NCBI RefSeq assembly: GCF_004342685.1
Contig: NZ_SMBZ01000003.1
Location: 62,001-126,000 of the forward strand
Source of the DNA: Sphingobacterium alimentarium
GTDB taxonomy: Bacteria; Bacteroidota; Bacteroidia; Sphingobacteriales; Sphingobacteriaceae
Reading direction: 5' to 3'
Length of the DNA stretch: 64,000 nt
Shown here one piece after another: positions 1-64,000 of this stretch. Position 1 is the stretch's first letter. The number at the start of each line of letters is the position of its first letter. Position numbers and translations under genes: made by a program. The notes beneath the pieces were generated by a model. It did no database searches. It saw nothing but the letters and a program-made list of their open reading frames with translations, and was not told the origin of the DNA.

Positions 1-2
1 TG

Positions 3-530
3 AATGGACGAAAGCAAGCCGATGCTTTTTTCGAAGCCTACAAGCATGTTCCTTTTGACAAAATATATACTTCCACTTTGCTGCGCACGCATCAGACTGT
101 CGAGCGTTTTGAAAAGGAATTGGGCATCGCACGTGAGGAGCTAATTGGCTTGGATGAGATTAGTTGGGGTATTTATGAAGGGCAAGTACAGGACGAGACT
201 ATTTTGAAAGGTTTTCAAGAGGTGGTCACCTCTTGGCGAAATAACGAACTGGATTTAAGCATTGAAAATGGTGAGTCACCAAATGAACTAGTAAAAAGAC
301 AGAAAGAAGCTATTGCTCATATGCTAGAGCAAACGGATGAAGAAACCGTTCTTGTCTGTATGCATGGCCGTGCCCTACGCATCTTACTATGTCACTTGAC
401 AGATGTACCGGTTTGTCAAATGGATGATTTTCCCCATACCAATACTTCCTTATACGTTCTCACCTACGAGGATGGTAAATTTGAAATTAAAGATTATTAC
501 AATACAACGCATTTAGAGGGGTTGGAATGA
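3..530 (+). CDS. Histidine phosphatase family protein (5' truncated by window edge)
   Basis: The open frame runs in from the window edge, so the N-terminus with the catalytic RHG motif is missing. What remains reads through typical phosphoglycerate-mutase/alpha-ribazole-phosphatase features: a KIYTSTLLRTHQT segment (the SxLxRaxqT motif of the family), a WGIYEGQ segment, and a late CMHGRALRILL segment carrying the second catalytic histidine. These enzymes dephosphorylate small phosphorylated metabolites; the substrate cannot be told here. The stop overlaps the ATG of mqnA by four bases (ATGA), so the two are translationally coupled and in one operon. Fold assignment is firm, substrate unknown. 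Confidence 0.85.
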   Translation, partial: NGRKQADAFFEAYKHVPFDKIYTSTLLRTHQTVERFEKELGIAREELIGLDEISWGIYEGQVQDETILKGFQEVVTSWRNNELDLSIENGESPNELVKRQKEAIAHMLEQTDEETVLVCMHGRALRILLCHLTDVPVCQMDDFPHTNTSLYVLTYEDGKFEIKDYYNTTHLEGLE

Positions 531-1273
531 GAAAAATAAAAGTATCAGCGGTAAGTTATACTAACACATTACCATTTTTGCAAGGTGTAAGAGCATCCCA
601 AAAACTCTTAGATCAAATTGAATTAACAGTGGACGTTCCCTCGGAATGTGCCCGTAAAGTGATTCAGAACGAGGCAGACTTAGGTATCATTCCTGTTGCT
701 GCATTGTCCCGCTTGAACGATTATCATATCGTTACAGATTATTGTATTGGTTCGGATGGCGCAGTGGATTCTGTATTTATTTTTTCCAACAAACCCATTG
801 AACAGATAAAAACTCTACGACTAGACCATCAATCCCGCACATCCAACGGATTAGCAAGAATACTTCTGCAATACTATTGGAAACGTGAAGTGACAGTGAT
901 TATGGAGGGAGATGCTGACGCGTATGTATTGATAGGAGATCGCACCTTCGGACAAAAAAACACTATGCCTTATGTGTATGATCTAGGTGATATTTGGAAA
1001 AAATTCACAGGTCTTCCATTTGCTTACGCAGTCTGGGTTGCCAATAAAAAGTTGCCCGAAGAATTTATTACTGATTTCAATACCGCACTAGGCGATGGCG
1101 TCTCGCATCCCACGGATGTGATTGTAGGATTGAAACCGTATCCAAATTTTGATTATGCGGTATACTTAACCGAGTTCTTGGATTTTAATTTGGATACCAA
1201 GAAAAGAGAAGCTATTGCTAAGTATCTCGAATTGTATAAAACCTTAGAAGAAATAGATTTTAAAGGTGTTTAA
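527..1273 (+). CDS. mqnA: Chorismate dehydratase MqnA (futalosine menaquinone pathway)
   Basis: At 248 residues it matches the MqnA/MqnD periplasmic-binding-protein-like fold. The N-terminus KVSAVSYTNTLPFLQG is the family's substrate-contact region, followed by the EADLGIIPVAAL and SRTSNGLARILL segments typical of MqnA. MqnA dehydrates chorismate to 3-enolpyruvyl-benzoate, the first step of the futalosine route to menaquinone, in the cytoplasm. The start overlaps the upstream phosphatase stop by four bases. The final codons form the left arm of a long hairpin that ends the transcript. No other mqn gene is in the window, as is usual for dispersed menaquinone genes in Bacteroidota. Confidence 0.9.
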   Translation: MRKIKVSAVSYTNTLPFLQGVRASQKLLDQIELTVDVPSECARKVIQNEADLGIIPVAALSRLNDYHIVTDYCIGSDGAVDSVFIFSNKPIEQIKTLRLDHQSRTSNGLARILLQYYWKREVTVIMEGDADAYVLIGDRTFGQKNTMPYVYDLGDIWKKFTGLPFAYAVWVANKKLPEEFITDFNTALGDGVSHPTDVIVGLKPYPNFDYAVYLTEFLDFNLDTKKREAIAKYLELYKTLEEIDFKGV

Positions 1274-1289
1274 GCCTTTAAAATCTATT
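1252..1289. terminator. Bidirectional intrinsic terminator overlapping the mqnA stop
   Basis: A perfect 15-bp stem (AATAGATTTTAAAGG paired with CCTTTAAAATCTATT) with an 8-nt loop spans the mqnA stop codon and is followed by a T-rich run. The converging gene on the minus strand stops at 1294, so the hairpin probably serves both transcripts. Confidence 0.75.
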
Positions 1290-1293
1290 CTTT

Positions 1294-1539
1294 CTATTTC
1301 AGAATAATAATATCCTTGCTCTGCAATAAATTCTTGTATGTCACTTTGGATTCATCTTTCAGAAAATCAAGGTGAGCAGGAGCAGGAAGTACCACCTTTA
1401 TTTCTTTATTTCCCAATGGGATGAAAAATAGAGCGCCTTGCTCATTCATTTTTTCATCGATCAACATTGTATATTTAACTACAGCAGCGTCCAGCATTTG
1501 CTGTGCCTTAAGTTTTTCTTGTATGATTTGAATATTCAT
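1294..1539 (-). CDS. Small hypothetical protein, 81 aa
   Basis: I do not recognise this protein. It is 81 residues, without signal peptide or membrane segment; the N-terminal third is predicted helical (EKLKAQQMLDAAVVKY) and the rest alternates charged and beta-type segments, ending in KDIIILK. Its start lies inside the last 32 bases of the universal stress protein gene on the same strand, so it is likely translated by coupling from that message. It ends just before the shared terminator. A real gene is likely from the compact arrangement and balanced composition, but there is no functional evidence. Confidence 0.6.
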   Translation of the reverse strand: MNIQIIQEKLKAQQMLDAAVVKYTMLIDEKMNEQGALFFIPLGNKEIKVVLPAPAHLDFLKDESKVTYKNLLQSKDIIILK

Positions 1540-2398
1540 TTTCTACCGCAAGATTACGCTCATGAAAAACGAAGATAGGGATTTCTGCATGAAATGTCAG
1601 TTTTTGTGATAAACTCGAGCTCATTAGGCGTTCGAAAAAGTTTCTATTGCGGCGTACTATTGCCAATACATCCAGCTTATTTTCGTGAATATATGTATTG
1701 ACCGTTTGTTCCACAGAGTTCTCTTTTTCCAAGAATTCAAAACTCATGTTCTTGTCTTTAAAATGCTTAGACCATTTTTCCGAATGCAACAATACATCGG
1801 CAGGGCTTACGCTATCATCTTTGACATGGATACAGTGTACGCCTGCGCCTACTAGTGTGCCGATATCCATAATTTGCTCCAAAGCATCAAGGTCTTTGTC
1901 CTTGAAGATTGTTGTAAAGCCGATTTTCTTTATCGATGAGTACCTCGCATGGCGAGGAATAGCAAGAATTGGGAGAGTCACATTGCGAATCACTAATGAG
2001 GTGTTACTTCCCATAAATTGATTAGATGCCCCTGCACCATGTACTCCCATGACCACCACGCTGATTTCGTACTCGGCAATTACTTTTTTTACTGTGCTGA
2101 GTACCGTACCAGGTTCAAAGAGAAAATGTACATGAGTGGTATCCAATTGTTGTTGTGCAGCTTCAACTAATAGTTGTTGGTTTTTCCGTTGCGTATATTC
2201 ATGTTTTGATGCCTCAATTTCTTGATACACCGAGGTCAGCATTTCTGGTTGTCCGGCATGTCCCGATGATAATATTGGTGGCAAATAAGAGTATAGCACA
2301 TATAGCTTTACACCAAACTTGTTGGCTAAATTCAAAGCATAAAAAAAAGCATTGTTGGCGTATTCGGAATAATCAGTAGGTAATAGAATGTTTCGCAT
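1508..2398 (-). CDS. Universal stress protein (tandem UspA domains)
   Basis: The 296-residue protein holds two UspA-type domains. The first begins MRNILLPTDYSEYANNAF and carries the ATP-binding-type G-x2-G-x9-G(S/T) region VVMGVHGAGASNQFMGSNTS; the second, from about residue 160, is more divergent. Such proteins are cytoplasmic stress-response factors in Bacteroidota. I chose the start at 2398 because GAGGAGGG, a good ribosome site, lies just before it; an in-frame extension to 2623 would run into the divergent sigma-factor gene and has no domain content. It overlaps the small downstream gene at its 3' end. Confidence 0.85.
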   Translation of the reverse strand: MRNILLPTDYSEYANNAFFYALNLANKFGVKLYVLYSYLPPILSSGHAGQPEMLTSVYQEIEASKHEYTQRKNQQLLVEAAQQQLDTTHVHFLFEPGTVLSTVKKVIAEYEISVVVMGVHGAGASNQFMGSNTSLVIRNVTLPILAIPRHARYSSIKKIGFTTIFKDKDLDALEQIMDIGTLVGAGVHCIHVKDDSVSPADVLLHSEKWSKHFKDKNMSFEFLEKENSVEQTVNTYIHENKLDVLAIVRRNRNFFERLMSSSLSQKLTFHAEIPIFVFHERNLAVENEYSNHTRKT

Positions 2399-2534
2399 AA
2401 TACCCTCCTCTTTATACTTAAATATACAAAAAGTAAAAGGCAATAGCAATGTGCCGACTCCAGTATTTATTGTTTTATAGCGTGTAGCGAAGTCAGTGGA
2501 CTTACCGTTATAATAGGGTAAGGAATAAAGATAC

Positions 2535-3212
2535 GTGGTTATCAATAATAATTCTTTAATTTTAGAAGTAGAAAACAGACAAAGTTCAGCTACACGCGTG
2601 AGTATAGTTTCCAGATATTTCAATAGGAATAGTCCACTGACCCTAAGGTCAGCGCTGGAAGATTGCCTCGTGCAACAGTCTGACCGCAGTCAATCATTTC
2701 TATACAAGCGATTTTACGGATACATGATGGCAGTATCCTTACGCTATGTAAAAAATGAAATGGAGGCGGAAGACGTGGTAAATGAAAGTTTTGTAAAAGT
2801 TTTCGGCAAGCTATCTAACTTTCAAATATTAGAGGATGAAACAGCCTTAGAAAAATCTTTTAAGGGCTGGATAGCGCGAATCACCGTCAATACATCTATC
2901 GACAAGTTGCGGGCGCAGAAAGCTACCGTTGATATAGACGACATCAACGAAATAGACATACAGCATACCCCCGTATCGATTTCCACGAATTTAGCAGTAG
3001 ATGATATCATGCAGTTAATGAATAAATTGCCCGATATCCAAAGTGCCATTTTCAATCTGTATGAGATCGAAGGATACTCACACGAAGAAATAAGCAAACA
3101 ATTGAATATTCCCGATAGCACAAGTCGGACCTATCTCACACGAGCTAAAGCCCGATTGCGTACATTATATCAGGAACAATTTGAAGGTTTAAATAAAATA
3201 AAAGTAGGATAA
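2535..3212 (+). CDS. RNA polymerase ECF sigma-70 factor
   Basis: Region 2 is visible as FLYKRFYGYMMAVSLRYVKN followed by an acidic EAEDVVNESFVKVF segment. Region 4 is a helix-turn-helix, GYSHEEISKQLNIPDSTSRT, ending in a basic tail. This is the Bacteroidota-specific ECF family that recruits core polymerase to regulon promoters under an anti-sigma protein. The next gene starts 10 bases later and encodes a membrane protein whose N-terminus looks anti-sigma-like, so they form one unit. The start is uncertain: GTG at 2535 gives the longest frame, and another in-frame GTG at 2598 is nearer the conserved part. Confidence 0.85.
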   Translation: MVINNNSLILEVENRQSSATRVSIVSRYFNRNSPLTLRSALEDCLVQQSDRSQSFLYKRFYGYMMAVSLRYVKNEMEAEDVVNESFVKVFGKLSNFQILEDETALEKSFKGWIARITVNTSIDKLRAQKATVDIDDINEIDIQHTPVSISTNLAVDDIMQLMNKLPDIQSAIFNLYEIEGYSHEEISKQLNIPDSTSRTYLTRAKARLRTLYQEQFEGLNKIKVG

Positions 3213-3222
3213 TATCTGCCAT

Positions 3223-4548
3223 ATGAGTAATAGAGATTTAATAGAAGATATTAAAGCAAAACTAAAAGAATCGCAAGAGCTTCCTTATCGCGAAGGTGCT
3301 TGGGAAAGGTTTGCGGCTCAGCAAGGCGAAAAGAAACGGCCCACGGTCATTATATTTAAGCGTTTGGCGTCAATAGCCGCTATGGGCTTGGCAGTCTTGG
3401 GTGCGTCTATGTATTTGTATAATTTGAGAAACACTTCTCAAACGCAATCAATCGAACTGGCGCAATCCTCAAATAAAGAAAACGTAAATAATGTGCCTGC
3501 CGAACAAGATTTACTACACAATCCTACTGTGGTATCACCTGATGCTTCTCAATTAACAAATTCTACAACGCTAGCTTATGAGGCTGGAGTCAATTTACAA
3601 CAGCAGGATCAACTTGGATCTTTATCCCCTGTAGAATACATTCATGCATCCGAAATTACACCTACATTAACACGTGATTTGTATACATTAGCTGATGTAT
3701 CTATCGTGAATACGCATATGCAACAGCTTCCAATTTATACTTTGGAAACTCCAATAAATACAATTCAGGCACCTTCGGCTATGACATTGGCGCACCAAGT
3801 GACACAAAGTGCAGTAAATACCGATGTAGATAAACTGAAACAATCCACACGTATGTCTTTGGGCGATAAATTCCAATTGGGACTATATGTATCTCCTCAC
3901 CGTACCTCCGACCAATTTGATGTGGGCGCAGGATTTTTGGTGTCTTATGCCATCACCAAGAATATAAGCATCCGTACAGGTACTTCTTACAATTCCTATT
4001 CGGTAGGTGTATTGAAGGATCCAATGGAAACCGCCAACGCGGAGATGATTAGTGTTTCTAATGCGTCCGCCAAAGAAAATATGTTTGCGGATTATTCAAA
4101 ATTAAATACGCAAATGATACTTCCTAATATCAATGCCGTCATGGGCAAAGTGGAGGCGTTAGAGATTCCGCTGGAAGTATCTTATCAATTAAAGAAAGGT
4201 TTTTATACTTCTGCAGGTGTTTCTTATTCGGCTATTATCAGCCAAGAGCGGGAAGCACAATACATTGATCATGGAGGTGTGATAAATTTGCAAGAGAATG
4301 CTTCCTTAATTCCAGGCGCCGCTCAAAAGGTAAATAAAGTGGAAACCAAAACCGTAAAATCTTTGCAGAATAATGTGAACCCGAATGGTTTTAGTGGTTT
4401 TGCTAATTTCTCCATGGGTAAAAAGGTGAATGTCAACAATAAGATGACTTTATCGTTGGAACCCTTTGTAAAAGTGCCTATTGGACAGTTTCGTAAATCC
4501 GATCTGGACTATACGAATAGCGGAATAAGGATTATTACCACCTTCTAA
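3223..4548 (+). CDS. Membrane-anchored anti-sigma-like protein with C-terminal beta-barrel-like domain
   Basis: A 441-residue protein encoded directly after the ECF sigma factor. Residues 1-45 are a charged cytoplasmic segment (DLIEDIKAKLKESQELPYREGAWERF), a short helical element of the kind seen on Bacteroidota anti-sigma proteins. A single membrane helix follows at about 47-68, then a Ser/Thr/Gln-rich periplasmic linker to about residue 205. From there to the end the sequence has alternating beta-strand patterning (FQLGLYVSP, GAGFLVSYAI, SIRTGTSYNS) ending in a terminal strand IRIITTF, as in small outer-membrane barrels. The gene pair suggests sigma control by an envelope sensor; this is inference. 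Confidence 0.7.
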   Translation: MSNRDLIEDIKAKLKESQELPYREGAWERFAAQQGEKKRPTVIIFKRLASIAAMGLAVLGASMYLYNLRNTSQTQSIELAQSSNKENVNNVPAEQDLLHNPTVVSPDASQLTNSTTLAYEAGVNLQQQDQLGSLSPVEYIHASEITPTLTRDLYTLADVSIVNTHMQQLPIYTLETPINTIQAPSAMTLAHQVTQSAVNTDVDKLKQSTRMSLGDKFQLGLYVSPHRTSDQFDVGAGFLVSYAITKNISIRTGTSYNSYSVGVLKDPMETANAEMISVSNASAKENMFADYSKLNTQMILPNINAVMGKVEALEIPLEVSYQLKKGFYTSAGVSYSAIISQEREAQYIDHGGVINLQENASLIPGAAQKVNKVETKTVKSLQNNVNPNGFSGFANFSMGKKVNVNNKMTLSLEPFVKVPIGQFRKSDLDYTNSGIRIITTF

Positions 4549-4561
4549 AGCGGAATATTCC

Positions 4562-5173
4562 CTAAACTTGATCTATTCTTACCCAGCCCATTCCTGCTAG
4601 TATAGCACCTTGGACACCAGGGTCGCCGTCTTCAAATACCAGACAATTCTCAGGTGCTACATGAAGTTCCTCTGCACACAATAAGAATGGTGCGGGCGAA
4701 GGTTTTCCTTGTAAAGTATCTCCAGCGCATACCATTGCCTCATATTTACCGTTGACACCAATGACTTCGAGCGTAATATTAAGCGTAGAACGGCTACCTC
4801 CAGAGACAATACCTATTTTCTTCTTCCCAACATTATGAAACAGAACTTGTCTTACGTATTCGATGGGTTGCGTGTCACGAATAAATTGCTCAATAAAAAT
4901 TTGTGATTTGCGTTTCGCATAGATTTCTACATCAAATTCTACATGATAGCGCTTACAAATTTCACGTGCGACGGCTATGGTAGGCCAGCCTGCGGTTTCA
5001 TCAATTAAATCCGGATCGAGATCCACGCCATATTCTTTTGAAACACTGACATAAGCAGCTTTGTGCGCATGTATATTGTCGGCAAGTGTTCCATCTACAT
5101 CAAATAATAATGCTTCGTAGGATTCGGCTATAGCTAATAATTTTTCGAATTTGATTGCGGTAAGGGTATCCAT
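4562..5173 (-). CDS. HAD-superfamily phosphatase (beta-phosphoglucomutase-like)
   Basis: The DxDGT nucleophile motif is seen as LLFDVDGTLAD near residue 25, motif II as IVSGGSRS, the conserved lysine in QGKPSPAPF, and the acidic motif IV as VFEDGDPGVQGA. Between them is a helical cap of the size found in subclass I enzymes of the PGM/YqaB type. It should hydrolyse a small phosphorylated metabolite, such as a sugar phosphate, in the cytoplasm; the substrate cannot be inferred. It converges on the anti-sigma gene with only 13 bases between stops, and stands 52 bases downstream of proline dehydrogenase on the same strand. Confidence 0.85.
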   Translation of the reverse strand: MDTLTAIKFEKLLAIAESYEALLFDVDGTLADNIHAHKAAYVSVSKEYGVDLDPDLIDETAGWPTIAVAREICKRYHVEFDVEIYAKRKSQIFIEQFIRDTQPIEYVRQVLFHNVGKKKIGIVSGGSRSTLNITLEVIGVNGKYEAMVCAGDTLQGKPSPAPFLLCAEELHVAPENCLVFEDGDPGVQGAILAGMGWVRIDQV

Positions 5174-5224
5174 GTAAATCGGTAGAAATCTATTAAATAA
5201 ATAATGGCTGTAAATATACAGCCA

Positions 5225-6424
5225 TTATCTTTGTTTTTTTAATGATTTGCGTCGTTGTTTTTCTTTAATTATCAATCCGAGTTCACGCCCTGTTTGCCCA
5301 GCTGCGGAAGAGTTTTCTTGCGCTCTTCGAAACAAATACGGCATTACAGCTTTTACCGGACCATAAGGCATATATTTAGCCACATTATATCCCGCGGCAC
5401 CTAGGTTGAAAGAAAGATTATCTGACATTCCCAATAATTGTGCAAAGAATACATGCGGATGATTATGCGGAATACCTCGTTTGTCCATCTCTGTAGCTAA
5501 TAATAGGCAGCTTTGATCATTGTGTGTTCCTGCCATTACACCTATACGATCGATGTGATTCAGACAGAAGTCAATCGCCGCATTATAGTCTGCGTCTGCC
5601 GCCGCTTTGTTAGGCTGAATAGGAGAAGGATAGCCTTGCTCAGCAGCACGTTCACGCTCAATCTCCATATAAGCACCTCTTACTATTTTTGCGCCAAGGA
5701 AGAAACCCTGCTGCTCAGCATATAACAAATCAGCTTTGAGAGAAGCTAATTTGTCGTGACGATACAATTGATAGGTGTTATATACAATAGGTCTTTCTTT
5801 ATTGTAACGCTCCATCAGCTCACGTGCTATGTCATCAATGGTATCCTGAATCCAAGAGTGTTCGGCATCGACTAATACAGGAATGCCGGCCTCATAGCAA
5901 GCTTTACAAATGGCATCGCAGCGATTTAACACTTTAGCAAATTCTGCTTTTTCATCTGCTGTAAGCGCTTGTTTGGCATCCAATTTTGCTAATAGATCGA
6001 ATCTTCCGACACCAGTAGGCTTGAATACGCAGAAAGATATCAATTTATTGGTTTTGGCATAAGCGACACTCGCTAATACTTCTTGGCAACATGCATCAAA
6101 ACTTTCTTCCGACTCTTCACCTTCAACAGAGTAATCCAAAATAGTAGTGACGTTCCCTTTTCCCAATTCGGCGATTGCATGAGCACAACCTTCAATAGTT
6201 TCTCCACCACAAAATTGTTTGTAAATCGTGTTACGGATTATTCCTTGAATTGGAAGTCCGATATTCAACGAAAAAGTGGTAATAGGAGTTCCTATTTTGA
6301 TTAATCCACTAGAAGCTACCATCTTGAATAGCCAATACGCTCTTTCAAGGTCTTTGTCGCTCTTATTTTTGAATGCTATTTCGGTATTTTCAAAATTCAA
6401 TACGGTGTCTTTCGATGTCATCAT
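5225..6424 (-). CDS. Proline dehydrogenase (FAD-dependent)
   Basis: The 399-residue protein is a stand-alone, monofunctional proline dehydrogenase with a beta/alpha barrel. Recognisable parts are KIVRGAYMEIERERA (FAD and substrate contacts), MAGTHNDQS, and the C-terminal KYMPYGPVKAVMPYLFRRA with the arginine pair that holds the proline carboxylate. It oxidises proline to pyrroline-5-carboxylate and passes electrons to the quinone pool. The P5C dehydrogenase is not in this window. A TACTTTTG element on the minus strand at 6443-6450 could be its -7 promoter box. Start is at 6424 or the adjacent ATG at 6421. Confidence 0.92.
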   Translation of the reverse strand: MMTSKDTVLNFENTEIAFKNKSDKDLERAYWLFKMVASSGLIKIGTPITTFSLNIGLPIQGIIRNTIYKQFCGGETIEGCAHAIAELGKGNVTTILDYSVEGEESEESFDACCQEVLASVAYAKTNKLISFCVFKPTGVGRFDLLAKLDAKQALTADEKAEFAKVLNRCDAICKACYEAGIPVLVDAEHSWIQDTIDDIARELMERYNKERPIVYNTYQLYRHDKLASLKADLLYAEQQGFFLGAKIVRGAYMEIERERAAEQGYPSPIQPNKAAADADYNAAIDFCLNHIDRIGVMAGTHNDQSCLLLATEMDKRGIPHNHPHVFFAQLLGMSDNLSFNLGAAGYNVAKYMPYGPVKAVMPYLFRRAQENSSAAGQTGRELGLIIKEKQRRKSLKKQR

Positions 6425-6514
6425 CTGTATGTCTTAATACTACAAAAGTACTCTATAATTAATGTATTTTGAATTTTTTATTATGATGTGGATAGAATTG
6501 GTATATTTTTGGTT

Positions 6515-6522
6515 TATTTTTG
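6515..6522 (+). promoter_or_regulatory. Candidate -7 element (TATTTTTG), leaderless geometry
   Basis: A TAnnTTTG match ends 3 nt before the ATG at 6526. If the element is centred at -7, transcription would start on the A of that ATG. No convincing -33 element is visible. Confidence 0.4.
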
Positions 6523-6525
6523 TTT

Positions 6526-6732
6526 ATGCAAACATTCAAACTAGAAGGAGAATTTATCCATATGATTCAATTATTAAAGGCGATGAATCTAGTGGAGCAC
6601 GGAAGTATGGCGCAACGTGTAGTTGAAGAAGGATTAGTGACTTACAACGGTGTCGTGGATTATCGTAAAAGACTAAAAGTCCGCAAAGGAGATATCGTCG
6701 AATTCGAGGGGACGAAAATCCAAATCATTTAA
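6526..6732 (+). CDS. S4-domain RNA-binding protein
   Basis: A 68-residue protein made of a single S4 domain: EFIHMIQLLKAMNLVEHGS, then EEGLVTYNGVVDYRKRLKVRKGD, the alpha-L turn that contacts RNA in the family (YbcJ/RlbA type). It probably binds structured rRNA or tRNA in the cytoplasm. The ATG at 6526 is chosen over the TTG two codons upstream. A TAnnTTTG promoter element ends three bases before this ATG, which predicts a leaderless message. It is followed 48 bases later by aroB on the same strand. Confidence 0.85.
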   Translation: MQTFKLEGEFIHMIQLLKAMNLVEHGSMAQRVVEEGLVTYNGVVDYRKRLKVRKGDIVEFEGTKIQII

Positions 6733-6780
6733 TATTATTGCTATCTTTACACGTATACATCACTATCACATATTAATAAC

Positions 6781-7848
6781 ATGCAACCCATACAGAGCTT
6801 AGGTTACAAAGTATATTTTGAAGAAAATTTAGACTCTCTTTTACCATTTATTGAAGAGCGCGGCTATTCGCAGGTTTTGGTATTTGTAGATAGAAATACA
6901 AATGACCACTGTCTGCCCGTTTTACAAAATGCTATCCCCGAATTAGTTCACTACGATATTATTGAGGTGGATCCCGGAGAAGAGAATAAAAACATAGACT
7001 TCTGTATTGGCGTATGGAAGACCATGCTAGATTTTGGTGCGGACCGCAAGGCTTTGCTGATTAATCTAGGTGGTGGCGTAGTGACCGACATGGGGGGATT
7101 TGCAGCCTCTACATTCAAAAGAGGAATTGATTTTATTCAAATCCCTACTACGTTGTTAGCGCAGGTAGATGCCTCCGTAGGCGGAAAGACCGGTATTGAC
7201 CTGGATAATGTCAAAAACATCATCGGCACTTTCACTCAACCACAAGCGGTATTTATCAGTACTCAGTTTTTGCAGACATTAGAAGACCGTCAGTTGGTTT
7301 CTGGATTTGCAGAAGTAATCAAACATGGCTTGATTCAGGATAAATCCCTGTATGAAACGTGTAAATCTGTGGAATTAGAAAATATTTCGGCGGACTTGAT
7401 TTATCAATCTGTACAGATCAAAAATAATGTAATCACTCAAGACCCTACGGAAAAAGGTCTTCGCAAGATCTTAAATTTCGGACATACAATCGGACATGCT
7501 ATAGAAGGATATTCCCTGTATCATGACAGCGACCCTTTGCTACATGGCGAAGCTATTGCAATTGGGATGATATGCGAAGCGTGGTTGTCGCACAAATTAA
7601 TGGGCTTATCTGAGCAAGAGTTAAACGATATTACACGGACATTTCTGGCAAGATTTCCATCATACAGATTCTCCAATGAGCAGTATGATGTATTTATTGA
7701 ATTGATGAAAAATGACAAGAAGAATGAAGACAATAAAATTGGATTTGCTCTTCTTCAAGAAATTGGGAACTGTACATTTAATGTGTATGTAGAAGTAGAA
7801 GACATTAAATATGCTTTAGATTACTACATGCAAATAACTAAAAAATAA
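6781..7848 (+). CDS. aroB: 3-dehydroquinate synthase
   Basis: The 355-residue protein has the NAD-binding glycine-rich segment LINLGGGVVTDMGGFAAST and the family's QVDASVGGKTGID stretch. The three metal ligands are visible as Glu in GFAEVIKHG and histidines in NFGHTIGHAIE and LLHGEAIAIGM. It converts DAHP to 3-dehydroquinate in the shikimate pathway, in the cytoplasm. Downstream, a ThuA-like gene starts 6 bases after the stop, so the two share a transcript without an obvious functional link. Confidence 0.95.
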   Translation: MQPIQSLGYKVYFEENLDSLLPFIEERGYSQVLVFVDRNTNDHCLPVLQNAIPELVHYDIIEVDPGEENKNIDFCIGVWKTMLDFGADRKALLINLGGGVVTDMGGFAASTFKRGIDFIQIPTTLLAQVDASVGGKTGIDLDNVKNIIGTFTQPQAVFISTQFLQTLEDRQLVSGFAEVIKHGLIQDKSLYETCKSVELENISADLIYQSVQIKNNVITQDPTEKGLRKILNFGHTIGHAIEGYSLYHDSDPLLHGEAIAIGMICEAWLSHKLMGLSEQELNDITRTFLARFPSYRFSNEQYDVFIELMKNDKKNEDNKIGFALLQEIGNCTFNVYVEVEDIKYALDYYMQITKK

Positions 7849-7854
7849 CAGATT

Positions 7855-8574
7855 ATGACACAACGCTGCTCTTTACTATTGTTCTTTCTTTTGATGGCGC
7901 TTATCAGTTTTGGACAAGCTAGCAAATCGGTTTTGATATTTTCGAAAACGGCTGGCTTCAGACATCAAAGTATTCCAAAGGGAGTAGCGACTGTTTCTAA
8001 ACTGTTAGCAGAACACAACATCAATTTTGTGCACACCGAAGATGCGATTTACTTCAGTGCCGACAGTCTGAAAAATTTTGACGCAGTTATATTCCTGAAT
8101 ACCACGGGAGATATTTTGAATAATCAGCAGAAGGCAGCCTTCAAAAAATTTATTCAATCGGGTAAAGGGTATGTTGGAATACATGCCGCTTCGGATACCG
8201 AATACAATTGGCCTTGGTATGGGGCCTTAGTTGGAGGCTATTTTTCAAGCCATCCCGCTGTTCAGGAGGCACACATGGAAGTCGTCAACCGTACGCATCC
8301 TTCCACTGCGCACTTGCCGCATACTTGGATTCATCGCGATGAATGGTATGATTTCAAAGATGTCAAATCTGGCCTTCATATTTTAATGATGCTGGACGAG
8401 ACAACTTACGAGGGAGGAAAGATGGGGAAATTTCATCCCATAGCCTGGTTTCAATCCTTTGATGGCGGTCGTTCATTCTATACGGGACTTGGCCATACAG
8501 ATGAATCTTACGACTCCGAATTATTTCAAAAACATATTATCGGCGGAGTACACTACGTTCTTAGAATCAAGTAA
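7855..8574 (+). CDS. ThuA-like domain protein, secreted
   Basis: A signal peptide (CSLLLFFLLMALISFGQA) precedes a class-I-glutamine-amidotransferase-like ThuA domain: SVLIFSKTAGFRHQSI at the start, YVGIHAASDTEYNW in the middle, and the late segments WIHRDEWYDF and FYTGLGHTDESY. The family is common in Bacteroidota and is linked to carbohydrate catabolism (trehalose utilisation in rhizobia), but its reaction is poorly defined. The signal peptide places it in the periplasm. It lies between aroB (6-base gap) and a Nudix gene (13-base gap), all co-directional. Confidence 0.85.
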   Translation: MTQRCSLLLFFLLMALISFGQASKSVLIFSKTAGFRHQSIPKGVATVSKLLAEHNINFVHTEDAIYFSADSLKNFDAVIFLNTTGDILNNQQKAAFKKFIQSGKGYVGIHAASDTEYNWPWYGALVGGYFSSHPAVQEAHMEVVNRTHPSTAHLPHTWIHRDEWYDFKDVKSGLHILMMLDETTYEGGKMGKFHPIAWFQSFDGGRSFYTGLGHTDESYDSELFQKHIIGGVHYVLRIK

Positions 8575-8587
8575 CAGACAGCACATT

Positions 8588-8989
8588 ATGTCAAAAATAA
8601 TTATTGCCTCGGCACTTTTGTTGAACGAGCAAAAAGACTTATTGGTCGTTAGAAAACATAATTCCAAATTCTATATGCTTCCAGGAGGAAAAGTGGAACA
8701 TCAAGAGAGTCACCTTCAAACATTGATCCGCGAATTACAGGAGGAACTTGGGCTTCAATTTGACGCGACGGATTTTAACTATTTGGGTCAGCACGAAACT
8801 ACTGCTGTTAATGAAAAAGATACAGTGGTGCAGGGTAATATCTTTCTGCTCAATAAGACTTTAAGAAATTTGCCCACTGCACATGCGGAATTAGCAGAAG
8901 TACGCTTTATTTCTAAATCCGAGCATCAAAACTTTCAATTAGCGCATCTTCTCAAAGAATTTGCCCTACCAATATGGATGGATTTATAA
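8588..8989 (+). CDS. Nudix hydrolase
   Basis: The complete Nudix box (G-x5-E-x7-REUxEExGU) sits at residues 34-56 and includes RELQEELGL. The protein is 133 residues, a single Nudix domain. It would cleave a nucleoside diphosphate linked to some moiety, in the cytoplasm; the opening IIIASALLLNEQKDLLVVRK resembles MutT/ADP-ribose-type enzymes but the substrate is undetermined. I chose the ATG at 8588, just after the ThuA stop; a longer frame from 8459 overlaps ThuA and adds no domain content. Confidence 0.88.
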   Translation: MSKIIIASALLLNEQKDLLVVRKHNSKFYMLPGGKVEHQESHLQTLIRELQEELGLQFDATDFNYLGQHETTAVNEKDTVVQGNIFLLNKTLRNLPTAHAELAEVRFISKSEHQNFQLAHLLKEFALPIWMDL

Positions 8990-9185
8990 TCAATTATTAT
9001 CAATATATTACACAAATCCTTGATTTTAAGATCAATTACATGTAGCCTTTTCGCTACAAGTTAAACTATTAACATAAATGTATTAAATTGTTTTAGCGAG
9101 AAAACATTATACTTGTATAAGGAATAGATATGATAAATGTAATTGGGTTCGAGTATAAACACACTAACTATTTATTTATACGAGT

Positions 9186-9217
9186 AATAGTTCTTCAGCG
9201 AAAAGCGGAAGAGCTAT
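9186..9217. terminator. Hairpin, probable terminator
   Basis: AATAGTTCTTC pairs with GAAGAGCTATT (one G-T wobble) around an AGCGAAAAGCG-type loop, followed by TCATTTTT. It lies between the Nudix gene and the converging lipocalin gene. The rest of the 250-base gap holds one small hairpin (TGTAGC/GCTACA near 9040) and nothing else recognisable. Confidence 0.5.
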
Positions 9218-9239
9218 TTCATTTTTAAAACAAAGTGAT

Positions 9240-9794
9240 TTATATATGTGGATTCTGCATATTATGATCTACCCAAATAAGATCATTTGTATCGTAGCCA
9301 GCATTTTTCGCTATTTCCAAATATTCCTTTTTGACTGATTCAGGAATAGTCTGTTCGCGTGATAATATCCATAGGTAATCATGATTCTTACCAGCAATCA
9401 AGACATACTTATAATCCTTATCAATAGCAATTACATTATATCCGGAATAAAAAGGTCCAAAGAATGAAACCTTCAATGCGCCCTCGGTAGGAGATCCTCT
9501 GAATTTAGCTTTCCCTTCACGTTTTTTCCAAGTCTCTTTGACATAGTTATATCCAGAATTCAGGACCTTAATATCCCCATTATCTTTTAAGGAATATTGC
9601 GCTGCAGTATTGTTCATATTACGCTCGTGTTTGAAATCAATTCTTGCGATTTCGTACCAAGTACCCATATATTTTTGCGCATCAAAATTGGTTACTACGC
9701 GCGCTTCTTTTGGAATGGATTGACAGGAGGCAGACAATAACAAAATTGCAGTGGCCACTAAAATTGAATAGTATGGTTTAATTCTCATCATCAT
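9240..9794 (-). CDS. blc: Outer-membrane lipoprotein lipocalin (Blc family)
   Basis: A lipoprotein signal ends in LLLSASC, with Cys24 as the lipidated residue. The lipocalin signature GTWYEIARID follows, then SFFGPFYSGYNVIAID and the late YLWILSREQTIPE segment that is diagnostic of bacterial Blc/apolipoprotein-D-like lipocalins. It would sit on an outer-membrane leaflet and bind fatty acids or lysophospholipids, a role linked to membrane stress. Three consecutive ATGs (9794, 9791, 9788) make the exact start ambiguous. It is monocistronic. Confidence 0.92.
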   Translation of the reverse strand: MMMRIKPYYSILVATAILLLSASCQSIPKEARVVTNFDAQKYMGTWYEIARIDFKHERNMNNTAAQYSLKDNGDIKVLNSGYNYVKETWKKREGKAKFRGSPTEGALKVSFFGPFYSGYNVIAIDKDYKYVLIAGKNHDYLWILSREQTIPESVKKEYLEIAKNAGYDTNDLIWVDHNMQNPHI

Positions 9795-9932
9795 GTTTTT
9801 ATCGTTTAACAGTTGCTTTAGGATAAAAGTTGTGTATCTGCTGCGAAAAAAGCATAAATAAGTACGGGAAACGGAGCGTGTGATTGGGATTTATGCATAA
9901 GTTTTTTTAAATTGGAACTATAAACTTGTATT

Positions 9933-11216
9933 ATGGATCGCAAAAATTTCTTAAAAGCTGGCGCTTTGCTGGCTTCCACTGCCTTGTATTCAAACTTAAA
10001 CGCTTCAATATTTAACGACAAAAAGATTAGGGTAGGGCTAATTGGTGTAAATGGTATGGGATGGTCTAATCTACAGGCTATGCTGAAACTCAAAGAGGTA
10101 GAATGTACAGCGCTGTGTGATGTGGATAATAACGTACTGGAAAAACGTAAGTCCGAATTGGCCGCCAAAAATATACAGGTCAAGACTTATCATGACCATA
10201 CGAAAATGCTAAATGATAATATCGTCGACGCTGTGATAATAGGTACACCTGACCATTGGCATTGTATACAATTTGTCGATGCTATTAAGGCCGGCAAACA
10301 CGTGTATGTCGAAAAACCAATTGGAAATTCTATTGTTGAATGTCAAACCATGCTCGCTGCCGCTCAGAAGAGCAATTGTATAGTTCAGGTAGGGCAATGG
10401 CAACGTAGTCAGCAACATTTTCGAGACGCTATGGATTATGTACATTCAGGCAAATTGGGCAAAATCCGACTCGCCAAAGCATGGTCGTATGTAGGCTGGA
10501 AAAAACCGATTATTATTCAACCCGATAGTCCCGTACCCAATGGTGTCGATTATGAAAGATGGTTGGGGCCGGCTCCAAAAAGAAATTTTAATATCAACAG
10601 GTTCCATTTTGAGTTCAGATGGTTTTGGGACTATGCAGGCGGGCTCATGACAGATTGGGGTGTGCATTTGCTTGATTTTGCATTGCTCGGTATGAAAGCA
10701 GATTTCCCGAAATCTATTGTTGCTTCGGGCGGCCTATATGCAGACCCGAATACAGCCGCGGAAACACCGGATACCATGACTGCAATGTATGAATTTGGCG
10801 ATTTCAATATTCAGTGGGAGCAAGCATTGGGTATTGCTTCAGGAATCTATGGAAGAGATCACGGTGTGGCATTTATAGGCAATAATGGTACTTTGGTCGT
10901 GAATCGTGGCGGCTGGGAAGTAATCCCGGATGACAAGAGGGTAGAAGCTGTTCCTCTTCAAAAACCTAAAGACAATGGTTTAGAACGCCATATGGAAAAT
11001 TTTGTGCAAGGAATATTACGAAAAGATAAGAGTAATCTGCATGCACCAATTGAGGTAGGAAGTCATGTAGCAGTAGTATCGCAAATGGGCAATATCGCTT
11101 ATCGTGTCGGCAAAAAAATCTATTGGGACAAAGCCAAAGGCAGGTTTACCGATGAGGATGCTAATACATACTTAGCGGCTAAATACCACAACGGTTATTC
11201 AATTCCGAAAGTATAA
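9933..11216 (+). CDS. Gfo/Idh/MocA family oxidoreductase, exported
   Basis: After an N-terminal hydrophobic leader (FLKAGALLASTALYS, preceded by DRKN rather than a twin arginine) comes a Rossmann domain, RVGLIGVNGMGWSNL, then VIIGTPDHWHC and the family's catalytic EKP motif in HVYVEKPIGNS. The C-terminal half is the Gfo/Idh/MocA alpha/beta domain with FRWFWDYAGGLMTDWGVHLLD, typical of Bacteroidota sugar dehydrogenases or glycosidase-like members that use tightly bound NAD. It likely acts on a sugar in the periplasm, substrate unknown. Monocistronic, ending in a terminator at 11239. Confidence 0.88.
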   Translation: MDRKNFLKAGALLASTALYSNLNASIFNDKKIRVGLIGVNGMGWSNLQAMLKLKEVECTALCDVDNNVLEKRKSELAAKNIQVKTYHDHTKMLNDNIVDAVIIGTPDHWHCIQFVDAIKAGKHVYVEKPIGNSIVECQTMLAAAQKSNCIVQVGQWQRSQQHFRDAMDYVHSGKLGKIRLAKAWSYVGWKKPIIIQPDSPVPNGVDYERWLGPAPKRNFNINRFHFEFRWFWDYAGGLMTDWGVHLLDFALLGMKADFPKSIVASGGLYADPNTAAETPDTMTAMYEFGDFNIQWEQALGIASGIYGRDHGVAFIGNNGTLVVNRGGWEVIPDDKRVEAVPLQKPKDNGLERHMENFVQGILRKDKSNLHAPIEVGSHVAVVSQMGNIAYRVGKKIYWDKAKGRFTDEDANTYLAAKYHNGYSIPKV

Positions 11217-11238
11217 ATCAAAAGTGTTGTTAAAAATA

Positions 11239-11267
11239 AAAGGGAATTCTAAACGAATTTCCTTTTA
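11239..11267 (+). terminator. Intrinsic terminator
   Basis: AAAAGGGAATTC pairs with GAATTTCCTTTT (one G-T wobble), loop TAAAC, followed by ATTTTTTT. It ends the oxidoreductase transcript. Confidence 0.75.
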
Positions 11268-11382
11268 TTTTTTTGCTTTCAATTACAATAAAAATACTCA
11301 TCAATTTTTCCCGATCTGTTTTGCAGTCTCCAGTCCTAAGCATACATATTAAGTAAACTAATATGATAAATACACGCAGCAC

Positions 11383-11567
11383 GCATTTTTTCAGAATATA
11401 GGCATTTATCATGCTAGCAATATGGTGGCTGAGGTATTGAATTGATTATTGAAGGCAAATTATCCATTAATCAACTTGCATTTGAAGTTGGGTACAACAG
11501 TATTGCAGCTTATTCAAATGCTTTCCAGCATTTAACCAATAAACGCCCAACAGATTATAAGGTATAG
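11383..11567 (+). pseudogene. Remnant of an AraC-family regulator gene (C-terminal HTH)
   Basis: The 510-base gap between the oxidoreductase and the CDF transporter holds a decayed AraC-type HTH. One frame reads AFFQNIGIYHASNMVAEVLN and then stops; the next frame, from 11442, reads LIIEGKLSINQLAFEVGYNS and continues through AAYSNAFQHLTNKRPTDYKV to a stop at 11565-11567. Joined, these match the last ~60 residues of AraC proteins, including the second helix-turn-helix and the KRPTDY signature. A one-base frameshift near 11440 breaks the frame and the ligand-binding part is gone. No further gene is seen from 11568 to 11727. Confidence 0.7.
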
Positions 11568-11727
11568 TTTAAAACATAATATACTTGTCTTATAATTTAT
11601 ATTATGTTAAATAGATAATTTTTGTGTACTTCTTTCTCTGTCATTTACCTTGTATTTTCTAATGTTTAAAACTTTAAATGGTATATTCATATAATAATGG
11701 TTTATTTTGTGCTGTAAATAATTCAAC

Positions 11728-12633
11728 ATGTCCACACCGCAATCACAAAAAGCAAAAAAAACAATTTACTTTAGTATCCTAGGAAGTTTTGGATTGGCAG
11801 CTGTCAAATGGTTTGCGGGATTTTTTGGAAATTCATTTGCATTAATTGCCGACGCTATTGAATCAACATCTGATATTTTTGCTTCAATACTGGTGCTTTT
11901 AGGAATAAAATATTCGGAGCGCCCAGCAGACAAAACTCACCCCTATGGACACGGTCGAATTGAGCCGTTGATTACCTTTATCGTTGTTATTTTTCTAGTT
12001 ATATCAGCGACTATAATTGCGCACACGAGTATCATTAATATACAGACGCCGCACGATCTTCCAAAACCTTGGACACTAATTGTCTTAGGACTGATAATTA
12101 TTTGGAAGGAAATTAGTTATCAAGTAGTTATGCGCCGCGCTAAATTACTAAATAGCAGTTCATTAAAAGCTGATGCTTGGCATCATCGGAGTGATGCTAT
12201 TACCTCTATCGCTGCTTTCATAGGTATTTCTATGGCTTTATTGCTTGGTGATGGCTATCAAAGCGCAGACGATTGGGCTGCCCTATTTGCTTCTGTATTT
12301 ATATTATATAACTGTTACCGTATATTCCGACCTGCACTTGGAGAAATTATGGATGAACATTTATACGAAGAAATGGTTGATTTGATTAAGGAAAAATCAC
12401 TTGATGTTAAAGGAATTATGGATACAGAAAAGTGTTTTGTTCGTAAAAATGGTATGTTTTTTCTGGTTGATATACATGCGATTGTGCCAGCAGAATTTAA
12501 CGTCAAAGAAGGTCACGATATTGCACATCGCCTAAAAGACTATTTGATTGAGCAAATGCCCGAAATATCCAATGTATTTGTACATATCGAGCCTTTCAAT
12601 ACGCAAGTGTATGAAACGCGTACTAACGACTAG
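11728..12633 (+). CDS. Cation diffusion facilitator (CDF) family transporter
   Basis: The 301-residue protein has the CDF layout: hydrophobic segments in the first ~210 residues, with metal-site residues in ALIADAIESTSDIF and KADAWHHRSDAIT, the HPYGHGRIEP signature between segments, and a C-terminal cytoplasmic domain ending in VFVHIEPF. CDF proteins export divalent metals (Zn, Fe, Mn, Co) using proton antiport across the inner membrane; the metal is not clear, since the sites show the D/H mix of Zn/Fe types. The stop overlaps that of the converging desulfhydrase gene by four bases. Confidence 0.92.
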   Translation: MSTPQSQKAKKTIYFSILGSFGLAAVKWFAGFFGNSFALIADAIESTSDIFASILVLLGIKYSERPADKTHPYGHGRIEPLITFIVVIFLVISATIIAHTSIINIQTPHDLPKPWTLIVLGLIIIWKEISYQVVMRRAKLLNSSSLKADAWHHRSDAITSIAAFIGISMALLLGDGYQSADDWAALFASVFILYNCYRIFRPALGEIMDEHLYEEMVDLIKEKSLDVKGIMDTEKCFVRKNGMFFLVDIHAIVPAEFNVKEGHDIAHRLKDYLIEQMPEISNVFVHIEPFNTQVYETRTND

Positions 12634-13634
12634 CGTTTAAAATACTGTTCGTATGCAAAAATGCCGGCTGTGCCACCGGTGTGAATATACAACACCTTCT
12701 CTCCTTTTTTGATCACGTTATTTTGGATATCATTTAGGATTCCTGCAAAAGCCTTGGAAGTATATACGGGATCCAAAAATATTCCTTCATACTTGGCTAA
12801 GAATTTAATCGTGTCAATATGAAAATCTGATGGAATACCATATGCCTCGCCACTATATTCATTAGTGATATGCACATCGGTTTCCGTTAGGATCGATTTA
12901 TCTGCACAAAGCAATAAACATTCATTCGCTATTTTTAAGGTATGTGCTGCCAATTGTCCTTGATCCGGTTCGACATTATACGCTTTGACAGTAGTTTTGC
13001 TGCTTGACAAAGCGTTCCCTACTATCAGCCCGGCATGCGTACCTCCAGAGCCTGACGCGGTCGTGATGTAATCGAATTTAACGCCCAATTCTATTTGCTG
13101 CTTCACGATTTCAAAGTAACAGTCTACGTACCCCAATGTACCCAATGCATTGGATCCGCCGATCGGAATAATGTAAGCCTTCCCTCCTGCATTACCTATT
13201 TCTTGGCTACGAACATTCATCGCTTGGTATGCGCTATCGTTGTCCAGAACATCATGGATAACAGCATCCACTATATTGTTCAAAATAATATTTCCATTGG
13301 AAAAATAGGTATCATTAGTCATGGGTACAGACTTCTTCAAGAAGAGCTCAAGTTCAAATCCCTGCATTTTGGCTGTAATAGCGGTCATGCGCGCATGATT
13401 AGACTGTACAGCACCTACCGTAAAGACATGTGTCGCTTTCTGCTTCTTAGCTTCACCCAGCAAATACTCTAATTTTCGAAGCTTGTTGCCCCCTAATCCT
13501 ATGGCGAATAAATCATCGCGTTTGATGTATATATCAACCCCAAGGATAGCGCTTATTTTCTTTAAGTGATAAATTGCTGATGGCTGATCAATGAGTTTTA
13601 TTTTTGGATATTTTTTTAAATCAATAGTATGCAT
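12630..13634 (-). CDS. PLP-dependent D-cysteine desulfhydrase / ACC deaminase family enzyme
   Basis: A 334-residue fold-type II PLP enzyme. The PLP lysine is in LGGNKLRKLEYL, the substrate-site motif is GAVQSNHARMTA, and a phosphate-binding loop lies in SGSGGTHAG. These features are shared by D-cysteine desulfhydrase (DcyD), L-cysteate sulfo-lyase and ACC deaminase. The family member cannot be fixed by eye; D-cysteine desulfhydrase is most likely for this lineage. It would release ammonia and pyruvate (plus sulfide) from its substrate in the cytoplasm. Monocistronic, converging with the CDF gene. Confidence 0.85.
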   Translation of the reverse strand: MHTIDLKKYPKIKLIDQPSAIYHLKKISAILGVDIYIKRDDLFAIGLGGNKLRKLEYLLGEAKKQKATHVFTVGAVQSNHARMTAITAKMQGFELELFLKKSVPMTNDTYFSNGNIILNNIVDAVIHDVLDNDSAYQAMNVRSQEIGNAGGKAYIIPIGGSNALGTLGYVDCYFEIVKQQIELGVKFDYITTASGSGGTHAGLIVGNALSSSKTTVKAYNVEPDQGQLAAHTLKIANECLLLCADKSILTETDVHITNEYSGEAYGIPSDFHIDTIKFLAKYEGIFLDPVYTSKAFAGILNDIQNNVIKKGEKVLYIHTGGTAGIFAYEQYFKR

Positions 13635-13819
13635 AGCTCAATTTTGAAATTTCAAATTAGTCATTTATTTATAATTACCAACTTTTTATCCAAAAAATTG
13701 ATTTCGCAATCAATTCTTCATTTTCGGTTAAATAATACAAATTATTTCCTTAAAAACGGCTATTTTATTGTATATTTGGTAAAGTTCAAAACAAAATAAT
13801 ATCATTTTATCAATAGAAA

Positions 13820-15151
13820 ATGCTAAATCTTAAAAGTTTTATTGATTACGTAGAAAGTCAAAATCCTCACGAGCCCGAATTTTTACAAGCGGTAACTGAA
13901 GTAGTAGAAGACCTTATCCCCTACATCAACGAACATCATCCCGAATATGCCGATCTCAAAATTTTGGAACGCCTAGTAGAACCTGAGCGCGTAGTTTCCT
14001 TTCGCGTAGCGTGGCTGGATGATAATAACAAGGTTCAGGTCAACAAAGGGTACCGTGTGCAGATGAATAGCGCTATTGGTCCATACAAAGGAGGCTTGCG
14101 CTTCTCACCTACAGTAAATCTCAGTATTCTTAAGTTTTTAGCATTTGAGCAAGTTTTCAAAAACGCTTTAACCAGTCTTCCAATCGGTGGCGGGAAAGGT
14201 GGATCTAACTTTGACCCTAAAGGTAAGTCAGACAACGAAATTATGCGATTTTGTCAAGCCTTCATGACTGAACTATACAGACATATCGGATCAGAGACGG
14301 ACGTTCCTGCTGGTGATATAGGCGTAGGTGGCCGTGAGATCGGCTATTTATTTGGACAATATAAACGTATACAGAACAATTTCACGGGTGTATTGACCGG
14401 CAAAGGTGTGCATTGGGGCGGTTCATATATTCGTCCAGAGGCTACAGGCTACGGATTACTATATTTTGTGCAAAACATTTTCGAAAACAACTGCGATTCC
14501 TTAGAAGGCAAAGTGATAACCATTTCTGGCGCAGGAAATGTAGCATTCTATGCTGCAGAAAAAGCGTTGTTATTTGGTGCTAAAGTAGTGACCTTGTCCA
14601 ATAGTACTGGAACCATATATGACCAAGATGGCTTTTCTCGTGAAAAACTGACACACATCGCCAAACTGGGTAGAAATCTTGCTGATTACGTAGAAAAATA
14701 TCCTGCCGCAACATTCCACCCTAGACAAAAGCCATGGCAATTTGCATGCGACATTGCCTTACCTTGTGCTACGCAAAACGAATTAGACGAAGACGATGCT
14801 ACCACTTTGGTTCAAAATGGATGTATCTGTGTCGCTGAAGGAGCGAATATGCCTTCCACTGCTGAAGCGATTAAAGTATTTCACGACGCTAAAATAGCTT
14901 TCGCCCCAGGTAAAGCCGCAAATGCGGGTGGTGTTGCTGTCTCAGGATTGGAAATGTCACAAAACTCCATCGGCCAACAGTGGTCTACAAGTAAAGTCGA
15001 CGATAGGTTGAAGAACATTATGAATAATATCTACAAAACCTGTTTGCGCTACGGCAAAGAATCGGACGGTTATATTAATTATCTAAAAGGTGCAAACCTA
15101 GGTGGATTCATTAAGGTAGCCGAAGCTATGAAAGCACAGGGTGTTCTCTAA
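13820..15151 (+). CDS. gdhA: Glutamate dehydrogenase (NADP-specific type)
   Basis: The 443-residue length and sequence fit the hexameric NADP type. The catalytic lysine region is LPIGGGKGGSNFDPKGKSD, the catalytic aspartate is in DVPAGDIGVGGREIGYL, and the Rossmann loop is ISGAGNVAFYAAE, followed by Ser-rich residues suited to NADP. It aminates 2-oxoglutarate to glutamate during ammonium assimilation. A TATATTTG box at 13771-13778 may be its -7 element, giving a 40-base leader. It ends in an intrinsic terminator at 15188 and is monocistronic. Confidence 0.95.
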   Translation: MLNLKSFIDYVESQNPHEPEFLQAVTEVVEDLIPYINEHHPEYADLKILERLVEPERVVSFRVAWLDDNNKVQVNKGYRVQMNSAIGPYKGGLRFSPTVNLSILKFLAFEQVFKNALTSLPIGGGKGGSNFDPKGKSDNEIMRFCQAFMTELYRHIGSETDVPAGDIGVGGREIGYLFGQYKRIQNNFTGVLTGKGVHWGGSYIRPEATGYGLLYFVQNIFENNCDSLEGKVITISGAGNVAFYAAEKALLFGAKVVTLSNSTGTIYDQDGFSREKLTHIAKLGRNLADYVEKYPAATFHPRQKPWQFACDIALPCATQNELDEDDATTLVQNGCICVAEGANMPSTAEAIKVFHDAKIAFAPGKAANAGGVAVSGLEMSQNSIGQQWSTSKVDDRLKNIMNNIYKTCLRYGKESDGYINYLKGANLGGFIKVAEAMKAQGVL

Positions 15152-15187
15152 AATAAAACATATTCGCTAATTAAATAATTTGGTTGT

Positions 15188-15214
15188 AAACGGCTATTCA
15201 TTGACTAGCCGTTT
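15188..15214 (+). terminator. Intrinsic terminator of gdhA
   Basis: AAACGGCTA pairs with TAGCCGTTT around TTCATTGAC and is followed by TATTTTT. Confidence 0.85.
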
Positions 15215-15285
15215 TATTTTTGTGCTTAGCTAGCGGAATAAGATTTTATATCTTTACTTTGCAGAATAACAATAGATATAGTTGC

Positions 15286-15531
15286 ATGAGAACATTAGCA
15301 GAACTTCCACATCCAGAATGCAAAATCACCCTATTTGGGATGAACCAAAAGTACATTATCAAATTTGAACAAGGTAATTTGGAGCAAACCTACAAAATAG
15401 CAGAGGCAGATATTCTTAATGGTGTGAACGGTGTATTCGAATTATTAGATGAAGATTTCATGAATAAGGTGCTGGAGAATTTTAACAATATGCGCTCCTC
15501 TTTTATCGAAACATACAATAAATATAATTAA
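15286..15531 (+). CDS. Small conserved-looking hypothetical protein, 81 aa
   Basis: An 81-residue acidic protein without signal or membrane segment, starting MRTLAELPHPECKITLFGMN. Its pattern (short beta-hairpin KYIIKFEQGNLEQTYKI, then helical VLENFNNMRSSFIETYN) suggests one small folded domain; I do not recognise a family. The ATG at 15286 is preferred over an upstream start at 15220, which lies within the gdhA terminator tail. A TATCTTTA sequence at 15249 may be a weak -7 box. A very strong hairpin follows at 15588. Confidence 0.65.
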   Translation: MRTLAELPHPECKITLFGMNQKYIIKFEQGNLEQTYKIAEADILNGVNGVFELLDEDFMNKVLENFNNMRSSFIETYNKYN

Positions 15532-15587
15532 ACAAACGCATTACATTATCGACATAAACACCTAATAAATAACAAATTAAAAACATC

Positions 15588-15626
15588 AAAGCGTCAATAC
15601 CAAATTTAATTTGGTATTGACGCTTT
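15588..15626. terminator. Very long perfect hairpin between two genes
   Basis: An uninterrupted 18-bp stem (AAAGCGTCAATACCAAAT with its exact complement) closes on a 3-base loop TTA. It lies between the 81-residue protein gene and the converging sirtuin gene. It probably terminates transcription from the left, although the T-run after it is short (TTTT then ACA). Confidence 0.7.
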
Positions 15627-15707
15627 TACATTTACATCAGACTGATTTTTAATTAAACAAACTTATTATATTATCCTTTATAAAAATAAGCTTTACAGAC
15701 ACTTATA

Positions 15708-16406
15708 CTAAGTAGCAAAATTTTGTTCTGCGAATTGCTGGACCCAAATTGGAAGGATTTTCGCAGCCGTGCCATCAATTAATTCAACAGCAGAATTAAC
15801 ATGCATTTGATTCGCATTAGGGTCGATCAATATAAATTTACAACCTGATGGAACCTCATATATTAAGTTGGCCGCCGGGTACACTTGCAGTGATGTCCCC
15901 ACCACCAGCAGAATGTCGGCATCTTGTACAATGCTAATTGCTTTTTCCATATTGGGCACTGGTTCACCGAACCATACCACATGAGGACGTAAAGCATACC
16001 CCCGTTCACATTTATGACTTTCGGTCAATTCATCGCCTTCAATTGGGTATACCAAATCGGGATATCGAGAAGACTGTGCCTTCATGATTTCCCCGTGCAG
16101 ATGTAGGATATTCTTACTGCCCGCTCGTTCATGTAGATCGTCAATATTTTGAGTGATAATATGGACGTTGGCATATTTCTCTAACTCTACCAAAGCAAGG
16201 TGTCCCGCATTGGGCTGCGCTTGACGGCATGCAGCCCTACGTAAATTATAGAATCGCTGCACGGTTACCGAATCACGATGCCATGCTTCCGGCGTAGCCA
16301 CATCTTCTACACGATGACCTTCCCACAAACCATCCGTTCCTCGGAAAGTTCGCAATCCACTTTCGGCAGATATACCTGCCCCTGTCAGTACAACTATTTT
16401 TTTCAT
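15708..16406 (-). CDS. cobB: NAD-dependent protein deacylase (sirtuin, SIRT5/CobB-like)
   Basis: Sir2 fold: VVLTGAGISAESGLRTFRG (NAD binding) at the N-terminus, TQNIDDLHERAG, and the catalytic histidine in LHLHGEI. The FYNLRR motif near residues 52-57 has the Tyr-x2-Arg pair that binds succinyl/malonyl groups in class III sirtuins, so desuccinylase activity is likely. Only one cysteine (KCERG) is present where four normally bind zinc. I chose the ATG at 16406, directly before KKIVVLTGAG; the longer frame to 16430 would lie in a hairpin. It acts on acyl-lysines in the cytoplasm. Confidence 0.9.
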   Translation of the reverse strand: MKKIVVLTGAGISAESGLRTFRGTDGLWEGHRVEDVATPEAWHRDSVTVQRFYNLRRAACRQAQPNAGHLALVELEKYANVHIITQNIDDLHERAGSKNILHLHGEIMKAQSSRYPDLVYPIEGDELTESHKCERGYALRPHVVWFGEPVPNMEKAISIVQDADILLVVGTSLQVYPAANLIYEVPSGCKFILIDPNANQMHVNSAVELIDGTAAKILPIWVQQFAEQNFAT

Positions 16407-16419
16407 TTGTATTTCACTA

Positions 16420-16455
16420 AAAATGGCCAAAAATTACTGAATTTTTGACCATTTT
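16420..16455 (-). terminator. Hairpin between the DUF2892 gene and the sirtuin gene
   Basis: A 16-bp stem, AAAATGGCCAAAAATT against AATTTTTGACCATTTT with one mismatch/wobble, has a 4-base loop ACTG. It probably terminates the small membrane-protein transcript and also covers the region upstream of the sirtuin ATG. Confidence 0.6.
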
Positions 16456-16477
16456 ACTATTCGATTGTTTGGTGTAA

Positions 16478-16780
16478 TTATTTTACAAAATACTTGTGCT
16501 CTATTACCGTGACTTCCTCTCTCTCATTGGTGAGCTGTTCGACAGCAGCTTTAATAGTACATTTCCCGGTAATACCTCTATAGACCAAAGCACCTCCTAA
16601 GCCAACACCCGATATTGCGGTGAAAGGATTTTTTAAGATCTGCTTCACACCTATCGAAAGTATTAATCCTCCAGCAATGACCGAAAGAATACGTTCTGAA
16701 GTACCGACGTTTCCATCTACACAGTCATTATCTAATTTTCTTTTCACCTTATCTATAGCGTAATTAATTAGTGTGTTCAT
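16478..16780 (-). CDS. Small membrane protein, YgaP/DUF2892 type
   Basis: A 100-residue protein with the DUF2892 (YgaP transmembrane) pattern: a short soluble stretch with NVGTSERILSVIAGG, two hydrophobic helices (LSVIAGGLILSIGVK and FTAISGVGLGGALVYRG), then ITGKCTIKAAV. The family sits in the inner membrane and is often joined to rhodanese or cyclase/dehydrase domains; this one is free-standing. The function is not known. It stands alone between two hairpins. Confidence 0.8.
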   Translation of the reverse strand: MNTLINYAIDKVKRKLDNDCVDGNVGTSERILSVIAGGLILSIGVKQILKNPFTAISGVGLGGALVYRGITGKCTIKAAVEQLTNEREEVTVIEHKYFVK

Positions 16781-16901
16781 ATATCTTATTGTTTAATAGT
16801 AGTACATGATAAACAGCCTGAAAGGATATTTTGTTTGCTAGTTATTAATAAATTTTGATAAATTGTTTCGTGAAAATTATTTAACACCATATTTTGTGAC
16901 T

Positions 16902-17753
16902 ATGAGAGTAAAGAAACATTCTGGAGAGTTGGTTGAGTTCAACCCGAACAGTTTACGCCATTCCCTTTCGCGCTCTGGTGCTTCTGAAGAGGAAGTCGAC
17001 CGAGTCTTTGATGTAATACAACCGAAGCTCTACGACGGGATTACTACGCGTGAATTGTATGAGTTAGCCTTTGACCAGCTTAAGCAGGTAAGAAATACAT
17101 ATGCCGCTCGATATAGTCTCAAAAAAGCCCTCCGTGACTTAGGACCCGAAGGATTTTATTTTGAAAAATGGGTAGCTCGTTTATTTCAGGAAGATGGCTA
17201 CAAAGCCATTACCAGCCAAACTTTGCAAGGACATGCTGTCACGCATGAGATAGACGTCGTTGCACAAAAAGGAAATGAGTTATTAGCGGTAGAATGCAAA
17301 TTCAGAAATGATATCGATGCTAAAATCTCGGTCACCACGCCTATGTACTTTCTGTCGCGCGTAAATGATATTGGAAATATCCCCTATACTTTCTTTAATA
17401 AGACGATGCCCGTCACGCAGGGTTGGCTTGTCACAAACGCTTATTTGACATCAGATTCTAAAACATTTGGAGAACATTATAAAATAAATCTTCTTGCCTG
17501 GGACTATCCGGAGGATCGTAGTATCAAAAGATTGGTCGATAGCAATGGGGAATATCCCATCACTTGTTTGACATCAATCAATAGTGAAGATAAGGCCAAG
17601 CTGCTGAAGTCTCAATGTATATTGGTCAAAGATATTGTACGCGATCCCAAATTTTTAAAGGTCATTGATGGCAATCCTGATAAAACAGAGTCTATCTTGC
17701 ACGAAGCGCAGGAGCTTATTGATAGCCCATTAGAACATCACTTGAATTTATAG
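16902..17753 (+). CDS. ATP-cone domain fused to a PD-(D/E)XK (Mrr-like) nuclease
   Basis: Residues 1-85 are an ATP-cone (VKKHSGELVEFNPNSLRHSL through NTYAARYSLKKAL), the nucleotide-binding regulatory module of ribonucleotide reductases and NrdR. Residues 86-200 are a restriction-endonuclease-like domain: catalytic acid in HEIDVV (Asp118) and E-C-K (Glu131, Lys133) in LLAVECKFRND. A helical tail of ~80 residues follows. The order suggests a nuclease whose activity responds to ATP or dATP; no methylase or helicase is adjacent. The ATG at 16902 is chosen because the longer TTG frame adds nothing conserved. It converges on the next gene, stops 3 bases apart. Confidence 0.85.
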   Translation: MRVKKHSGELVEFNPNSLRHSLSRSGASEEEVDRVFDVIQPKLYDGITTRELYELAFDQLKQVRNTYAARYSLKKALRDLGPEGFYFEKWVARLFQEDGYKAITSQTLQGHAVTHEIDVVAQKGNELLAVECKFRNDIDAKISVTTPMYFLSRVNDIGNIPYTFFNKTMPVTQGWLVTNAYLTSDSKTFGEHYKINLLAWDYPEDRSIKRLVDSNGEYPITCLTSINSEDKAKLLKSQCILVKDIVRDPKFLKVIDGNPDKTESILHEAQELIDSPLEHHLNL

Positions 17754-17755
17754 CG

Positions 17756-18454
17756 TTAGATTTCGTCACAATCAATAGTTTCTACACGACTAAAGAGTTT
17801 TTGGAATTCTTCCATTTGGCTTCCATCCATATTGATGTGCGGAAGCTCATGGTTTACGGCATTCCACCAGCCATAAGATAACACTTGCTCAAATGCCAAT
17901 TGTTGCGCCTGACCGGATTTGGAATTTTTTACATATTCATTCCACAATACTTCAGGCGCAGCATTGTTTTTCATTTGTTCCTTAGTCAAGTGCTCATAAG
18001 CTTTCATTAAGTCATCACCGCCTTTATGCAATGCCTCACTGTATAATTTTACCGTACTATTCTTCTGAAAATATTTCAACAAATCCTTCGTCTTGCCTTT
18101 TCGCGCTGCAAATTCAATTTTCTTAATGCGGTATGTCCAATCCAAAAACTGAACAATTGAATCTCGTAGTGTGTTGAAATACGGATTTTTTACGATTTGG
18201 AACCCTAATATTTCTTTCTTACTCAGCTTGTACGTATCATCTAGTTGTTGCTCATCTTCCGTATAGATATTAAAATAGCCTTGTGCCAGCTTGAATGTGT
18301 CATTCAGCTGCTTTTCGCTATACTTTGTACTATCATAAAAGGCTTCATACCGACAGAGTTCATCTTCGAATAGAAATGATTTCTCCTGCGCATTCACCTG
18401 CCAGGAAAAAGTAAGCAATAGCCCTACTAAGAATTGGAAAAATAATTTACTCAT
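17756..18454 (-). CDS. Hypothetical secreted protein, 232 aa
   Basis: The protein starts with a signal peptide (LFFQFLVGLLLTFSWQVNAQ) and continues as a helical, charged 210-residue domain with a cysteine pair far apart (ELCRYEAFYD near residue 35 and TIDCDEI at the end). I do not recognise a family. It should be periplasmic or surface located. It is monocistronic, converging with the ATP-cone nuclease. The 242 bases before it, up to trpS, hold no gene that I can see. Confidence 0.75.
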   Translation of the reverse strand: MSKLFFQFLVGLLLTFSWQVNAQEKSFLFEDELCRYEAFYDSTKYSEKQLNDTFKLAQGYFNIYTEDEQQLDDTYKLSKKEILGFQIVKNPYFNTLRDSIVQFLDWTYRIKKIEFAARKGKTKDLLKYFQKNSTVKLYSEALHKGGDDLMKAYEHLTKEQMKNNAAPEVLWNEYVKNSKSGQAQQLAFEQVLSYGWWNAVNHELPHINMDGSQMEEFQKLFSRVETIDCDEI

Positions 18455-18696
18455 AATAATTAAACAGCATAATGGGTAATACGTTTTAAAAATATGATTT
18501 ATAAAAGGAAAACAGACAATTTATTAATCACTTAACTATTTAAGCGCCAAACAGGAATTAACCTAACGAGACAAATGCACTACAAGTAATTCTGAACTCA
18601 AAAGAATATTTAGGATAGCTCATTGAATATACATTGTCTGATGGAGACATATTTTTACATTCCATATTCCATAATAATTGCGTAATTTCGCATCAT

Positions 18697-19695
18697 ATGG
18701 AAACTGTTGTTAGCGGTATCAGAAGTACCGGAAAATTACATTTAGGAAACTACTACGGGGCATTGGGTAATTTTGTAAAAATGCAAAATGAATACAATTG
18801 CTTCTTTTTTATAGCGGATTTACACTCGTTGACTACACATCCTACACCACAAGATCTGCAAGCTACAGTACGCAATGTGGTTGTCGAATATTTGGCAGCA
18901 GGAATAGACCCTGAAAAATCAACGATATACATTCAGTCTGATGTACCAGAGGTAGCGGAATTATATTTATATATGAATATGAACGCCTACATGGGCGAGC
19001 TGGAGCGCTCGACTTCCTTCAAAGATAAAATACGTGCCAATCCGAATAACGTAAATGCAGGTCTATTAACCTACCCTGTTTTGATGGCTTGTGATATTTT
19101 AATCCACCATGGTACTAAAGTTCCGGTTGGAAAAGATCAAGAGCAACACTTGGAGATGACGCGTACTTTTGGAAATCGTTTTAACCACTTGTACCAAACA
19201 GAATACTTTAAAGAAGCATTTGCTTTTAGTTATTCGGACAAATTAGTTAAAGTTCCGGGTTTGAGCGGTCAGGGAAAAATGGGTAAATCCAATGGTGAAG
19301 CCGATTGTATCTATCTATCCGATTCTCCCGAAGTGATTCGCAAAAAAATCATGCGCGCCGTATCGGATTCAGGTCCGACCGAGCCGAACCAAGCAAAACC
19401 TGAATCTATTCAAAATCTTTTTGATCTAATGAAGGTGGTGTCTGCACCGGACACATTAGCGCATTTTGATGATTTGTACAACAACTGTGCAATTCGCTAT
19501 GGAGACTTCAAGAAACAACTTGCTGAAGATATGGTCAACGCTACAGAACCTGTACGTTCGCGCATCGAAGCAATTAAAAATGACGATCAATACATTCAAA
19601 AGGTAATTAAACTAGGTGCCGAAAAAGCGCAAGCAAGTGCGCAAAAGACAATTAAAGAAGTAAGAGAGATTATAGGACTTAAAAAACTATATTAG
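18697..19695 (+). CDS. trpS: Tryptophanyl-tRNA synthetase
   Basis: The 332-residue class Ic enzyme starts METVVSGIRSTGKLHLGNYYG, which holds the HIGH-type motif, and carries the KMSKS-type loop as GKMGKSNGEADCI. The insertion LMACDILIHHGTKVPVGKDQ is typical for TrpRS. The ATG at 18697 directly precedes the family's N-terminus; an upstream in-frame ATG at 18634 adds an unrelated leader. A TAATTTCG sequence ends 6 bases before the ATG. A deoxynucleoside kinase gene starts 8 bases after the stop, so both are in one operon. Confidence 0.95.
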   Translation: METVVSGIRSTGKLHLGNYYGALGNFVKMQNEYNCFFFIADLHSLTTHPTPQDLQATVRNVVVEYLAAGIDPEKSTIYIQSDVPEVAELYLYMNMNAYMGELERSTSFKDKIRANPNNVNAGLLTYPVLMACDILIHHGTKVPVGKDQEQHLEMTRTFGNRFNHLYQTEYFKEAFAFSYSDKLVKVPGLSGQGKMGKSNGEADCIYLSDSPEVIRKKIMRAVSDSGPTEPNQAKPESIQNLFDLMKVVSAPDTLAHFDDLYNNCAIRYGDFKKQLAEDMVNATEPVRSRIEAIKNDDQYIQKVIKLGAEKAQASAQKTIKEVREIIGLKKLY

Positions 19696-19703
19696 AATAA
19701 GAT

Positions 19704-20321
19704 ATGCATATTGCAATTGTAGGGAATATAGGAGCTGGTAAAACCACCTTGACAAAATTGTTGGCACAACATCTAAACTTTGAACCCCAATTCGAAGCCG
19801 TGGACAACAATCCTTATTTGGAGGATTTCTATGGAGACATGAAACGTTGGGCATTCAATCTTCAGATATTCTTTTTGAATAGTCGCTTCAGACATATTGT
19901 GGAGTTACAAAATAAAGGCATCAATATGATACAAGACCGTACCATCTATGAAGATGCTTATATCTTCGCAGAGAACTTATATGATATGGGATTAATGAGT
20001 GCGCGGGATTTTGATAATTACAGCAACATTTTCCAAAGTATTATTCATTACATCAAACCACCGGATTTACTGATTTACTTGAAGGCTTCAGTGCCTACGT
20101 TGGTCAATAACATCCAGAAACGTGGTCGTGATTATGAGTCGGCGATTCGCTTGGACTATCTTTCTAAGTTGAATGATAAGTACGAGAAGTGGATCAACAA
20201 TTATACAGATGGAAAATTATTGATTCTGGATAAAGATAATTTGGACTTTGCTAATAATCCGGAAGATTTGGGCTTTATCAAAGAAAAGATCGACGCCGAA
20301 TTATACGGCTTGTTTAAATAA
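19704..20321 (+). CDS. Deoxynucleoside kinase (dAK/dGK family)
   Basis: The 205-residue protein starts with a P-loop, AIVGNIGAGKTTL, followed by the E/Y substrate residues of the family (DNNPYLEDFY) and the DRTIYED motif that replaces the classical DRS. A lid arginine cluster is in NNIQKRGRDYE. It phosphorylates deoxyadenosine or deoxyguanosine for dNTP salvage. It follows trpS by 8 bases. A degenerate palindromic element lies directly downstream. Confidence 0.9.
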   Translation: MHIAIVGNIGAGKTTLTKLLAQHLNFEPQFEAVDNNPYLEDFYGDMKRWAFNLQIFFLNSRFRHIVELQNKGINMIQDRTIYEDAYIFAENLYDMGLMSARDFDNYSNIFQSIIHYIKPPDLLIYLKASVPTLVNNIQKRGRDYESAIRLDYLSKLNDKYEKWINNYTDGKLLILDKDNLDFANNPEDLGFIKEKIDAELYGLFK

Positions 20322-20350
20322 AATATACGCTATTTGCAAGAAATAGTCTC

Positions 20351-20454
20351 GTCATTTCGACCAAAGGGAGAAATCTAACATAGTGAAGAAAATAAATATA
20401 ACCTATTTAATCATTCTTTAGATTTCTTCTTATTCCTCGTCGAAAGAGGAATGA
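20351..20454. repeat. Degenerate REP-like inverted-repeat element
   Basis: GTCATTTCGACCAAAGGGAG and AAATCTA on the left mirror TAGATTTCTTC and TCGTCGAAAGAGGAATGA on the right. This matches the 'TCATTTCGACC..GGGAGAAATCT' REP-like palindromes scattered between genes in Sphingobacteriaceae and Flavobacteriia genomes. Only one copy is seen in the window, so the assignment rests on recall of that motif. Confidence 0.5.
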
Positions 20455-20477
20455 ACATATTAATTAGACGCTCCATT

Positions 20478-21113
20478 TTATTCTATCACACTCACCGAAA
20501 ATCTCACAGGCGATAAGGGGAAGTCATCTTTGCTGGTTTTGAAACGACTGATTGCCATAATTACTTCTAATCCTTCATAAATCTCCCCAAAAACCGTATA
20601 ATCTCCATCCAATCGCGGTAAGCCCCCATTTTTTAAATATTCGGAACGCTGAGCAGCTGTAAATGTTATCCCTTTTTGCTTCTCCAACTTAGCTAAATCC
20701 TCTTCTGACAGCTCCTTACCAACTACAAAATAGATTTGATTTAAGAACGAAGCTTTTTCTGGGTTATCATCCCTTCCCTGTCCCAAAGCCCCGATCTTAT
20801 GGAATGCTCGCGCATCAAATTCTCCCGCAAGCCTAGGTTTGTTGCCCTTAGGATCTGCAGCTTCTCGCTTCGCAATATCGATATCATGTTCACCTCCTTG
20901 TACCACAAAATTCTCAATTATACGATTAAATAATGCCCCTTGATAGATTGAGTCCCGAATCGATTTAACCATCAAATCACGATGTTGAGGAGTAAAATCA
21001 TACAGCACGACCTTTATAGTGCCATAATCTGTTTTAAAAGCTATTTTATGAGTCTGCGCAAGCAAAATCTGACTGCAGAATAGAAAAATGATAAAGAGAA
21101 TACCGTGTCGCAT
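20478..21113 (-). CDS. Peptidylprolyl isomerase, cyclophilin type, secreted
   Basis: A signal peptide (ILFIIFLFCSQILLAQ) is followed by a cyclophilin domain: FKTDYGTIKVVLYDF, FNRIIENFVVQGG (the catalytic F-x-R-x2-x4-QGG segment), and YTVFGEIYEGLEVIMAI. An insertion of ~50 residues (AAQRSEYLKNGG and neighbours) is typical for periplasmic Bacteroidota cyclophilins. It accelerates proline isomerisation in protein folding in the periplasm. A second, cytoplasmic cyclophilin is encoded at 30411. Monocistronic. Confidence 0.9.
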   Translation of the reverse strand: MRHGILFIIFLFCSQILLAQTHKIAFKTDYGTIKVVLYDFTPQHRDLMVKSIRDSIYQGALFNRIIENFVVQGGEHDIDIAKREAADPKGNKPRLAGEFDARAFHKIGALGQGRDDNPEKASFLNQIYFVVGKELSEEDLAKLEKQKGITFTAAQRSEYLKNGGLPRLDGDYTVFGEIYEGLEVIMAISRFKTSKDDFPLSPVRFSVSVIE

Positions 21114-21287
21114 AAGGTTGAATTTTGATTACTAAGTTAGTTTATTTTCAGCAAAATATACGGTCAGATAAAGTGTAAATAACTATCCCTGAACGGAATG
21201 TGGAAATCTCTCAAAATGTGCAAAAACGGTCTTACACATTCTCTTTTTTTATCCTTATTTTCGTACGTTATAACAAAAGCTAAGTGA

Positions 21288-24200
21288 ATGGAACTAACTA
21301 AACTTGAGATCAAAGGATTTAAAAGTTTTGGTGATAAAATCACAATAAATTTTAATGAAGGTGTTACAGCTATTGTAGGACCTAATGGCTGTGGGAAATC
21401 CAATGTAGTGGATGCTATTCGCTGGGTATTGGGTGAACAAAGTACCAAAACGCTGCGTTCGGAAAAGATGGAAAACATTATTTTCAATGGTACCAAGACG
21501 CGTAAGCCAGCCAACCTTGCGGAAGTTTCGCTGACATTCAACAATAATAAAAATATATTACCTACGGAATTTACGACGGTGACCATCACCCGTAAATTGT
21601 ATCGTACAGGTGAATCGGAATACCGATTGAACGATGTGAAGTGTCGTCTCAAAGATATCACTGATTTATTCCTGGACACTGGAATCGGTGCAGACACCTA
21701 CTCTATCATTGAGTTAAAAATGATAGATGAAATCATTGCTAATAAAGATAATTCACGTCGCGCGCTTTTCGAAGAAGCTTCAGGGATCTCTAAATATAAG
21801 GTTCGCAAAAAACAAACGCTGAATAAGTTAAAGGATACCGAAGCAGACTTATCTCGTGTTGATGACTTATTGTTTGAGATTACCAAAAATCTAAAATCAT
21901 TAGAGAATCAAGCGAAAAAAGCAGATAAATATTTCCAACTGAAGGAAGAATACAAGCAAGCAAGTATAGGCTTAGCTTATTACCGTTTGGATAGTTTTAG
22001 TACGGACTTGACAAGCTTGGCAGACAAAGAAAAAGATTTGCAGCAATCGTTGAACACGACCTTGGAACAAATCGATGGTAAAGAAAAAGAACTTCGTGCT
22101 GGTCGTGAAGAAATTCTTTCTAAAGAAAAAAGCTTAGGTGCCCAACAAAAAGCTACTAACGAATTCAACAATAAAATTCGTGCATACGAGTCGGAGAAGA
22201 AAATCAAAAATGAGCGTCTTCATCATCTAAAAGAGCGTGAATCGCGTATCACGGCTGAATTTAATTTGGATAAGCAGCAGCTTACCAATGTCGAATACAC
22301 GATCAAGCGACTTAATGAAGAGGTGTATGAAGAACAAGCTAAACTTGATGTCGCTCAAGATGATATACAAAAAAATAAGATTGAAGTTGAAGAATTAAAA
22401 GCCCAACAACAAACTGCTAAAAACAAATTGGATCGTTTTGTTCAAGACAGCAATGAGATTCAAAATAACATCTATAAAGTCGAAAAGGACATTGCTGTCT
22501 TGAATATCCAGAAGGAATCACTAGATCAAGAGTCCATTCGTAATACTTCCGATGCCTCGTCCAAGGCCGAAGAGCTGACGCAATTCAATATTGCCGTTGC
22601 TGAATTGCAAGGAAAATTGGATGCGCAACAACAGCAATACGACGAAGCTATTCGTATTGAGAATGATTTAACCCGTCAAATTGAGCAATCCGAAATCGAA
22701 TTGCAAGAGACGCGTACACTGCTTAGCAAAGAATCTCGTCTGGTAGATGCAAAACAGAACGAATATAACTTAACTAAGTCATTGGTCGATAATTTGGAAG
22801 GCTTTCCTGAATCGATTAAATTTTTACGTAAGAATGCAGGATGGCCTAAGTCCTATCCTTTGTTCTCGGATATTTTATTCTGTCAAGAAGAATACCGTGT
22901 TGCCATTGAAAACTACTTGGAGTCCGTTATGAACCACTATGTAGTGGATACTAAACAAGACGCTATTCAAGCTATTCAACTATTAAGTGATGCTTCACGA
23001 GGTCGCGCTAATTTCTTTGTTTTAGAATCAGTTATAGATAGAAAGGATAGCGGATTTATCGTTCCTGAAAATATGATTCCTGCGATGCAGGTTATCAAAG
23101 TCGATAAGAAATATGAGTCCCTTTGTTTGCAATTGCTCAACAATGTATACTTATTAAAATCTGATGATTCCAAAGCTCTGGATATCGAATTGCCACATGA
23201 TGACATAGTGATTTTGCACCATGAAGGTAAGTTCAGTAAGAATAAATTAGGTTTTAGTGGAGGTTCTGTTGGTTTATTTGAAGGAAAACGTATTGGCCGT
23301 GCGAAGAACTTAGAAAATCTTGCTAAGGAGATAAAAGAACTTAATGCACGCATCGCGGAATTGCAACATATCGAAGCTGAATTAGTGGACCGAATTTCTT
23401 CATTGAAATTGCAATCGCAAAAGGAAATCATTGATGAGATTCGTATTCAGTTGGCACGTATTCAAAACGAATGGACTTCTGTAAAGACCAAGCAAGAGCA
23501 ATATCAGGCGTTTATTTCCAACTCGCAAAACCGTAAACAAGATATCGAAAGACGTCTTGCCGAAATCGCAGAGGAATTGACAAAGGCGGAGCCCGAACTC
23601 AAGATTTTGCAAGTTGAAGCTGACGAACGTCAAAAACAACTAGCCGACTTACAGGCCGCTTACCAAGAGCTGAATGAAATCGTGCAGGAAAAATCTTCAG
23701 CCTATAATCAAGAGAATATCCGCTTGCATCAGCAACAAAATAAAGTCTCCGGCATTCAGAAAGATCTCGAATACCGCGAAAGTCAAAAAGAGGCCTTAGA
23801 ACTACGTATCAATAAAAATACCACCGAACTCGAACAAATCAAGGTGGATATGAAAGATGCTTTGACTTTTACGGACAATAACGACAACGACCTGAAAGAG
23901 CTTTACGAACAGCGCGAATCCTTAGAAAAGGCTTTGCACGATATGGAGGAAGAATTCTATTCCTTCCGTAAAAAACTCAACGATTTGGAAGAGGAGTTGA
24001 CGACATTACGTAAATCCAAAGATCAATTGGATTTCTTGATTACAGAAGTAAAAGACAAGAAGACAACACTTCAAATTGATTTGAACTCACTAAAAGAACG
24101 TCTGTCTGTCGAATTCAATATTGACATAAATGAACTGTTGGAAGGTGATATGCCTGAGATTGAGCAGTCGCAGGAAGAATTGGGATCAATGTGTACCCGA

Positions 24201-24827
24201 CTGAAAAAGCAATTGGATGAATATGGAACCATAAATCCAATGGCTAAAGAAGCGTATGACGAGATCACGCAGCGTCACGATTTTATCAATAAAGAAAAGA
24301 ACGACTTGCTGGAAGCTAAGGCATCTTTGATGTCTACCATCGAAGAGATTGACGGCAGTGCCAATGAAAAATTCATGCATGCATTTAATACCGTGCGTGA
24401 GAATTTTATTAAAGTATTCCGTTCCTTATTTAACGATGAAGATAGCTGTGATCTACTATTGACGGATCCAAGCAATCCATTGGAATCGGATATAGACATT
24501 ATCGCAAGACCTAAAGGAAAGCGCCCATTGTCTATTAATCAACTTTCTGGCGGAGAGAAAACACTGACATCTACTGCCCTATTATTCTCATTGTATCTGT
24601 TGAAGCCTGCGCCGTTCTGTATATTCGATGAGGTCGACGCACCATTGGATGATACAAATATTGACAAGTTCAACAATATTATCAAGCAATTCGCCGATCA
24701 ATCACAATTCATAGTAGTGTCGCACAATAAGCGTACAATCGCTAGTACAGATATTATTTATGGTGTAACAATGGTCGAGCAAGGTATCTCACGCGTGGTT
24801 CCTGTAGATTTACGTGAAGTAGCATAA
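21288..24827 (+). CDS. smc: Chromosome segregation ATPase SMC
   Basis: The 1179-residue protein has the full SMC layout: Walker A at residues 31-38 (GPNGCGKS), a first coiled-coil arm, a hinge around residues 520-640 that begins with SLFSDILFCQEEYR-like sequence, a second arm, and the C-terminal half ABC head with the signature LSGGEKTLTSTALLF and the Walker B segment FCIFDEVDAPLDDTN. It compacts and segregates the chromosome with ScpA/ScpB, neither of which is in the window. The start ATG at 21288 begins the family's MELTKLEIKGFKSF N-terminus. It ends in a strong terminator. Confidence 0.97.
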   Translation: MELTKLEIKGFKSFGDKITINFNEGVTAIVGPNGCGKSNVVDAIRWVLGEQSTKTLRSEKMENIIFNGTKTRKPANLAEVSLTFNNNKNILPTEFTTVTITRKLYRTGESEYRLNDVKCRLKDITDLFLDTGIGADTYSIIELKMIDEIIANKDNSRRALFEEASGISKYKVRKKQTLNKLKDTEADLSRVDDLLFEITKNLKSLENQAKKADKYFQLKEEYKQASIGLAYYRLDSFSTDLTSLADKEKDLQQSLNTTLEQIDGKEKELRAGREEILSKEKSLGAQQKATNEFNNKIRAYESEKKIKNERLHHLKERESRITAEFNLDKQQLTNVEYTIKRLNEEVYEEQAKLDVAQDDIQKNKIEVEELKAQQQTAKNKLDRFVQDSNEIQNNIYKVEKDIAVLNIQKESLDQESIRNTSDASSKAEELTQFNIAVAELQGKLDAQQQQYDEAIRIENDLTRQIEQSEIELQETRTLLSKESRLVDAKQNEYNLTKSLVDNLEGFPESIKFLRKNAGWPKSYPLFSDILFCQEEYRVAIENYLESVMNHYVVDTKQDAIQAIQLLSDASRGRANFFVLESVIDRKDSGFIVPENMIPAMQVIKVDKKYESLCLQLLNNVYLLKSDDSKALDIELPHDDIVILHHEGKFSKNKLGFSGGSVGLFEGKRIGRAKNLENLAKEIKELNARIAELQHIEAELVDRISSLKLQSQKEIIDEIRIQLARIQNEWTSVKTKQEQYQAFISNSQNRKQDIERRLAEIAEELTKAEPELKILQVEADERQKQLADLQAAYQELNEIVQEKSSAYNQENIRLHQQQNKVSGIQKDLEYRESQKEALELRINKNTTELEQIKVDMKDALTFTDNNDNDLKELYEQRESLEKALHDMEEEFYSFRKKLNDLEEELTTLRKSKDQLDFLITEVKDKKTTLQIDLNSLKERLSVEFNIDINELLEGDMPEIEQSQEELGSMCTRLKKQLDEYGTINPMAKEAYDEITQRHDFINKEKNDLLEAKASLMSTIEEIDGSANEKFMHAFNTVRENFIKVFRSLFNDEDSCDLLLTDPSNPLESDIDIIARPKGKRPLSINQLSGGEKTLTSTALLFSLYLLKPAPFCIFDEVDAPLDDTNIDKFNNIIKQFADQSQFIVVSHNKRTIASTDIIYGVTMVEQGISRVVPVDLREVA

Positions 24828-24857
24828 ATTAACATTTAACATTTTTTAATAATACTC

Positions 24858-24892
24858 AAAATCCCCTTTAGATTATTGTTAAAGGGGATTTT
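24858..24892 (+). terminator. Intrinsic terminator of smc
   Basis: AAAATCCCCTTTA pairs perfectly with TAAAGGGGATTTT around GATTATTGT, and the stem runs into TTG and T-rich sequence. Confidence 0.85.
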
Positions 24893-24979
24893 TGTATTTA
24901 TAAAGCTTACTGGAATTTTCCTCCCAAAACAATTTAAGCATCAAAATGTTCTTCTAATATCACTAACATATAATAAACT

Positions 24980-25273
24980 ATGGATAAATTGAAGAAATTT
25001 GAATTGATGGCTAAGATTACCCGTGAATTGGAAGATGTAAGAAATAGTCAGCAAGCAGTTTTGGAAAAGATTGGTAAAATAGAAGTCGATAATATCGAAT
25101 TAGGCGATAAATTGATTGAAAATAAAATCCCCGATATTTATTCAAGAACTGCGCAGAATGCAGATGCAATCAAAGAAATCTTAGAAGAATTTGAACGCAA
25201 AACTGATGATTTTGGCGAGAAAAACAATGTTGACAAACTTAAAGAGCAGCAGCAAATTGATAATTTGAAATAG
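24980..25273 (+). CDS. Small coiled-coil protein, 97 aa
   Basis: A 97-residue, highly charged and heptad-patterned protein, MDKLKKFELMAKITRELEDV at the start and NVDKLKEQQQIDNLK at the end. No signal, membrane segment or known domain is seen. A coiled-coil oligomer is likely; no function can be stated. It lies between the smc terminator and a perfect palindrome at 25275, so it is transcribed alone. Confidence 0.7.
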   Translation: MDKLKKFELMAKITRELEDVRNSQQAVLEKIGKIEVDNIELGDKLIENKIPDIYSRTAQNADAIKEILEEFERKTDDFGEKNNVDKLKEQQQIDNLK

Positions 25274-25274
25274 A

Positions 25275-25298
25275 AAAGGCGATCCTAGGATCGCCTTT
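25275..25298. terminator. Perfect 24-base palindrome between converging genes
   Basis: AAAGGCGATCCT and its exact complement AGGATCGCCTTT adjoin without a spacer. It starts 2 bases after the coiled-coil gene stop and converges with the M13 peptidase gene. There is no T-run after it on the plus strand, so termination may need the hairpin alone. Confidence 0.6.
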
Positions 25299-25321
25299 GA
25301 TGTATATGTTAGGTAGATAAA

Positions 25322-27325
25322 TTACCAGATTGAAATACGATCCTTTTTAGGAACGAACAACTTATCGCCTTCTTTCGTACCAAAAGCTTCGTGGAAAGCA
25401 TCTAAATTAATGATAGGCGCAAAAGCTCTGTATTGTGCAGGTGAGTGTGGATCTGTTTTTACTTGATTGATCACAAACGCATCTGTCGTTTTTGTACGCC
25501 AGATCGTCGCCCATGACAAGAAGAATCTTTGCTCAGGTGTGAATCCATCAATTAATCCAGGATTTCCTTTGTCATTCAAATACATTTTCAATGCATCGAA
25601 AGCAACAGAAGAACCACCTAAGTCACCGATATTCTCACCTAAAGTAAAACGTCCATTTACAAATACTCCTGGTACCGGTTCGTATTTCTCGAATTGAGCA
25701 ACCAAAGCATCAGCTGCAGATTCAAATTTAGTTCTATCTTCTTCTGTCCACCAGTTGTTCAAATTTCCATCACCATCGTATTGAGAACCTGAGTCGTCAA
25801 AACCATGTGACAATTCGTGACCTATAACGGCACCAATACCACCGAAATTAACTGCTGCATCGGCTCTATAATCGTAGAATGGAGCTTGCAAAATCGCTGC
25901 TGGGAATACAATCTCATTATTCAACGGACTATAGTATGCATTCACAGTCTGTGGAGTCATTCCCCACTCCTCTTTGTCTACTGCTTTACCTTGTTTTGCC
26001 AAATTCTGCTCGAATCTCCATTTGGAAATATTCATCACATTGTCGTATAGGGAAGTTCCGATTTGCAATGTAGAGTAATTTTTCCATTTATCAGGATAAC
26101 CGATTTTTACAGTGAATTTGGAAAGCTTGTCCAATGCTTTTTCTTTTGTCACAGGCGACATCCATTCTAAATTTTTGATGTGCATGTCAAAAGATTTGAT
26201 TAAGTATTGTACCAACTCTTCACAAGCTGCTTTGGCATCTTCTGGGAAATGTTTAGCAACATATAGTTTACCTAATAATTCACCGATATTGCCATTCACA
26301 TACTCCAAACCGCGCTTGTCTAGGCTTCTTTGTTCAGCTTGACCTCTCAATTTACGACCGTAGAAATCAAACGAAAGCTTGTCTAGCTCTTCTGTTAGGT
26401 AAGAAGTTGCACCATTTACTAAATGAAATTTTAAATAATCCTTGACAACAGGAATATTTTGCTCATTCAATATTTGATCTAAATTTTGAAAATATTTCAG
26501 TTCGCCAACGATTACAGTATCAGCTTTGAATCCTACCTCTTTCAAAAATCCCGCTACATCGACATTTTTCACCATTTTACCTAAGTCATTAACAGCTACA
26601 GGGTTGTATCTTTTAGCTGCATCGCGAGACTCCTCAACAGTTTTCAAATTTGCTGCAATAGCTTTTTCAAAAGCAATGATTTTCTGAGCTTTTAGATCTT
26701 TTGTTTTCGGATCTACTTTCGCGTTTAGGGTATTAATGAATTCCGCGTAATCACCCAACGTTTTTCTGTTGGCTTCATCATCTTTTTGGTAATAGGTACG
26801 TCCTAATCCCAAAGAACCTCCACCAAGGTATACGGTGTTGATTTTAGAATTCTTTAAGTGTGCGCTGACGAATCCTCCATAGAATGGATTTCCTCCTTCA
26901 CGACCGTATTTAGAGAAATATGCGGTTAAGTCTTTTAAATTTTTAATGTTATTAATGTCCTTCAGACGCTGTTGAATAGGCTGCAAGCCCATTTTGTTAC
27001 GTGCGTCGAAATTCACATACGAACGGTATAAATCTGCAATCTTTTGGCCATCCGAACCTGCTGGATTATTACCCTCTAATGCTGCCTTCAAAATCTCTAG
27101 TACAGCCACATCCGTGTTCTCACGCAATTCATCAAATGATCCCCAACGTGCTCTATCCGATGGAATTTTCGCGGTTTTCATCCAATTACCGTTTACATAA
27201 TTGTAGAAATCATCCTGCGGGCGCACGGATTCATCCATGAGTGTTTTATTGATAGCCTTATACTCCTGTGCAAACGACAAACTCGATGCAAATAAAGCAG
27301 CTGTTAAAACAAAAATTTTCTTCAT
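25322..27325 (-). CDS. M13 family zinc metallopeptidase (neprilysin/PepO-like)
   Basis: The 667-residue protein begins with a signal peptide (IFVLTAALFASSLSFAQ) and the DDFYNYVNGNWMKTAKIPSD segment that opens M13 proteins. The zinc motif HExxH is in AVIGHELSHGFDDSGSQYDG near residue 505, the third ligand in ENIGDLGG, and NAYYSPLNNEIVFPAAILQ carries the substrate-binding Asn-Ala-Tyr. It should be a periplasmic or extracytoplasmic oligopeptidase. It is transcribed divergently from the operon at 27400; a TATGTTTG -7-type box on the minus strand is at 27352-27359. Confidence 0.95.
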   Translation of the reverse strand: MKKIFVLTAALFASSLSFAQEYKAINKTLMDESVRPQDDFYNYVNGNWMKTAKIPSDRARWGSFDELRENTDVAVLEILKAALEGNNPAGSDGQKIADLYRSYVNFDARNKMGLQPIQQRLKDINNIKNLKDLTAYFSKYGREGGNPFYGGFVSAHLKNSKINTVYLGGGSLGLGRTYYQKDDEANRKTLGDYAEFINTLNAKVDPKTKDLKAQKIIAFEKAIAANLKTVEESRDAAKRYNPVAVNDLGKMVKNVDVAGFLKEVGFKADTVIVGELKYFQNLDQILNEQNIPVVKDYLKFHLVNGATSYLTEELDKLSFDFYGRKLRGQAEQRSLDKRGLEYVNGNIGELLGKLYVAKHFPEDAKAACEELVQYLIKSFDMHIKNLEWMSPVTKEKALDKLSKFTVKIGYPDKWKNYSTLQIGTSLYDNVMNISKWRFEQNLAKQGKAVDKEEWGMTPQTVNAYYSPLNNEIVFPAAILQAPFYDYRADAAVNFGGIGAVIGHELSHGFDDSGSQYDGDGNLNNWWTEEDRTKFESAADALVAQFEKYEPVPGVFVNGRFTLGENIGDLGGSSVAFDALKMYLNDKGNPGLIDGFTPEQRFFLSWATIWRTKTTDAFVINQVKTDPHSPAQYRAFAPIINLDAFHEAFGTKEGDKLFVPKKDRISIW

Positions 27326-27399
27326 CTTTATAATCTTTATGTTTTGCTATGCAAACATAATTAATTCAAAAATTAATATAAAGTAACTATTTTGTGTAA

Positions 27400-28041
27400 A
27401 TGCACTTAAAATTCGAAGATAAAGACTGTATTATTCATATTAAAGAAAGGCTTCAACACATCAAACTCATTGCTGTAGAAGATGCTGTCATCCACCTCGA
27501 AGTGCCAGCGCTCTTGCCACAAGAAAATTTACTGTTTTACATAAAAAAAAATCTTTCCAAAGATATTATATCTTGGAACGCTCATAAATTAGATAGCAAC
27601 AAGTATATCGATATTTTTGACAAACGACTACCCGTCAAAATCATCAGTGGAGCACAACCCTATCTCCAAGATAACAGAGTGTATTGCCCAAGTGAATATG
27701 TCTCTTCGGCCAAGCAAATAGAGGCCTTGAAAATGCTTTTGCTTTTAAAATTATTCAACGATAAGATGTCAAAAATTGAAGAAGACTTAAATATCTTGCT
27801 TCCGGATTTAAAACTGAGAAAATTAAAAACAAATCATTTTTCTATTTGTCATACAACGTATCATATCACGTTTTCTAAGGATTTAATAAATCAATCCACA
27901 GCGATGATTACCTACATCGTAGTATGGGCGATAAATACCTTTAGAAGGACAAATGAAGAGGAAAGCCGACGGATGATAATGAAATATGTACCAGATTGGA
28001 AGCATTGTGAACAAGTAATAGCATATGAGCGACAGCAATAA
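27400..28041 (+). CDS. YgjP-like (DUF45) metallopeptidase homologue without active-site residues
   Basis: The 213-residue protein fits the YgjP pattern: a beta-rich start (HIKLIAVEDAVIHLEVPALL), then a core that aligns with the family's R-x-W-GSCs..I-x-(F/L)-n region as LRKLKTNHFSICHTTYHITF, and ending with KYVPDWKHCE, like the PDYK end of the family. Where active members have YVVVHELCHL, this one has TYIVVWAINTFRR, so both histidines and the glutamate of HExxH are gone. It is probably a non-catalytic relative. The gene overlaps the next by 17 bases and begins a three-gene operon. Confidence 0.6.
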   Translation: MHLKFEDKDCIIHIKERLQHIKLIAVEDAVIHLEVPALLPQENLLFYIKKNLSKDIISWNAHKLDSNKYIDIFDKRLPVKIISGAQPYLQDNRVYCPSEYVSSAKQIEALKMLLLLKLFNDKMSKIEEDLNILLPDLKLRKLKTNHFSICHTTYHITFSKDLINQSTAMITYIVVWAINTFRRTNEEESRRMIMKYVPDWKHCEQVIAYERQQ

Positions 28042-28390
28042 GTTAATAATTAAAATACCCAACATCTCGGCAGAAAGTCTAGAGAACAATTCCGACGGGC
28101 TACTTCAGCATATAGCTCCTGAAGATCAAAACCGATTACAAGAATATATTTTGGATCGACTGAGTAGTCTTGACGGTGGCCCCAGTGTAAGTACTTATCG
28201 GATAGCAAACTTTTCTTGGGATAGCCATCTTCAGAAAGGCAGATTCAGATTGAATTTTACGATTGATAGACGTTTTTGTTGTTCAGACACAGAATCCTGT
28301 GCTACGGATTATTTGGATTTTGATTTCACGGTGCAGGAAACTGTACTAACCGCTACGACAGAATATTTTGAATGGGCACTAAATAACTAA
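28025..28390 (+). CDS. Hypothetical protein, 121 aa, cysteine-containing
   Basis: I do not recognise this 121-residue soluble protein. Its N-terminus is beta-like (LIIKIPNISAE), with a helix near residues 25-45, and a beta-rich second half that contains RRFCCSDTESCATDY, three cysteines within eight residues, which could bind a metal or form a disulfide. It starts inside the preceding gene (17-base overlap) and ends 3 bases before the MpaB-like oxygenase, so it is part of that operon. Confidence 0.75.
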   Translation: MSDSNKLIIKIPNISAESLENNSDGLLQHIAPEDQNRLQEYILDRLSSLDGGPSVSTYRIANFSWDSHLQKGRFRLNFTIDRRFCCSDTESCATDYLDFDFTVQETVLTATTEYFEWALNN

Positions 28391-28393
28391 ATC

Positions 28394-29575
28394 ATGCAGC
28401 AGATACCCTATCGATACAAAATCAACACATCATCTTTCGCGCATTATTGGAATGATGGCGTCGGTAAGGAATTGCTGCAGCAACTCGGATATATTCCTGA
28501 TTTACAGCAAGCAGATAAGTTAATACATTATTTGTACGATTGGGATCGAGTTGGCGATCAATTAGTCCTGGATTTGCATGACCGAATAGGCTTCAAGGCA
28601 GGCAATGATTCGCTTACCAATTACCTCAAGGGAATTACTGTTCCCACAGCGGAAAAGCAATCATGGGATGATTTTTTCGCACAAATTGATATTTCTCCCG
28701 AATGGCTTGAGCCTGAAAAAATAAAATTAGGTGCCGAGCTATGTCGACGAGCCAACCTATCTGCGCTCATAGTACTGCGTGACTATTGCCTGATGGGAGG
28801 CTATGAGTCTGCAGCCATCAACAAACCTCTTATTTACACGGGAGCACTCAAAAAAGGTCCTGTAAAGCGGTTGACAGACACGGTTAATTTCTGGGTTCAG
28901 ATCACCAAGGAGAATGGTATTCAGCGCGATGCGGAAGGTTTTCGACAGATTATATTGACACGCAATATACACTCCTATTCTCGAATTAATATTCTGAAAC
29001 GTACGGATTGGGACAGCTTAAAATGGGGCATTCCAATAAATATATGGGATATGCTCGCTACCAATCTGGGATTTTCGTTGGTATTTTTGGTAGGTCTTCG
29101 CAAAATCGGTATTAATCCTACCGCCAAGGAAGTGAATGGGCTATTTCATCTTTGGAAATATGTAGGCTATTTACTCGGTATTCCTTTAGAACTACTTCCG
29201 GATGATGAAGATGAAGCTATTGAGGCACTTTATCTGTGGACAATGACACAGCGTGAAGGAGATGATGATAGCAAGTCGTTGGCTGATGCGCTGAAAGAAG
29301 AGCCCGTAATGGCTGGATATCCTAAGAACAAGTTGATGCGTATGATGATGCGGGAAGTGCACCTGTACTATAATCATTATCTATTGGGCGAATATTCATG
29401 CAAACTTTTGGGCTTGCCCAAGACTAAAATTGGTCGTTTTGGTGTGGTGAATATTTGGAAAGCACGCAAAAATGAACGCCTAATAACCAATGAAGAAGCG
29501 CGCGCGCAAGCCATCGAACAAGGTGGACAAGAACAAGAGAAGGTCAGGGTTATCTATCAACATTACAATCAATAA
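28394..29575 (+). CDS. Oxygenase MpaB / rubber-oxygenase-like protein (DUF2236)
   Basis: The 393-residue protein matches the DUF2236 (MpaB/Lcp) helical haem-protein fold. The family's (L/I)-x-H-x2-x-R motif is seen as TRNIHSYSRINIL with the likely haem-ligand histidine near residue 193; a PINIWDMLATNLGFSLVFL segment and GLFHLWKYVGYLLGI follow as in the family core. Members include the latex-clearing rubber oxygenase and fungal MpaB, which are oxidative enzymes with b-type haem. The substrate here is unknown. It follows two small genes in the same operon, with a 3-base gap, and converges on the broken radC gene 2 bases after the stop. Confidence 0.75.
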   Translation: MQQIPYRYKINTSSFAHYWNDGVGKELLQQLGYIPDLQQADKLIHYLYDWDRVGDQLVLDLHDRIGFKAGNDSLTNYLKGITVPTAEKQSWDDFFAQIDISPEWLEPEKIKLGAELCRRANLSALIVLRDYCLMGGYESAAINKPLIYTGALKKGPVKRLTDTVNFWVQITKENGIQRDAEGFRQIILTRNIHSYSRINILKRTDWDSLKWGIPINIWDMLATNLGFSLVFLVGLRKIGINPTAKEVNGLFHLWKYVGYLLGIPLELLPDDEDEAIEALYLWTMTQREGDDDSKSLADALKEEPVMAGYPKNKLMRMMMREVHLYYNHYLLGEYSCKLLGLPKTKIGRFGVVNIWKARKNERLITNEEARAQAIEQGGQEQEKVRVIYQHYNQ

Positions 29576-29577
29576 GA

Positions 29578-30264
29578 TTATATTAAACCCTCATCTCGAA
29601 AGCTATAAAAGGCCGTATCCGTAAATATAATGTGATCATTCACCTTGATATCCATAATCTTAGCGGCATCCGCAATCTTAGTCGTGAGTACTTTATCCGC
29701 TTGACTAGGTTGTAAGGTAGCCGAAGGATGATTGTGTATCAATATCATTGAATTCGCTTTACATTGCAACGCATACCGAAGGATAATTCGCATATCTACA
29801 GGCGTAAAATCATTTCCTCCACGACCAATTAATTGCGTATCTACAACTTTGCATCGCGTATTGAGATAAAGAACCTAAAACTCTTCGTGTGGTATATCTT
29901 GTATATTAGCTCTGAAATATTCGTATACACGCTTACTACTATTGAGAATGGCTATTTCCTTTTCTTACTCGCCATTCTTACGACGGCCGAGTTCCAATGC
30001 GGCAATAATCGTAATTGCTTTAGCTTCCCCTATCCCCTTATACGTACACAGTTCACTTACATCCTTTTTGGATAAAGCGCTGAGGTTATTATTAACGTCC
30101 TTGAGTAATCGCCTATACAGCTCTACTGCAGTCTCGGTGGTGGACCCGGAGCCTATTAGAATAGCCAAAAGCTCAGCATCTGTTAACGCCCTACGGCCGT
30201 GTTCCATTAATTTTTCTCTCGGGCGATCGGATTCCGCCCATTCTCTAATGACAAGCTTGCCCAT
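29578..30264 (-). pseudogene. radC: radC DNA-repair/JAB domain gene with two in-frame stop codons
   Basis: One continuous frame from ATG at 30264 to the stop at 29578 reads as a full RadC: EWAESDRPREKLMEHGR (UPF0758 N-terminus), the HhH stretch CTYKGIGEAKAITIIAALELGRRK, FRANIQDIPHEEF*VLYLN, and the MPN/JAB motif ILIHNHPSATLQPSQAD. It is interrupted by TAA at 29965-29967 (after GRRKNGE) and TAG at 29875-29877 (exactly at the conserved Trp of HEEFWVL). No frameshift is needed. RadC is a JAMM-family protein of uncertain role and is dispensable, which fits inactivation. Confidence 0.85.
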
Positions 30265-30410
30265 AATAATCAGTGTGTTAGTTATACTTGGTTATTTTGA
30301 AAATACGAAATTCTCGTCTCCTTAACAAACATTAACGCCGTTCAAAGTGTTAGAAAATCTAATCTTAGGATAAAAATATTATATTTGTACCTCGTAAAAT
30401 TTATTTAGAA

Positions 30411-30869
30411 ATGAGTAAAGCAATTATCAAGACAGAAAAAGGCGACATGACTGTACAATTTTATACAGCAGACGCTCCTAATACAGTAGCTAACTTTATC
30501 AAATTGGCTAAAGAAGGTTATTATGATGGTTTGACATTTCACCGTGTTATCCCGGATTTCGTAATTCAGGGTGGATGTCCTAACACACGTGAAGGTGCTA
30601 CAGGTATGCCTGGTACTGGAGGCCCTGGTTATAAAATTGATTGTGAATTGACAGGTGAAAACCAATACCATGACCGTGGCGTTTTGTCTATGGCGCATGC
30701 AGGTAGAAACACTGGTGGTTCTCAATTTTTTGTGTGCCACAGCCGTAACAATACTGCACACCTTGACCGTAACCATACTTGTTTTGGTAAAGTGGTTGAG
30801 AATGTAGATGTTGTTGATGATATTCGTCAAGGCGACCGTATATTGAGTATTGAAATTATTGAAGACTAA
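30411..30869 (+). CDS. Cytoplasmic peptidylprolyl isomerase (cyclophilin)
   Basis: A 152-residue cyclophilin without signal peptide: IIKTEKGDMTVQFYTADAPN at the start, FHRVIPDFVIQGGCPN with the catalytic Arg, and GGSQFFVCH. It catalyses proline isomerisation in the cytoplasm. A TATATTTG box at 30380-30387 gives a plausible -7 element and a ~20-base leader. A DUF5606 gene follows after 17 bases, so it is co-transcribed. Confidence 0.95.
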   Translation: MSKAIIKTEKGDMTVQFYTADAPNTVANFIKLAKEGYYDGLTFHRVIPDFVIQGGCPNTREGATGMPGTGGPGYKIDCELTGENQYHDRGVLSMAHAGRNTGGSQFFVCHSRNNTAHLDRNHTCFGKVVENVDVVDDIRQGDRILSIEIIED

Positions 30870-30886
30870 TTTATCGTATTATCAGA

Positions 30887-31291
30887 ATGAATTTAAGAGC
30901 ATTAGTATCCGTAACTGGAAAGCCAGGATTATTCAAATTAATTGGTCAAAATAAAGGAGGCTTTATTCTTGAAACTTTGGATAGCGCGAAGATCAAATCC
31001 ATCGTGAACCTGAATACGACGAAGATGGCCACATTGGAAGATATTACAATCTACGGTGAGGAAGAAGAAATTCGTCTATTGGATGTTTTCGAAAAGATTA
31101 AAGCAAACGGTGGCAATACACCTAACACAAAAGCTAGTGGCGAAGAATTACGTAGTTTTTTCCGTGAGGTGGCTCCTGGACATGACGAGGCAAGAGTTTA
31201 TTCTTCCGATATCAAAAAAATTATTTCTTGGTATAATATCATCAAAGAATTTCCATTATTCGAAGAGGAAGCACCTGCTCCTTTGCAATAA
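30887..31291 (+). CDS. DUF5606 domain protein
   Basis: A 134-residue protein starting MNLRALVSVTGKPGLFKLIG, the start of the Bacteroidota-specific DUF5606 family, with the segment DITIYGEEEEIRLLDVFEKI in the middle and an end rich in Glu/Ala/Pro. Function unknown; soluble and cytoplasmic. It follows a cyclophilin by 17 bases and ends in a strong terminator, so it is the last gene of a two-gene operon. Its conserved link to cyclophilin could suggest a translation/folding-related role, but this is only inference. Confidence 0.85.
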   Translation: MNLRALVSVTGKPGLFKLIGQNKGGFILETLDSAKIKSIVNLNTTKMATLEDITIYGEEEEIRLLDVFEKIKANGGNTPNTKASGEELRSFFREVAPGHDEARVYSSDIKKIISWYNIIKEFPLFEEEAPAPLQ

Positions 31292-31314
31292 GAAATTTTT
31301 TGTGTAAAATATAG

Positions 31315-31339
31315 AAACCGGGAGCTAAACTCCCGGTTT
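31315..31339 (+). terminator. Intrinsic terminator
   Basis: AAACCGGGAG pairs perfectly with CTCCCGGTTT around CTAAA and is followed by TCTTTTTT. Confidence 0.9.
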
Positions 31340-31377
31340 TCTTTTTTAACTTAAATAAAATAAAACCTTAATAATAA

Positions 31378-32226
31378 ATGAAAAAACTAATCTCATTATT
31401 CGTCTTCGTCAGTTTCCTGACCTTAAATTCATTTGGCCAAGAACAGTCCTTACTTTGGAAAATATCGGGAAATAATTTGAATCAAGACTCGTATCTGTTT
31501 GGTACTATTCACATGATGTGTCCAGAGGATTTTGTCATGCTCGATAAAGTAAAAAACGCTATTGAAGCAGCAGATGAAGTTATATTTGAAGTAAACTTGT
31601 TTGATCCAGAGAATGCTACCAAGATGCAAGAGAGCATGATGGCGCCAGTACCTGAGTTTTTCAATTCATTGACTGCTGATCAGATTCATGTCATTGATAG
31701 TGTATTAGCTGCAAACGCGATGTCTATTCAAATGTTTGATATGTTTAGTCCGTCCATGGTCATGAGTTTGCTATCCCTCAAATCCTTCAACTGTCCAGAT
31801 ATCATGAATGTGAAATCCATGGAAGTAGAACTCTTTACATTGGCACAAGAGAAGAAAATATCAGATTTGGAAACATTAGAATTTCAAATGGACATGATGC
31901 GTAAAATTGCTACGCCAGAGTATTTCTATGCATATTTGAACATGTACAACGAAGCATCAGCTAGCACACAAGAAATGGTGCATGCGTATAAAACAGAGAA
32001 TCTCTCCGAACTCGATAAAATCATGAACGATCCCAAATGGATGACTCCAGAGGTACGCGATATGATGTTGACGCAGAGAAATCTTCGTTGGGTGGAAGCT
32101 ATACCATCAAAAATAGCAAATACCAAAACTTTTATAGCTGTAGGTTCGGGCCACTTAGGTGGTGAGACCGGTTTAATCAAACTTTTACGCGACAAAGGTT
32201 ATACCGTCACTCCAATTCAAAACTAA
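31378..32226 (+). CDS. TraB/GumN family protein
   Basis: A signal peptide (LISLFVFVSFLTLNSFGQ) leads into the TraB/GumN fold: LLWKISGNNLNQDSYLFGTIHMM contains the GTIH motif, followed by ADEVIFEVNLF. The late segment FIAVGSGHLGGETGLIKLLRDKGY has the conserved GxGHLxG-x2-G-x4-L-x2-GY motif. The family resembles Tiki-type metalloproteases, so a periplasmic peptidase is possible, but activity is not proven for bacterial members. Monocistronic between two terminators. Confidence 0.9.
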   Translation: MKKLISLFVFVSFLTLNSFGQEQSLLWKISGNNLNQDSYLFGTIHMMCPEDFVMLDKVKNAIEAADEVIFEVNLFDPENATKMQESMMAPVPEFFNSLTADQIHVIDSVLAANAMSIQMFDMFSPSMVMSLLSLKSFNCPDIMNVKSMEVELFTLAQEKKISDLETLEFQMDMMRKIATPEYFYAYLNMYNEASASTQEMVHAYKTENLSELDKIMNDPKWMTPEVRDMMLTQRNLRWVEAIPSKIANTKTFIAVGSGHLGGETGLIKLLRDKGYTVTPIQN

Positions 32227-32231
32227 TTTAC

Positions 32232-32262
32232 AAGAAAGGCTTACGTCGAGTAAGCCTTTCTT
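32232..32262. terminator. Bidirectional intrinsic terminator
   Basis: AAGAAAGGCTTAC pairs perfectly with GTAAGCCTTTCTT around GTCGA and lies between converging TraB/GumN and esterase genes. T-runs are modest on both sides. Confidence 0.85.
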
Positions 32263-32948
32263 TATTGGATTTTGGAATGTTGCATCATCCAATCGTATAT
32301 CGCATCTTGATGAAATAATCTTTCGACGCTCCCGTGCGTACCACCTTTGATGATAGTCAGTTTAGCATCCGCCTGATTATTGCATTTCATAATAGCATTA
32401 TATATTTTTTTAGATTCAGAAGCCGGCACTGCGCGATCGGCACTACCGTGTTGTATCCATAGCGGTACCTGGGTGAGATTGCAAGCGTCTTTGACATTGC
32501 CCCCTCCGCATATAGCAACAGCGGCTGCAATACGGTCGGGATATTTTCCTGCGACATGAAGCGTACCATAACCACCCATACTCATGCCACATACATATAC
32601 GCGTGAGGCATCCGCATTATAATTCTCCAGCACATAATCTACCACTTCCATCACATGGTCAGGACTCCAGCCTTTATTGGTCTGCGGCGCCACAATAAGA
32701 GCTTTGGGCAATTGATGACCTTTATTTTTGGCGTATAATACCCCGTATCTTTTGACTCTTTCCAAATTCGTGCCCGATAGACTTCGTCCATGTAAAAACA
32801 CAATAACGGGAAGTTTTTCCGTTTCAGTAACATTATCTGGCACATGAATTAAGAAATTATATGTGGTTTTATTGCGAATAGGAAATGTTTCCGCGTGTAA
32901 ATCGAAGAAGGCTGCTAATATTATTATTACTAAATATACAAAACGCAT
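32262..32948 (-). CDS. Secreted alpha/beta hydrolase (esterase/dienelactone-hydrolase-like)
   Basis: A signal peptide (VYLVIIILAAFFDLHAE) precedes an alpha/beta-hydrolase domain. The nucleophile elbow is YVCGMSMGGYGTLH, the catalytic acid lies in IQHGSADRAVP, and the histidine is in IIKGGTHGSVE, in the canonical order. The oxyanion-hole segment is VIVFLHGRSLSG. It resembles Bacteroidota prolyl-oligopeptidase/PHB-depolymerase-type esterases. The substrate is not known. It is monocistronic; a TAGTTTTG -7-type box on the minus strand lies at 32974-32981. Confidence 0.85.
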   Translation of the reverse strand: MRFVYLVIIILAAFFDLHAETFPIRNKTTYNFLIHVPDNVTETEKLPVIVFLHGRSLSGTNLERVKRYGVLYAKNKGHQLPKALIVAPQTNKGWSPDHVMEVVDYVLENYNADASRVYVCGMSMGGYGTLHVAGKYPDRIAAAVAICGGGNVKDACNLTQVPLWIQHGSADRAVPASESKKIYNAIMKCNNQADAKLTIIKGGTHGSVERLFHQDAIYDWMMQHSKIQ

Positions 32949-33070
32949 AATGAGTTTATAAATAATTAAGTCGCAAAACTACAAAAATTATAGTAAGGAA
33001 AAACTTTTGCTGACTTTTATATGACGGTTTAAGTTTTTTGTGTAATATAGAGTTTCCATATACATGAATT

Positions 33071-33481
33071 ATGAAAAACTTTAAAAAACTTACTTTTTTT
33101 GCCGGCATTATGAGCTTAGTGGTCACTATAAGTGCTTTCACACTACAACCGGCGCAACAAGAAAATAGGCCTAAAAACCTCAAAGTACTGCCTAAAAGTA
33201 TTTCTGAAGAGGAACTGACTAAAGTCATGCGTGGCTTTAATGCAGCTTTAGGTGTTAAATGTGGTTATTGTCATGCACCAAATACAAATGGCGAGAAAGG
33301 ACTGGACTTCTCCAGTGACGCCAATCCGAAAAAAAATATTGCGCGTGGTATGATTAAAATGACGAAGAAAATTAACAAGAAATATTTCAAGAGCGAAAAT
33401 GAAGGCGTAGTGAAAAATATCTCCTGCGTAACCTGTCATAACGAACAATCTAAACCAAAAACGATAACTCTCGCAGAGTAG
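33071..33481 (+). CDS. Small periplasmic di-haem c-type cytochrome
   Basis: A 136-residue protein with an N-terminal signal (FAGIMSLVVTISAFTLQ) and two CxxCH haem-attachment motifs, GVKCGYCHAPN in the middle and SCVTCHNEQ near the end. The layout KVMRGFNAALGVKCGYCH resembles the small photosynthetic-reaction-centre-type cytochrome c domains found alone in Bacteroidota. It would carry electrons in the periplasm. No oxidase or partner dehydrogenase is adjacent. Confidence 0.85.
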   Translation: MKNFKKLTFFAGIMSLVVTISAFTLQPAQQENRPKNLKVLPKSISEEELTKVMRGFNAALGVKCGYCHAPNTNGEKGLDFSSDANPKKNIARGMIKMTKKINKKYFKSENEGVVKNISCVTCHNEQSKPKTITLAE

Positions 33482-33588
33482 TCGGCATGAAGACATAGGC
33501 GTGTGCAGAACAACTACTTTTCAACGATGCGCACGCTGCTCGTCAAAAATCTGTATTTTTATCACTTCACAAAATTATGAGGTGATAA

Positions 33589-34821
33589 ATGAAAATACTA
33601 CATACAGCGGATTGGCACCTTGGCAAGAAGCTCGATCATATAAGTCGTCTTGACGAACAAAAAGAAGTACTGCAAGAAATTTGTGCTATAGCCGATGAAC
33701 AAAACGTGGATTTGGTTGTCGTGGCTGGCGATTTGTTTGATGCCTTCAACCCGTCGGTAGAAGCAACAGAATTACTCTATCAAACGCTCAAAAAATTAAC
33801 TAATAACGGTCGTAGACCAGTCATAGCCATTGCTGGAAATCACGATTCTCCCGATCGGGTGGATTCCGCGGACCCATTAGCAAGAGCTTGTGGCATCTTA
33901 TTCATGGGCTATCCGCATGCAGAGGTCAAACCTTTTACGATGGAAGGTCATTTCCAAATTACCAAATCGGACAAAGGCTTTCTTGAAATCCAGTTAACCC
34001 ATGTTCCCTACCCTATACGCATACTTTCTACCGCCTATGCCAATGAATTGCGCCTAAAACAATTTTTGGGAACCGAAAATAAGGGTGAGCAGCTCAATGA
34101 GGTGTTGCGTAGCAGCTGGCAAGAGTTAGCCGATCAATATTGTGACTCCAATGGGGTAAATATACTGACTGCCCACTTATACATGTTGCAGCGTGGTGGA
34201 GAAATATTGGAAGAACCTGAAGGCGAGAAACCGATAAAAATTGGAAATGCTGATATCGTGTATTCGGATGCTATTCCGCCTCAAATACAATACACTGCAT
34301 TGGGTCATTTACATCGCTACCAGTTTATCGCTGGACATACTAGCCCGGTGGTGTATTCGAGTTCACCGCTTTGCTACTCTTTTTCCGAAGCAGGACAACA
34401 AAAGAAAGTAGTGATAATTGATGTAACACCAAAAGAAAAACCACAGATACACCCGATTACCTTACATAGTGGCAGACCGCTATTACGCAAGACATTTGAT
34501 GATGTCGATGCCGCTGTCGAGTGGTTGTGTGACAATCCGTATGCTTTGGTGGAGCTTACCATGATTAGTGATACTTTCATGTCCTCAGCCGACCTAAAAA
34601 GGATCCACGAAGCACATGATGGAATCATTCATATTATTCCGGTGGTAAAGAATTTAAGAAATCATACCGCGGACAACTCTGCAGAGGTAATTCGTCTGGA
34701 ACAGGATATCCATAGCTTGTTTGAAGATTATTTTGTCTATCGGCATGGGCAATCTCCCAATGAAGAGATCAAAACCTTGTTCAAGGAAGTGTTAACCTAT
34801 TCAAAAGATTTGGAGGAATAA
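33589..34821 (+). CDS. sbcD: Exonuclease SbcCD subunit D (Mre11-like nuclease)
   Basis: The 410-residue calcineurin-like phosphoesterase has all the metal motifs in order: HTADWHLGKK, VVAGDLFDAF, IAGNHDSPDR, NILTAHLY and ALGHLHRYQ. With SbcC it forms the Mre11/Rad50-like complex that cleaves hairpins and processes DNA ends. The gene precedes sbcC with a 2-base gap. A GAGGTG ribosome-type sequence sits 4 bases before the ATG. Confidence 0.95.
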   Translation: MKILHTADWHLGKKLDHISRLDEQKEVLQEICAIADEQNVDLVVVAGDLFDAFNPSVEATELLYQTLKKLTNNGRRPVIAIAGNHDSPDRVDSADPLARACGILFMGYPHAEVKPFTMEGHFQITKSDKGFLEIQLTHVPYPIRILSTAYANELRLKQFLGTENKGEQLNEVLRSSWQELADQYCDSNGVNILTAHLYMLQRGGEILEEPEGEKPIKIGNADIVYSDAIPPQIQYTALGHLHRYQFIAGHTSPVVYSSSPLCYSFSEAGQQKKVVIIDVTPKEKPQIHPITLHSGRPLLRKTFDDVDAAVEWLCDNPYALVELTMISDTFMSSADLKRIHEAHDGIIHIIPVVKNLRNHTADNSAEVIRLEQDIHSLFEDYFVYRHGQSPNEEIKTLFKEVLTYSKDLEE

Positions 34822-34823
34822 AT

Positions 34824-37800
34824 ATGTTACCATTATATCTAAGTATTGAGGGATTGTACTCCTACCAGCAAAAGCAGGAGATTGATTTTACTAAATTGAC
34901 CGAAGCTGGTCTTTTTGGCATTTTTGGCACAGTAGGTTCCGGCAAGTCCTCTGTGCTGGAGGCCATCAGTTATGCATTGTACGGAGAGACCGAACGCTTG
35001 AACAGCAAAGAAAAGCGTGCCTATAATATGATGAATTTGAAGTCGAATAATGTTCTTATTGATTTTCACTTTCTAAATTTCGAAGGCCGCAAATTTCGCT
35101 TCGTGGCGCAATGGCGTCGTCGTAAGAATTTCAATGATATTGCCGATAATATGCGTGATGCCTATGAGTGGATCGATGGCAAATGGGTGCCTCTTACATC
35201 GAATGATGGTGCTGCGGTTACGAATCTTTCTTACGCCAATTTTAGGAGAACCATAATAATTCCACAAGGACAATTCAAAGAATTTCTAGAACTCAAAGGC
35301 AAAGAGCGATCAGAAATGATGAAAGAAATATTTTTCTTAAATCAATATGATCTAGGTCCCAAGGTTGGTTCTTTATTAGCTGACGCAAATAAGCAAATCG
35401 AGCACCTTAAAGGTGCACTGAGTGGTTATGAAGAGGTAAATGAAGAAATAATAAACCAGAAAAATCAACATTATAAGACTCTGGAAGCCAATCTAGTGCA
35501 GCATAAAAAAGAAGTTGAACACCTGGAGATACAATTCAACACCTTACAGACGGCAAAACAAAACCGATTGGATTTGCTGGCTAAACAGGGTGAGCTAGCT
35601 GAACTGGAAGGCAAGAAAACATCAATAGAAAAAATCGAAACGGAGGTCCGTGAATATGAATTGGTATCAAACAATTTCAAAGAAAATCTAAATATACTGT
35701 CTCAAACTACGAGCAGCAAAAATGCCTTATTAGCAAAAATCGAAAACCTGAAAGAATCCAAAGACGCAACAAAATCTTCACTCGTTGCTGTGGAACAAGC
35801 TTTAGAGCAGATTATCCCACAATATGAAAATCTGGATAACCTCAAAGCAGAGATTCAGGACCTTAGACGATTAATCATCAATGTGGAAGCTTCTCAAGCC
35901 AAGCAAGAAAAAGAGGCGCGCATCAAGAAAGGCCTTGACTATTTGTCTGAGCAGAAAAAGTTGCAACAGAACTTGTGGACTACGATAGAACAACAAGAGC
36001 AAGAGATCGAAAATATCAAGCTTTCCAAGATCAATTCGGCAGATCTCATGGCAATTGATACCTGGTATCAAAAAAATGAACAACTTGCGAAAGATTTTGA
36101 AGAAGAGCAATCGCGTATATCATCGATTCAGGCGCAAATCGCAGAATTGAAAAGTAAATTCATCGCCTTGGGTTATGATGAATCGAGTTGGGAACAATCG
36201 CTTGCGCAAGATTTGCAAAATATTACTGATCAAGAAACGCAGCTAAGGCAGAAGGAAGGAGATTTGAGGTTAAAGCAAGAGCTGTCACACTACATCCACA
36301 ATCTGCATGATGGCGAACCTTGCCCGTTGTGCGGCTCCGCCGCACACCCCTCTCCTATGCAAATCCATGATTTAGAGGATGAATTTGCCGCATTGGAATT
36401 AGAAAAAATCACTTTAAAGCAGCAGAAAGAAAAGTTAGACAAGCACAAAACAGATTTAACCCTTTACTGCCGTATGATATTGGACAAACAAGCGGATATT
36501 GTAAAGTACGGTGAAACTGTTGCATCCATTCAGAATCAGCAGGAAGCGCATTATACCACTTTTGTGTGGGAAGAATTTGATAAGGCTAATCGTACTATTT
36601 TTGATACTAAAAAGAAAGAGGTTTTTGCGATTGAAGAGCAATTAGCGCAAAAGGAAAATGAGCTCAAAGTAAATCGAGATCAGTTGCAGAAAACACAAGA
36701 TACGATTCACAAATCAGAAAGTGTACTGAATGATCTGCAGAATGAAATTGCGGGCTTGGCAGCCAATATTACACAAAATCTGCAGCAGCTTCAGGTAATT
36801 GACGCCAATGACTTTGTCGCACAAGATCGGCAAACTCTTGAACTTCGTATAGAAGAAACAACGACGGCGGTACAAACGATTTCGCGTTCGTATGAAGATT
36901 ATAGCAAAAAACTACTGACCTACAGAACGCAATATGCACAGATAAAAGGTACCTATACGGAAGCTCAGGAGCAGCACGCCCAGTACACCAGCAAATTGCA
37001 AGAAACCCAAAATCTGCTGCACAAGCTACTGCTACAATTCAATTATCCAGATATAGCAACTGTAAAGGCTGTGTTGGAAAAAAACATCAATATCTCGGAA
37101 TCGCGCAAGATTATCCAAGATTTTTATATTTCGTACAATAGCTTGCAAAACCGTATTCAAGAGTTACAAAAATTGGTAGAAGCGGATAAGTATTCGGATG
37201 AGCGCTATGAGGAACTTTCTGACCTGCTCGTTCTCAAAAAAGAAGAGCTGGAGCTTCAAATAGAAATCTATGGCGCGCTCAAAGATGACTTAGAACGGTT
37301 GACGATCGAACTTGCTAAAAAACAAGAATTGCTGCAAGAATACCAGCGATTGGATTCACGCAAAAAAAATCTGGATGTACTCTTTAATATGTTCAAGGGT
37401 AATGGATTTGTGAATTATGTATCCAGCATACACTTGCAGCGCTTATGCGAAATAGCGAATCAACGTTTTCACCGCTTGACAAAGAATCATCTTAGCTTAG
37501 TAATCAATGAGACGAATGAATTTGAAGTCATTGACTACCTCAATGATGGCCGGAGACGTTCTGCAAAGACTTTGTCAGGTGGACAAGCCTTTCAGGCTTC
37601 ATTATGTTTGGCCCTTGCCTTAGCAGAAAATATTCAAGCCTTAAATAAAGCGGACAAAAACTTCTTTTTCATTGATGAAGGCTTCGGCACGCAGGATACA
37701 GAAAGTATCAATACCGTGTTTGACACCTTACAATATTTACATCAGGAAAATCGTGTGGTGGGTATTATCTCCCATGTAGAAGAGCTGAAAGAACGAATGC

Positions 37801-37859
37801 CCCGCTCCATTACGGTTATAAAAGACCTCGAAAAAGGAAGCCAAATAACGATTAATTAA
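34824..37859 (+). CDS. sbcC: Exonuclease SbcCD subunit C (Rad50-like ATPase)
   Basis: The 1011-residue protein has an N-terminal ABC half with Walker A FGTVGSGKSSVLEAI, two long coiled-coil arms, the zinc-hook CPLCGSAAHPSP at residues 500-503, and a C-terminal half with signature LSGGQAFQASLCLALA and Walker B FFFIDEGFGTQD. It dimerises through the zinc hook and, with SbcD, unwinds and cleaves DNA ends and hairpins. It is the second gene of sbcDC and is followed by a terminator that it shares with the converging sensor kinase gene. Confidence 0.96.
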   Translation: MLPLYLSIEGLYSYQQKQEIDFTKLTEAGLFGIFGTVGSGKSSVLEAISYALYGETERLNSKEKRAYNMMNLKSNNVLIDFHFLNFEGRKFRFVAQWRRRKNFNDIADNMRDAYEWIDGKWVPLTSNDGAAVTNLSYANFRRTIIIPQGQFKEFLELKGKERSEMMKEIFFLNQYDLGPKVGSLLADANKQIEHLKGALSGYEEVNEEIINQKNQHYKTLEANLVQHKKEVEHLEIQFNTLQTAKQNRLDLLAKQGELAELEGKKTSIEKIETEVREYELVSNNFKENLNILSQTTSSKNALLAKIENLKESKDATKSSLVAVEQALEQIIPQYENLDNLKAEIQDLRRLIINVEASQAKQEKEARIKKGLDYLSEQKKLQQNLWTTIEQQEQEIENIKLSKINSADLMAIDTWYQKNEQLAKDFEEEQSRISSIQAQIAELKSKFIALGYDESSWEQSLAQDLQNITDQETQLRQKEGDLRLKQELSHYIHNLHDGEPCPLCGSAAHPSPMQIHDLEDEFAALELEKITLKQQKEKLDKHKTDLTLYCRMILDKQADIVKYGETVASIQNQQEAHYTTFVWEEFDKANRTIFDTKKKEVFAIEEQLAQKENELKVNRDQLQKTQDTIHKSESVLNDLQNEIAGLAANITQNLQQLQVIDANDFVAQDRQTLELRIEETTTAVQTISRSYEDYSKKLLTYRTQYAQIKGTYTEAQEQHAQYTSKLQETQNLLHKLLLQFNYPDIATVKAVLEKNINISESRKIIQDFYISYNSLQNRIQELQKLVEADKYSDERYEELSDLLVLKKEELELQIEIYGALKDDLERLTIELAKKQELLQEYQRLDSRKKNLDVLFNMFKGNGFVNYVSSIHLQRLCEIANQRFHRLTKNHLSLVINETNEFEVIDYLNDGRRRSAKTLSGGQAFQASLCLALALAENIQALNKADKNFFFIDEGFGTQDTESINTVFDTLQYLHQENRVVGIISHVEELKERMPRSITVIKDLEKGSQITIN

Positions 37860-37867
37860 CGGTAAAT

Positions 37868-37892
37868 AGCCTTCACTTCAGTAGTGAAGGCT
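37868..37892. terminator. Bidirectional intrinsic terminator
   Basis: AGCCTTCAC pairs perfectly with GTGAAGGCT around TTCAGTA, between the sbcC stop and the end of the converging histidine-kinase gene. The stop region of the kinase gene lies within it. Confidence 0.75.
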
Positions 37893-39625
37893 TTACGTTA
37901 TTGTCTGATTCTTGGATCATACGTGGATAACAGGTGATATAGATGGATGTGCCTTCATTTTTATTGGATTCCACGCTGATTTTACCATTTAGATTCTGAA
38001 CCCTAGAATAGATACTCTTTAAACCCAATCCTCCCTTTAGCCTTGCAGTTTCTAGGTTCATTCCATCACCGTTATCTTCTATGCTGAGGGCCACCATTCC
38101 CGATTTATCCGTCTGAATCTGCAGCAATACATGAGTAGCGTTGGCATGCTTTACAATATTGTGAAGTACTTCTTGGATAATACGGTAAAATGTAATTTCA
38201 TCTTCCACCACGATTTGGCTGGGGACCTTAATCAACTGCAAGTCAATTCTAAATTTATCTGTTTGAATCTTTTTGCAATATTGTTTGATGGCTTCCAGTA
38301 AGCCAAATTTTTCGACGATTAATGGTGTCAAGTTATAGACTATACGATTCAGTTCTTGTTTTGTATCGTCTACATAATGTAGGATCCGACTTAGGTGATT
38401 CATCTCGTTTTCCGAAAGAGGAGCTGATTCCTGGAAATCATATAAGGCGATTTTGATAGAAGATAATAATCCTCCAAGACTATCGTGCAGATCCGTGGCT
38501 ATACGATTCCTTTCGCGGTCTTCGATGATTTTGAGCAACTTCATTTCATATATAATACGGCTCTGTTTTTCTTCTTCCAGACTAGCTTCAAGTAGGTCGT
38601 ATTCTTTTTTGGCTAATATTTTATTACGATTTTTGGCTTTGACTAATAAGAATAAAACGACGATGAGTACATCTAGAAAAACAGCTAAGGCTGCAATGAG
38701 CATGTTGTTCTTAGAACGTGTAAGCAGTGCCTTCTCATTGCTGCTTTTAAGTTTTTCAAGTTCGGCCAAATTTTCATTAAACCGCATATTGTAGTTTAGC
38801 TCCTCAATATAAAGTTGTTGATTACCAATCTTTTGTAATTTCAGCTGATCCAATAATCTTTCATATGCCGCGAATGCTTTTTGGTCTTGATCCGTCGCTC
38901 GGTATGCGTCAATCAGATCCAAAAGTACAAACGTAATGTAGGACTCTAAATCCTTCTCGCTGTAATCATCCAATACGTGAATGTAGGCAGCTATTGCTTT
39001 ACCATATTGTCTTGCCTTTGCAAAAATCTTCCTTCGGATGAATTCACTGTACATCATTTCGGAAGAATCTTTGCCCTCGGGAGCAACCTTATAAGCTTCA
39101 TCCAACAACTTTCTTCCTTCTTCAAAATTCCCTTCATAAGCTAATGAGAGTGCCATCAAGCTTTTTATACGCGCGTTATAGGGTATAGGAACTTCATCTC
39201 TCTTGATTTTATCAGCCAATAAAATGTATTTACGCACACTATCAACCTTATTTTGCTTAGCATAAGTCGAGGTAATCAAGGTTTCTGTAATACCATCAAA
39301 ATTGGAGTGCCAATTAAAGTCGTCGGAAATAAATATGCCCTTATAAAGATGCGTTAAAGCCTTATCCAAATCATTTAGTTGGTAATACAAACCTCCTAGC
39401 TTGAAATTGTAATTCCGAATGATAATGGGATTATTGGTTTTGAGAATGATAGGATGAATATCAGCAAAAAGCTTCAGTCGTGTAAAATAGTGCCCTAACT
39501 CGCCTCTTGCATTTGCTAGATTAGTATGCAAGAGTGCTAACTTCTCCAATACCGCTGCCGTACTGCTATTGCCAATATAATCTATGCCCTTTTGCGCTAA
39601 AGCAATGCTTTTATGTATATCCGTA
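37873..39625 (-). pseudogene. C-terminal part of a TPR sensor histidine kinase interrupted by an IS element
   Basis: The fragment carries TPR-like repeats (SAIAL-type, LNDLDKALTHLYKGIF, KALTHLYK and further), a membrane helix (MLIAALAVFLDVLIVVLFLLV), the HisKA_3 phospho-acceptor in RNRIATDLHDSLGGLLSS, and HATPase motifs EVLHNIVKHANA, DNGDGM and GGLGLKSI. A NarL-class kinase. The start is lost to the IS at 39626; the remaining frame could begin at TTG 39549 but would lack the signal peptide. Reading through the element's target duplication gives IHKSIALAQKGIDYIGNS before that point. It converges on sbcC. Confidence 0.9.
39617..39625. repeat. Target-site duplication, left copy (ATATCCGTA)
   Basis: Nine bases ATATCCGTA that recur exactly at 40837-40845 on the other side of the IS element. 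Removing the element and one copy restores the kinase frame. Confidence 0.85.
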
Positions 39626-40728
39626 CTATGTACATGACAAAAATTGTAATAAACTGATGTTTAACTTGTTGAATCCTGACAATAAACATTCTGTGATATA
39701 ATCAAGGCCATATTTGATTATTGACACGGCTTTTCTTTGATGTTTCTTGATTTTAATGGGTCGAATCTGGGTATGAATATATTCTCCAACTTTGTAGCAC
39801 CACAGGCATGCTATCATCGTAAGCATGAACAATTTTTCAAGGCGGTCCAAGTCAGTGACATGGGTATCTTCTATATTGAACCCGCTAGATTTCATAAATT
39901 TGAATAGTGTCTCGATATTCCAGCGCCGCCTATAATATTCCAGTGCCTTCTGTGGTTCATAGAATGATACCAGTATTAAAAATTCAACTTTTCCATCGAT
40001 AACAGTTTTAGTAGCTGATAGCTAACATAATTGACCGTGCATTTCTACAATATGCTGGTAATGTCTGAATTCCCTGCTATTAAGGTTGTTAAACAAGTGA
40101 CATACCGTTATTTCTTTTTGTTTTCTAGCCAAGAACACCTTAAAGTTATTCCGGATCCTGATATGATACTGGATGCTATGTTCATTTAAGAATCTTAACC
40201 ATTTCTCTCCGATAAATTCACGATCAGCTAATATACAGTCGATGGAATCCAGTCCAAACCAATCGATGAAATTCTGGACCAATGTAATTCGTTCCTGTGA
40301 ATTAGAGTTCCCTCGCTTGTCCAGCATCTTAAACATGATTGGAATGGCAACAGACTTATAACTGATACCCAACATGAGTATATTGATGTTTTGCTGTCCA
40401 AATTTCCAGTTTGTCCTATCCATGACTAAAATAACGGGACTGTTGTTTGTAAAAGATTGAATATAAGTGTACTGATAAGTCGCATTGGCAGATCCACTTG
40501 CGCCATGAAGCGCGGGATTCTCCTAAAACAACTGCTGGCAGCGGATGGAGAATCAAATCCTGCAGACAATTTGGAATAGTTTACTGACTTAACTTTGCAT
40601 AGAGCAGTTATAAAAAGACAGACCAGGCGGATGCTGGAAAGATTGAGATCCTTGCTTAGATGGGCTGTAAATACGGTTAATAAATCCGTATATTTATCGC
40701 ACTGACTGGTATTCGTGTTTAAGAGCAT
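39626..40728 (-). pseudogene. IS4-family DDE transposase, frameshifted and with a nonsense codon
   Basis: Three fragments join to one IS4-type transposase. The N-terminal piece (40426-40728) ends FNLLQTTVPLF and stops; a one-base frameshift near 40430 leads to LVMDRTNWKFGQQNINIL with the first catalytic Asp. ILADREFIGEKW holds the second Asp. A TAG at 40022-40024 (after HGQLC) interrupts the frame, which continues to YYRRRWNIETLFKFMKSSG, an exact Y-x2-R-x3-E-x6-K signature with the catalytic Glu. The stop codon lies within the left inverted repeat. The element cannot make a full transposase unless rescued. Confidence 0.88.
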
Positions 40729-40836
40729 TACGTTGGAAATAATACCTTAATATACTGAATATCAGTCTTTTAAACAAATTTATTATGAAATAATCATCTG
40801 ATAATTAGGTGGTTATGTTTTTTGTCATGTACTAAA
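39626..40836 (-). mobile_element. IS4-family insertion sequence, ~1211 bp, decayed
   Basis: Bounded by the nine-base duplication ATATCCGTA. The ends carry imperfect inverted repeats: GTACATGACAAAAA is exact in both, after four terminal bases that mostly differ (CTAT on the left, TTTA on the right, reading inwards). The transposase reading frame fills most of the element on the minus strand. IS4 elements typically leave 9-12 bp duplications, in line with this. It sits inside the histidine-kinase gene. Confidence 0.9.
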
Positions 40837-40845
40837 ATATCCGTA
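40837..40845. repeat. Target-site duplication, right copy (ATATCCGTA)
   Basis: Exact copy of 39617-39625, directly outside the right end of the IS element. Confidence 0.85.
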
Positions 40846-41147
40846 TCAAAAAACGATATAGCATACGTATTCAAAGTGTTGGCGTAGAATATCGTATCCC
40901 GCATATGTTGCGGCTTGTCTAATATATTTTCTTCAATATATTTAACAACAAATGGAGTATTTGTAACGTAATTTTTGTTGAGTAGATCCGTAATATATAC
41001 TCGAACCTTCTGATAGTCTTTCTCCTTAGCTATCAGATTAATCACAGAATCCGAATAGCGTTTCAGATCATCTGACGCTTGATTTCCAAAACAAAACGAT
41101 GTAAGGAAAAGCAAAAACGCTGTTAAAATCGTTTGCTGTAAGTTCAT
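40837..41147 (-). pseudogene. N-terminal part of the IS-interrupted histidine kinase
   Basis: The fragment starts with a signal peptide (MNLQQTILTAFLLFLTSFCFG) and continues with helical repeat-type sequence to YAISFFDTDI, where the IS breaks it. Joined at the duplication to the fragment ending at 39625, the frame passes directly into IHKSIALAQKG without a gap, giving a 684-residue kinase. ATG at 41147 is chosen because it begins the signal; an upstream in-frame ATG lies at 41162. Three bases past the break, the local frame runs on into the IS and stops. Confidence 0.88.
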
Positions 41148-41287
41148 TGCATAGGTAAACAAGTATCTAAAGATAATTATTTATTTTATAACTTATTTAT
41201 ATAGTAGAAGTAAAAACAGCAGTTGCCTTACAAAACAGTGATTTAATCGCTCACTGGATAATTGGACATATCCACTGTTTGAATTTT

Positions 41288-42457
41288 CTATTTAGTTAAA
41301 ACAGCGGCTTTCTTAGCCTTATTAATTTTCCATTGCAAAAGTATCACACTGAAAAGAAATGTCACTACAGTAATAATGACCAACCCCCAGATTGGTCCGC
41401 TGACCATGTCTACAGTTCCTTTTTCAACGACAAGCGTTCTGAAAATCTGCAAATAATGAGTTAAAGGTATACATTTCGCTATGGCTACAATCCAATCTGG
41501 CATCTGACTCAATGGCCAGGTAAAACCACTTAATATAAATGATGGAGTAGCAATAACCATTAATATCTCTGTTGCTTTTAATTGGGTTGGAATGGCAATG
41601 CTGACCAATATGCCTATAAAGCCTACTGCGAGAAGAAATAATAACGAGGTTCCCCAGAATGCAAAACCTTCCACATGTAATGGCATACGATAAAGAATGG
41701 AATAGCCATAATACAATGCGTATATTAAAACCGACATAAGCAGAAACGGTATTAGCTTAACGAATAGAAGTTGAAAAACATTCGAGGTCTTAGCTATTAA
41801 TTCATTAAACGTTCCATTCTCAAATTCAGATGCAAAACTCAAGGCTAAGCCAAGCATAATAACCTGTTGCAATACGGTCAATAGAACACCGGGAAGCATA
41901 AAATATAGGTAGTTGCCCGACTTAAAGTTCTGTTTAATTATCGTCGTCTTAAAAGGTTCGTACTGTTGTGCTGCTACATAGGATGGTACGCCTTTCTTTT
42001 CAAGCGATTTGATCTGAATGCCGGCTTTCAATGTGCCCGCACACACGTTCACCGCCATCATGGCATAGTTGGAAGTTACCGTATTTGATGTGTTCACAAA
42101 CATAGTAAGCTCGGTAGGACGATTGTAATTAATGTCCGCAGCGAAGTTTTTGGGAATATTTACTACCACTGTAGCTTCTTTTTTCAAAGCTGTTTCGCGC
42201 GAATTAAAATTATCGTTGAGTACCGAAGCGACATAGATGACCTCATTCTCATTAAACATATCGATCAATTGACGAGAAAGTGGAGTTTGGTCTTCGTCCA
42301 CTACTATAATGGGAATATCGGTTACCGTACCTTTTTTATATACTGAACCAACGAGGATACCATACATAATCGGGGCTCCTAGAAACAAAACCATTAAGAC
42401 TTTATTTTGAAAGAATAACTGAAATTCTCTTTTAATCAGATTCAAAAAGTTTTTCAT
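41288..42457 (-). CDS. ABC-2 type permease of a drug/efflux system
   Basis: The 389-residue protein has the YhhJ/YbhR arrangement: one N-terminal membrane helix (VLMVLFLGAPIMYGILVGSV), a periplasmic domain of ~150 residues (VTDIPIIVVDEDQTPLSRQL), and five C-terminal helices with the typical PSFILSGFTWPLSQMPDWI loop. It would export substrates with an ABC ATPase, but none is encoded in this operon. It is the last gene of the regulator-TolC-HlyD-permease unit, 6 bases after the adaptor gene stop. Confidence 0.88.
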   Translation of the reverse strand: MKNFLNLIKREFQLFFQNKVLMVLFLGAPIMYGILVGSVYKKGTVTDIPIIVVDEDQTPLSRQLIDMFNENEVIYVASVLNDNFNSRETALKKEATVVVNIPKNFAADINYNRPTELTMFVNTSNTVTSNYAMMAVNVCAGTLKAGIQIKSLEKKGVPSYVAAQQYEPFKTTIIKQNFKSGNYLYFMLPGVLLTVLQQVIMLGLALSFASEFENGTFNELIAKTSNVFQLLFVKLIPFLLMSVLIYALYYGYSILYRMPLHVEGFAFWGTSLLFLLAVGFIGILVSIAIPTQLKATEILMVIATPSFILSGFTWPLSQMPDWIVAIAKCIPLTHYLQIFRTLVVEKGTVDMVSGPIWGLVIITVVTFLFSVILLQWKINKAKKAAVLTK

Positions 42458-42463
42458 GACTTA

Positions 42464-43426
42464 TTATTTTGTTTCAACTACGATGAATGTTGCTTTTGTC
42501 AATAAATCTTTAGCCTCAGCTACGTTGACAGGCTTCAAGCGGATTTCAAACATAGTCTCTTGTTGCTCGAAGTCAGGATATGCTGTACTAATATTTGCAT
42601 AAGAGGTAAGTGTTTTGATTGTTTCTACTTTTGCTTGAAGCTGCTTGTTGTCCAAATACGGGAAAGCTAATGTTTTGATCTCTCCTTTTTGGAATTCCTT
42701 GACTTTGCTTTCTGGAATAGTCACCCGGAAGTATGTTTCATCCGCGATATATCCTGAAGCTAGACTATAACCCGCCAATGCCAATTCCCCAACTTTTAGA
42801 TTGATCGTTTCAATAGACATATCTTGTGGTGCGATAATATATTTTTCGTTCGCCGCTACATTTACTTCAGATACCGCGCCTAATGCTCTTTCTTTTTGTC
42901 CCAAAGCCATTTTTTGCTGTTCGATGCGAGCGCCATTTGTGACATCAGCGACTTCAGCCTGTGCGGCTAAATATTGATTTTTTGCGCCTTGATATTTCGC
43001 GTACACTTCGTCATATTTCTGCTGAGAAACTAAAGAATCCTGTAATAGATTACGCATACGGTTTAAAGATTTTTCAGCATATTCGTATTGCTCTTTTAAC
43101 CCGTTTACCTTAGCATGAAGCTGTTTCAATTGTCCATCAGTAGCACCTTTCACCGCCATTTCGTATTGGGCTTGAGCTGATTCCAAAGCTCCTTGTGCTT
43201 GTGCAGCTTTAGCTTCGACCTCGGGCAGTTCTAATATGAGCAAGGTGTCTCCTTTTTTGACGAATTGTCCTTCTTCCACTAAGATTTGTTGGATCTTACC
43301 GGGAATTTTGGTCGTTACGGCTAATTGTTCACGCTCAATTTTTCCCTCTATTTTCTTATTTGGTTTGTCTGAAGAACAACTTTGCAAAAACATTGCAAAG
43401 CCTAGGATGTATGCTATATTTTTCAT
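42464..43426 (-). CDS. HlyD-family periplasmic adaptor lipoprotein
   Basis: A 320-residue membrane-fusion protein. A lipoprotein signal ends MFLQSC with Cys17. The lipoyl/biotinyl halves are TTKIPGKIQQILVEEGQFVK and KYIIAPQDMSIETINLKVG; between them is a coiled-coil hairpin of ~100 residues (QAQGALESAQAQYE and NQYLAAQAEVAD). It links the inner-membrane permease to the TolC channel. It starts 2 bases after the TolC stop and ends 6 bases before the permease start. Confidence 0.9.
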   Translation of the reverse strand: MKNIAYILGFAMFLQSCSSDKPNKKIEGKIEREQLAVTTKIPGKIQQILVEEGQFVKKGDTLLILELPEVEAKAAQAQGALESAQAQYEMAVKGATDGQLKQLHAKVNGLKEQYEYAEKSLNRMRNLLQDSLVSQQKYDEVYAKYQGAKNQYLAAQAEVADVTNGARIEQQKMALGQKERALGAVSEVNVAANEKYIIAPQDMSIETINLKVGELALAGYSLASGYIADETYFRVTIPESKVKEFQKGEIKTLAFPYLDNKQLQAKVETIKTLTSYANISTAYPDFEQQETMFEIRLKPVNVAEAKDLLTKATFIVVETK

Positions 43427-43428
43427 AA

Positions 43429-44817
43429 TTATCTTGTGATGGTTTGATATAAATTTCCGTTTGCTTTCAAAACTTCTGTTGCCGCGGAGCGTTGACTTAA
43501 AATTTGATTATAGTAATTCAATGATTGTTTATAATATTCATTTTCTGCTTCCAATCGCTCGGTAACATCTTGTAGACCTTCTTCAAATTGTCTTGAAGCC
43601 AAGTAAAGATTATTTTGAGCTATTGTCATCTGTTGTTTGTTTACAGAAATTTTCTTTATAGCCAGATCGTAGTCTGATTTCGTTTTACGTTGCAGCAGAC
43701 TTAATTTTTCTTTCGTATCCGCCATTTTATTGTCATTCATCTGCAGATCAATTTTGGCTTTTTCGATAGCAGTTTTATGTGTTTTTCCTTCAAAAATATT
43801 CCATTTCAATCCAACACCAACAGCATAATTGGGCGCCAACTGAAGGTGATTGGCATGTAGAGCTACATTACCTAATTGTGGAATATCTTTAAGGGTTGCA
43901 TTGGAATTAAATGCATTTAAATAGGACACATTCCCAAAAGCAAAGACCATCGGCAGCTTCGCTCCTTTTTCTTTCTTCAATGCATATTCGTAAGCTTTCT
44001 GAGAAGCTTCCAAAGCCAATAACTCTTTGCGATTCATTTCTGTAGCCGCATCCGTAAGCATAAGTTCTTCCAAAGGATACGACACTTGTTTTAATTCCTC
44101 CAAAGAAAGACCAGTTAACTCTTGCAATTTATAATACAATAGTTCGCGATTGCTTTGTACTTCCGCTTGTTTGCTGCTGAGTTCGAGCATCGCTAATTTT
44201 ATTTTGTCTCTGTCATAAGGAATCGCAACACCATTTTCAATCGCTTTCACGACTTTCAAATGTTCTTTGTTCAGTCTTTTTTCGGAGTCACTGATAAGTA
44301 TATCCACTTCCTTGAGTAGCATAAGCTGATCAAAGGATGTGATAATTTCCTGCGCTATCTGATCATAGCTCGCTTCGGTCAGTAAATGTTGTGCTATATG
44401 TTTTTGCTCTAATGCTTTTTGTCCATTGGTAATCTGCAATCCGCTAAATAGAACTTGTGTAGCTGTAACGCCTGTCGCAAATAATTGCGATGAAGCATTC
44501 GCTTTGGTAGTTCCTTCGAATAAATTAATTCCTGGAATGGGCAACGACTGCGTAGGTAGGTCAATATCTAAATCCGAATGAACATAGCCATAAAGCCCAT
44601 TCAAAGAAACTTTCGGCAACAATTTACCTTTTACATCTTCTCGGTCGAGCGCCACTTTATCGCTTTCCAAATAGGCATTCTTGATAGCTTTATTGTTTTT
44701 GATGGCAGCTTCTACAGGTGGAGTAAATTGCTTTAGCTGTTCTTGCCCATCAACTGTGCCTACAAAAAACACATTGGAAAAGATCAATGAAGCACATATT
44801 AGATAATACTTTTTCAT
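43429..44817 (-). CDS. TolC-family outer membrane efflux protein
   Basis: After a signal peptide (YLICASLIFSNVFFVGTVDG) come two repeated OEP domains with long helices, e.g. EAAIKNNKAIKNAYLESDKV and QYN-type stretches, and the closing LYLASRQFEEGLQDVTERLEA. The ~460-residue size is right for TolC. It forms the outer-membrane channel of the adaptor/permease pump encoded next. I chose the ATG at 44817, which precedes the signal peptide; an in-frame leader up to 44859 has no role. Its partner regulator gene lies 81 bases upstream. Confidence 0.9.
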   Translation of the reverse strand: MKKYYLICASLIFSNVFFVGTVDGQEQLKQFTPPVEAAIKNNKAIKNAYLESDKVALDREDVKGKLLPKVSLNGLYGYVHSDLDIDLPTQSLPIPGINLFEGTTKANASSQLFATGVTATQVLFSGLQITNGQKALEQKHIAQHLLTEASYDQIAQEIITSFDQLMLLKEVDILISDSEKRLNKEHLKVVKAIENGVAIPYDRDKIKLAMLELSSKQAEVQSNRELLYYKLQELTGLSLEELKQVSYPLEELMLTDAATEMNRKELLALEASQKAYEYALKKEKGAKLPMVFAFGNVSYLNAFNSNATLKDIPQLGNVALHANHLQLAPNYAVGVGLKWNIFEGKTHKTAIEKAKIDLQMNDNKMADTKEKLSLLQRKTKSDYDLAIKKISVNKQQMTIAQNNLYLASRQFEEGLQDVTERLEAENEYYKQSLNYYNQILSQRSAATEVLKANGNLYQTITR

Positions 44818-44898
44818 ATTGTTATTAATTATCTGCATAAAAATACAAAGATGGAGCAAGATCCAACGATATCTTTTCAGATATCTTAAAAAACGAAA

Positions 44899-45459
44899 TT
44901 ATTTCATGCCTCTAATCACGGATAGCGTTTGCTGTGATACCCCGAGAAATGACGCAATGTGTCCCAAAGAAGCATTTTGTAGTAGTGTCGGGTTTTCTTT
45001 TAGCAAGGATTCGTACCTTTCGTGGGCAGTTTCAAATTGGCTATTGTAGAATCTTTTGGAAAAATCAATGAGATTGTCCAGGAGAATCTTTTCGATGATA
45101 TGGTTCATCGTGATGCTCTGCTTGGAGAGTTCGCGGATTGGCCCAAAAGGTAACAACGTAATCCGAGATGGCGCTAAGGCCTGAAAACCAAATAGACTCG
45201 GCTTTTGGTAAAACACACTTTCTATTCCTGTACTGAAGCTATTTTCACCGAAAAAATAATGAGTGATATCTTTTCGATTCTTATAGTAATACACTCGTGT
45301 AAAGCCTGATTCTATAAAGTATATATGTTTTAAATAACTATTGGGCTCAAAAATCAAATCTCCTTTTGCATATTCTCTGGTTTCGCTTATTGATTCAAAG
45401 AATAATTCCAGCTCATCATCTACATGGTATAAAGTTTTGAAATGCTCAATTAAAGTCAT
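44899..45459 (-). CDS. Crp/Fnr-family transcriptional regulator
   Basis: The 186-residue protein has a cyclic-nucleotide-binding-type beta-roll (EYAKGDLIFEPNSYLKHIYFI, FSTGIESVFYQKPS) and a C-terminal helix-turn-helix in SLGHIASFLGVSQQTLSVIR. The phosphate-cassette Arg-Ala pair is replaced by QALAPSRI, so it probably does not bind cAMP, as in many Bacteroidota relatives. It heads the TolC-HlyD-permease operon and probably controls it. A TATATTTG box ends 4 bases before the ATG, predicting a leaderless start. Confidence 0.88.
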   Translation of the reverse strand: MTLIEHFKTLYHVDDELELFFESISETREYAKGDLIFEPNSYLKHIYFIESGFTRVYYYKNRKDITHYFFGENSFSTGIESVFYQKPSLFGFQALAPSRITLLPFGPIRELSKQSITMNHIIEKILLDNLIDFSKRFYNSQFETAHERYESLLKENPTLLQNASLGHIASFLGVSQQTLSVIRGMK

Positions 45460-45463
45460 GAAA

Positions 45464-45471
45464 CAAATATA
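45464..45471 (-). promoter_or_regulatory. Candidate -7 element (TATATTTG), leaderless geometry
   Basis: On the minus strand, TATATTTG then TTTC then the ATG of the Crp-type gene at 45459. With the element at -7, transcription would begin about one base before the start codon. No clear -33 box is visible. Confidence 0.4.
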
Positions 45472-45530
45472 ATAAAGGAATAATCAACAATTGGTATTAT
45501 TAATTATATTTACTTAAACGAAATGAATAT

Positions 45531-46481
45531 ATGAGAAAGTCTGTTGTAGGATGCTTTATCACGATAAGTTTGTTGGGAGCTTGTGCTCCTATAAAAGACG
45601 CTACGTTGCACAATCAGATTATAGCCAGCAAATGCAACCAACAAAATCAATATCGCTATACCGTAGCTGACCTTCCTACTGCGCTCGACGATATAGCAGT
45701 AGACACCGCACTACGCCACAAACTATCTGCCGGAAGTCTGCATATTGCCAATACCATTGGGATTATTAATTATCTAAATGAATACAGTGCACTGCTCAAC
45801 AAGCAGACCACTCCCCTTACTATGGATAAGCGCATGCGTATTCTCGAGCTCGAGCAAGCCATAGATCATCAGATAAATAATGCTTCACTCGTCATCTCCG
45901 CAGTCTCTTCGGAGCTCGACTGTGAGGAAGAGCGTATCAGTCAGATTGCACATTATCTGACCGAAAAGCAAGGCAGTCTAGAATCCAAATTGACGATTGG
46001 GGCTATTGTCCTAGGTGCATCTGGCGCGATATTGACCGGAGGTGTCATCAAGAATGATAAAGCGAGCAATGCTGTGGGTATTAGCACAGGTATTGGAGAA
46101 GCAGGACTCGGATTGGCCATGCTATTCAATAAGCGTAAAATAGAGTTTTACCATCAGCGCAATATCCTACGGGATATATACGAAGGTCCAGCTGTGTCTT
46201 CGCTATTCCCTTCCTTTATTTGGTATTATCTCAATTATGAAGACAAAAATCAACCTGCATTGCGCAAAGATATTATAGATAAATGGTCCCAATTTGGTCA
46301 GATTGACCAGGATGCTTTGCATATATCTTCGCTGTACTTTGGCGACGGAGGTGTCTATATAGCAGATGAATTGAACAACCGTGCAGATATGTATGATCAG
46401 CTTGAATCGCAGATTTATTTGCTAAAGCAAAAATTAATGACCTTAGCAGCAGAAATTGATAGTTTAAAATCGTTAAATTAG
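45531..46481 (+). CDS. Hypothetical lipoprotein with glycine-rich hydrophobic segments, 316 aa
   Basis: A lipoprotein signal ends SLLGAC (Cys18). The mature part is mostly helical; residues 155-205 hold two glycine-rich hydrophobic stretches, TIGAIVLGASGAILTGGVIK and GISTGIGEAGLGLAMLF, that could enter a membrane or pack as a glycine zipper. The C-terminal third is a charged helical region ending in LESQIYLLKQKLMTLAAEID, a predicted coiled coil. I do not recognise a family. It precedes the GIN-domain gene by 26 bases on the same strand. Confidence 0.75.
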   Translation: MRKSVVGCFITISLLGACAPIKDATLHNQIIASKCNQQNQYRYTVADLPTALDDIAVDTALRHKLSAGSLHIANTIGIINYLNEYSALLNKQTTPLTMDKRMRILELEQAIDHQINNASLVISAVSSELDCEEERISQIAHYLTEKQGSLESKLTIGAIVLGASGAILTGGVIKNDKASNAVGISTGIGEAGLGLAMLFNKRKIEFYHQRNILRDIYEGPAVSSLFPSFIWYYLNYEDKNQPALRKDIIDKWSQFGQIDQDALHISSLYFGDGGVYIADELNNRADMYDQLESQIYLLKQKLMTLAAEIDSLKSLN

Positions 46482-46507
46482 CACTTTACAATAATAAACC
46501 CTTAATT

Positions 46508-47263
46508 ATGAAAAATTTAATTGCCTTATTATTCATAGCTTCTTATATATTTCCAATTTATGGACAGCATAAGGAAGTTAGAAAACTTAGTGCACATCAA
46601 AGCATCTCTGTCGCCACGAGTCTGGATGTGCTGTATGTTCCTTCGGATCGGAATGAAATCGTTCTTGATTGTGCCAACCGAGATCACCTTCAGCTAATCC
46701 TGACGGATGTCAAAAATGGTAACTTGCAGATCCAATACAAACCCAATTCATCGGTCAAATCATCGAAGCAAAATAAAGTCATCGTTTATTCCAATTACAA
46801 AATACATACGGTAAAAGTTTCGTCGAGTAGCAAACTTAGGCTAGAGTCTGCGGTCAACGCCAATACCGTTAATATTACGACTAACTCATCCGGAAAATTC
46901 TACGCCGATAGAATCAAAGCCAATACCATCAACTTGGATCTATCTTCGTCCGGACAGCTGGAAGCTGCTATAGTAACCGAAACCCTGAACCTCACAGCGA
47001 GTAGCTCAGGCAAAGGATTTTTAAAGGGCGAAGCGGTATCAGCCAATGTAAACATGAGTTCATCGGCTAAGTTGGATTTGGATAATGTGACTATAAGTAA
47101 CCTGTTTTGTGATGGTAGCTCATCAGCACGATTGCAGATTAATACAGCGAAAACACTAAAAAGCAAATTATCTTCTTCTGCTACCCTGGCTTACAGCAAA
47201 GAACCGGCAAAGATTGTGGAGAACAAAACTTCATCCAGCGGACGACTCCTAAAGAAATCATAA
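46508..47263 (+). CDS. GIN-domain (DUF2807) surface protein
   Basis: A signal peptide (LIALLFIASYIFPIYGQ) precedes a right-handed parallel beta-helix-type domain: rows of Ser/Asn-rich rungs such as VKVSSSSKLRLES, INLDLSSSGQLEA, LNLTASSSGKGF and NMSSSAKLDL. This is the 'head GIN' DUF2807 pattern common in Bacteroidota. The function is unknown; it is exported and may act at the surface. It follows the lipoprotein gene by 26 bases and ends in an intrinsic terminator. Confidence 0.85.
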   Translation: MKNLIALLFIASYIFPIYGQHKEVRKLSAHQSISVATSLDVLYVPSDRNEIVLDCANRDHLQLILTDVKNGNLQIQYKPNSSVKSSKQNKVIVYSNYKIHTVKVSSSSKLRLESAVNANTVNITTNSSGKFYADRIKANTINLDLSSSGQLEAAIVTETLNLTASSSGKGFLKGEAVSANVNMSSSAKLDLDNVTISNLFCDGSSSARLQINTAKTLKSKLSSSATLAYSKEPAKIVENKTSSSGRLLKKS

Positions 47264-47277
47264 ATCAACCTTATTTA

Positions 47278-47309
47278 AATAATCGGGCAGGCTAAGATGT
47301 CCGATTATT
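47278..47309 (+). terminator. Intrinsic terminator
   Basis: AATAATCGG pairs with CCGATTATT, and the stem is extended by GCA/TGT-type pairs with mismatches, followed by TTTTT. It ends the GIN-protein transcript before the ribosomal promoter. Confidence 0.75.
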
Positions 47310-47323
47310 TTTTATACAAACTA

Positions 47324-47354
47324 TTTGACAATCCACAATTTTTAGCTACCTTTG
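47324..47354 (+). promoter_or_regulatory. Bacteroidota primary promoter of the rpsF operon
   Basis: TTTG at 47324-47327 and TACCTTTG at 47347-47354, separated by 19 bases, match the Bacteroidota -33/-7 consensus (TTTG and TAnnTTTG) exactly. Transcription should begin near 47358, leaving a ~47-base leader before rpsF. Confidence 0.75.
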
Positions 47355-47404
47355 CACTTCCGTAAGTACGGAAAAATTTAAATTAACAAAATTATTTAAA
47401 CACA
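47355..47404 (+). promoter_or_regulatory. rpsF leader with small CCG-containing hairpin
   Basis: The leader contains TTCCG-TAAGTA-CGGAA, a 5-bp stem with CCG on its 5' side, then an A/T-rich stretch to the ATG. Leaders before rpsF-rpsR in many bacteria bind the S6:S18 complex through a CCG motif; whether this short hairpin is such a site is inference. Confidence 0.4.
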
Positions 47405-47773
47405 ATGCAACAGTACGAATCTGTAATCATTCTTACCCCGTTGCTTTCAGAAGATGCTGCGAAAGAGGCAATTGCCAAATTCAAAACCATCTTGACAGAA
47501 GGCGGAGCCGAAATTATCGCTGAAGATAATTGGGGTTTGAAAAAATTAGCGTATCCAATCCAGAAAAAAACTACTGGATTTTATCACTTAACTGAATTCA
47601 AGGCTCCAGGTGAATTAATTAAAAAATTAGAGCTTGAATACAAGCGTGATGAGCGTGTAATGCGTTTCTTAACTATCGCTTTAGATAAGCATGCAGTTGC
47701 TTACAGCGAGAAAAAACGTAGCGGTGCATTCAACAAGAAAGCTGAAACTAAAACTGAGGAGGTAGCAAACTAA
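47405..47773 (+). CDS. rpsF: 30S ribosomal protein S6
   Basis: The 122-residue protein begins [20 protein letters not shown] and has [21 protein letters not shown], the typical S6 core, with a lysine-rich Bacteroidota tail ([12 protein letters not shown]). It sits on the platform of the 30S subunit, where it binds S18. The stop TAA overlaps the rpsR ATG by one base (TAATG). Its promoter is the clearest in the window. Confidence 0.97.
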
Positions 47774-48036
47774 TGTCAAAGGAAAACATCCAATACGTGA
47801 CTGCTCCTAAAGTAGAGGACAACCGTAAAAAATACTGTCGTTTCAAAAAGAATGGTATCAAATACATCGATTATAAAGATGCTAACTTCTTATTGAAATT
47901 CGTAAACGAGCAAGGTAAAATTTTACCTCGTCGTATTACTGGTACATCATTGAAATTCCAACGTAAAGTAGCTCAAGCCGTGAAACGTGCGCGTATCATC
48001 GGTCTATTACCTTATGTAGCTGATTCATTAAAATAA
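47773..48036 (+). CDS. rpsR: 30S ribosomal protein S18
   Basis: The 87-residue protein has the S18 core [20 protein letters not shown], then [20 protein letters not shown] and [11 protein letters not shown]. It binds S6 and 16S rRNA in the small subunit. Its ATG overlaps the rpsF stop, and rplI starts 15 bases after its stop. No zinc-binding cysteine set is present; one cysteine (KYCRF) is seen. Confidence 0.97.
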
Positions 48037-48050
48037 GGAGGATACGATAA

Positions 48051-48494
48051 ATGGAAATTATATTAAAACAAGATGTTAAGCACCTTGGAGAGAAAGACGA
48101 TATCGTAGTAGTAAAACCAGGTTACGGCCGTAACTACTTAATTCCTCAAGGATTTGCAGTATTAGCTACTGCATCAGCTAAAAAAGTGTTGGCTGAGAAT
48201 ATCAAACAAGCTCAGTTCAAACAAGACAAAATCAAGAAAGATGCTACTGAATTAGCTGCTAAATTAGAGAACGTTAAGTTATCTATCGGTGCTAAAGCTG
48301 GTGAGTCTGGTAAGATTTTCGGTAAAGTAAATAGCATTCAAATTGCTGAAGCATTGAAAGCTCAAGGTTATGATGTAGATCGTCGCCGTATTACTTTCGA
48401 AACTGAACCTAAAACTGTAGGTGAATACCTAGCAAACTTAAACTTACACAAAGAAGTGAAAGTTCAAGTTCCTTTCGAAGTTGTAGCTGAATAA
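48051..48494 (+). CDS. rplI: 50S ribosomal protein L9
   Basis: The 147-residue protein begins MEIILKQDVKHLGEKDDIVVVKPGYGRNYLIPQGFA, an N-terminal RNA-binding domain, followed by a long connecting helix (AKKVLAENIKQAQFKQDKI) and a C-terminal domain (GKIFGKVNSIQIAEALKA). An AGGAGG ribosome site lies 7 bases upstream, notable in a genome that seldom uses one. It closes the rpsF operon at a strong terminator. Confidence 0.97.
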   Translation: MEIILKQDVKHLGEKDDIVVVKPGYGRNYLIPQGFAVLATASAKKVLAENIKQAQFKQDKIKKDATELAAKLENVKLSIGAKAGESGKIFGKVNSIQIAEALKAQGYDVDRRRITFETEPKTVGEYLANLNLHKEVKVQVPFEVVAE

Positions 48495-48515
48495 TTATTA
48501 TTCACTCAAAATAAT

Positions 48516-48546
48516 AAAAGGAGATAACCCATGGTTATCTCCTTTT
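48516..48546 (+). terminator. Intrinsic terminator of the rpsF operon
   Basis: AAAAGGAGATAACC pairs perfectly with GGTTATCTCCTTTT around CAT and runs into TTTTTTG. Confidence 0.9.
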
Positions 48547-48587
48547 TTGTATGTTTGTGTTTTATCAATGCATAAGGCTATTACAAT

Positions 48588-48908
48588 ATGAAACCAAAAA
48601 CGATTATTATCGCTGTACTTCTAGCTTTCGTGGTTATCATTTTATTCAACAACAAAGAAGAGAGTTCATTCTGGTTATTTGGCGACATTCATACTTCCAA
48701 ATTGCTTATTCTAGGCATATTTTTCTTACTCGGTGTCATTACGGGAGGAATTCTATTTAGACGCAAGAAGAAGCATCCTACAGAATATGGCATCAATAAT
48801 CCCGTATACCAACCGCCTGTCGCTACACAAGAAAATAATTACATAGATTCACCTTATAAGCCTGATAACTTATCGGAGGAAGATCGAGAATACCTCCGAA
48901 GAGATTGA
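48588..48908 (+). CDS. Small membrane protein with two helices, 106 aa
   Basis: Two hydrophobic helices (TIIIAVLLAFVVIILFN and LLILGIFFLLGVITGGILF) are followed by a basic RRKKKH stop-transfer segment and a soluble proline/asparagine-rich C-terminal tail ending EEDREYLRRD. The layout resembles LapA/DUF1049 inner-membrane proteins, but the match is by topology only. A TATGTTTG box at 48550-48557 may be its -7 element, giving a ~27-base leader. It stands alone, converging on a broken lipoprotein gene. Confidence 0.75.
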   Translation: MKPKTIIIAVLLAFVVIILFNNKEESSFWLFGDIHTSKLLILGIFFLLGVITGGILFRRKKKHPTEYGINNPVYQPPVATQENNYIDSPYKPDNLSEEDREYLRRD

Positions 48909-48923
48909 TTGATATATCTTATA

Positions 48924-49757
48924 TTATAATACACCTGTCGAACTGAACAGATTCCAATTTTTGGATTTGCCTTTTGCTATAGCTTCAGCATTTGGTTTTT
49001 CATTTCTTTCGACCATGTTGCCTAAGGGGCCTGATGATCTATCATCAATCCATATCGTTGCATTATCTGCTGCGGTACGTGATGGTAAGTCTTCTAAAAT
49101 CTTATTCATCGCTAGCTGTTTTATTGCATTCCATCCAACGCTAATATATCGGAGTTCTTTATTTTTTGACACATCCAAACTTTGAAGGTTATTACCTTCC
49201 AGATCTAGCCGTCTCAAATTAGGTGAATTTGAAATATCAATAGCGCTCAGCTTAGTTTGATTTATCTGTATACGCTCAACATGAGTTGATTTAGGTAAGT
49301 TTACTGTCGTAATATCGCCGCCTATCAAACTAATCTCTTTTAAATTTATATTCGCAGACAAGTCCAAGTTACTAAGCAAAGAACTCGTAAAGATAATTGT
49401 TCTAATCCGATTGCATTTTTTAAATCAATAGCAGTTATCTTACTTCCAACTACAAATTCTAAATAAGATAAGGCTAATTTGGCATCATAATAGATTTTAA
49501 TATTATCACCTTTGACTGTAGTAGAGTGGCTTGCTTTTATTTTATTTCCGTCACCATAGTCTACCCATATATCCTGATTAGATTTTGTTTCGAAAAAGAT
49601 ATCAAAATTTTCACCTATAGCTTTAGTCGTTTTTAGTGGAATATTTGGATCATCTGAATCTTTATTCACAACATCATCTCTCTTACAAGAATAAAGCAAA
49701 ATAACCGCAATGCATACACAAAAAAAATGCCTTTGTGTAATATATAATCTTTTTCAT
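48924..49757 (-). pseudogene. LRR-like lipoprotein gene with two compensating frameshifts
   Basis: From ATG 49757 the sequence encodes MKKIIYYTKAFF, but reaching the lipobox LLYSCKRDD needs removal of one T from an eight-T run (49720-49727). The frame then reads to about 49380 (DLKNAIGLEQLSLRVL) and needs one added T near 49378-49380 to enter LLSNLDLSANINLKEISLIG, which runs to the end. The whole is 834 bases, so the two shifts cancel. The restored protein is a ~277-residue lipoprotein with leucine-rich repeat-like rungs (LRRLDLEGNNLQSLDVSKN). It is either a pseudogene or carries homopolymer sequencing errors. Confidence 0.75.
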
Positions 49758-49983
49758 AAAAATAAATTTATATGGTTAATAACTTAATTAATATACTGCT
49801 TAAATTGTCATTCAAGCCCCTTTATTAACTGCAAGTTAATCAAAAAATCATTCCTAAAAAATATCATTTAAGCGATATGCGATTCGACAGATCGTCGCTC
49901 TGGTGTGGTGAGTATTCAATAACTACGTTGAGAATTGCTACAGAATAGATATCAATGGTGATTATATATATCATTGATTCTAA

Positions 49984-50037
49984 ACAAACAAATGCCCTTT
50001 ACAAGTCATTAATAACGAGATCGGGGCATTTGTTTGT
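49984..50037. terminator. Long-arm inverted repeat in a 370-base gap
   Basis: ACAAACAAATGCCC at 49984-49997 pairs perfectly with GGGCATTTGTTTGT at 50024-50037, leaving a 26-base loop. It lies downstream of the minus-strand GntR/ABC operon and probably ends it. The rest of 49758-50127 shows no gene. Confidence 0.55.
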
Positions 50038-50127
50038 ATAAGTGATTTTTAAAGAGATAAGTGTTTTGATCCCTGCTTCATCACAAAATAGTTTGTCGAT
50101 GTCTTTGTATGTGATTAAACTATCTGC

Positions 50128-50955
50128 TTATTTAATCAAATTCTTTAACAAAAAAGCCGGGACTACCATAATCGTACTATCAGACAGATTGCCATCAATA
50201 TTTTGGACTATTGTCTTTTTAGGGAAATTGATATAAGATTGCCCCTGCGACAGTACGGAAAGCTGATTAAAAGTAGGATTTACGTTGTTCTCCCCTTCCA
50301 TCACAAATTTGGCATTGTTCAGATTAAGCGCTAATTTCTTGTACGAGTTAGACTCCATTTTAATTTCCGAATTAATTAAGGAAAGATTTAAATGCTCCAG
50401 TTTTCCGAAATTCACATTTTCAATCTTCGACCCCTGCAATGTTATATCCATAGATTTCAATGATTCATTATCAGCTACATTAAAGGACCAAGGCGAATTA
50501 ATGACATCAAGCTTCAATGAATCCTCGCGGGTTGATAGTTTACTTAAATTGAAATTTTCTAAAGAAATATGGTCAAAATCCGGAGCATATAGATAGACAT
50601 GAGCGGATTGCCATGATGGGTTTTTAAAATGCAATACAGTTTCCCCGTTTGCTGAGTCCACGACCTCCACATCTGTTAGTGCGTACGTACTCTTAAATCC
50701 ATATTGGCTATCTTGAACCAAATGAAGAATAAGATCTTGTGGACCTTCACTTTTAATAGTAATCGACTTGTACGCCTTCAGCGCATTTCCACTCAAATGC
50801 TTCGTTTCCGCGGCAAAACTTTTTGACTCCTCTTCTAAACTGTGGGTGTATTCATTCTTGTTGACGCCACCACTATTCACAGCGACGACTATACCTAAGG
50901 GAAGCATAAAAACTACTATCCCTAATATGATCAATAATTTATTACTTAATTTCAT
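50128..50955 (-). CDS. Hypothetical membrane-anchored beta-rich protein, 275 aa
   Basis: One N-terminal membrane helix (LLIILGIVVFMLPLGIVVAV) anchors a ~240-residue exported domain with repeated beta-rung patterns such as SLKSMDITLQGSKIENVNFG and HLNLSLINSEIKMESNSYK, resembling GIN/DUF2807-type helices without the serine runs. I do not recognise a named family. It is the last gene of the ATPase-permease-GntR operon and begins 1 base after the GntR stop, so it is likely part of the same response. Confidence 0.75.
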   Translation of the reverse strand: MKLSNKLLIILGIVVFMLPLGIVVAVNSGGVNKNEYTHSLEEESKSFAAETKHLSGNALKAYKSITIKSEGPQDLILHLVQDSQYGFKSTYALTDVEVVDSANGETVLHFKNPSWQSAHVYLYAPDFDHISLENFNLSKLSTREDSLKLDVINSPWSFNVADNESLKSMDITLQGSKIENVNFGKLEHLNLSLINSEIKMESNSYKKLALNLNNAKFVMEGENNVNPTFNQLSVLSQGQSYINFPKKTIVQNIDGNLSDSTIMVVPAFLLKNLIK

Positions 50956-50956
50956 G

Positions 50957-51334
50957 TTAGTTCGATTTATAATTATCCACTATGAAAGATTGATATTTAT
51001 CTTTCAATTCTTCTAGACTAATATCTAAGAGATAGATATTTTTGAATACTTGAGGCAGATCTTCTTTCATAAAAACCTCCTTTTTGTATTTTTTGATTTC
51101 AGAAAGCGAATCCGCTGTCACGAAAAATCCGACACCGCGCTTGTTCGTAATGATATTATGCTGTTGCAAGAAATCGTATGTACGCATCACTGTATTGGGA
51201 TTGACGCCCAACTCGACGGCCATCTCGCGTACAGAAGGAATCTTTGTTTCCACGCTCCAGGTATTCAACAGAATTTGTTCGCATATATGATCCACTATCT
51301 GTAAGTAGATTGCTTTATTGGGATTAAAGTCCAT
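50957..51334 (-). CDS. GntR-family transcriptional regulator, YtrA type
   Basis: The 125-residue protein has the short YtrA layout: a winged helix-turn-helix (IYLQIVDHICEQILLN, IPSVREMAVELGVNPNTVMR, FLQQHNIITNKRGVGFFV) and a ~45-residue helical tail instead of a ligand domain. It is encoded between the permease gene (1-base gap) and the beta-rich protein (1-base gap). Regulators of this type repress ABC operons and bind palindromes near their own promoters; a matching palindrome lies at 52990. Confidence 0.92.
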   Translation of the reverse strand: MDFNPNKAIYLQIVDHICEQILLNTWSVETKIPSVREMAVELGVNPNTVMRTYDFLQQHNIITNKRGVGFFVTADSLSEIKKYKKEVFMKEDLPQVFKNIYLLDISLEELKDKYQSFIVDNYKSN

Positions 51335-51335
51335 A

Positions 51336-52151
51336 TTATACCTCCTTTTCTTTTAACCTAAAATAGGTGATGGTCCACAAGGCCACTGTGATAAACCAGC
51401 CTATAGCAGATAATAGTTTTACCGGATTGATATATTCCTTCACATTCTTGTCTTCGAGCTGAATTACATCTGCAAAGAAAATTCTATATACAACGTAGAT
51501 GATTAAATAGCATATCGCAATATAGATGGATACCGACACAATCGTTTTAACATATTGACTTTTAGCAAAATAGATTGAGCCCAATAAAAATATCGCATTC
51601 AGTAAGAAAGGAACAAAAAATGCATAAACAATATTTTCATTATATAAACTTGGCACCAAATACGCTAAGCGGTCAGTCACTATTTCTTCACCATTATACC
51701 AAGTGCTGTATTGTGACGTTAATATCCCGCGTAAATAGCTCATAAATCCATAATCCACGATATAAAACAACAATAGAAATGTCGTAAAGCCTAATAGGAC
51801 GGTATAGACCAGCGCATTTAGAAATTTTTCGAATTGAGAAGCCGGAAGCAATAAATTGGGAATAGCCGATCCCGATTTTCCGAGCCCTCTAAAATAGGCG
51901 CTTGCAATCAGTGTCACATAGAGCACACCCAAAATACAAAATAAGGATGTCCGTGTACCGACCAAATTGAAGTGCTGATCTCCGGCATTGGGCAATGAAG
52001 CAAACTTGGATATATCATAGACTTGTTTACTGTAAAAAAATATTACAATAGCCAGTACCACACCGACAATTAAAAAATATTCCTTCCGAAACGATAACCA
52101 TTGTTTTTGTATAAGCAATAAGAATCGGTTTATATTAAATGTATTATTCAT
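51336..52151 (-). CDS. ABC-2-like membrane permease, 271 aa
   Basis: Six hydrophobic segments are seen, including YFLIVGVVLAIVIFFYS, LGVLYVTLIASAYFRGL, VYTVLLGFTTFLLLFYIV and VSIYIAICYLIIYVVYRIF. It lacks a named signature but its position, 2 bases after the ABC ATPase gene, marks it as that ATPase's membrane partner. It is probably an exporter or bacitracin-type stress transporter, as in YtrABC-like systems; the substrate is unknown. Confidence 0.82.
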   Translation of the reverse strand: MNNTFNINRFLLLIQKQWLSFRKEYFLIVGVVLAIVIFFYSKQVYDISKFASLPNAGDQHFNLVGTRTSLFCILGVLYVTLIASAYFRGLGKSGSAIPNLLLPASQFEKFLNALVYTVLLGFTTFLLLFYIVDYGFMSYLRGILTSQYSTWYNGEEIVTDRLAYLVPSLYNENIVYAFFVPFLLNAIFLLGSIYFAKSQYVKTIVSVSIYIAICYLIIYVVYRIFFADVIQLEDKNVKEYINPVKLLSAIGWFITVALWTITYFRLKEKEV

Positions 52152-52153
52152 AT

Positions 52154-52987
52154 CTATACAGTCCTAAAATGTTTAGTTATATTTTCATTTTCAGCGGTAG
52201 CCGCATTAAATAGCAATTCAAGATCTATTTTTGAATCTTCAAAATCTGGGTTGGACGAAATAACATGGTATGCACCGATACTTTTCTCAGCATACAATAC
52301 ATCGTCGCTCAATGCAGTGACTTTTTTGAAATGCAAACGATCTGATATCCGCTGTATGGATTCATTAAGTACAATTTTGTGTTGATCCAAGATGATTACA
52401 GAGTCAATCAGATTATCCAGATCACGCACCTGATGCGTAGATATCACAATAACGCGATCCTCATTCATTACCGAAGCCAGAACTTTTCTGAATTGGGCCT
52501 TGGAAGGAATATCCAATCCATTAGTAGGTTCGTCCATGACCACGACTTTGGTATTGGTCGCCAGTCCAAAAGAAATAAGAAATTTCTTCTTTTGTCCATA
52601 ACTCATATTACCTAAGTTTTGATTTTCGGGAATAGCAAACTCTTCAAAAAGGGACTGAAAATACGCTTCATCAAAGTTCGGGTAAAATGGAGCCGTCGAT
52701 TTCAAGAATTGGTTGACCGAAATATGTGGCAGATGCAAGTCCTCTGGAATGAAGCAGACTTCTTTTAGCAACGATGGGTTTCGTCTTCGACTCTCCTCAC
52801 CTATTACAGTGATATGTCCATTCGTTGGATATATTAATCCAACCATGTTTTTTAATAGTGTGGATTTGCCAGCACCGTTCTTTCCAAGCAATCCATAAAT
52901 ATGTCCCGCTTCCAGCTCAAGGTTGAGATCGGCGAAGATGGGCTTGGATTTAGTATAACTAAAATTTAAGTTTTTAATTGATATCAT
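52154..52987 (-). CDS. ABC transporter ATP-binding protein
   Basis: The 277-residue protein has Walker A LLGKNGAGKSTLLKNM, Q-loop region CFIPEDLHLP, signature MSYGQKKKFLISFGLA (a LSGGQ variant), Walker B VVVMDEPTNGLD and the H-loop STHQ. It is the first gene of a four-gene operon with a permease, a GntR regulator and a beta-rich protein, all with 1-2-base gaps. A near-perfect palindrome lies immediately before its ATG. Confidence 0.94.
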   Translation of the reverse strand: MISIKNLNFSYTKSKPIFADLNLELEAGHIYGLLGKNGAGKSTLLKNMVGLIYPTNGHITVIGEESRRRNPSLLKEVCFIPEDLHLPHISVNQFLKSTAPFYPNFDEAYFQSLFEEFAIPENQNLGNMSYGQKKKFLISFGLATNTKVVVMDEPTNGLDIPSKAQFRKVLASVMNEDRVIVISTHQVRDLDNLIDSVIILDQHKIVLNESIQRISDRLHFKKVTALSDDVLYAEKSIGAYHVISSNPDFEDSKIDLELLFNAATAENENITKHFRTV

Positions 52988-52989
52988 AC

Positions 52990-53015
52990 TAGTGTACTAT
53001 TTAAATAATACACTA
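52990..53015. promoter_or_regulatory. Near-perfect 26-bp palindromic operator at the GntR/ABC operon start
   Basis: TAGTGTA at 52990-52996 and TACACTA at 53009-53015 are inverted, with a near-complete palindrome between (one mismatched pair). It starts 3 bases before the ATPase ATG on the minus strand. The length and half-site shape suit a GntR/YtrA dimer, and the regulator is in the operon. Binding is inferred. Confidence 0.65.
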
Positions 53016-53057
53016 ATATAGATACTAAAAATTATATTCCAAATTTTATTGAAAAAA

Positions 53058-53079
53058 ATAGGGATCATATGATCCCTAT
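53058..53079 (-). terminator. Intrinsic terminator of the SPFH-RHH operon
   Basis: A perfect 22-base palindrome (ATAGGGATCAT and its complement) is followed on the minus strand by TTTTTTT. Confidence 0.8.
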
Positions 53080-53085
53080 ATATAC

Positions 53086-53241
53086 TTATTTACTGTTTTT
53101 CTTTCTTTTACTTTTAATGAGTGCTTCGTGAAGTAAATATTCAATTTGCCCATTTACGCTTCGAAACTCATCTTGAGCCCATTGTTCAAGGAGTTTGAAT
53201 GTTTCTTCATCTATCCGTACCACAAAATTCTTTTTCTTCAT
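53086..53241 (-). CDS. Ribbon-helix-helix (Arc-type) DNA-binding protein, 51 aa
   Basis: A 51-residue reading frame from ATG 53241: KKKNFVVRIDEETFKLLEQW is the beta-strand and first helix of an Arc/MetJ ribbon-helix-helix, SVNGQIEYLLHEALIKSK is the second helix, and the tail is basic. The strand residues FVVRI are typical DNA-contacting ones. It is encoded 27 bases after the SPFH gene stop on the same strand, and this linkage recurs in Bacteroidota to my knowledge. A terminator follows 6 bases beyond its stop. Confidence 0.85.
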   Translation of the reverse strand: MKKKNFVVRIDEETFKLLEQWAQDEFRSVNGQIEYLLHEALIKSKRKKNSK

Positions 53242-53268
53242 ATCAAATCACTTAGGAGCGCATAGGCG

Positions 53269-54135
53269 TTAATACAATGTACCTGTATTGATGATAGGTT
53301 GAGCCGCTTTCTCTCCACACAATACGACCATCAAATTACTAACCATAGCTGCTTTACGCTCGTCATCCAGTTCGACAATATTCTCTTGCGAAAGTTTTTT
53401 CAGCGCCATATCGACCATACCCACTGCCCCATCGACAATCTTAGCGCGTGCAGCCACAATAGCTGCCGCTTGTTGTCTCTGCAACATAGCTCCTGCTATC
53501 TCTGCAGCATAGGCAAGATGACTGATGCGTGCTTCTTGTACGATGATTCCGGCTTTGGAAAGGCGGTCCGTAAGTTCTTTTTCTAAAATATGGTTCACCT
53601 CTTCACCCCCATTTCGTAAAGTGATTTCGGCAGTATCATCTTCCAGATCATCATAAGCAAAGCTCACCGCCAAGTGGCGCACTGCAGCCTCAGATTGTGC
53701 CCGCACATAATCGTAGATACGCTCTACATCATAAGCAGCTTTGTACGTATCCCCGATTTTCCACACGATAACAGCGCCAATTTCTATGGGATTACCCATT
53801 TTGTCGTTGACCTTAAGCGTCTGCCCCTGCAAATTCTCTGAGCGTAAGGACATTTTTGCAGCGGTATACAATGGATTCACGAAGAAAAGCCCGTTATCTT
53901 TAATCGTACCCACGTATTTTCCAAAGAAATTAAGCACGCGGGAGTGATTCGGATGAACAATTAATATTCCTTTGAAAATAAACAATGCTGTCAAAAAAAG
54001 GAGTATAACAATAAAAATGAAACCCGGCTTATCATTGGTCACCGCCCAATAGGCTGTGTAGCCCGATAAAACAAGTAAAATGACACCGACTGCAATAGCC
54101 GTATATCCAGATGTAGGTTTAATATTTCTTTCCAT
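53269..54135 (-). CDS. SPFH/Band-7 domain membrane protein
   Basis: The 288-residue protein has two N-terminal hydrophobic helices ([35 protein letters not shown]), then an SPFH core ([18 protein letters not shown] to VEEARIS-type), with [27 protein letters not shown] in the middle and a coiled, alanine-rich [21 protein letters not shown] near the end. Such proteins form oligomeric cages on the membrane. The partner is the small RHH gene downstream. Paired palindromes lie in its promoter region at 54155. Confidence 0.93.
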
Positions 54136-54154
54136 AACATTAGTTTTAAATAAT

Positions 54155-54173
54155 TGATATCATTATGATATCA
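54155..54173. promoter_or_regulatory. Tandem palindromes TGATATCA upstream of the SPFH-RHH operon
   Basis: Two copies of TGATATCA (54155-54162 and 54166-54173) are spaced by TTA, with a further ATATCA half at ~54179. Ribbon-helix-helix repressors bind such short repeats cooperatively, so autoregulation by the adjacent RHH protein is suggested, not shown. Confidence 0.5.
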
Positions 54174-54270
54174 TAAATATATCAAATAATAAAATAAATT
54201 GCAAGTGGAAAAGATACTTTATTATGATTTTTTAAAACATTCTGTATATTTATATCTATTACCTCAAGCT

Positions 54271-55422
54271 ATGATAATCAATATTTTAAAATGGGTAATT
54301 GGTACGCTGATCACCTTACTTACGCTGCTAATTCTTGGATTGATAGTGACCGACCACACCTATATACTGCGTGGAATTCGTGTCACCTACTTCACAGGGC
54401 ATAGTACAGCATTTTTAGAAGATTATCACTATTTCGAAAATCGGACGATCAAAACGACTACTCCAGAGCCCTGGCCCAAGGCCAACGATTATAACACTGT
54501 GGAGTCAACTGCCGTACTCGATTCACTCCATACCGTTAATGGATCAGTAGCCTATCTGGTTATAAAAAACGATAGCCTATGGTTTGAGAAATATTATGAC
54601 GGCTATACTGAAAAATCCTTATCCAATTCATTTTCGATGGCAAAAAGTATCACTGCTGCTATACTTGGTAAAGCATTGGAACTGGGGTATATAAAAAATC
54701 TAGAGGAGAAAGTTAAAGACTACCTACCCGATTTGCAAGGTCCATATGCCGATGAGGTAACCATTAGAGACCTCGTGACCATGCGCTCCGGATTACAGTG
54801 GGATGAAAAATACTATTCGCCATTTTCGATTACGACCAAAGCTTATTTCTATAACGACATCAGCAAAGCTATGCTGGAATTGCCTATTATCAACAAGCCT
54901 AATGAGGTATTTCGGTATCAAAGTGGCGACACCCAATTGTTGGGAATGGTCTTGTCCAAGGCACTACCTATGACGCTCACGGAATTTCTTTCGGAATACT
55001 TTTGGCAACCTATGGGTGCCGAACAGGATGCACTATGGCAAATTTCATCCAACGATGGCATGGAAAAAACCTACTGCTGCATTGCCAGCAATGCACGAGA
55101 TTTTGCGCGATTTGGCAAATTATATGCACAGTCCGGTCGTTGGAAGGATAAACAGCTATTGGATTCAGCTTACATCCAGCAGTCTATTCAGCCGGCAGCA
55201 GACAATTCTCCAGACTATGGTTACAGTTGGTGGGTGAGTACATTCGATGGCAAAAAGGTATTCTCCATGAACGGTCATCTGGGACAATTTGTAATAGCTA
55301 TTCCTGAGGACAACTTAATCATCGTCCGTCTAGGACACAAAACCGACAAATTAGGCATCCATAATCCGCAAGGTGCATATTACAAATACATAGAGCAAAC
55401 TTATATCCTACTTCAAAAGTAA
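54271..55422 (+). CDS. Serine hydrolase, beta-lactamase class C fold
   Basis: An N-terminal membrane anchor (LKWVIGTLITLLTLLILGLIV) is followed by a penicillin-binding/class C domain. The S-x2-K motif is SFSMAKS (Ser122, Lys125), the Y-x-N equivalent is FRYQSGDTQ, with Ser in place of Asn, and the third motif HLG is in NGHLGQF. It probably acts in the periplasm as an esterase or peptidase rather than as an antibiotic-degrading enzyme. The ATG at 54271 is chosen since the upstream frame from 54199 lacks a plausible start context. Confidence 0.88.
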   Translation: MIINILKWVIGTLITLLTLLILGLIVTDHTYILRGIRVTYFTGHSTAFLEDYHYFENRTIKTTTPEPWPKANDYNTVESTAVLDSLHTVNGSVAYLVIKNDSLWFEKYYDGYTEKSLSNSFSMAKSITAAILGKALELGYIKNLEEKVKDYLPDLQGPYADEVTIRDLVTMRSGLQWDEKYYSPFSITTKAYFYNDISKAMLELPIINKPNEVFRYQSGDTQLLGMVLSKALPMTLTEFLSEYFWQPMGAEQDALWQISSNDGMEKTYCCIASNARDFARFGKLYAQSGRWKDKQLLDSAYIQQSIQPAADNSPDYGYSWWVSTFDGKKVFSMNGHLGQFVIAIPEDNLIIVRLGHKTDKLGIHNPQGAYYKYIEQTYILLQK

Positions 55423-55429
55423 TAGACAA

Positions 55430-55722
55430 TTAATCCCGCAGCCTCCGTGGTAGACGCAGTTCATAAGTTCCCTGCGTGCGATTCACAATGGAATCGTAAC
55501 TGAGATTGACCTTGTCTCCCACGTTATATTTGCCATTGCGAATGTGTCTATAACGGACTTTCGTTTTGAATCCTTTGACATAGAAACCGCGTTGTCTTAT
55601 ATTGCCACCTTTCTTTACCTTCCGTACGGTAAATTCTCCTTCTTTGGAAAAAGCTCGTACACATCATGATCTCACGAGCTAATTAGAAAGGACAACATAA
55701 TTAGTGTAATATATTTTTTCAT
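55430..55722 (-). pseudogene. Dead small lipoprotein gene (stop in the lipobox plus frameshift)
   Basis: From ATG 55722 the frame reads MKKYITLIMLSFLISS then TGA at 55672-55674, exactly where the lipobox cysteine would be. Downstream the frame continues, one base shifted, as RAFSKEGEFTVRKVKKGGN and on through YVKGFKTKVRYRHIRNGKYN to a stop at 55430-55432. The total of 293 bases is one short of a whole number of codons, consistent with one indel. The restored protein would be a ~97-residue basic lipoprotein of unknown family. Nothing else is seen between 55723 and 55819. Confidence 0.6.
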
Positions 55723-55819
55723 TAGAATTAAAAAAACAATATATAAAATATCACCTATAAATCCATATTTCGGCATAACACTTAACAATATAATGACGAC
55801 CTATCTGCGTATATTATTC

Positions 55820-55827
55820 TATATTTG
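55820..55827 (+). promoter_or_regulatory. Candidate -7 element (TATATTTG), leaderless geometry
   Basis: TATATTTG ends 3 nt before the ATG at 55831, so transcription from a -7-centred box would start on the A of that ATG. No clear -33 element is visible. Confidence 0.4.
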
Positions 55828-55830
55828 TGC

Positions 55831-56493
55831 ATGAATCAATATGCCGTACTTTTCGACATGGATGGTGTTATCTGCCATACCAATCCGCATCACGCCAAAG
55901 CTTTTGAAGCATTTTTTGACAGCTATAACATCCCTTATACTGAGAAAGAATTTGAAGAGCATATGTATGGCAAACACAATAGCCATATCATGACTTATTT
56001 CTTCAAAAGACCGATCCATGGGGAAGAACTTTTAAGCTTAGAAAATGAAAAGGAACAATTGTTTCGCGATATCTATAAAGACAAAGTTGAAACTATTCCG
56101 CATTTCAAATCATTTTTAGCGGATCTGAAAGCCAACAACTTCCATACTGCAGTCTGTACTTCTGCACCCCGTGCCAATATGGATTTAATTATTGATGCAT
56201 TGGAAATTCGTACGCAAATGCAAGCTCTACTGGCCAGTGAAGATGTAAAACTCCATAAGCCACACCCCGAGGTTTACCTGAATGCCGCTTCGCGGTTAGG
56301 TATTGACCCCAGCCATTGTGTTGTTTTTGAAGACTCATTTTCGGGCATTACAGCCGGCCTTAACGCTGGAATGAAAGTCGTAGCCGTATTAAGTTCGCAT
56401 ACCAAAGAGCAGCTTCCCAAATGCGATTATTACATAAATGATTACGGCGAAATCAACGCCGCTAAAGTCCTTGAACTTCTAAAAAACGGTTAA
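55831..56493 (+). CDS. HAD-superfamily phosphatase (beta-phosphoglucomutase-like)
   Basis: The DxDGV nucleophile motif is AVLFDMDGVICHT with Asp9 and Asp11; motif III is KLHKPHPEVYL, and motif IV VVFEDSFSGI. A cap domain of ~70 residues lies between motifs I and II (EHMYGKHNSHIM). It should dephosphorylate or mutate a sugar phosphate in the cytoplasm. The ATG at 55831 is chosen over 55825 on the basis of the MNQYAVLFD start and the promoter box. A TauE-type transporter gene starts 1 base after its stop. Confidence 0.9.
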   Translation: MNQYAVLFDMDGVICHTNPHHAKAFEAFFDSYNIPYTEKEFEEHMYGKHNSHIMTYFFKRPIHGEELLSLENEKEQLFRDIYKDKVETIPHFKSFLADLKANNFHTAVCTSAPRANMDLIIDALEIRTQMQALLASEDVKLHKPHPEVYLNAASRLGIDPSHCVVFEDSFSGITAGLNAGMKVVAVLSSHTKEQLPKCDYYINDYGEINAAKVLELLKNG

Positions 56494-56494
56494 A

Positions 56495-57262
56495 ATGATA
56501 CAAGAGGCACTGCAACTGATTTCAAGCCCATACGGTTGGGCGCTTTATTTTGCCTGCGCCATGCTTATTGGTATTTCCAAGACAGGAATTCAAAATATTG
56601 GAACATTGGCAGTGCCATTTTTTGCTTTACTATTCGGTGCCAAGTATTCCACAGGAATAGTGCTCATCCTATTGTGTTTTGCGGATCTTATTGCCGTCAT
56701 CTATTACCGAAAAGCTTTCCTCTGGAAGGAAGTAAAAAGCCTGCTTCCTCTCGCTTTTGTCGGGCTGTTCGTCGGTTTGATATTGGGAAACTACATTGAC
56801 GATAAAACATTTAAAATCAGTATAGGTATCTGTATTATTGTGGGGGTAGCGATTATGCTTTGGATGGAAAAAGCATCCCCCGAAACCAGAGAAAAGCTAA
56901 CTAAAAGAAGCTGGTATTCTCCCTTATTTGGTTTTATTTTAGGCTTTTCGACGATGATAGGAAATGCTGCAGGCCCCGCATTATCTGTCTATATGCTTTC
57001 CAAACGCCTCGACAAAATAACCTTTGCTGCTACATCCGCTTGGTTTATATTTGTGCTCAATCTTAGTAAGGTTCCGTTGCAAGCTTTTGTATGGCACAAC
57101 CTCACTTGGTCAGGATTGATATTGAATATTATGGCACTGCCTTTTATTATCCTCGGCGGATTTATCGGCATCAAAATTATTAAAATTCTACCCGAGCATA
57201 TTTTTAGAAATATCATCATTGCGCTCGTCATTCTCGCTTCCATATTTTTGATTATACTATAA
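56495..57262 (+). CDS. TauE/SafE family membrane transporter
   Basis: The 255-residue protein has 7-8 hydrophobic helices in two halves, with the family's repeated motifs: the N-terminal half ACAMLIGISKTGIQNIGTLAV and the C-terminal half GFSTMIGNAAGPALSVYML. TauE/SafE proteins export sulfite, sulfoacetate or related organosulfur anions across the inner membrane. The substrate is not known here. It starts 1 base after the HAD gene, so it is in one operon with it. Confidence 0.9.
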   Translation: MIQEALQLISSPYGWALYFACAMLIGISKTGIQNIGTLAVPFFALLFGAKYSTGIVLILLCFADLIAVIYYRKAFLWKEVKSLLPLAFVGLFVGLILGNYIDDKTFKISIGICIIVGVAIMLWMEKASPETREKLTKRSWYSPLFGFILGFSTMIGNAAGPALSVYMLSKRLDKITFAATSAWFIFVLNLSKVPLQAFVWHNLTWSGLILNIMALPFIILGGFIGIKIIKILPEHIFRNIIIALVILASIFLIIL

Positions 57263-57277
57263 TCAAAAAGTTGTTTG

Positions 57278-57285
57278 TACTTTTG
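57278..57285 (+). promoter_or_regulatory. Candidate -7 element (TACTTTTG), leaderless geometry
   Basis: TACTTTTG ends 4 nt before the ATG at 57290 of the exonuclease/GIY-YIG gene. No clear -33 element is visible. Confidence 0.4.
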
Positions 57286-57289
57286 CTTT

Positions 57290-58666
57290 ATGGAATATGC
57301 TATTGTGGATATTGAGACGACCGGGTCGTATGCAGCAGGAAATCAAATCACTGAAATAGCGATTGTTATCCACAACGGCACGCATGTTTTGGAGAAATTT
57401 CAGTCCCTTGTGAATCCTGGGACACTTATCCCCTTTCATATTCAAGCATTGACGGGTATCAGCAACGAAATGGTCGAAGATGCACCCACATTTCAGGAAC
57501 TCGCACCGACTATCTATCAGCTTTTAAACAAAAGGATTTTCGTAGCGCATAATGTGAATTTTGATTATTCTTTTATCGTAAACGAATTACAAAATGCAGG
57601 ATTCGCGTGGCGTGCACCCAAACTTTGCACCGTAAGGCTCTCGCGCAAAATTATCCCCAACCAATCTTCGTATAGCTTAGGTAAACTTTGTCAAAACTTG
57701 GGCATCCGCATTCAAGACAGACACCGCGCGATGGGCGACGCCGAAGCTACGGTTACACTGTTTGAAAAGTTGGTACGGGAAGATAAGGAGAACATCATTG
57801 AGACCACGTTGAAGAAAACACGAGAGCATCGATTGCCTACACACATCAATGAGGATGATTTTCTCAAGTTACCCGAAACCACTGGCGTCTATTTATTTCA
57901 TAATGCGGGGGGCAAAATTATCTATGTAGGTAAGGCTGTCAATATTCGGAATCGCGTGCTCAGCCATTTTTCCGGCAGCAGTGGCACCCAGAAAAGACAA
58001 GCTTTTATCAATGGCATTCATCATATCGATTATATAGAAACGGGCACCGAACTGATGTCACTCCTTACAGAGTGTAGACTCATCAAACAATATTGGCCTA
58101 CACATAATCGTGCTCTAAAGAAGTTCGAACCAAAATTTTCACTCATTCAATATACCGATCAGAGGGACTACATCCGGCTGGTCGTATCACGGTATGACAA
58201 GCACGCCAAAGCTATTCAGCATTTTGAACGGCCTTACGAAGCCAATCAGCTGTTGCTGCAATTGATGGAAGAGTTTGAACTGGATAATAGATTGTGCTAC
58301 TTCTACAGTGTTCACACTGATCCTAAACCTAAAACGGACTACACGACGCTTCCAGCCGCTGAATCGCACAACAGCAAAGTGGAGGATGCATTGGAGAAGG
58401 TTAAAGCGGACTCGCAATCTTTTATTTTAATAGACCAAGGGCGGAATTTGGATGAGAAATCTTATATCCTCTTTAAAAATAATAATTTATATGCTTTTGG
58501 CTTTTTTGATCGGGACTTGGCGATATCCGATTACGAAGATATCATCAAGGAAGATGATAAATGTATGAGTAATTATTACATGAACGCCTTGGTACTGCAG
58601 TATATGGAAAGATTTCCGAGCAAGGTCGTCCGACTGAGTAATAAGCATTCTTACGAGCAATTCTAA
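57290..58666 (+). CDS. DnaQ-type 3'-5' exonuclease fused to a GIY-YIG nuclease domain
   Basis: Residues 1-170 are a DEDDh exonuclease: YAIVDIETTG (first acids), HNVNFDYSFI, and HRAMGDAEAT with the catalytic His and Asp. Residues ~190-280 are a UvrC/Cho-type GIY-YIG domain: TGVYLFHNAGGKIIYVGKAVNIRNRVLSHF, then ELMSLLTECRLIKQYWP. The C-terminal ~180 residues are a poorly conserved region. The architecture resembles Cho-like repair nucleases joined to polymerase epsilon-type proofreading domains and is probably a repair enzyme. The ATG at 57290 directly starts MEYAIVD. Confidence 0.88.
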   Translation: MEYAIVDIETTGSYAAGNQITEIAIVIHNGTHVLEKFQSLVNPGTLIPFHIQALTGISNEMVEDAPTFQELAPTIYQLLNKRIFVAHNVNFDYSFIVNELQNAGFAWRAPKLCTVRLSRKIIPNQSSYSLGKLCQNLGIRIQDRHRAMGDAEATVTLFEKLVREDKENIIETTLKKTREHRLPTHINEDDFLKLPETTGVYLFHNAGGKIIYVGKAVNIRNRVLSHFSGSSGTQKRQAFINGIHHIDYIETGTELMSLLTECRLIKQYWPTHNRALKKFEPKFSLIQYTDQRDYIRLVVSRYDKHAKAIQHFERPYEANQLLLQLMEEFELDNRLCYFYSVHTDPKPKTDYTTLPAAESHNSKVEDALEKVKADSQSFILIDQGRNLDEKSYILFKNNNLYAFGFFDRDLAISDYEDIIKEDDKCMSNYYMNALVLQYMERFPSKVVRLSNKHSYEQF

Positions 58667-58670
58667 AAAT

Positions 58671-58709
58671 AAAAAAGGGTAAAATTTAATTCAAATTTTA
58701 CCCTTTTTT
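58671..58709. terminator. Bidirectional intrinsic terminator
   Basis: A 17-bp stem, AAAAAAGGGTAAAATTT with its complement, closes on AATTC and lies between two converging genes. Both sides run into A/T tracts. Confidence 0.9.
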
Positions 58710-58727
58710 ATTATACTAAGTTATGCC

Positions 58728-60227
58728 TTACGCAAATGCCGTCCAGTCTGAATTATCTTGATATTCTACGATTGGATTGGAGGTATTGTTGGATAAATAC
58801 TGACCCACGAACATCGAAATATCCGATACCAAATGCTGACGGGTAATTTCTACCAAACCAGCATTAAAGCCATTCATCTGCAATACAAATTGGAAGCTGA
58901 TGATACGAGCGATAATACGGCCTAAAGTTACGGCATCACGCTGACTCACCGCTTGGTCGATATTGAAGTTCAGCAGGTGCGCAAAATAGGATATACTTTC
59001 TGTGGCTGTAGGATATTGTGCTAAGAATTTAGCGAGGTTCGTTTCTTTCGATCTGCGCATCAATTTCAAAACTGAATCAGCTATCTGACCATAAAGCATC
59101 TCGTTAGATCCTTCAAAAATCTGGAATGGTCTGCTATCCACAACTGCTCTACCTGCAATATGATCCAGGCGATAGCCATTAGCACCCGCAAGCTGTAAAG
59201 CAATTTGTGCCGATTCTTGCATCAGATCGGTGATCAATGCCTTCAATGTGTTCGCTTCGATTGCAGCAGTAGCCAAATCTTTATCAATTCCGCTATTTGA
59301 AGTACTGTACGCACACATACCCGAACAAATGGTATATGCTGCTTGCATACGGGACAACTGATATTTAACAGCGTCTAAGTTGGCCAATGGAGCACCGCCT
59401 ACCAATCGGTTTTGGCAATATGCCAATGTTTCATCCAACAAACGCTTGATAAAGCCCATGCCCATACCTGGAAACTGTAGACGACTGCGGTGTAGCATAT
59501 CCAACATCAACTTCAAACCCGTGCTCTCCGGTTGCAGTTTTTGTGCTTCCTCCACGGTCACGTCGATTTGATTTATACCATAAGGAATAGCGTACAAACC
59601 GAGGTTATTGTAGCGCTCCACCATAGGAATATGTTGATCAGGATTACTATTATCTGTTACGAAAAAGTCGATATCACGAGTCAAATCACCATTTTCATTC
59701 GCTTTACGCGCTGTGACCAACCAAAAGTCGGCTGCACCGCTCAAACCTTGCCAGTGTTTTTCTCCCTGAATTTTATAACCTCCATCTACCGCTTGGTACG
59801 AAGTTTTCATATTCAAAGCGTCACTGCCATAAAGTTTTTCAGTAATCATCAAACCACCCATAGCCTTATCCTCCAAAAACTTTTTGAAAATACGCTCTTG
59901 AACTGCATAATTACCGTATTTGGCCAAAGGTTCGAGAAACAAAGCAATGTTAATTCCAAACATCAAAGACAAAGACAACGACTCATACGAGGCAGCGGCA
60001 AGTACGCCTAGGCATTCTTTGACCTGCACGCCACGACCGCCATGAATGGCTGGAATCGCCACCGCAAGAGGATTTTTAGCCATTATTTTAGCTTTAAAAT
60101 CTGCCGGTAAGTCTCGGTTTAAACTAATTTCATTGAAATCGTATTCTTTTCTAAATAGATCGTGTAAATGCTTTGAAAAGTCGTTGATGTAGGTTTTAAA
60201 ATCAACATGCTCTGCAATTTGGCTCAT
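58728..60227 (-). CDS. Acyl-CoA dehydrogenase family protein
   Basis: The 499-residue protein has the ACAD layout: N-terminal helical domain (AVAIPAIHGGRGVQVKECLG), beta domain (MITEKLYGSDALNMKTSY, EKHWQGLSGAADF), and C-terminal helical domain with FQIFEGSNEMLYGQIAD, the IYEGT-type motif that carries the catalytic glutamate. It is longer than typical (~390) members and has an extended C-terminus of about 80 residues. It should oxidise an acyl-CoA with FAD and electron-transfer flavoprotein. No beta-oxidation genes are adjacent. Confidence 0.88.
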   Translation of the reverse strand: MSQIAEHVDFKTYINDFSKHLHDLFRKEYDFNEISLNRDLPADFKAKIMAKNPLAVAIPAIHGGRGVQVKECLGVLAAASYESLSLSLMFGINIALFLEPLAKYGNYAVQERIFKKFLEDKAMGGLMITEKLYGSDALNMKTSYQAVDGGYKIQGEKHWQGLSGAADFWLVTARKANENGDLTRDIDFFVTDNSNPDQHIPMVERYNNLGLYAIPYGINQIDVTVEEAQKLQPESTGLKLMLDMLHRSRLQFPGMGMGFIKRLLDETLAYCQNRLVGGAPLANLDAVKYQLSRMQAAYTICSGMCAYSTSNSGIDKDLATAAIEANTLKALITDLMQESAQIALQLAGANGYRLDHIAGRAVVDSRPFQIFEGSNEMLYGQIADSVLKLMRRSKETNLAKFLAQYPTATESISYFAHLLNFNIDQAVSQRDAVTLGRIIARIISFQFVLQMNGFNAGLVEITRQHLVSDISMFVGQYLSNNTSNPIVEYQDNSDWTAFA

Positions 60228-60372
60228 ATTTGTTATCTTTTAATTATTCAAAAACTGTATAACAGGCCTGAACGTAAGTTCCTGTGATGTTACTTTCGTA
60301 AAGTTAATGAGTATTAGAAGGAATAGCTGTTGAAAATAAGACAAAAACTAGGACAAATCGTGCATTGACTAT

Positions 60373-61242
60373 TTATAGTGCATTTTGGCGATATTCGCTA
60401 GGTGTCACTCCTATTAGTTTTTTGAAAAGGCGGGCAAAGTATGAGGGGTCTTCAAATTCCAGTTCGTAGGCAATAGTCGCCACGGGTTTGTTCGTTTCGA
60501 TAAGCAAGAGCTGACTATGCATGATCGCGACTTCCAAAATCAACTGTTTTGCGGATTTTTTAAATACAGCTGATACACAACGGTTAAGATAATTGGTCGA
60601 TACAGCTAATTTGTCCGCGTAATAGCTGACTGATTTCTGTTTCGAAAAATCCAAATAGACCAATTGCTTGAATGCGATAGCAATCTCCTCTTTTCGCAAC
60701 AACGTTTTATTGGTATCGGAGAGCTTAATTATTTTCAAAATAATCGTTTTGAAGATGCTCTCGTAATAGGACATATACGGATTTCCATCATAGATTTCAC
60801 GGTAGAGCAACTGCAATAAAGCATTCAAATCATCGCTATCTGACTCCTGAAGATTGAGTAGCGGCGCAATATTGAAAATGTGTAAAGTTTCCTGATCACG
60901 TAGAATAGAAGTCATCGCCTGCTCCTTGATGAGGACACAATATCCCTGCGCATTTTTATCAACTTCATTGATGGCGGAAATATGTCCGTAATTGGCAATA
61001 ATCACTGCCGGTGCCTTGACCATGAACGTGGTAGACTCGATCTGATGCTGAAAATAACCTTTTGTAAGATGAATCAGGAGATTGTAACCAAAAAGAATCG
61101 GCGGTATAGGAACACGCAGATAAGGTGCTATATCTTGGAGTGCAAATATTTTGATAGGCGTCTGAATGTACTTTAAATGCTTGAGACTGCCTTCCATAAA
61201 CTTGGAAACAAACTCATCCGCATATACTCTATTCTTTTCCAT
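60373..61242 (-). CDS. AraC-family transcriptional regulator
   Basis: The 289-residue protein has a cupin-type N-terminal ligand region (RVPIPPILFGYNLLIHLTKG) and a C-terminal double helix-turn-helix: SYYADKLAVSTNYLNRCVSA and ATIAYELEFEDPSYFARLFKKLIGVTPSEYR, which matches the AraC signature. It probably controls a nearby gene such as the acyl-CoA dehydrogenase, which starts 145 bases downstream on the same strand. The inducer is unknown. Confidence 0.92.
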   Translation of the reverse strand: MEKNRVYADEFVSKFMEGSLKHLKYIQTPIKIFALQDIAPYLRVPIPPILFGYNLLIHLTKGYFQHQIESTTFMVKAPAVIIANYGHISAINEVDKNAQGYCVLIKEQAMTSILRDQETLHIFNIAPLLNLQESDSDDLNALLQLLYREIYDGNPYMSYYESIFKTIILKIIKLSDTNKTLLRKEEIAIAFKQLVYLDFSKQKSVSYYADKLAVSTNYLNRCVSAVFKKSAKQLILEVAIMHSQLLLIETNKPVATIAYELEFEDPSYFARLFKKLIGVTPSEYRQNAL

Positions 61243-61430
61243 TATTTATGTGATTGTATTTAAAACACAAGTTTCTATTACCCTATAAATTGCTACTGCA
61301 AGTCATGCTTACAGGTTAAAACTAATACTATTTTGACATAGCTCAAAATTAGCGGTTTATATTCTACCAAAAAAGCTAAAATAACCCACACAAATGACAT
61401 GCAAAGGTATTTGTACCCTATAGATATTAG

Positions 61431-63086
<1,656 letters not shown>

Positions 63087-63106
63087 GTAAGTAATCCCTA
63101 TATTTT

Positions 63107-63139
63107 AAATCCCCAACTGGCTTAGCTTGTTGGGGATTT
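63107..63139 (+). terminator. Intrinsic terminator of the ABC-F gene
   Basis: AAATCCCCAAC pairs perfectly with GTTGGGGATTT around TGGCTTAGCTT and is followed by TTTTTTG. Confidence 0.9.
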
Positions 63140-63278
63140 TTTTGTACTCAAGCAATTAATTCCCCTCTTTCCTATAGGAATTGTGCAGCGCAAATGAACA
63201 AGTCAGCCCTATGTCAGGTTATATATCTAAGCACTGACACCGAAAAGAATAATTATAATTTACACAAAACAACAATCT

Positions 63279-64000
63279 ATGAGTATTTTATTCACACCTT
63301 TACAGTTAAGACATCATATATTACGCAATAGAATCGTGGTCTCCCCGATGTGTCAATACAGTTCGGAAGATGGTTTTGCTTCCGATTGGCATCTTGTACA
63401 TCTTGGACAATTTGCGATTGGTCGCGCTGCAGCCGTTATACAAGAAGCCACCGCTGTAGAGCCCGAAGGACGTATATCATACGCTGACACGGGTATTTGG
63501 AAAGACGAACACATCCCCAATTTACGCCGCATCGTAGACTTTGTCCATGCACAAGATGCCTTGATTGGTATTCAGCTTGCTCATGCAGGCCGTAAAGCAT
63601 CGACCGATAAGCCTTGGGAATCACGGTCCCAGCTTCCGCCACATCATCCCCATGGATGGCAGACCAAAGCACCTTCCGCTATACCATTTCACGAGACTGA
63701 CCATACCCCCGAAGCCTTGACCCTGGAAGGTATCCAAGATTTGGTGACTAAATTCAAGGAAGGCGCGCAACGGGCTATAACCGCCGGATATGATATTATT
63801 GAGGTGCATGCCGCGCATGGATACCTGATCCATCAGTTCCTTTCGCCGCTGACCAATCTGCGCACTGATGCATATGGCGGTTCCTTCGAAAATCGTATTC
63901 GTTTCCTGATCGATATTATCCAAGCCATAAAGACGGTCTTGATAAACCAATCCTTATGGGTCAGAATATCCGCATCTGACTGGGCAGATGGCGGATGGGA
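63279..64000 (+). CDS. Old-yellow-enzyme NADH:flavin oxidoreductase, YqjM type (3' truncated)
   Basis: The frame from ATG 63279 runs off the window after 240 codons. It begins MSILFTPLQLRHHILRNRIV and has SPMCQYSSEDGFASDWHLVH with the flavin-tuning Cys, then IQLAHAGRKAS, and IEVHAAHGYLIHQFLSP with the catalytic histidines, then NLRTDAYGGSFENRIRF. This is the thermophilic-like/YqjM branch of OYE, FMN dependent, which reduces alpha,beta-unsaturated compounds. The C-terminal half with the FMN-phosphate loop is outside the window. The gap from 63140 shows no other gene. Confidence 0.93.
   Translation, partial: MSILFTPLQLRHHILRNRIVVSPMCQYSSEDGFASDWHLVHLGQFAIGRAAAVIQEATAVEPEGRISYADTGIWKDEHIPNLRRIVDFVHAQDALIGIQLAHAGRKASTDKPWESRSQLPPHHPHGWQTKAPSAIPFHETDHTPEALTLEGIQDLVTKFKEGAQRAITAGYDIIEVHAAHGYLIHQFLSPLTNLRTDAYGGSFENRIRFLIDIIQAIKTVLINQSLWVRISASDWADGGW

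Follow-up and report, generated by a model that had tools for sequence, protein, structure and literature searches.

The window considered here (the whole stretch of Sphingobacterium alimentarium DNA that was analysed, 64 kb long) carries, on its minus strand, a sensor histidine kinase gene in two pieces with an insertion sequence lodged between them, and an efflux pump operon directly upstream. Genomes are designated G000 (the window genome), G068 (S. composti KCTC 12578), G002 (S. litopenaei DN04309), G065 (S. bovistauri WQ 366) or, for the rest, by label alone. In window coordinates, the features are as follows:

37873..39625, minus strand: kinase 3’ fragment with TPR, transmembrane segment, HisKA_3 and HATPase_c (ORFs, join, domain matches)
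39617..39625, no strand: target-site duplication, copy 1, ATATCCGTA (string match)
39626..40836, minus strand: IS4-family insertion sequence, 1211 bp, with imperfect terminal inverted repeats and transposase sense on the minus strand
39626..39895, minus strand: transposase fragment 3, C-terminal (NF033591, 2.4e-15)
40022..40423, minus strand: transposase fragment 2, DDE core (NF033591, 3.4e-28), with a TAG end common to the other genomic copy
40426..40728, minus strand: N-terminal piece of the transposase (fragment 1), put out of frame by a 1-nt deletion found in the window copy alone
40837..40845, no strand: target-site duplication, copy 2, ATATCCGTA (string match)
40837..41147, minus strand: kinase 5’ fragment with a signal-peptide-like start, first ~104 codons (ORFs, join)
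41288..42457, minus strand: ABC-2 permease, immediately upstream of the kinase (domain match, conserved neighbour)
42464..43426, minus strand: HlyD-type membrane-fusion protein of the pump operon (domain match, conserved neighbour)
43429..44859, minus strand: TolC-type outer membrane efflux protein of the pump operon (domain match, conserved neighbour)
44899..45459, minus strand: Crp-type (cNMP-binding) regulator heading the pump operon (domain match, conserved neighbour)

When the element and one copy of the repeat are excised by script, the flanks join in frame into a gene of 2055 nt, i.e. 685 codons with one terminal stop, exactly as the initial annotation had proposed. The resulting protein has 684 residues, and SFFDTDI runs directly into HKSIALAQKG. 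Its parts follow in the order signal-peptide-like start, TPR region, transmembrane segment, HisKA_3 and HATPase_c; the signal peptide and membrane segment were read by eye from the sequence, while the remainder is given by domain matches (HATPase_c, 8.4e-13; HisKA_3, 4.6e-8; TPR). HisKA_3 with its phospho-histidine is followed by HATPase_c (PF07730 at 33.9 bits against a cut-off of 24, PF02518 at 49.2 bits), the protein carries an ATDLHDSLGG motif, and the closest solved structures are the catalytic parts of DesK, YocF and VraS. This architecture is that of the TPR-containing HisKA_3 (NarL/DesK-like) kinases of Bacteroidota, which likewise combine a signal-peptide-like start, TPR, one transmembrane segment, HisKA_3 and HATPase_c. 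In contrast to those kinases, however, the window gene is interrupted and, in the six-species clade described below, the likely regulator is encoded at a distance from the kinase gene, which in five of these species is (or was) next to the efflux operon. The broken gene is the sole HisKA_3 match in the window genome. As it now stands, the 3’ fragment contains a 558-aa ORF starting at a TTG at 39549, with the frame remaining open further, into the element end, and the frame of the 5’ fragment enters the element and terminates after DILVHDKKHNHLIIR.

The element itself is delimited precisely. ATATCCGTA occurs exactly twice on the plus strand of the whole 64-kb window, abutting both element ends, and the borders, length and repeat of what had been described as a 1211-base element between identical 9-bp repeats are all exact. 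The outermost 19 bp form imperfect inverted repeats, identical at 15 of 19 positions (TTTAGTACATGACAAAAA / CTATGTACATGACAAAAA). The transposase is broken into ORFs of 100, 133 and 89 aa, fragments of which match the IS4-family model NF033591. Members of the IS4 family by definition duplicate 7-13 bp of target, roughly one turn of the helix (De Palmenaer et al. 2008, PMC2266710), and 9-bp duplications are found at both copies of the element in the window genome as well as at copies in G036 and G090. The intact relative of G090, an element ~67% identical to that of the window, shows the D(60-110)D(100-150)E arrangement in the form D(64)D(103)E, and this arrangement is broken in the window copy; similarly, Y(2)R(3)E(6)K reads YKERWQVETLFKGMK in the G090 relative, and the corresponding window fragment has YYRRRWNIETLFKFMKSS. 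Single-ORF relatives are present in G064 and G090, and full-length relatives of 94-96% identity in G036 and G064. The DDE transposase, the YREK motif of the intact relative, the size of ~1.2 kb, the 9-bp duplication and the imperfect terminal inverted repeats are all features shared with the IS4 family, although the element ends (TTTAG.../CTATG...) fit no single published IS4 subgroup clearly and the two copies in the window genome, frameshifted and with a common stop, depart from the family in having a dead transposase in place of a single ORF. They are decayed copies of an IS4 family member.

The second of these copies lies at G000:C16:40143-41353 (L023:5144-6354), is 98% identical to the first and has the same ends. 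It is flanked on both sides by its own 9-bp duplication, AAAAGACTA; since two copies carry different 9-bp duplications, the length of the duplication is set by the element and is no coincidence. The genome holds these two copies in all, differing at 20 positions. Both are dead: each transposase has a private 1-nt deletion, and a TAC-to-TAG stop is common to the two and absent from the other copies compared. The common stop indicates that the element probably arrived dead and, judging from these sequences, a dead parent copy was probably mobilised in trans by an intact copy now gone from the assembly. No intact copy was found in the G000 assembly, and the insertion is therefore probably stable now. 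The C16 copy sits at the stop codon of a putative M61-type peptidase gene (named from sequence), the frame of which now continues into the element, so that the C-terminus is altered by a short added tail (KDYLVHDKKYNHLIIR).

The insertion, its duplication and the joined frame can be read directly off the DNA, and it is close to certain that an intact kinase gene was split. We propose that an IS4-family element, already transposase-dead and dependent on an intact copy acting in trans, would have transposed into codon ~104 of a gene for a membrane-bound TPR/HisKA_3 kinase, duplicating 9 bp of target and leaving the predicted signal peptide on one side of the element and the TPR sensor and catalytic domains on the other. 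The kinase is likely to be null in the window genome. An IS insertion as such is ordinary, and so is a single IS-broken gene; set beside its relatives, the locus becomes a small natural experiment on one sensor kinase.

The kinase lineage was sought in 94 Sphingobacterium genomes, one per species, and is carried by nine. A tree of SbcC places G000, G002, G036, G064, G065 and G068 in a six-species clade with 100/100 support, and the Crp-TolC-HlyD-ABC2 operon is syntenic across the window, S. composti, S. litopenaei, G036 and G064. The 5’ fragment is ~53-57% identical to the N-termini found in these same four relatives. Intact orthologues are directly observed. S. composti has an uninterrupted 681-aa kinase at the syntenic site downstream of the operon (L056:8683-10728), and S. 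bovistauri has an intact 675-aa one elsewhere, between other genes (L057:9315-11342); the pump permease had no match in the S. bovistauri genome at the cut-off used. G012 and, as a distant orthologue, G099 have intact kinases of 679 and 667 aa, respectively. Thus, the uninterrupted kinase of ~684 residues, proposed as a check on sister strains in support of an IS having disrupted one kinase gene, is borne out at the level of species, and the opposite arrangement, in which each fragment is a gene of its own and the element is lacking, was looked for in the relatives and not found. The suggestion that close relatives keep the pathway holds only by half: the kinase is intact in S. composti and S. 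bovistauri, but other lesions have removed it from three of the five closest species.

In total, the kinase is broken in five of the nine genomes of the lineage, each time by a different lesion, the IS4 element being that of the window. At the same locus, the S. litopenaei gene is shifted out of frame near residue 197 and also contains an in-frame TAG, and G036 has an IS1380 transposase (NF033539, 6.3e-72) near residue 185, bounded by a TTTAA repeat, plus frameshifts. In G064, just the N-terminal ~121 codons are left, followed by unrelated sequence and the contig end, and a search of that genome did not find the rest of the kinase. The unrelated sequence at the end of G064:C204 (L119:8960-9018) is perhaps the end of another mobile element. 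In G113, which was put outside the six-species clade by weak kinase similarity and is absent from the SbcC tree, the frame is disturbed and breaks off near residue 387; the catalytic half was sought in the genome and not found. The frameshifts of the relatives are taken from draft genomes. No lesion common to the broken orthologues was seen; G036 and G064 are sisters, however, and the G064 deletion could hide a lesion in common with G036. If the two are allowed to be a single event, the losses that look independent still number at least four. A programmed frameshift was considered for S. litopenaei and G036, where both kinases break at residues ~197-218, and was rejected: the breaks fall at different residues (197 and 218), intact orthologues are unshifted there, and other lesions are present.

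As controls, the ABC-2 permease showed no internal stop among the matches listed (74 genomes of the genus) and SbcC none in 22 matches. Inactivation of the same kinase, repeatedly and by different lesions, indicates that constraint on it appears to be intermittent across Sphingobacterium, relaxed to the point that the input of the pathway is often discarded; the kinase appears to be a gene that these bacteria repeatedly do without. Synonymous sites are saturated in nearly all between-species pairs, and the N-terminal dN/dS for G036 against G064 is 0.31 over 106 codons, or 0.70 over 116 codons when codons next to frameshifts are counted in, samples too small to separate with confidence from the 0.25 of SbcC. 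In the kinase tree, the G000 tip measures 0.55, compared to 0.27 in the SbcC tree, with forks around this tip that are poorly supported.

Recurrent loss of regulators, IS-mediated or by frameshift, occurs during bacterial adaptation. Our case resembles it in that one regulatory gene has been broken independently in several lineages, but differs in that the losses are at species level, in a little-studied genus, and known from sequence alone; a literature search for IS-disrupted kinases in Sphingobacterium returned nothing relevant. One alternative is that the repeated losses are themselves adaptive, the pathway being switched off in certain niches by selection and not by relaxed constraint. 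At least four lesion types in nine genomes, set against controls free of internal stops among their listed matches, would agree with this. However, an accessory gene lost without benefit would give an identical pattern, and the dN/dS values of the G036/G064 pair do not set the kinase apart from SbcC. The present data fit weak constraint and selection alike; we regard selection for loss as unlikely, and favour intermittent constraint tentatively.

What is the kinase likely to signal to? The initial annotation described it as an orphan lacking an adjacent response regulator, which is true of adjacency at this locus, but a likely partner is encoded elsewhere in the genome. A divergent receiver-domain regulator adjoins the distant kinase orthologue in G099 and likewise the kinase in G012 and G113. 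Its orthologue in the window genome is intact and lies on another contig, at G000:C10:51103-51693 (L174:6082-6693). Further orthologues were found in G002, G064, G065, G068, G012 and G113, and one was sought in G036 and is absent. Overall, the regulator is present in eight of the nine genomes of the kinase lineage and in none of the 85 others (E<=1e-35; Fisher p about 8e-11, kinship ignored). The regulator matches PF00072 and keeps the phospho-acceptor aspartate, in an LDINLPD stretch, in all seven aligned sequences, that of G000 among them. For the GerE-type HTH expected of a NarL/LuxR-type response regulator, the GerE model fails, though LTKRE is kept in the C-terminal domain, and the output domain looks diverged on this evidence. 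Judging by gene context and co-occurrence, this receiver-domain protein is likely to be the two-component partner of the kinase, which thereby gains a candidate in place of its orphan status. Other LuxR-type regulators were considered for this role and set aside: two receiver-GerE proteins seem common to most of the six species and have no adjacency to the kinase.

In our proposed scheme, then, the kinase would be one half of a two-component pair, the regulator of which is still intact in the window genome, and inactivation of the kinase across Sphingobacterium would in some species have taken the regulator with it. At least four different lesions account for loss of the kinase, and the likely regulator is still intact in three of the species concerned. 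In G113:C256 (L062:6500-8450), the regulator is frameshifted after about residue 22 beside a kinase the catalytic half of which is missing; with the absence of the regulator from G036, this indicates that some kinase losses were accompanied by regulator loss. Since the broken gene is the only HisKA_3 match in the window genome, its likely regulator is left without an obvious substitute kinase of that type. A bolder formulation, which we consider rather improbable, is that this TPR-kinase/diverged-output-regulator pathway is being dismantled in parallel across the genus, with the kinase always lost and the regulator sometimes, because certain niches would favour a regulator without its kinase.

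The intact regulator could also be read as a sign that signalling persists. The 3’ fragment might still be expressed, from an internal start or an element promoter, as a truncated kinase without its signal peptide and first TPRs, in which case signalling would be unregulated and not lost. The 583-codon 3’ frame is fully open, and the TPR, transmembrane, HisKA_3 and HATPase parts all lie on it. However, simulation makes the open frame uninformative as an argument for kept function, a chance open frame being expected in roughly 10-50% of cases with the nine private changes of the window element copy as a rough clock. Moreover, promoter-like matches in the region number 14, equal to the shuffled expectation of 14.9, a Bacteroidota-type promoter was looked for near the downstream end of the element and not found, and other species lose the catalytic half entirely. 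Expression of a truncated kinase is thus distinctly improbable, and loss of the kinase remains the preferred reading. The weakest alternative, in which an intact gene merely seems split through collapse or misplacement of an IS copy in the assembly, has next to no probability and is mostly refuted: although the draft assembly has 107 contigs and IS copies are common trouble spots, the element lies inside a 132-kb contig, and the 20 differences and distinct exact 9-bp duplications of the two genomic copies speak against it.

We hold the explanation as a whole, i.e. IS4 disruption, movement in trans, a two-component pair and intermittent constraint, to be very likely. An IS-broken gene is a known phenomenon; what goes beyond the first reading is the repeated loss of the kinase, in lesions that can be seen directly to differ between relatives, and the candidate partner. 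Finally, the surroundings of the pump operon also vary between the sister species. Beside the operon in G036 (L060:13600-15900, C88), no match was seen to window 45531-46481 or to the first part of 46508-47263, and genes matching both are kept in G064.
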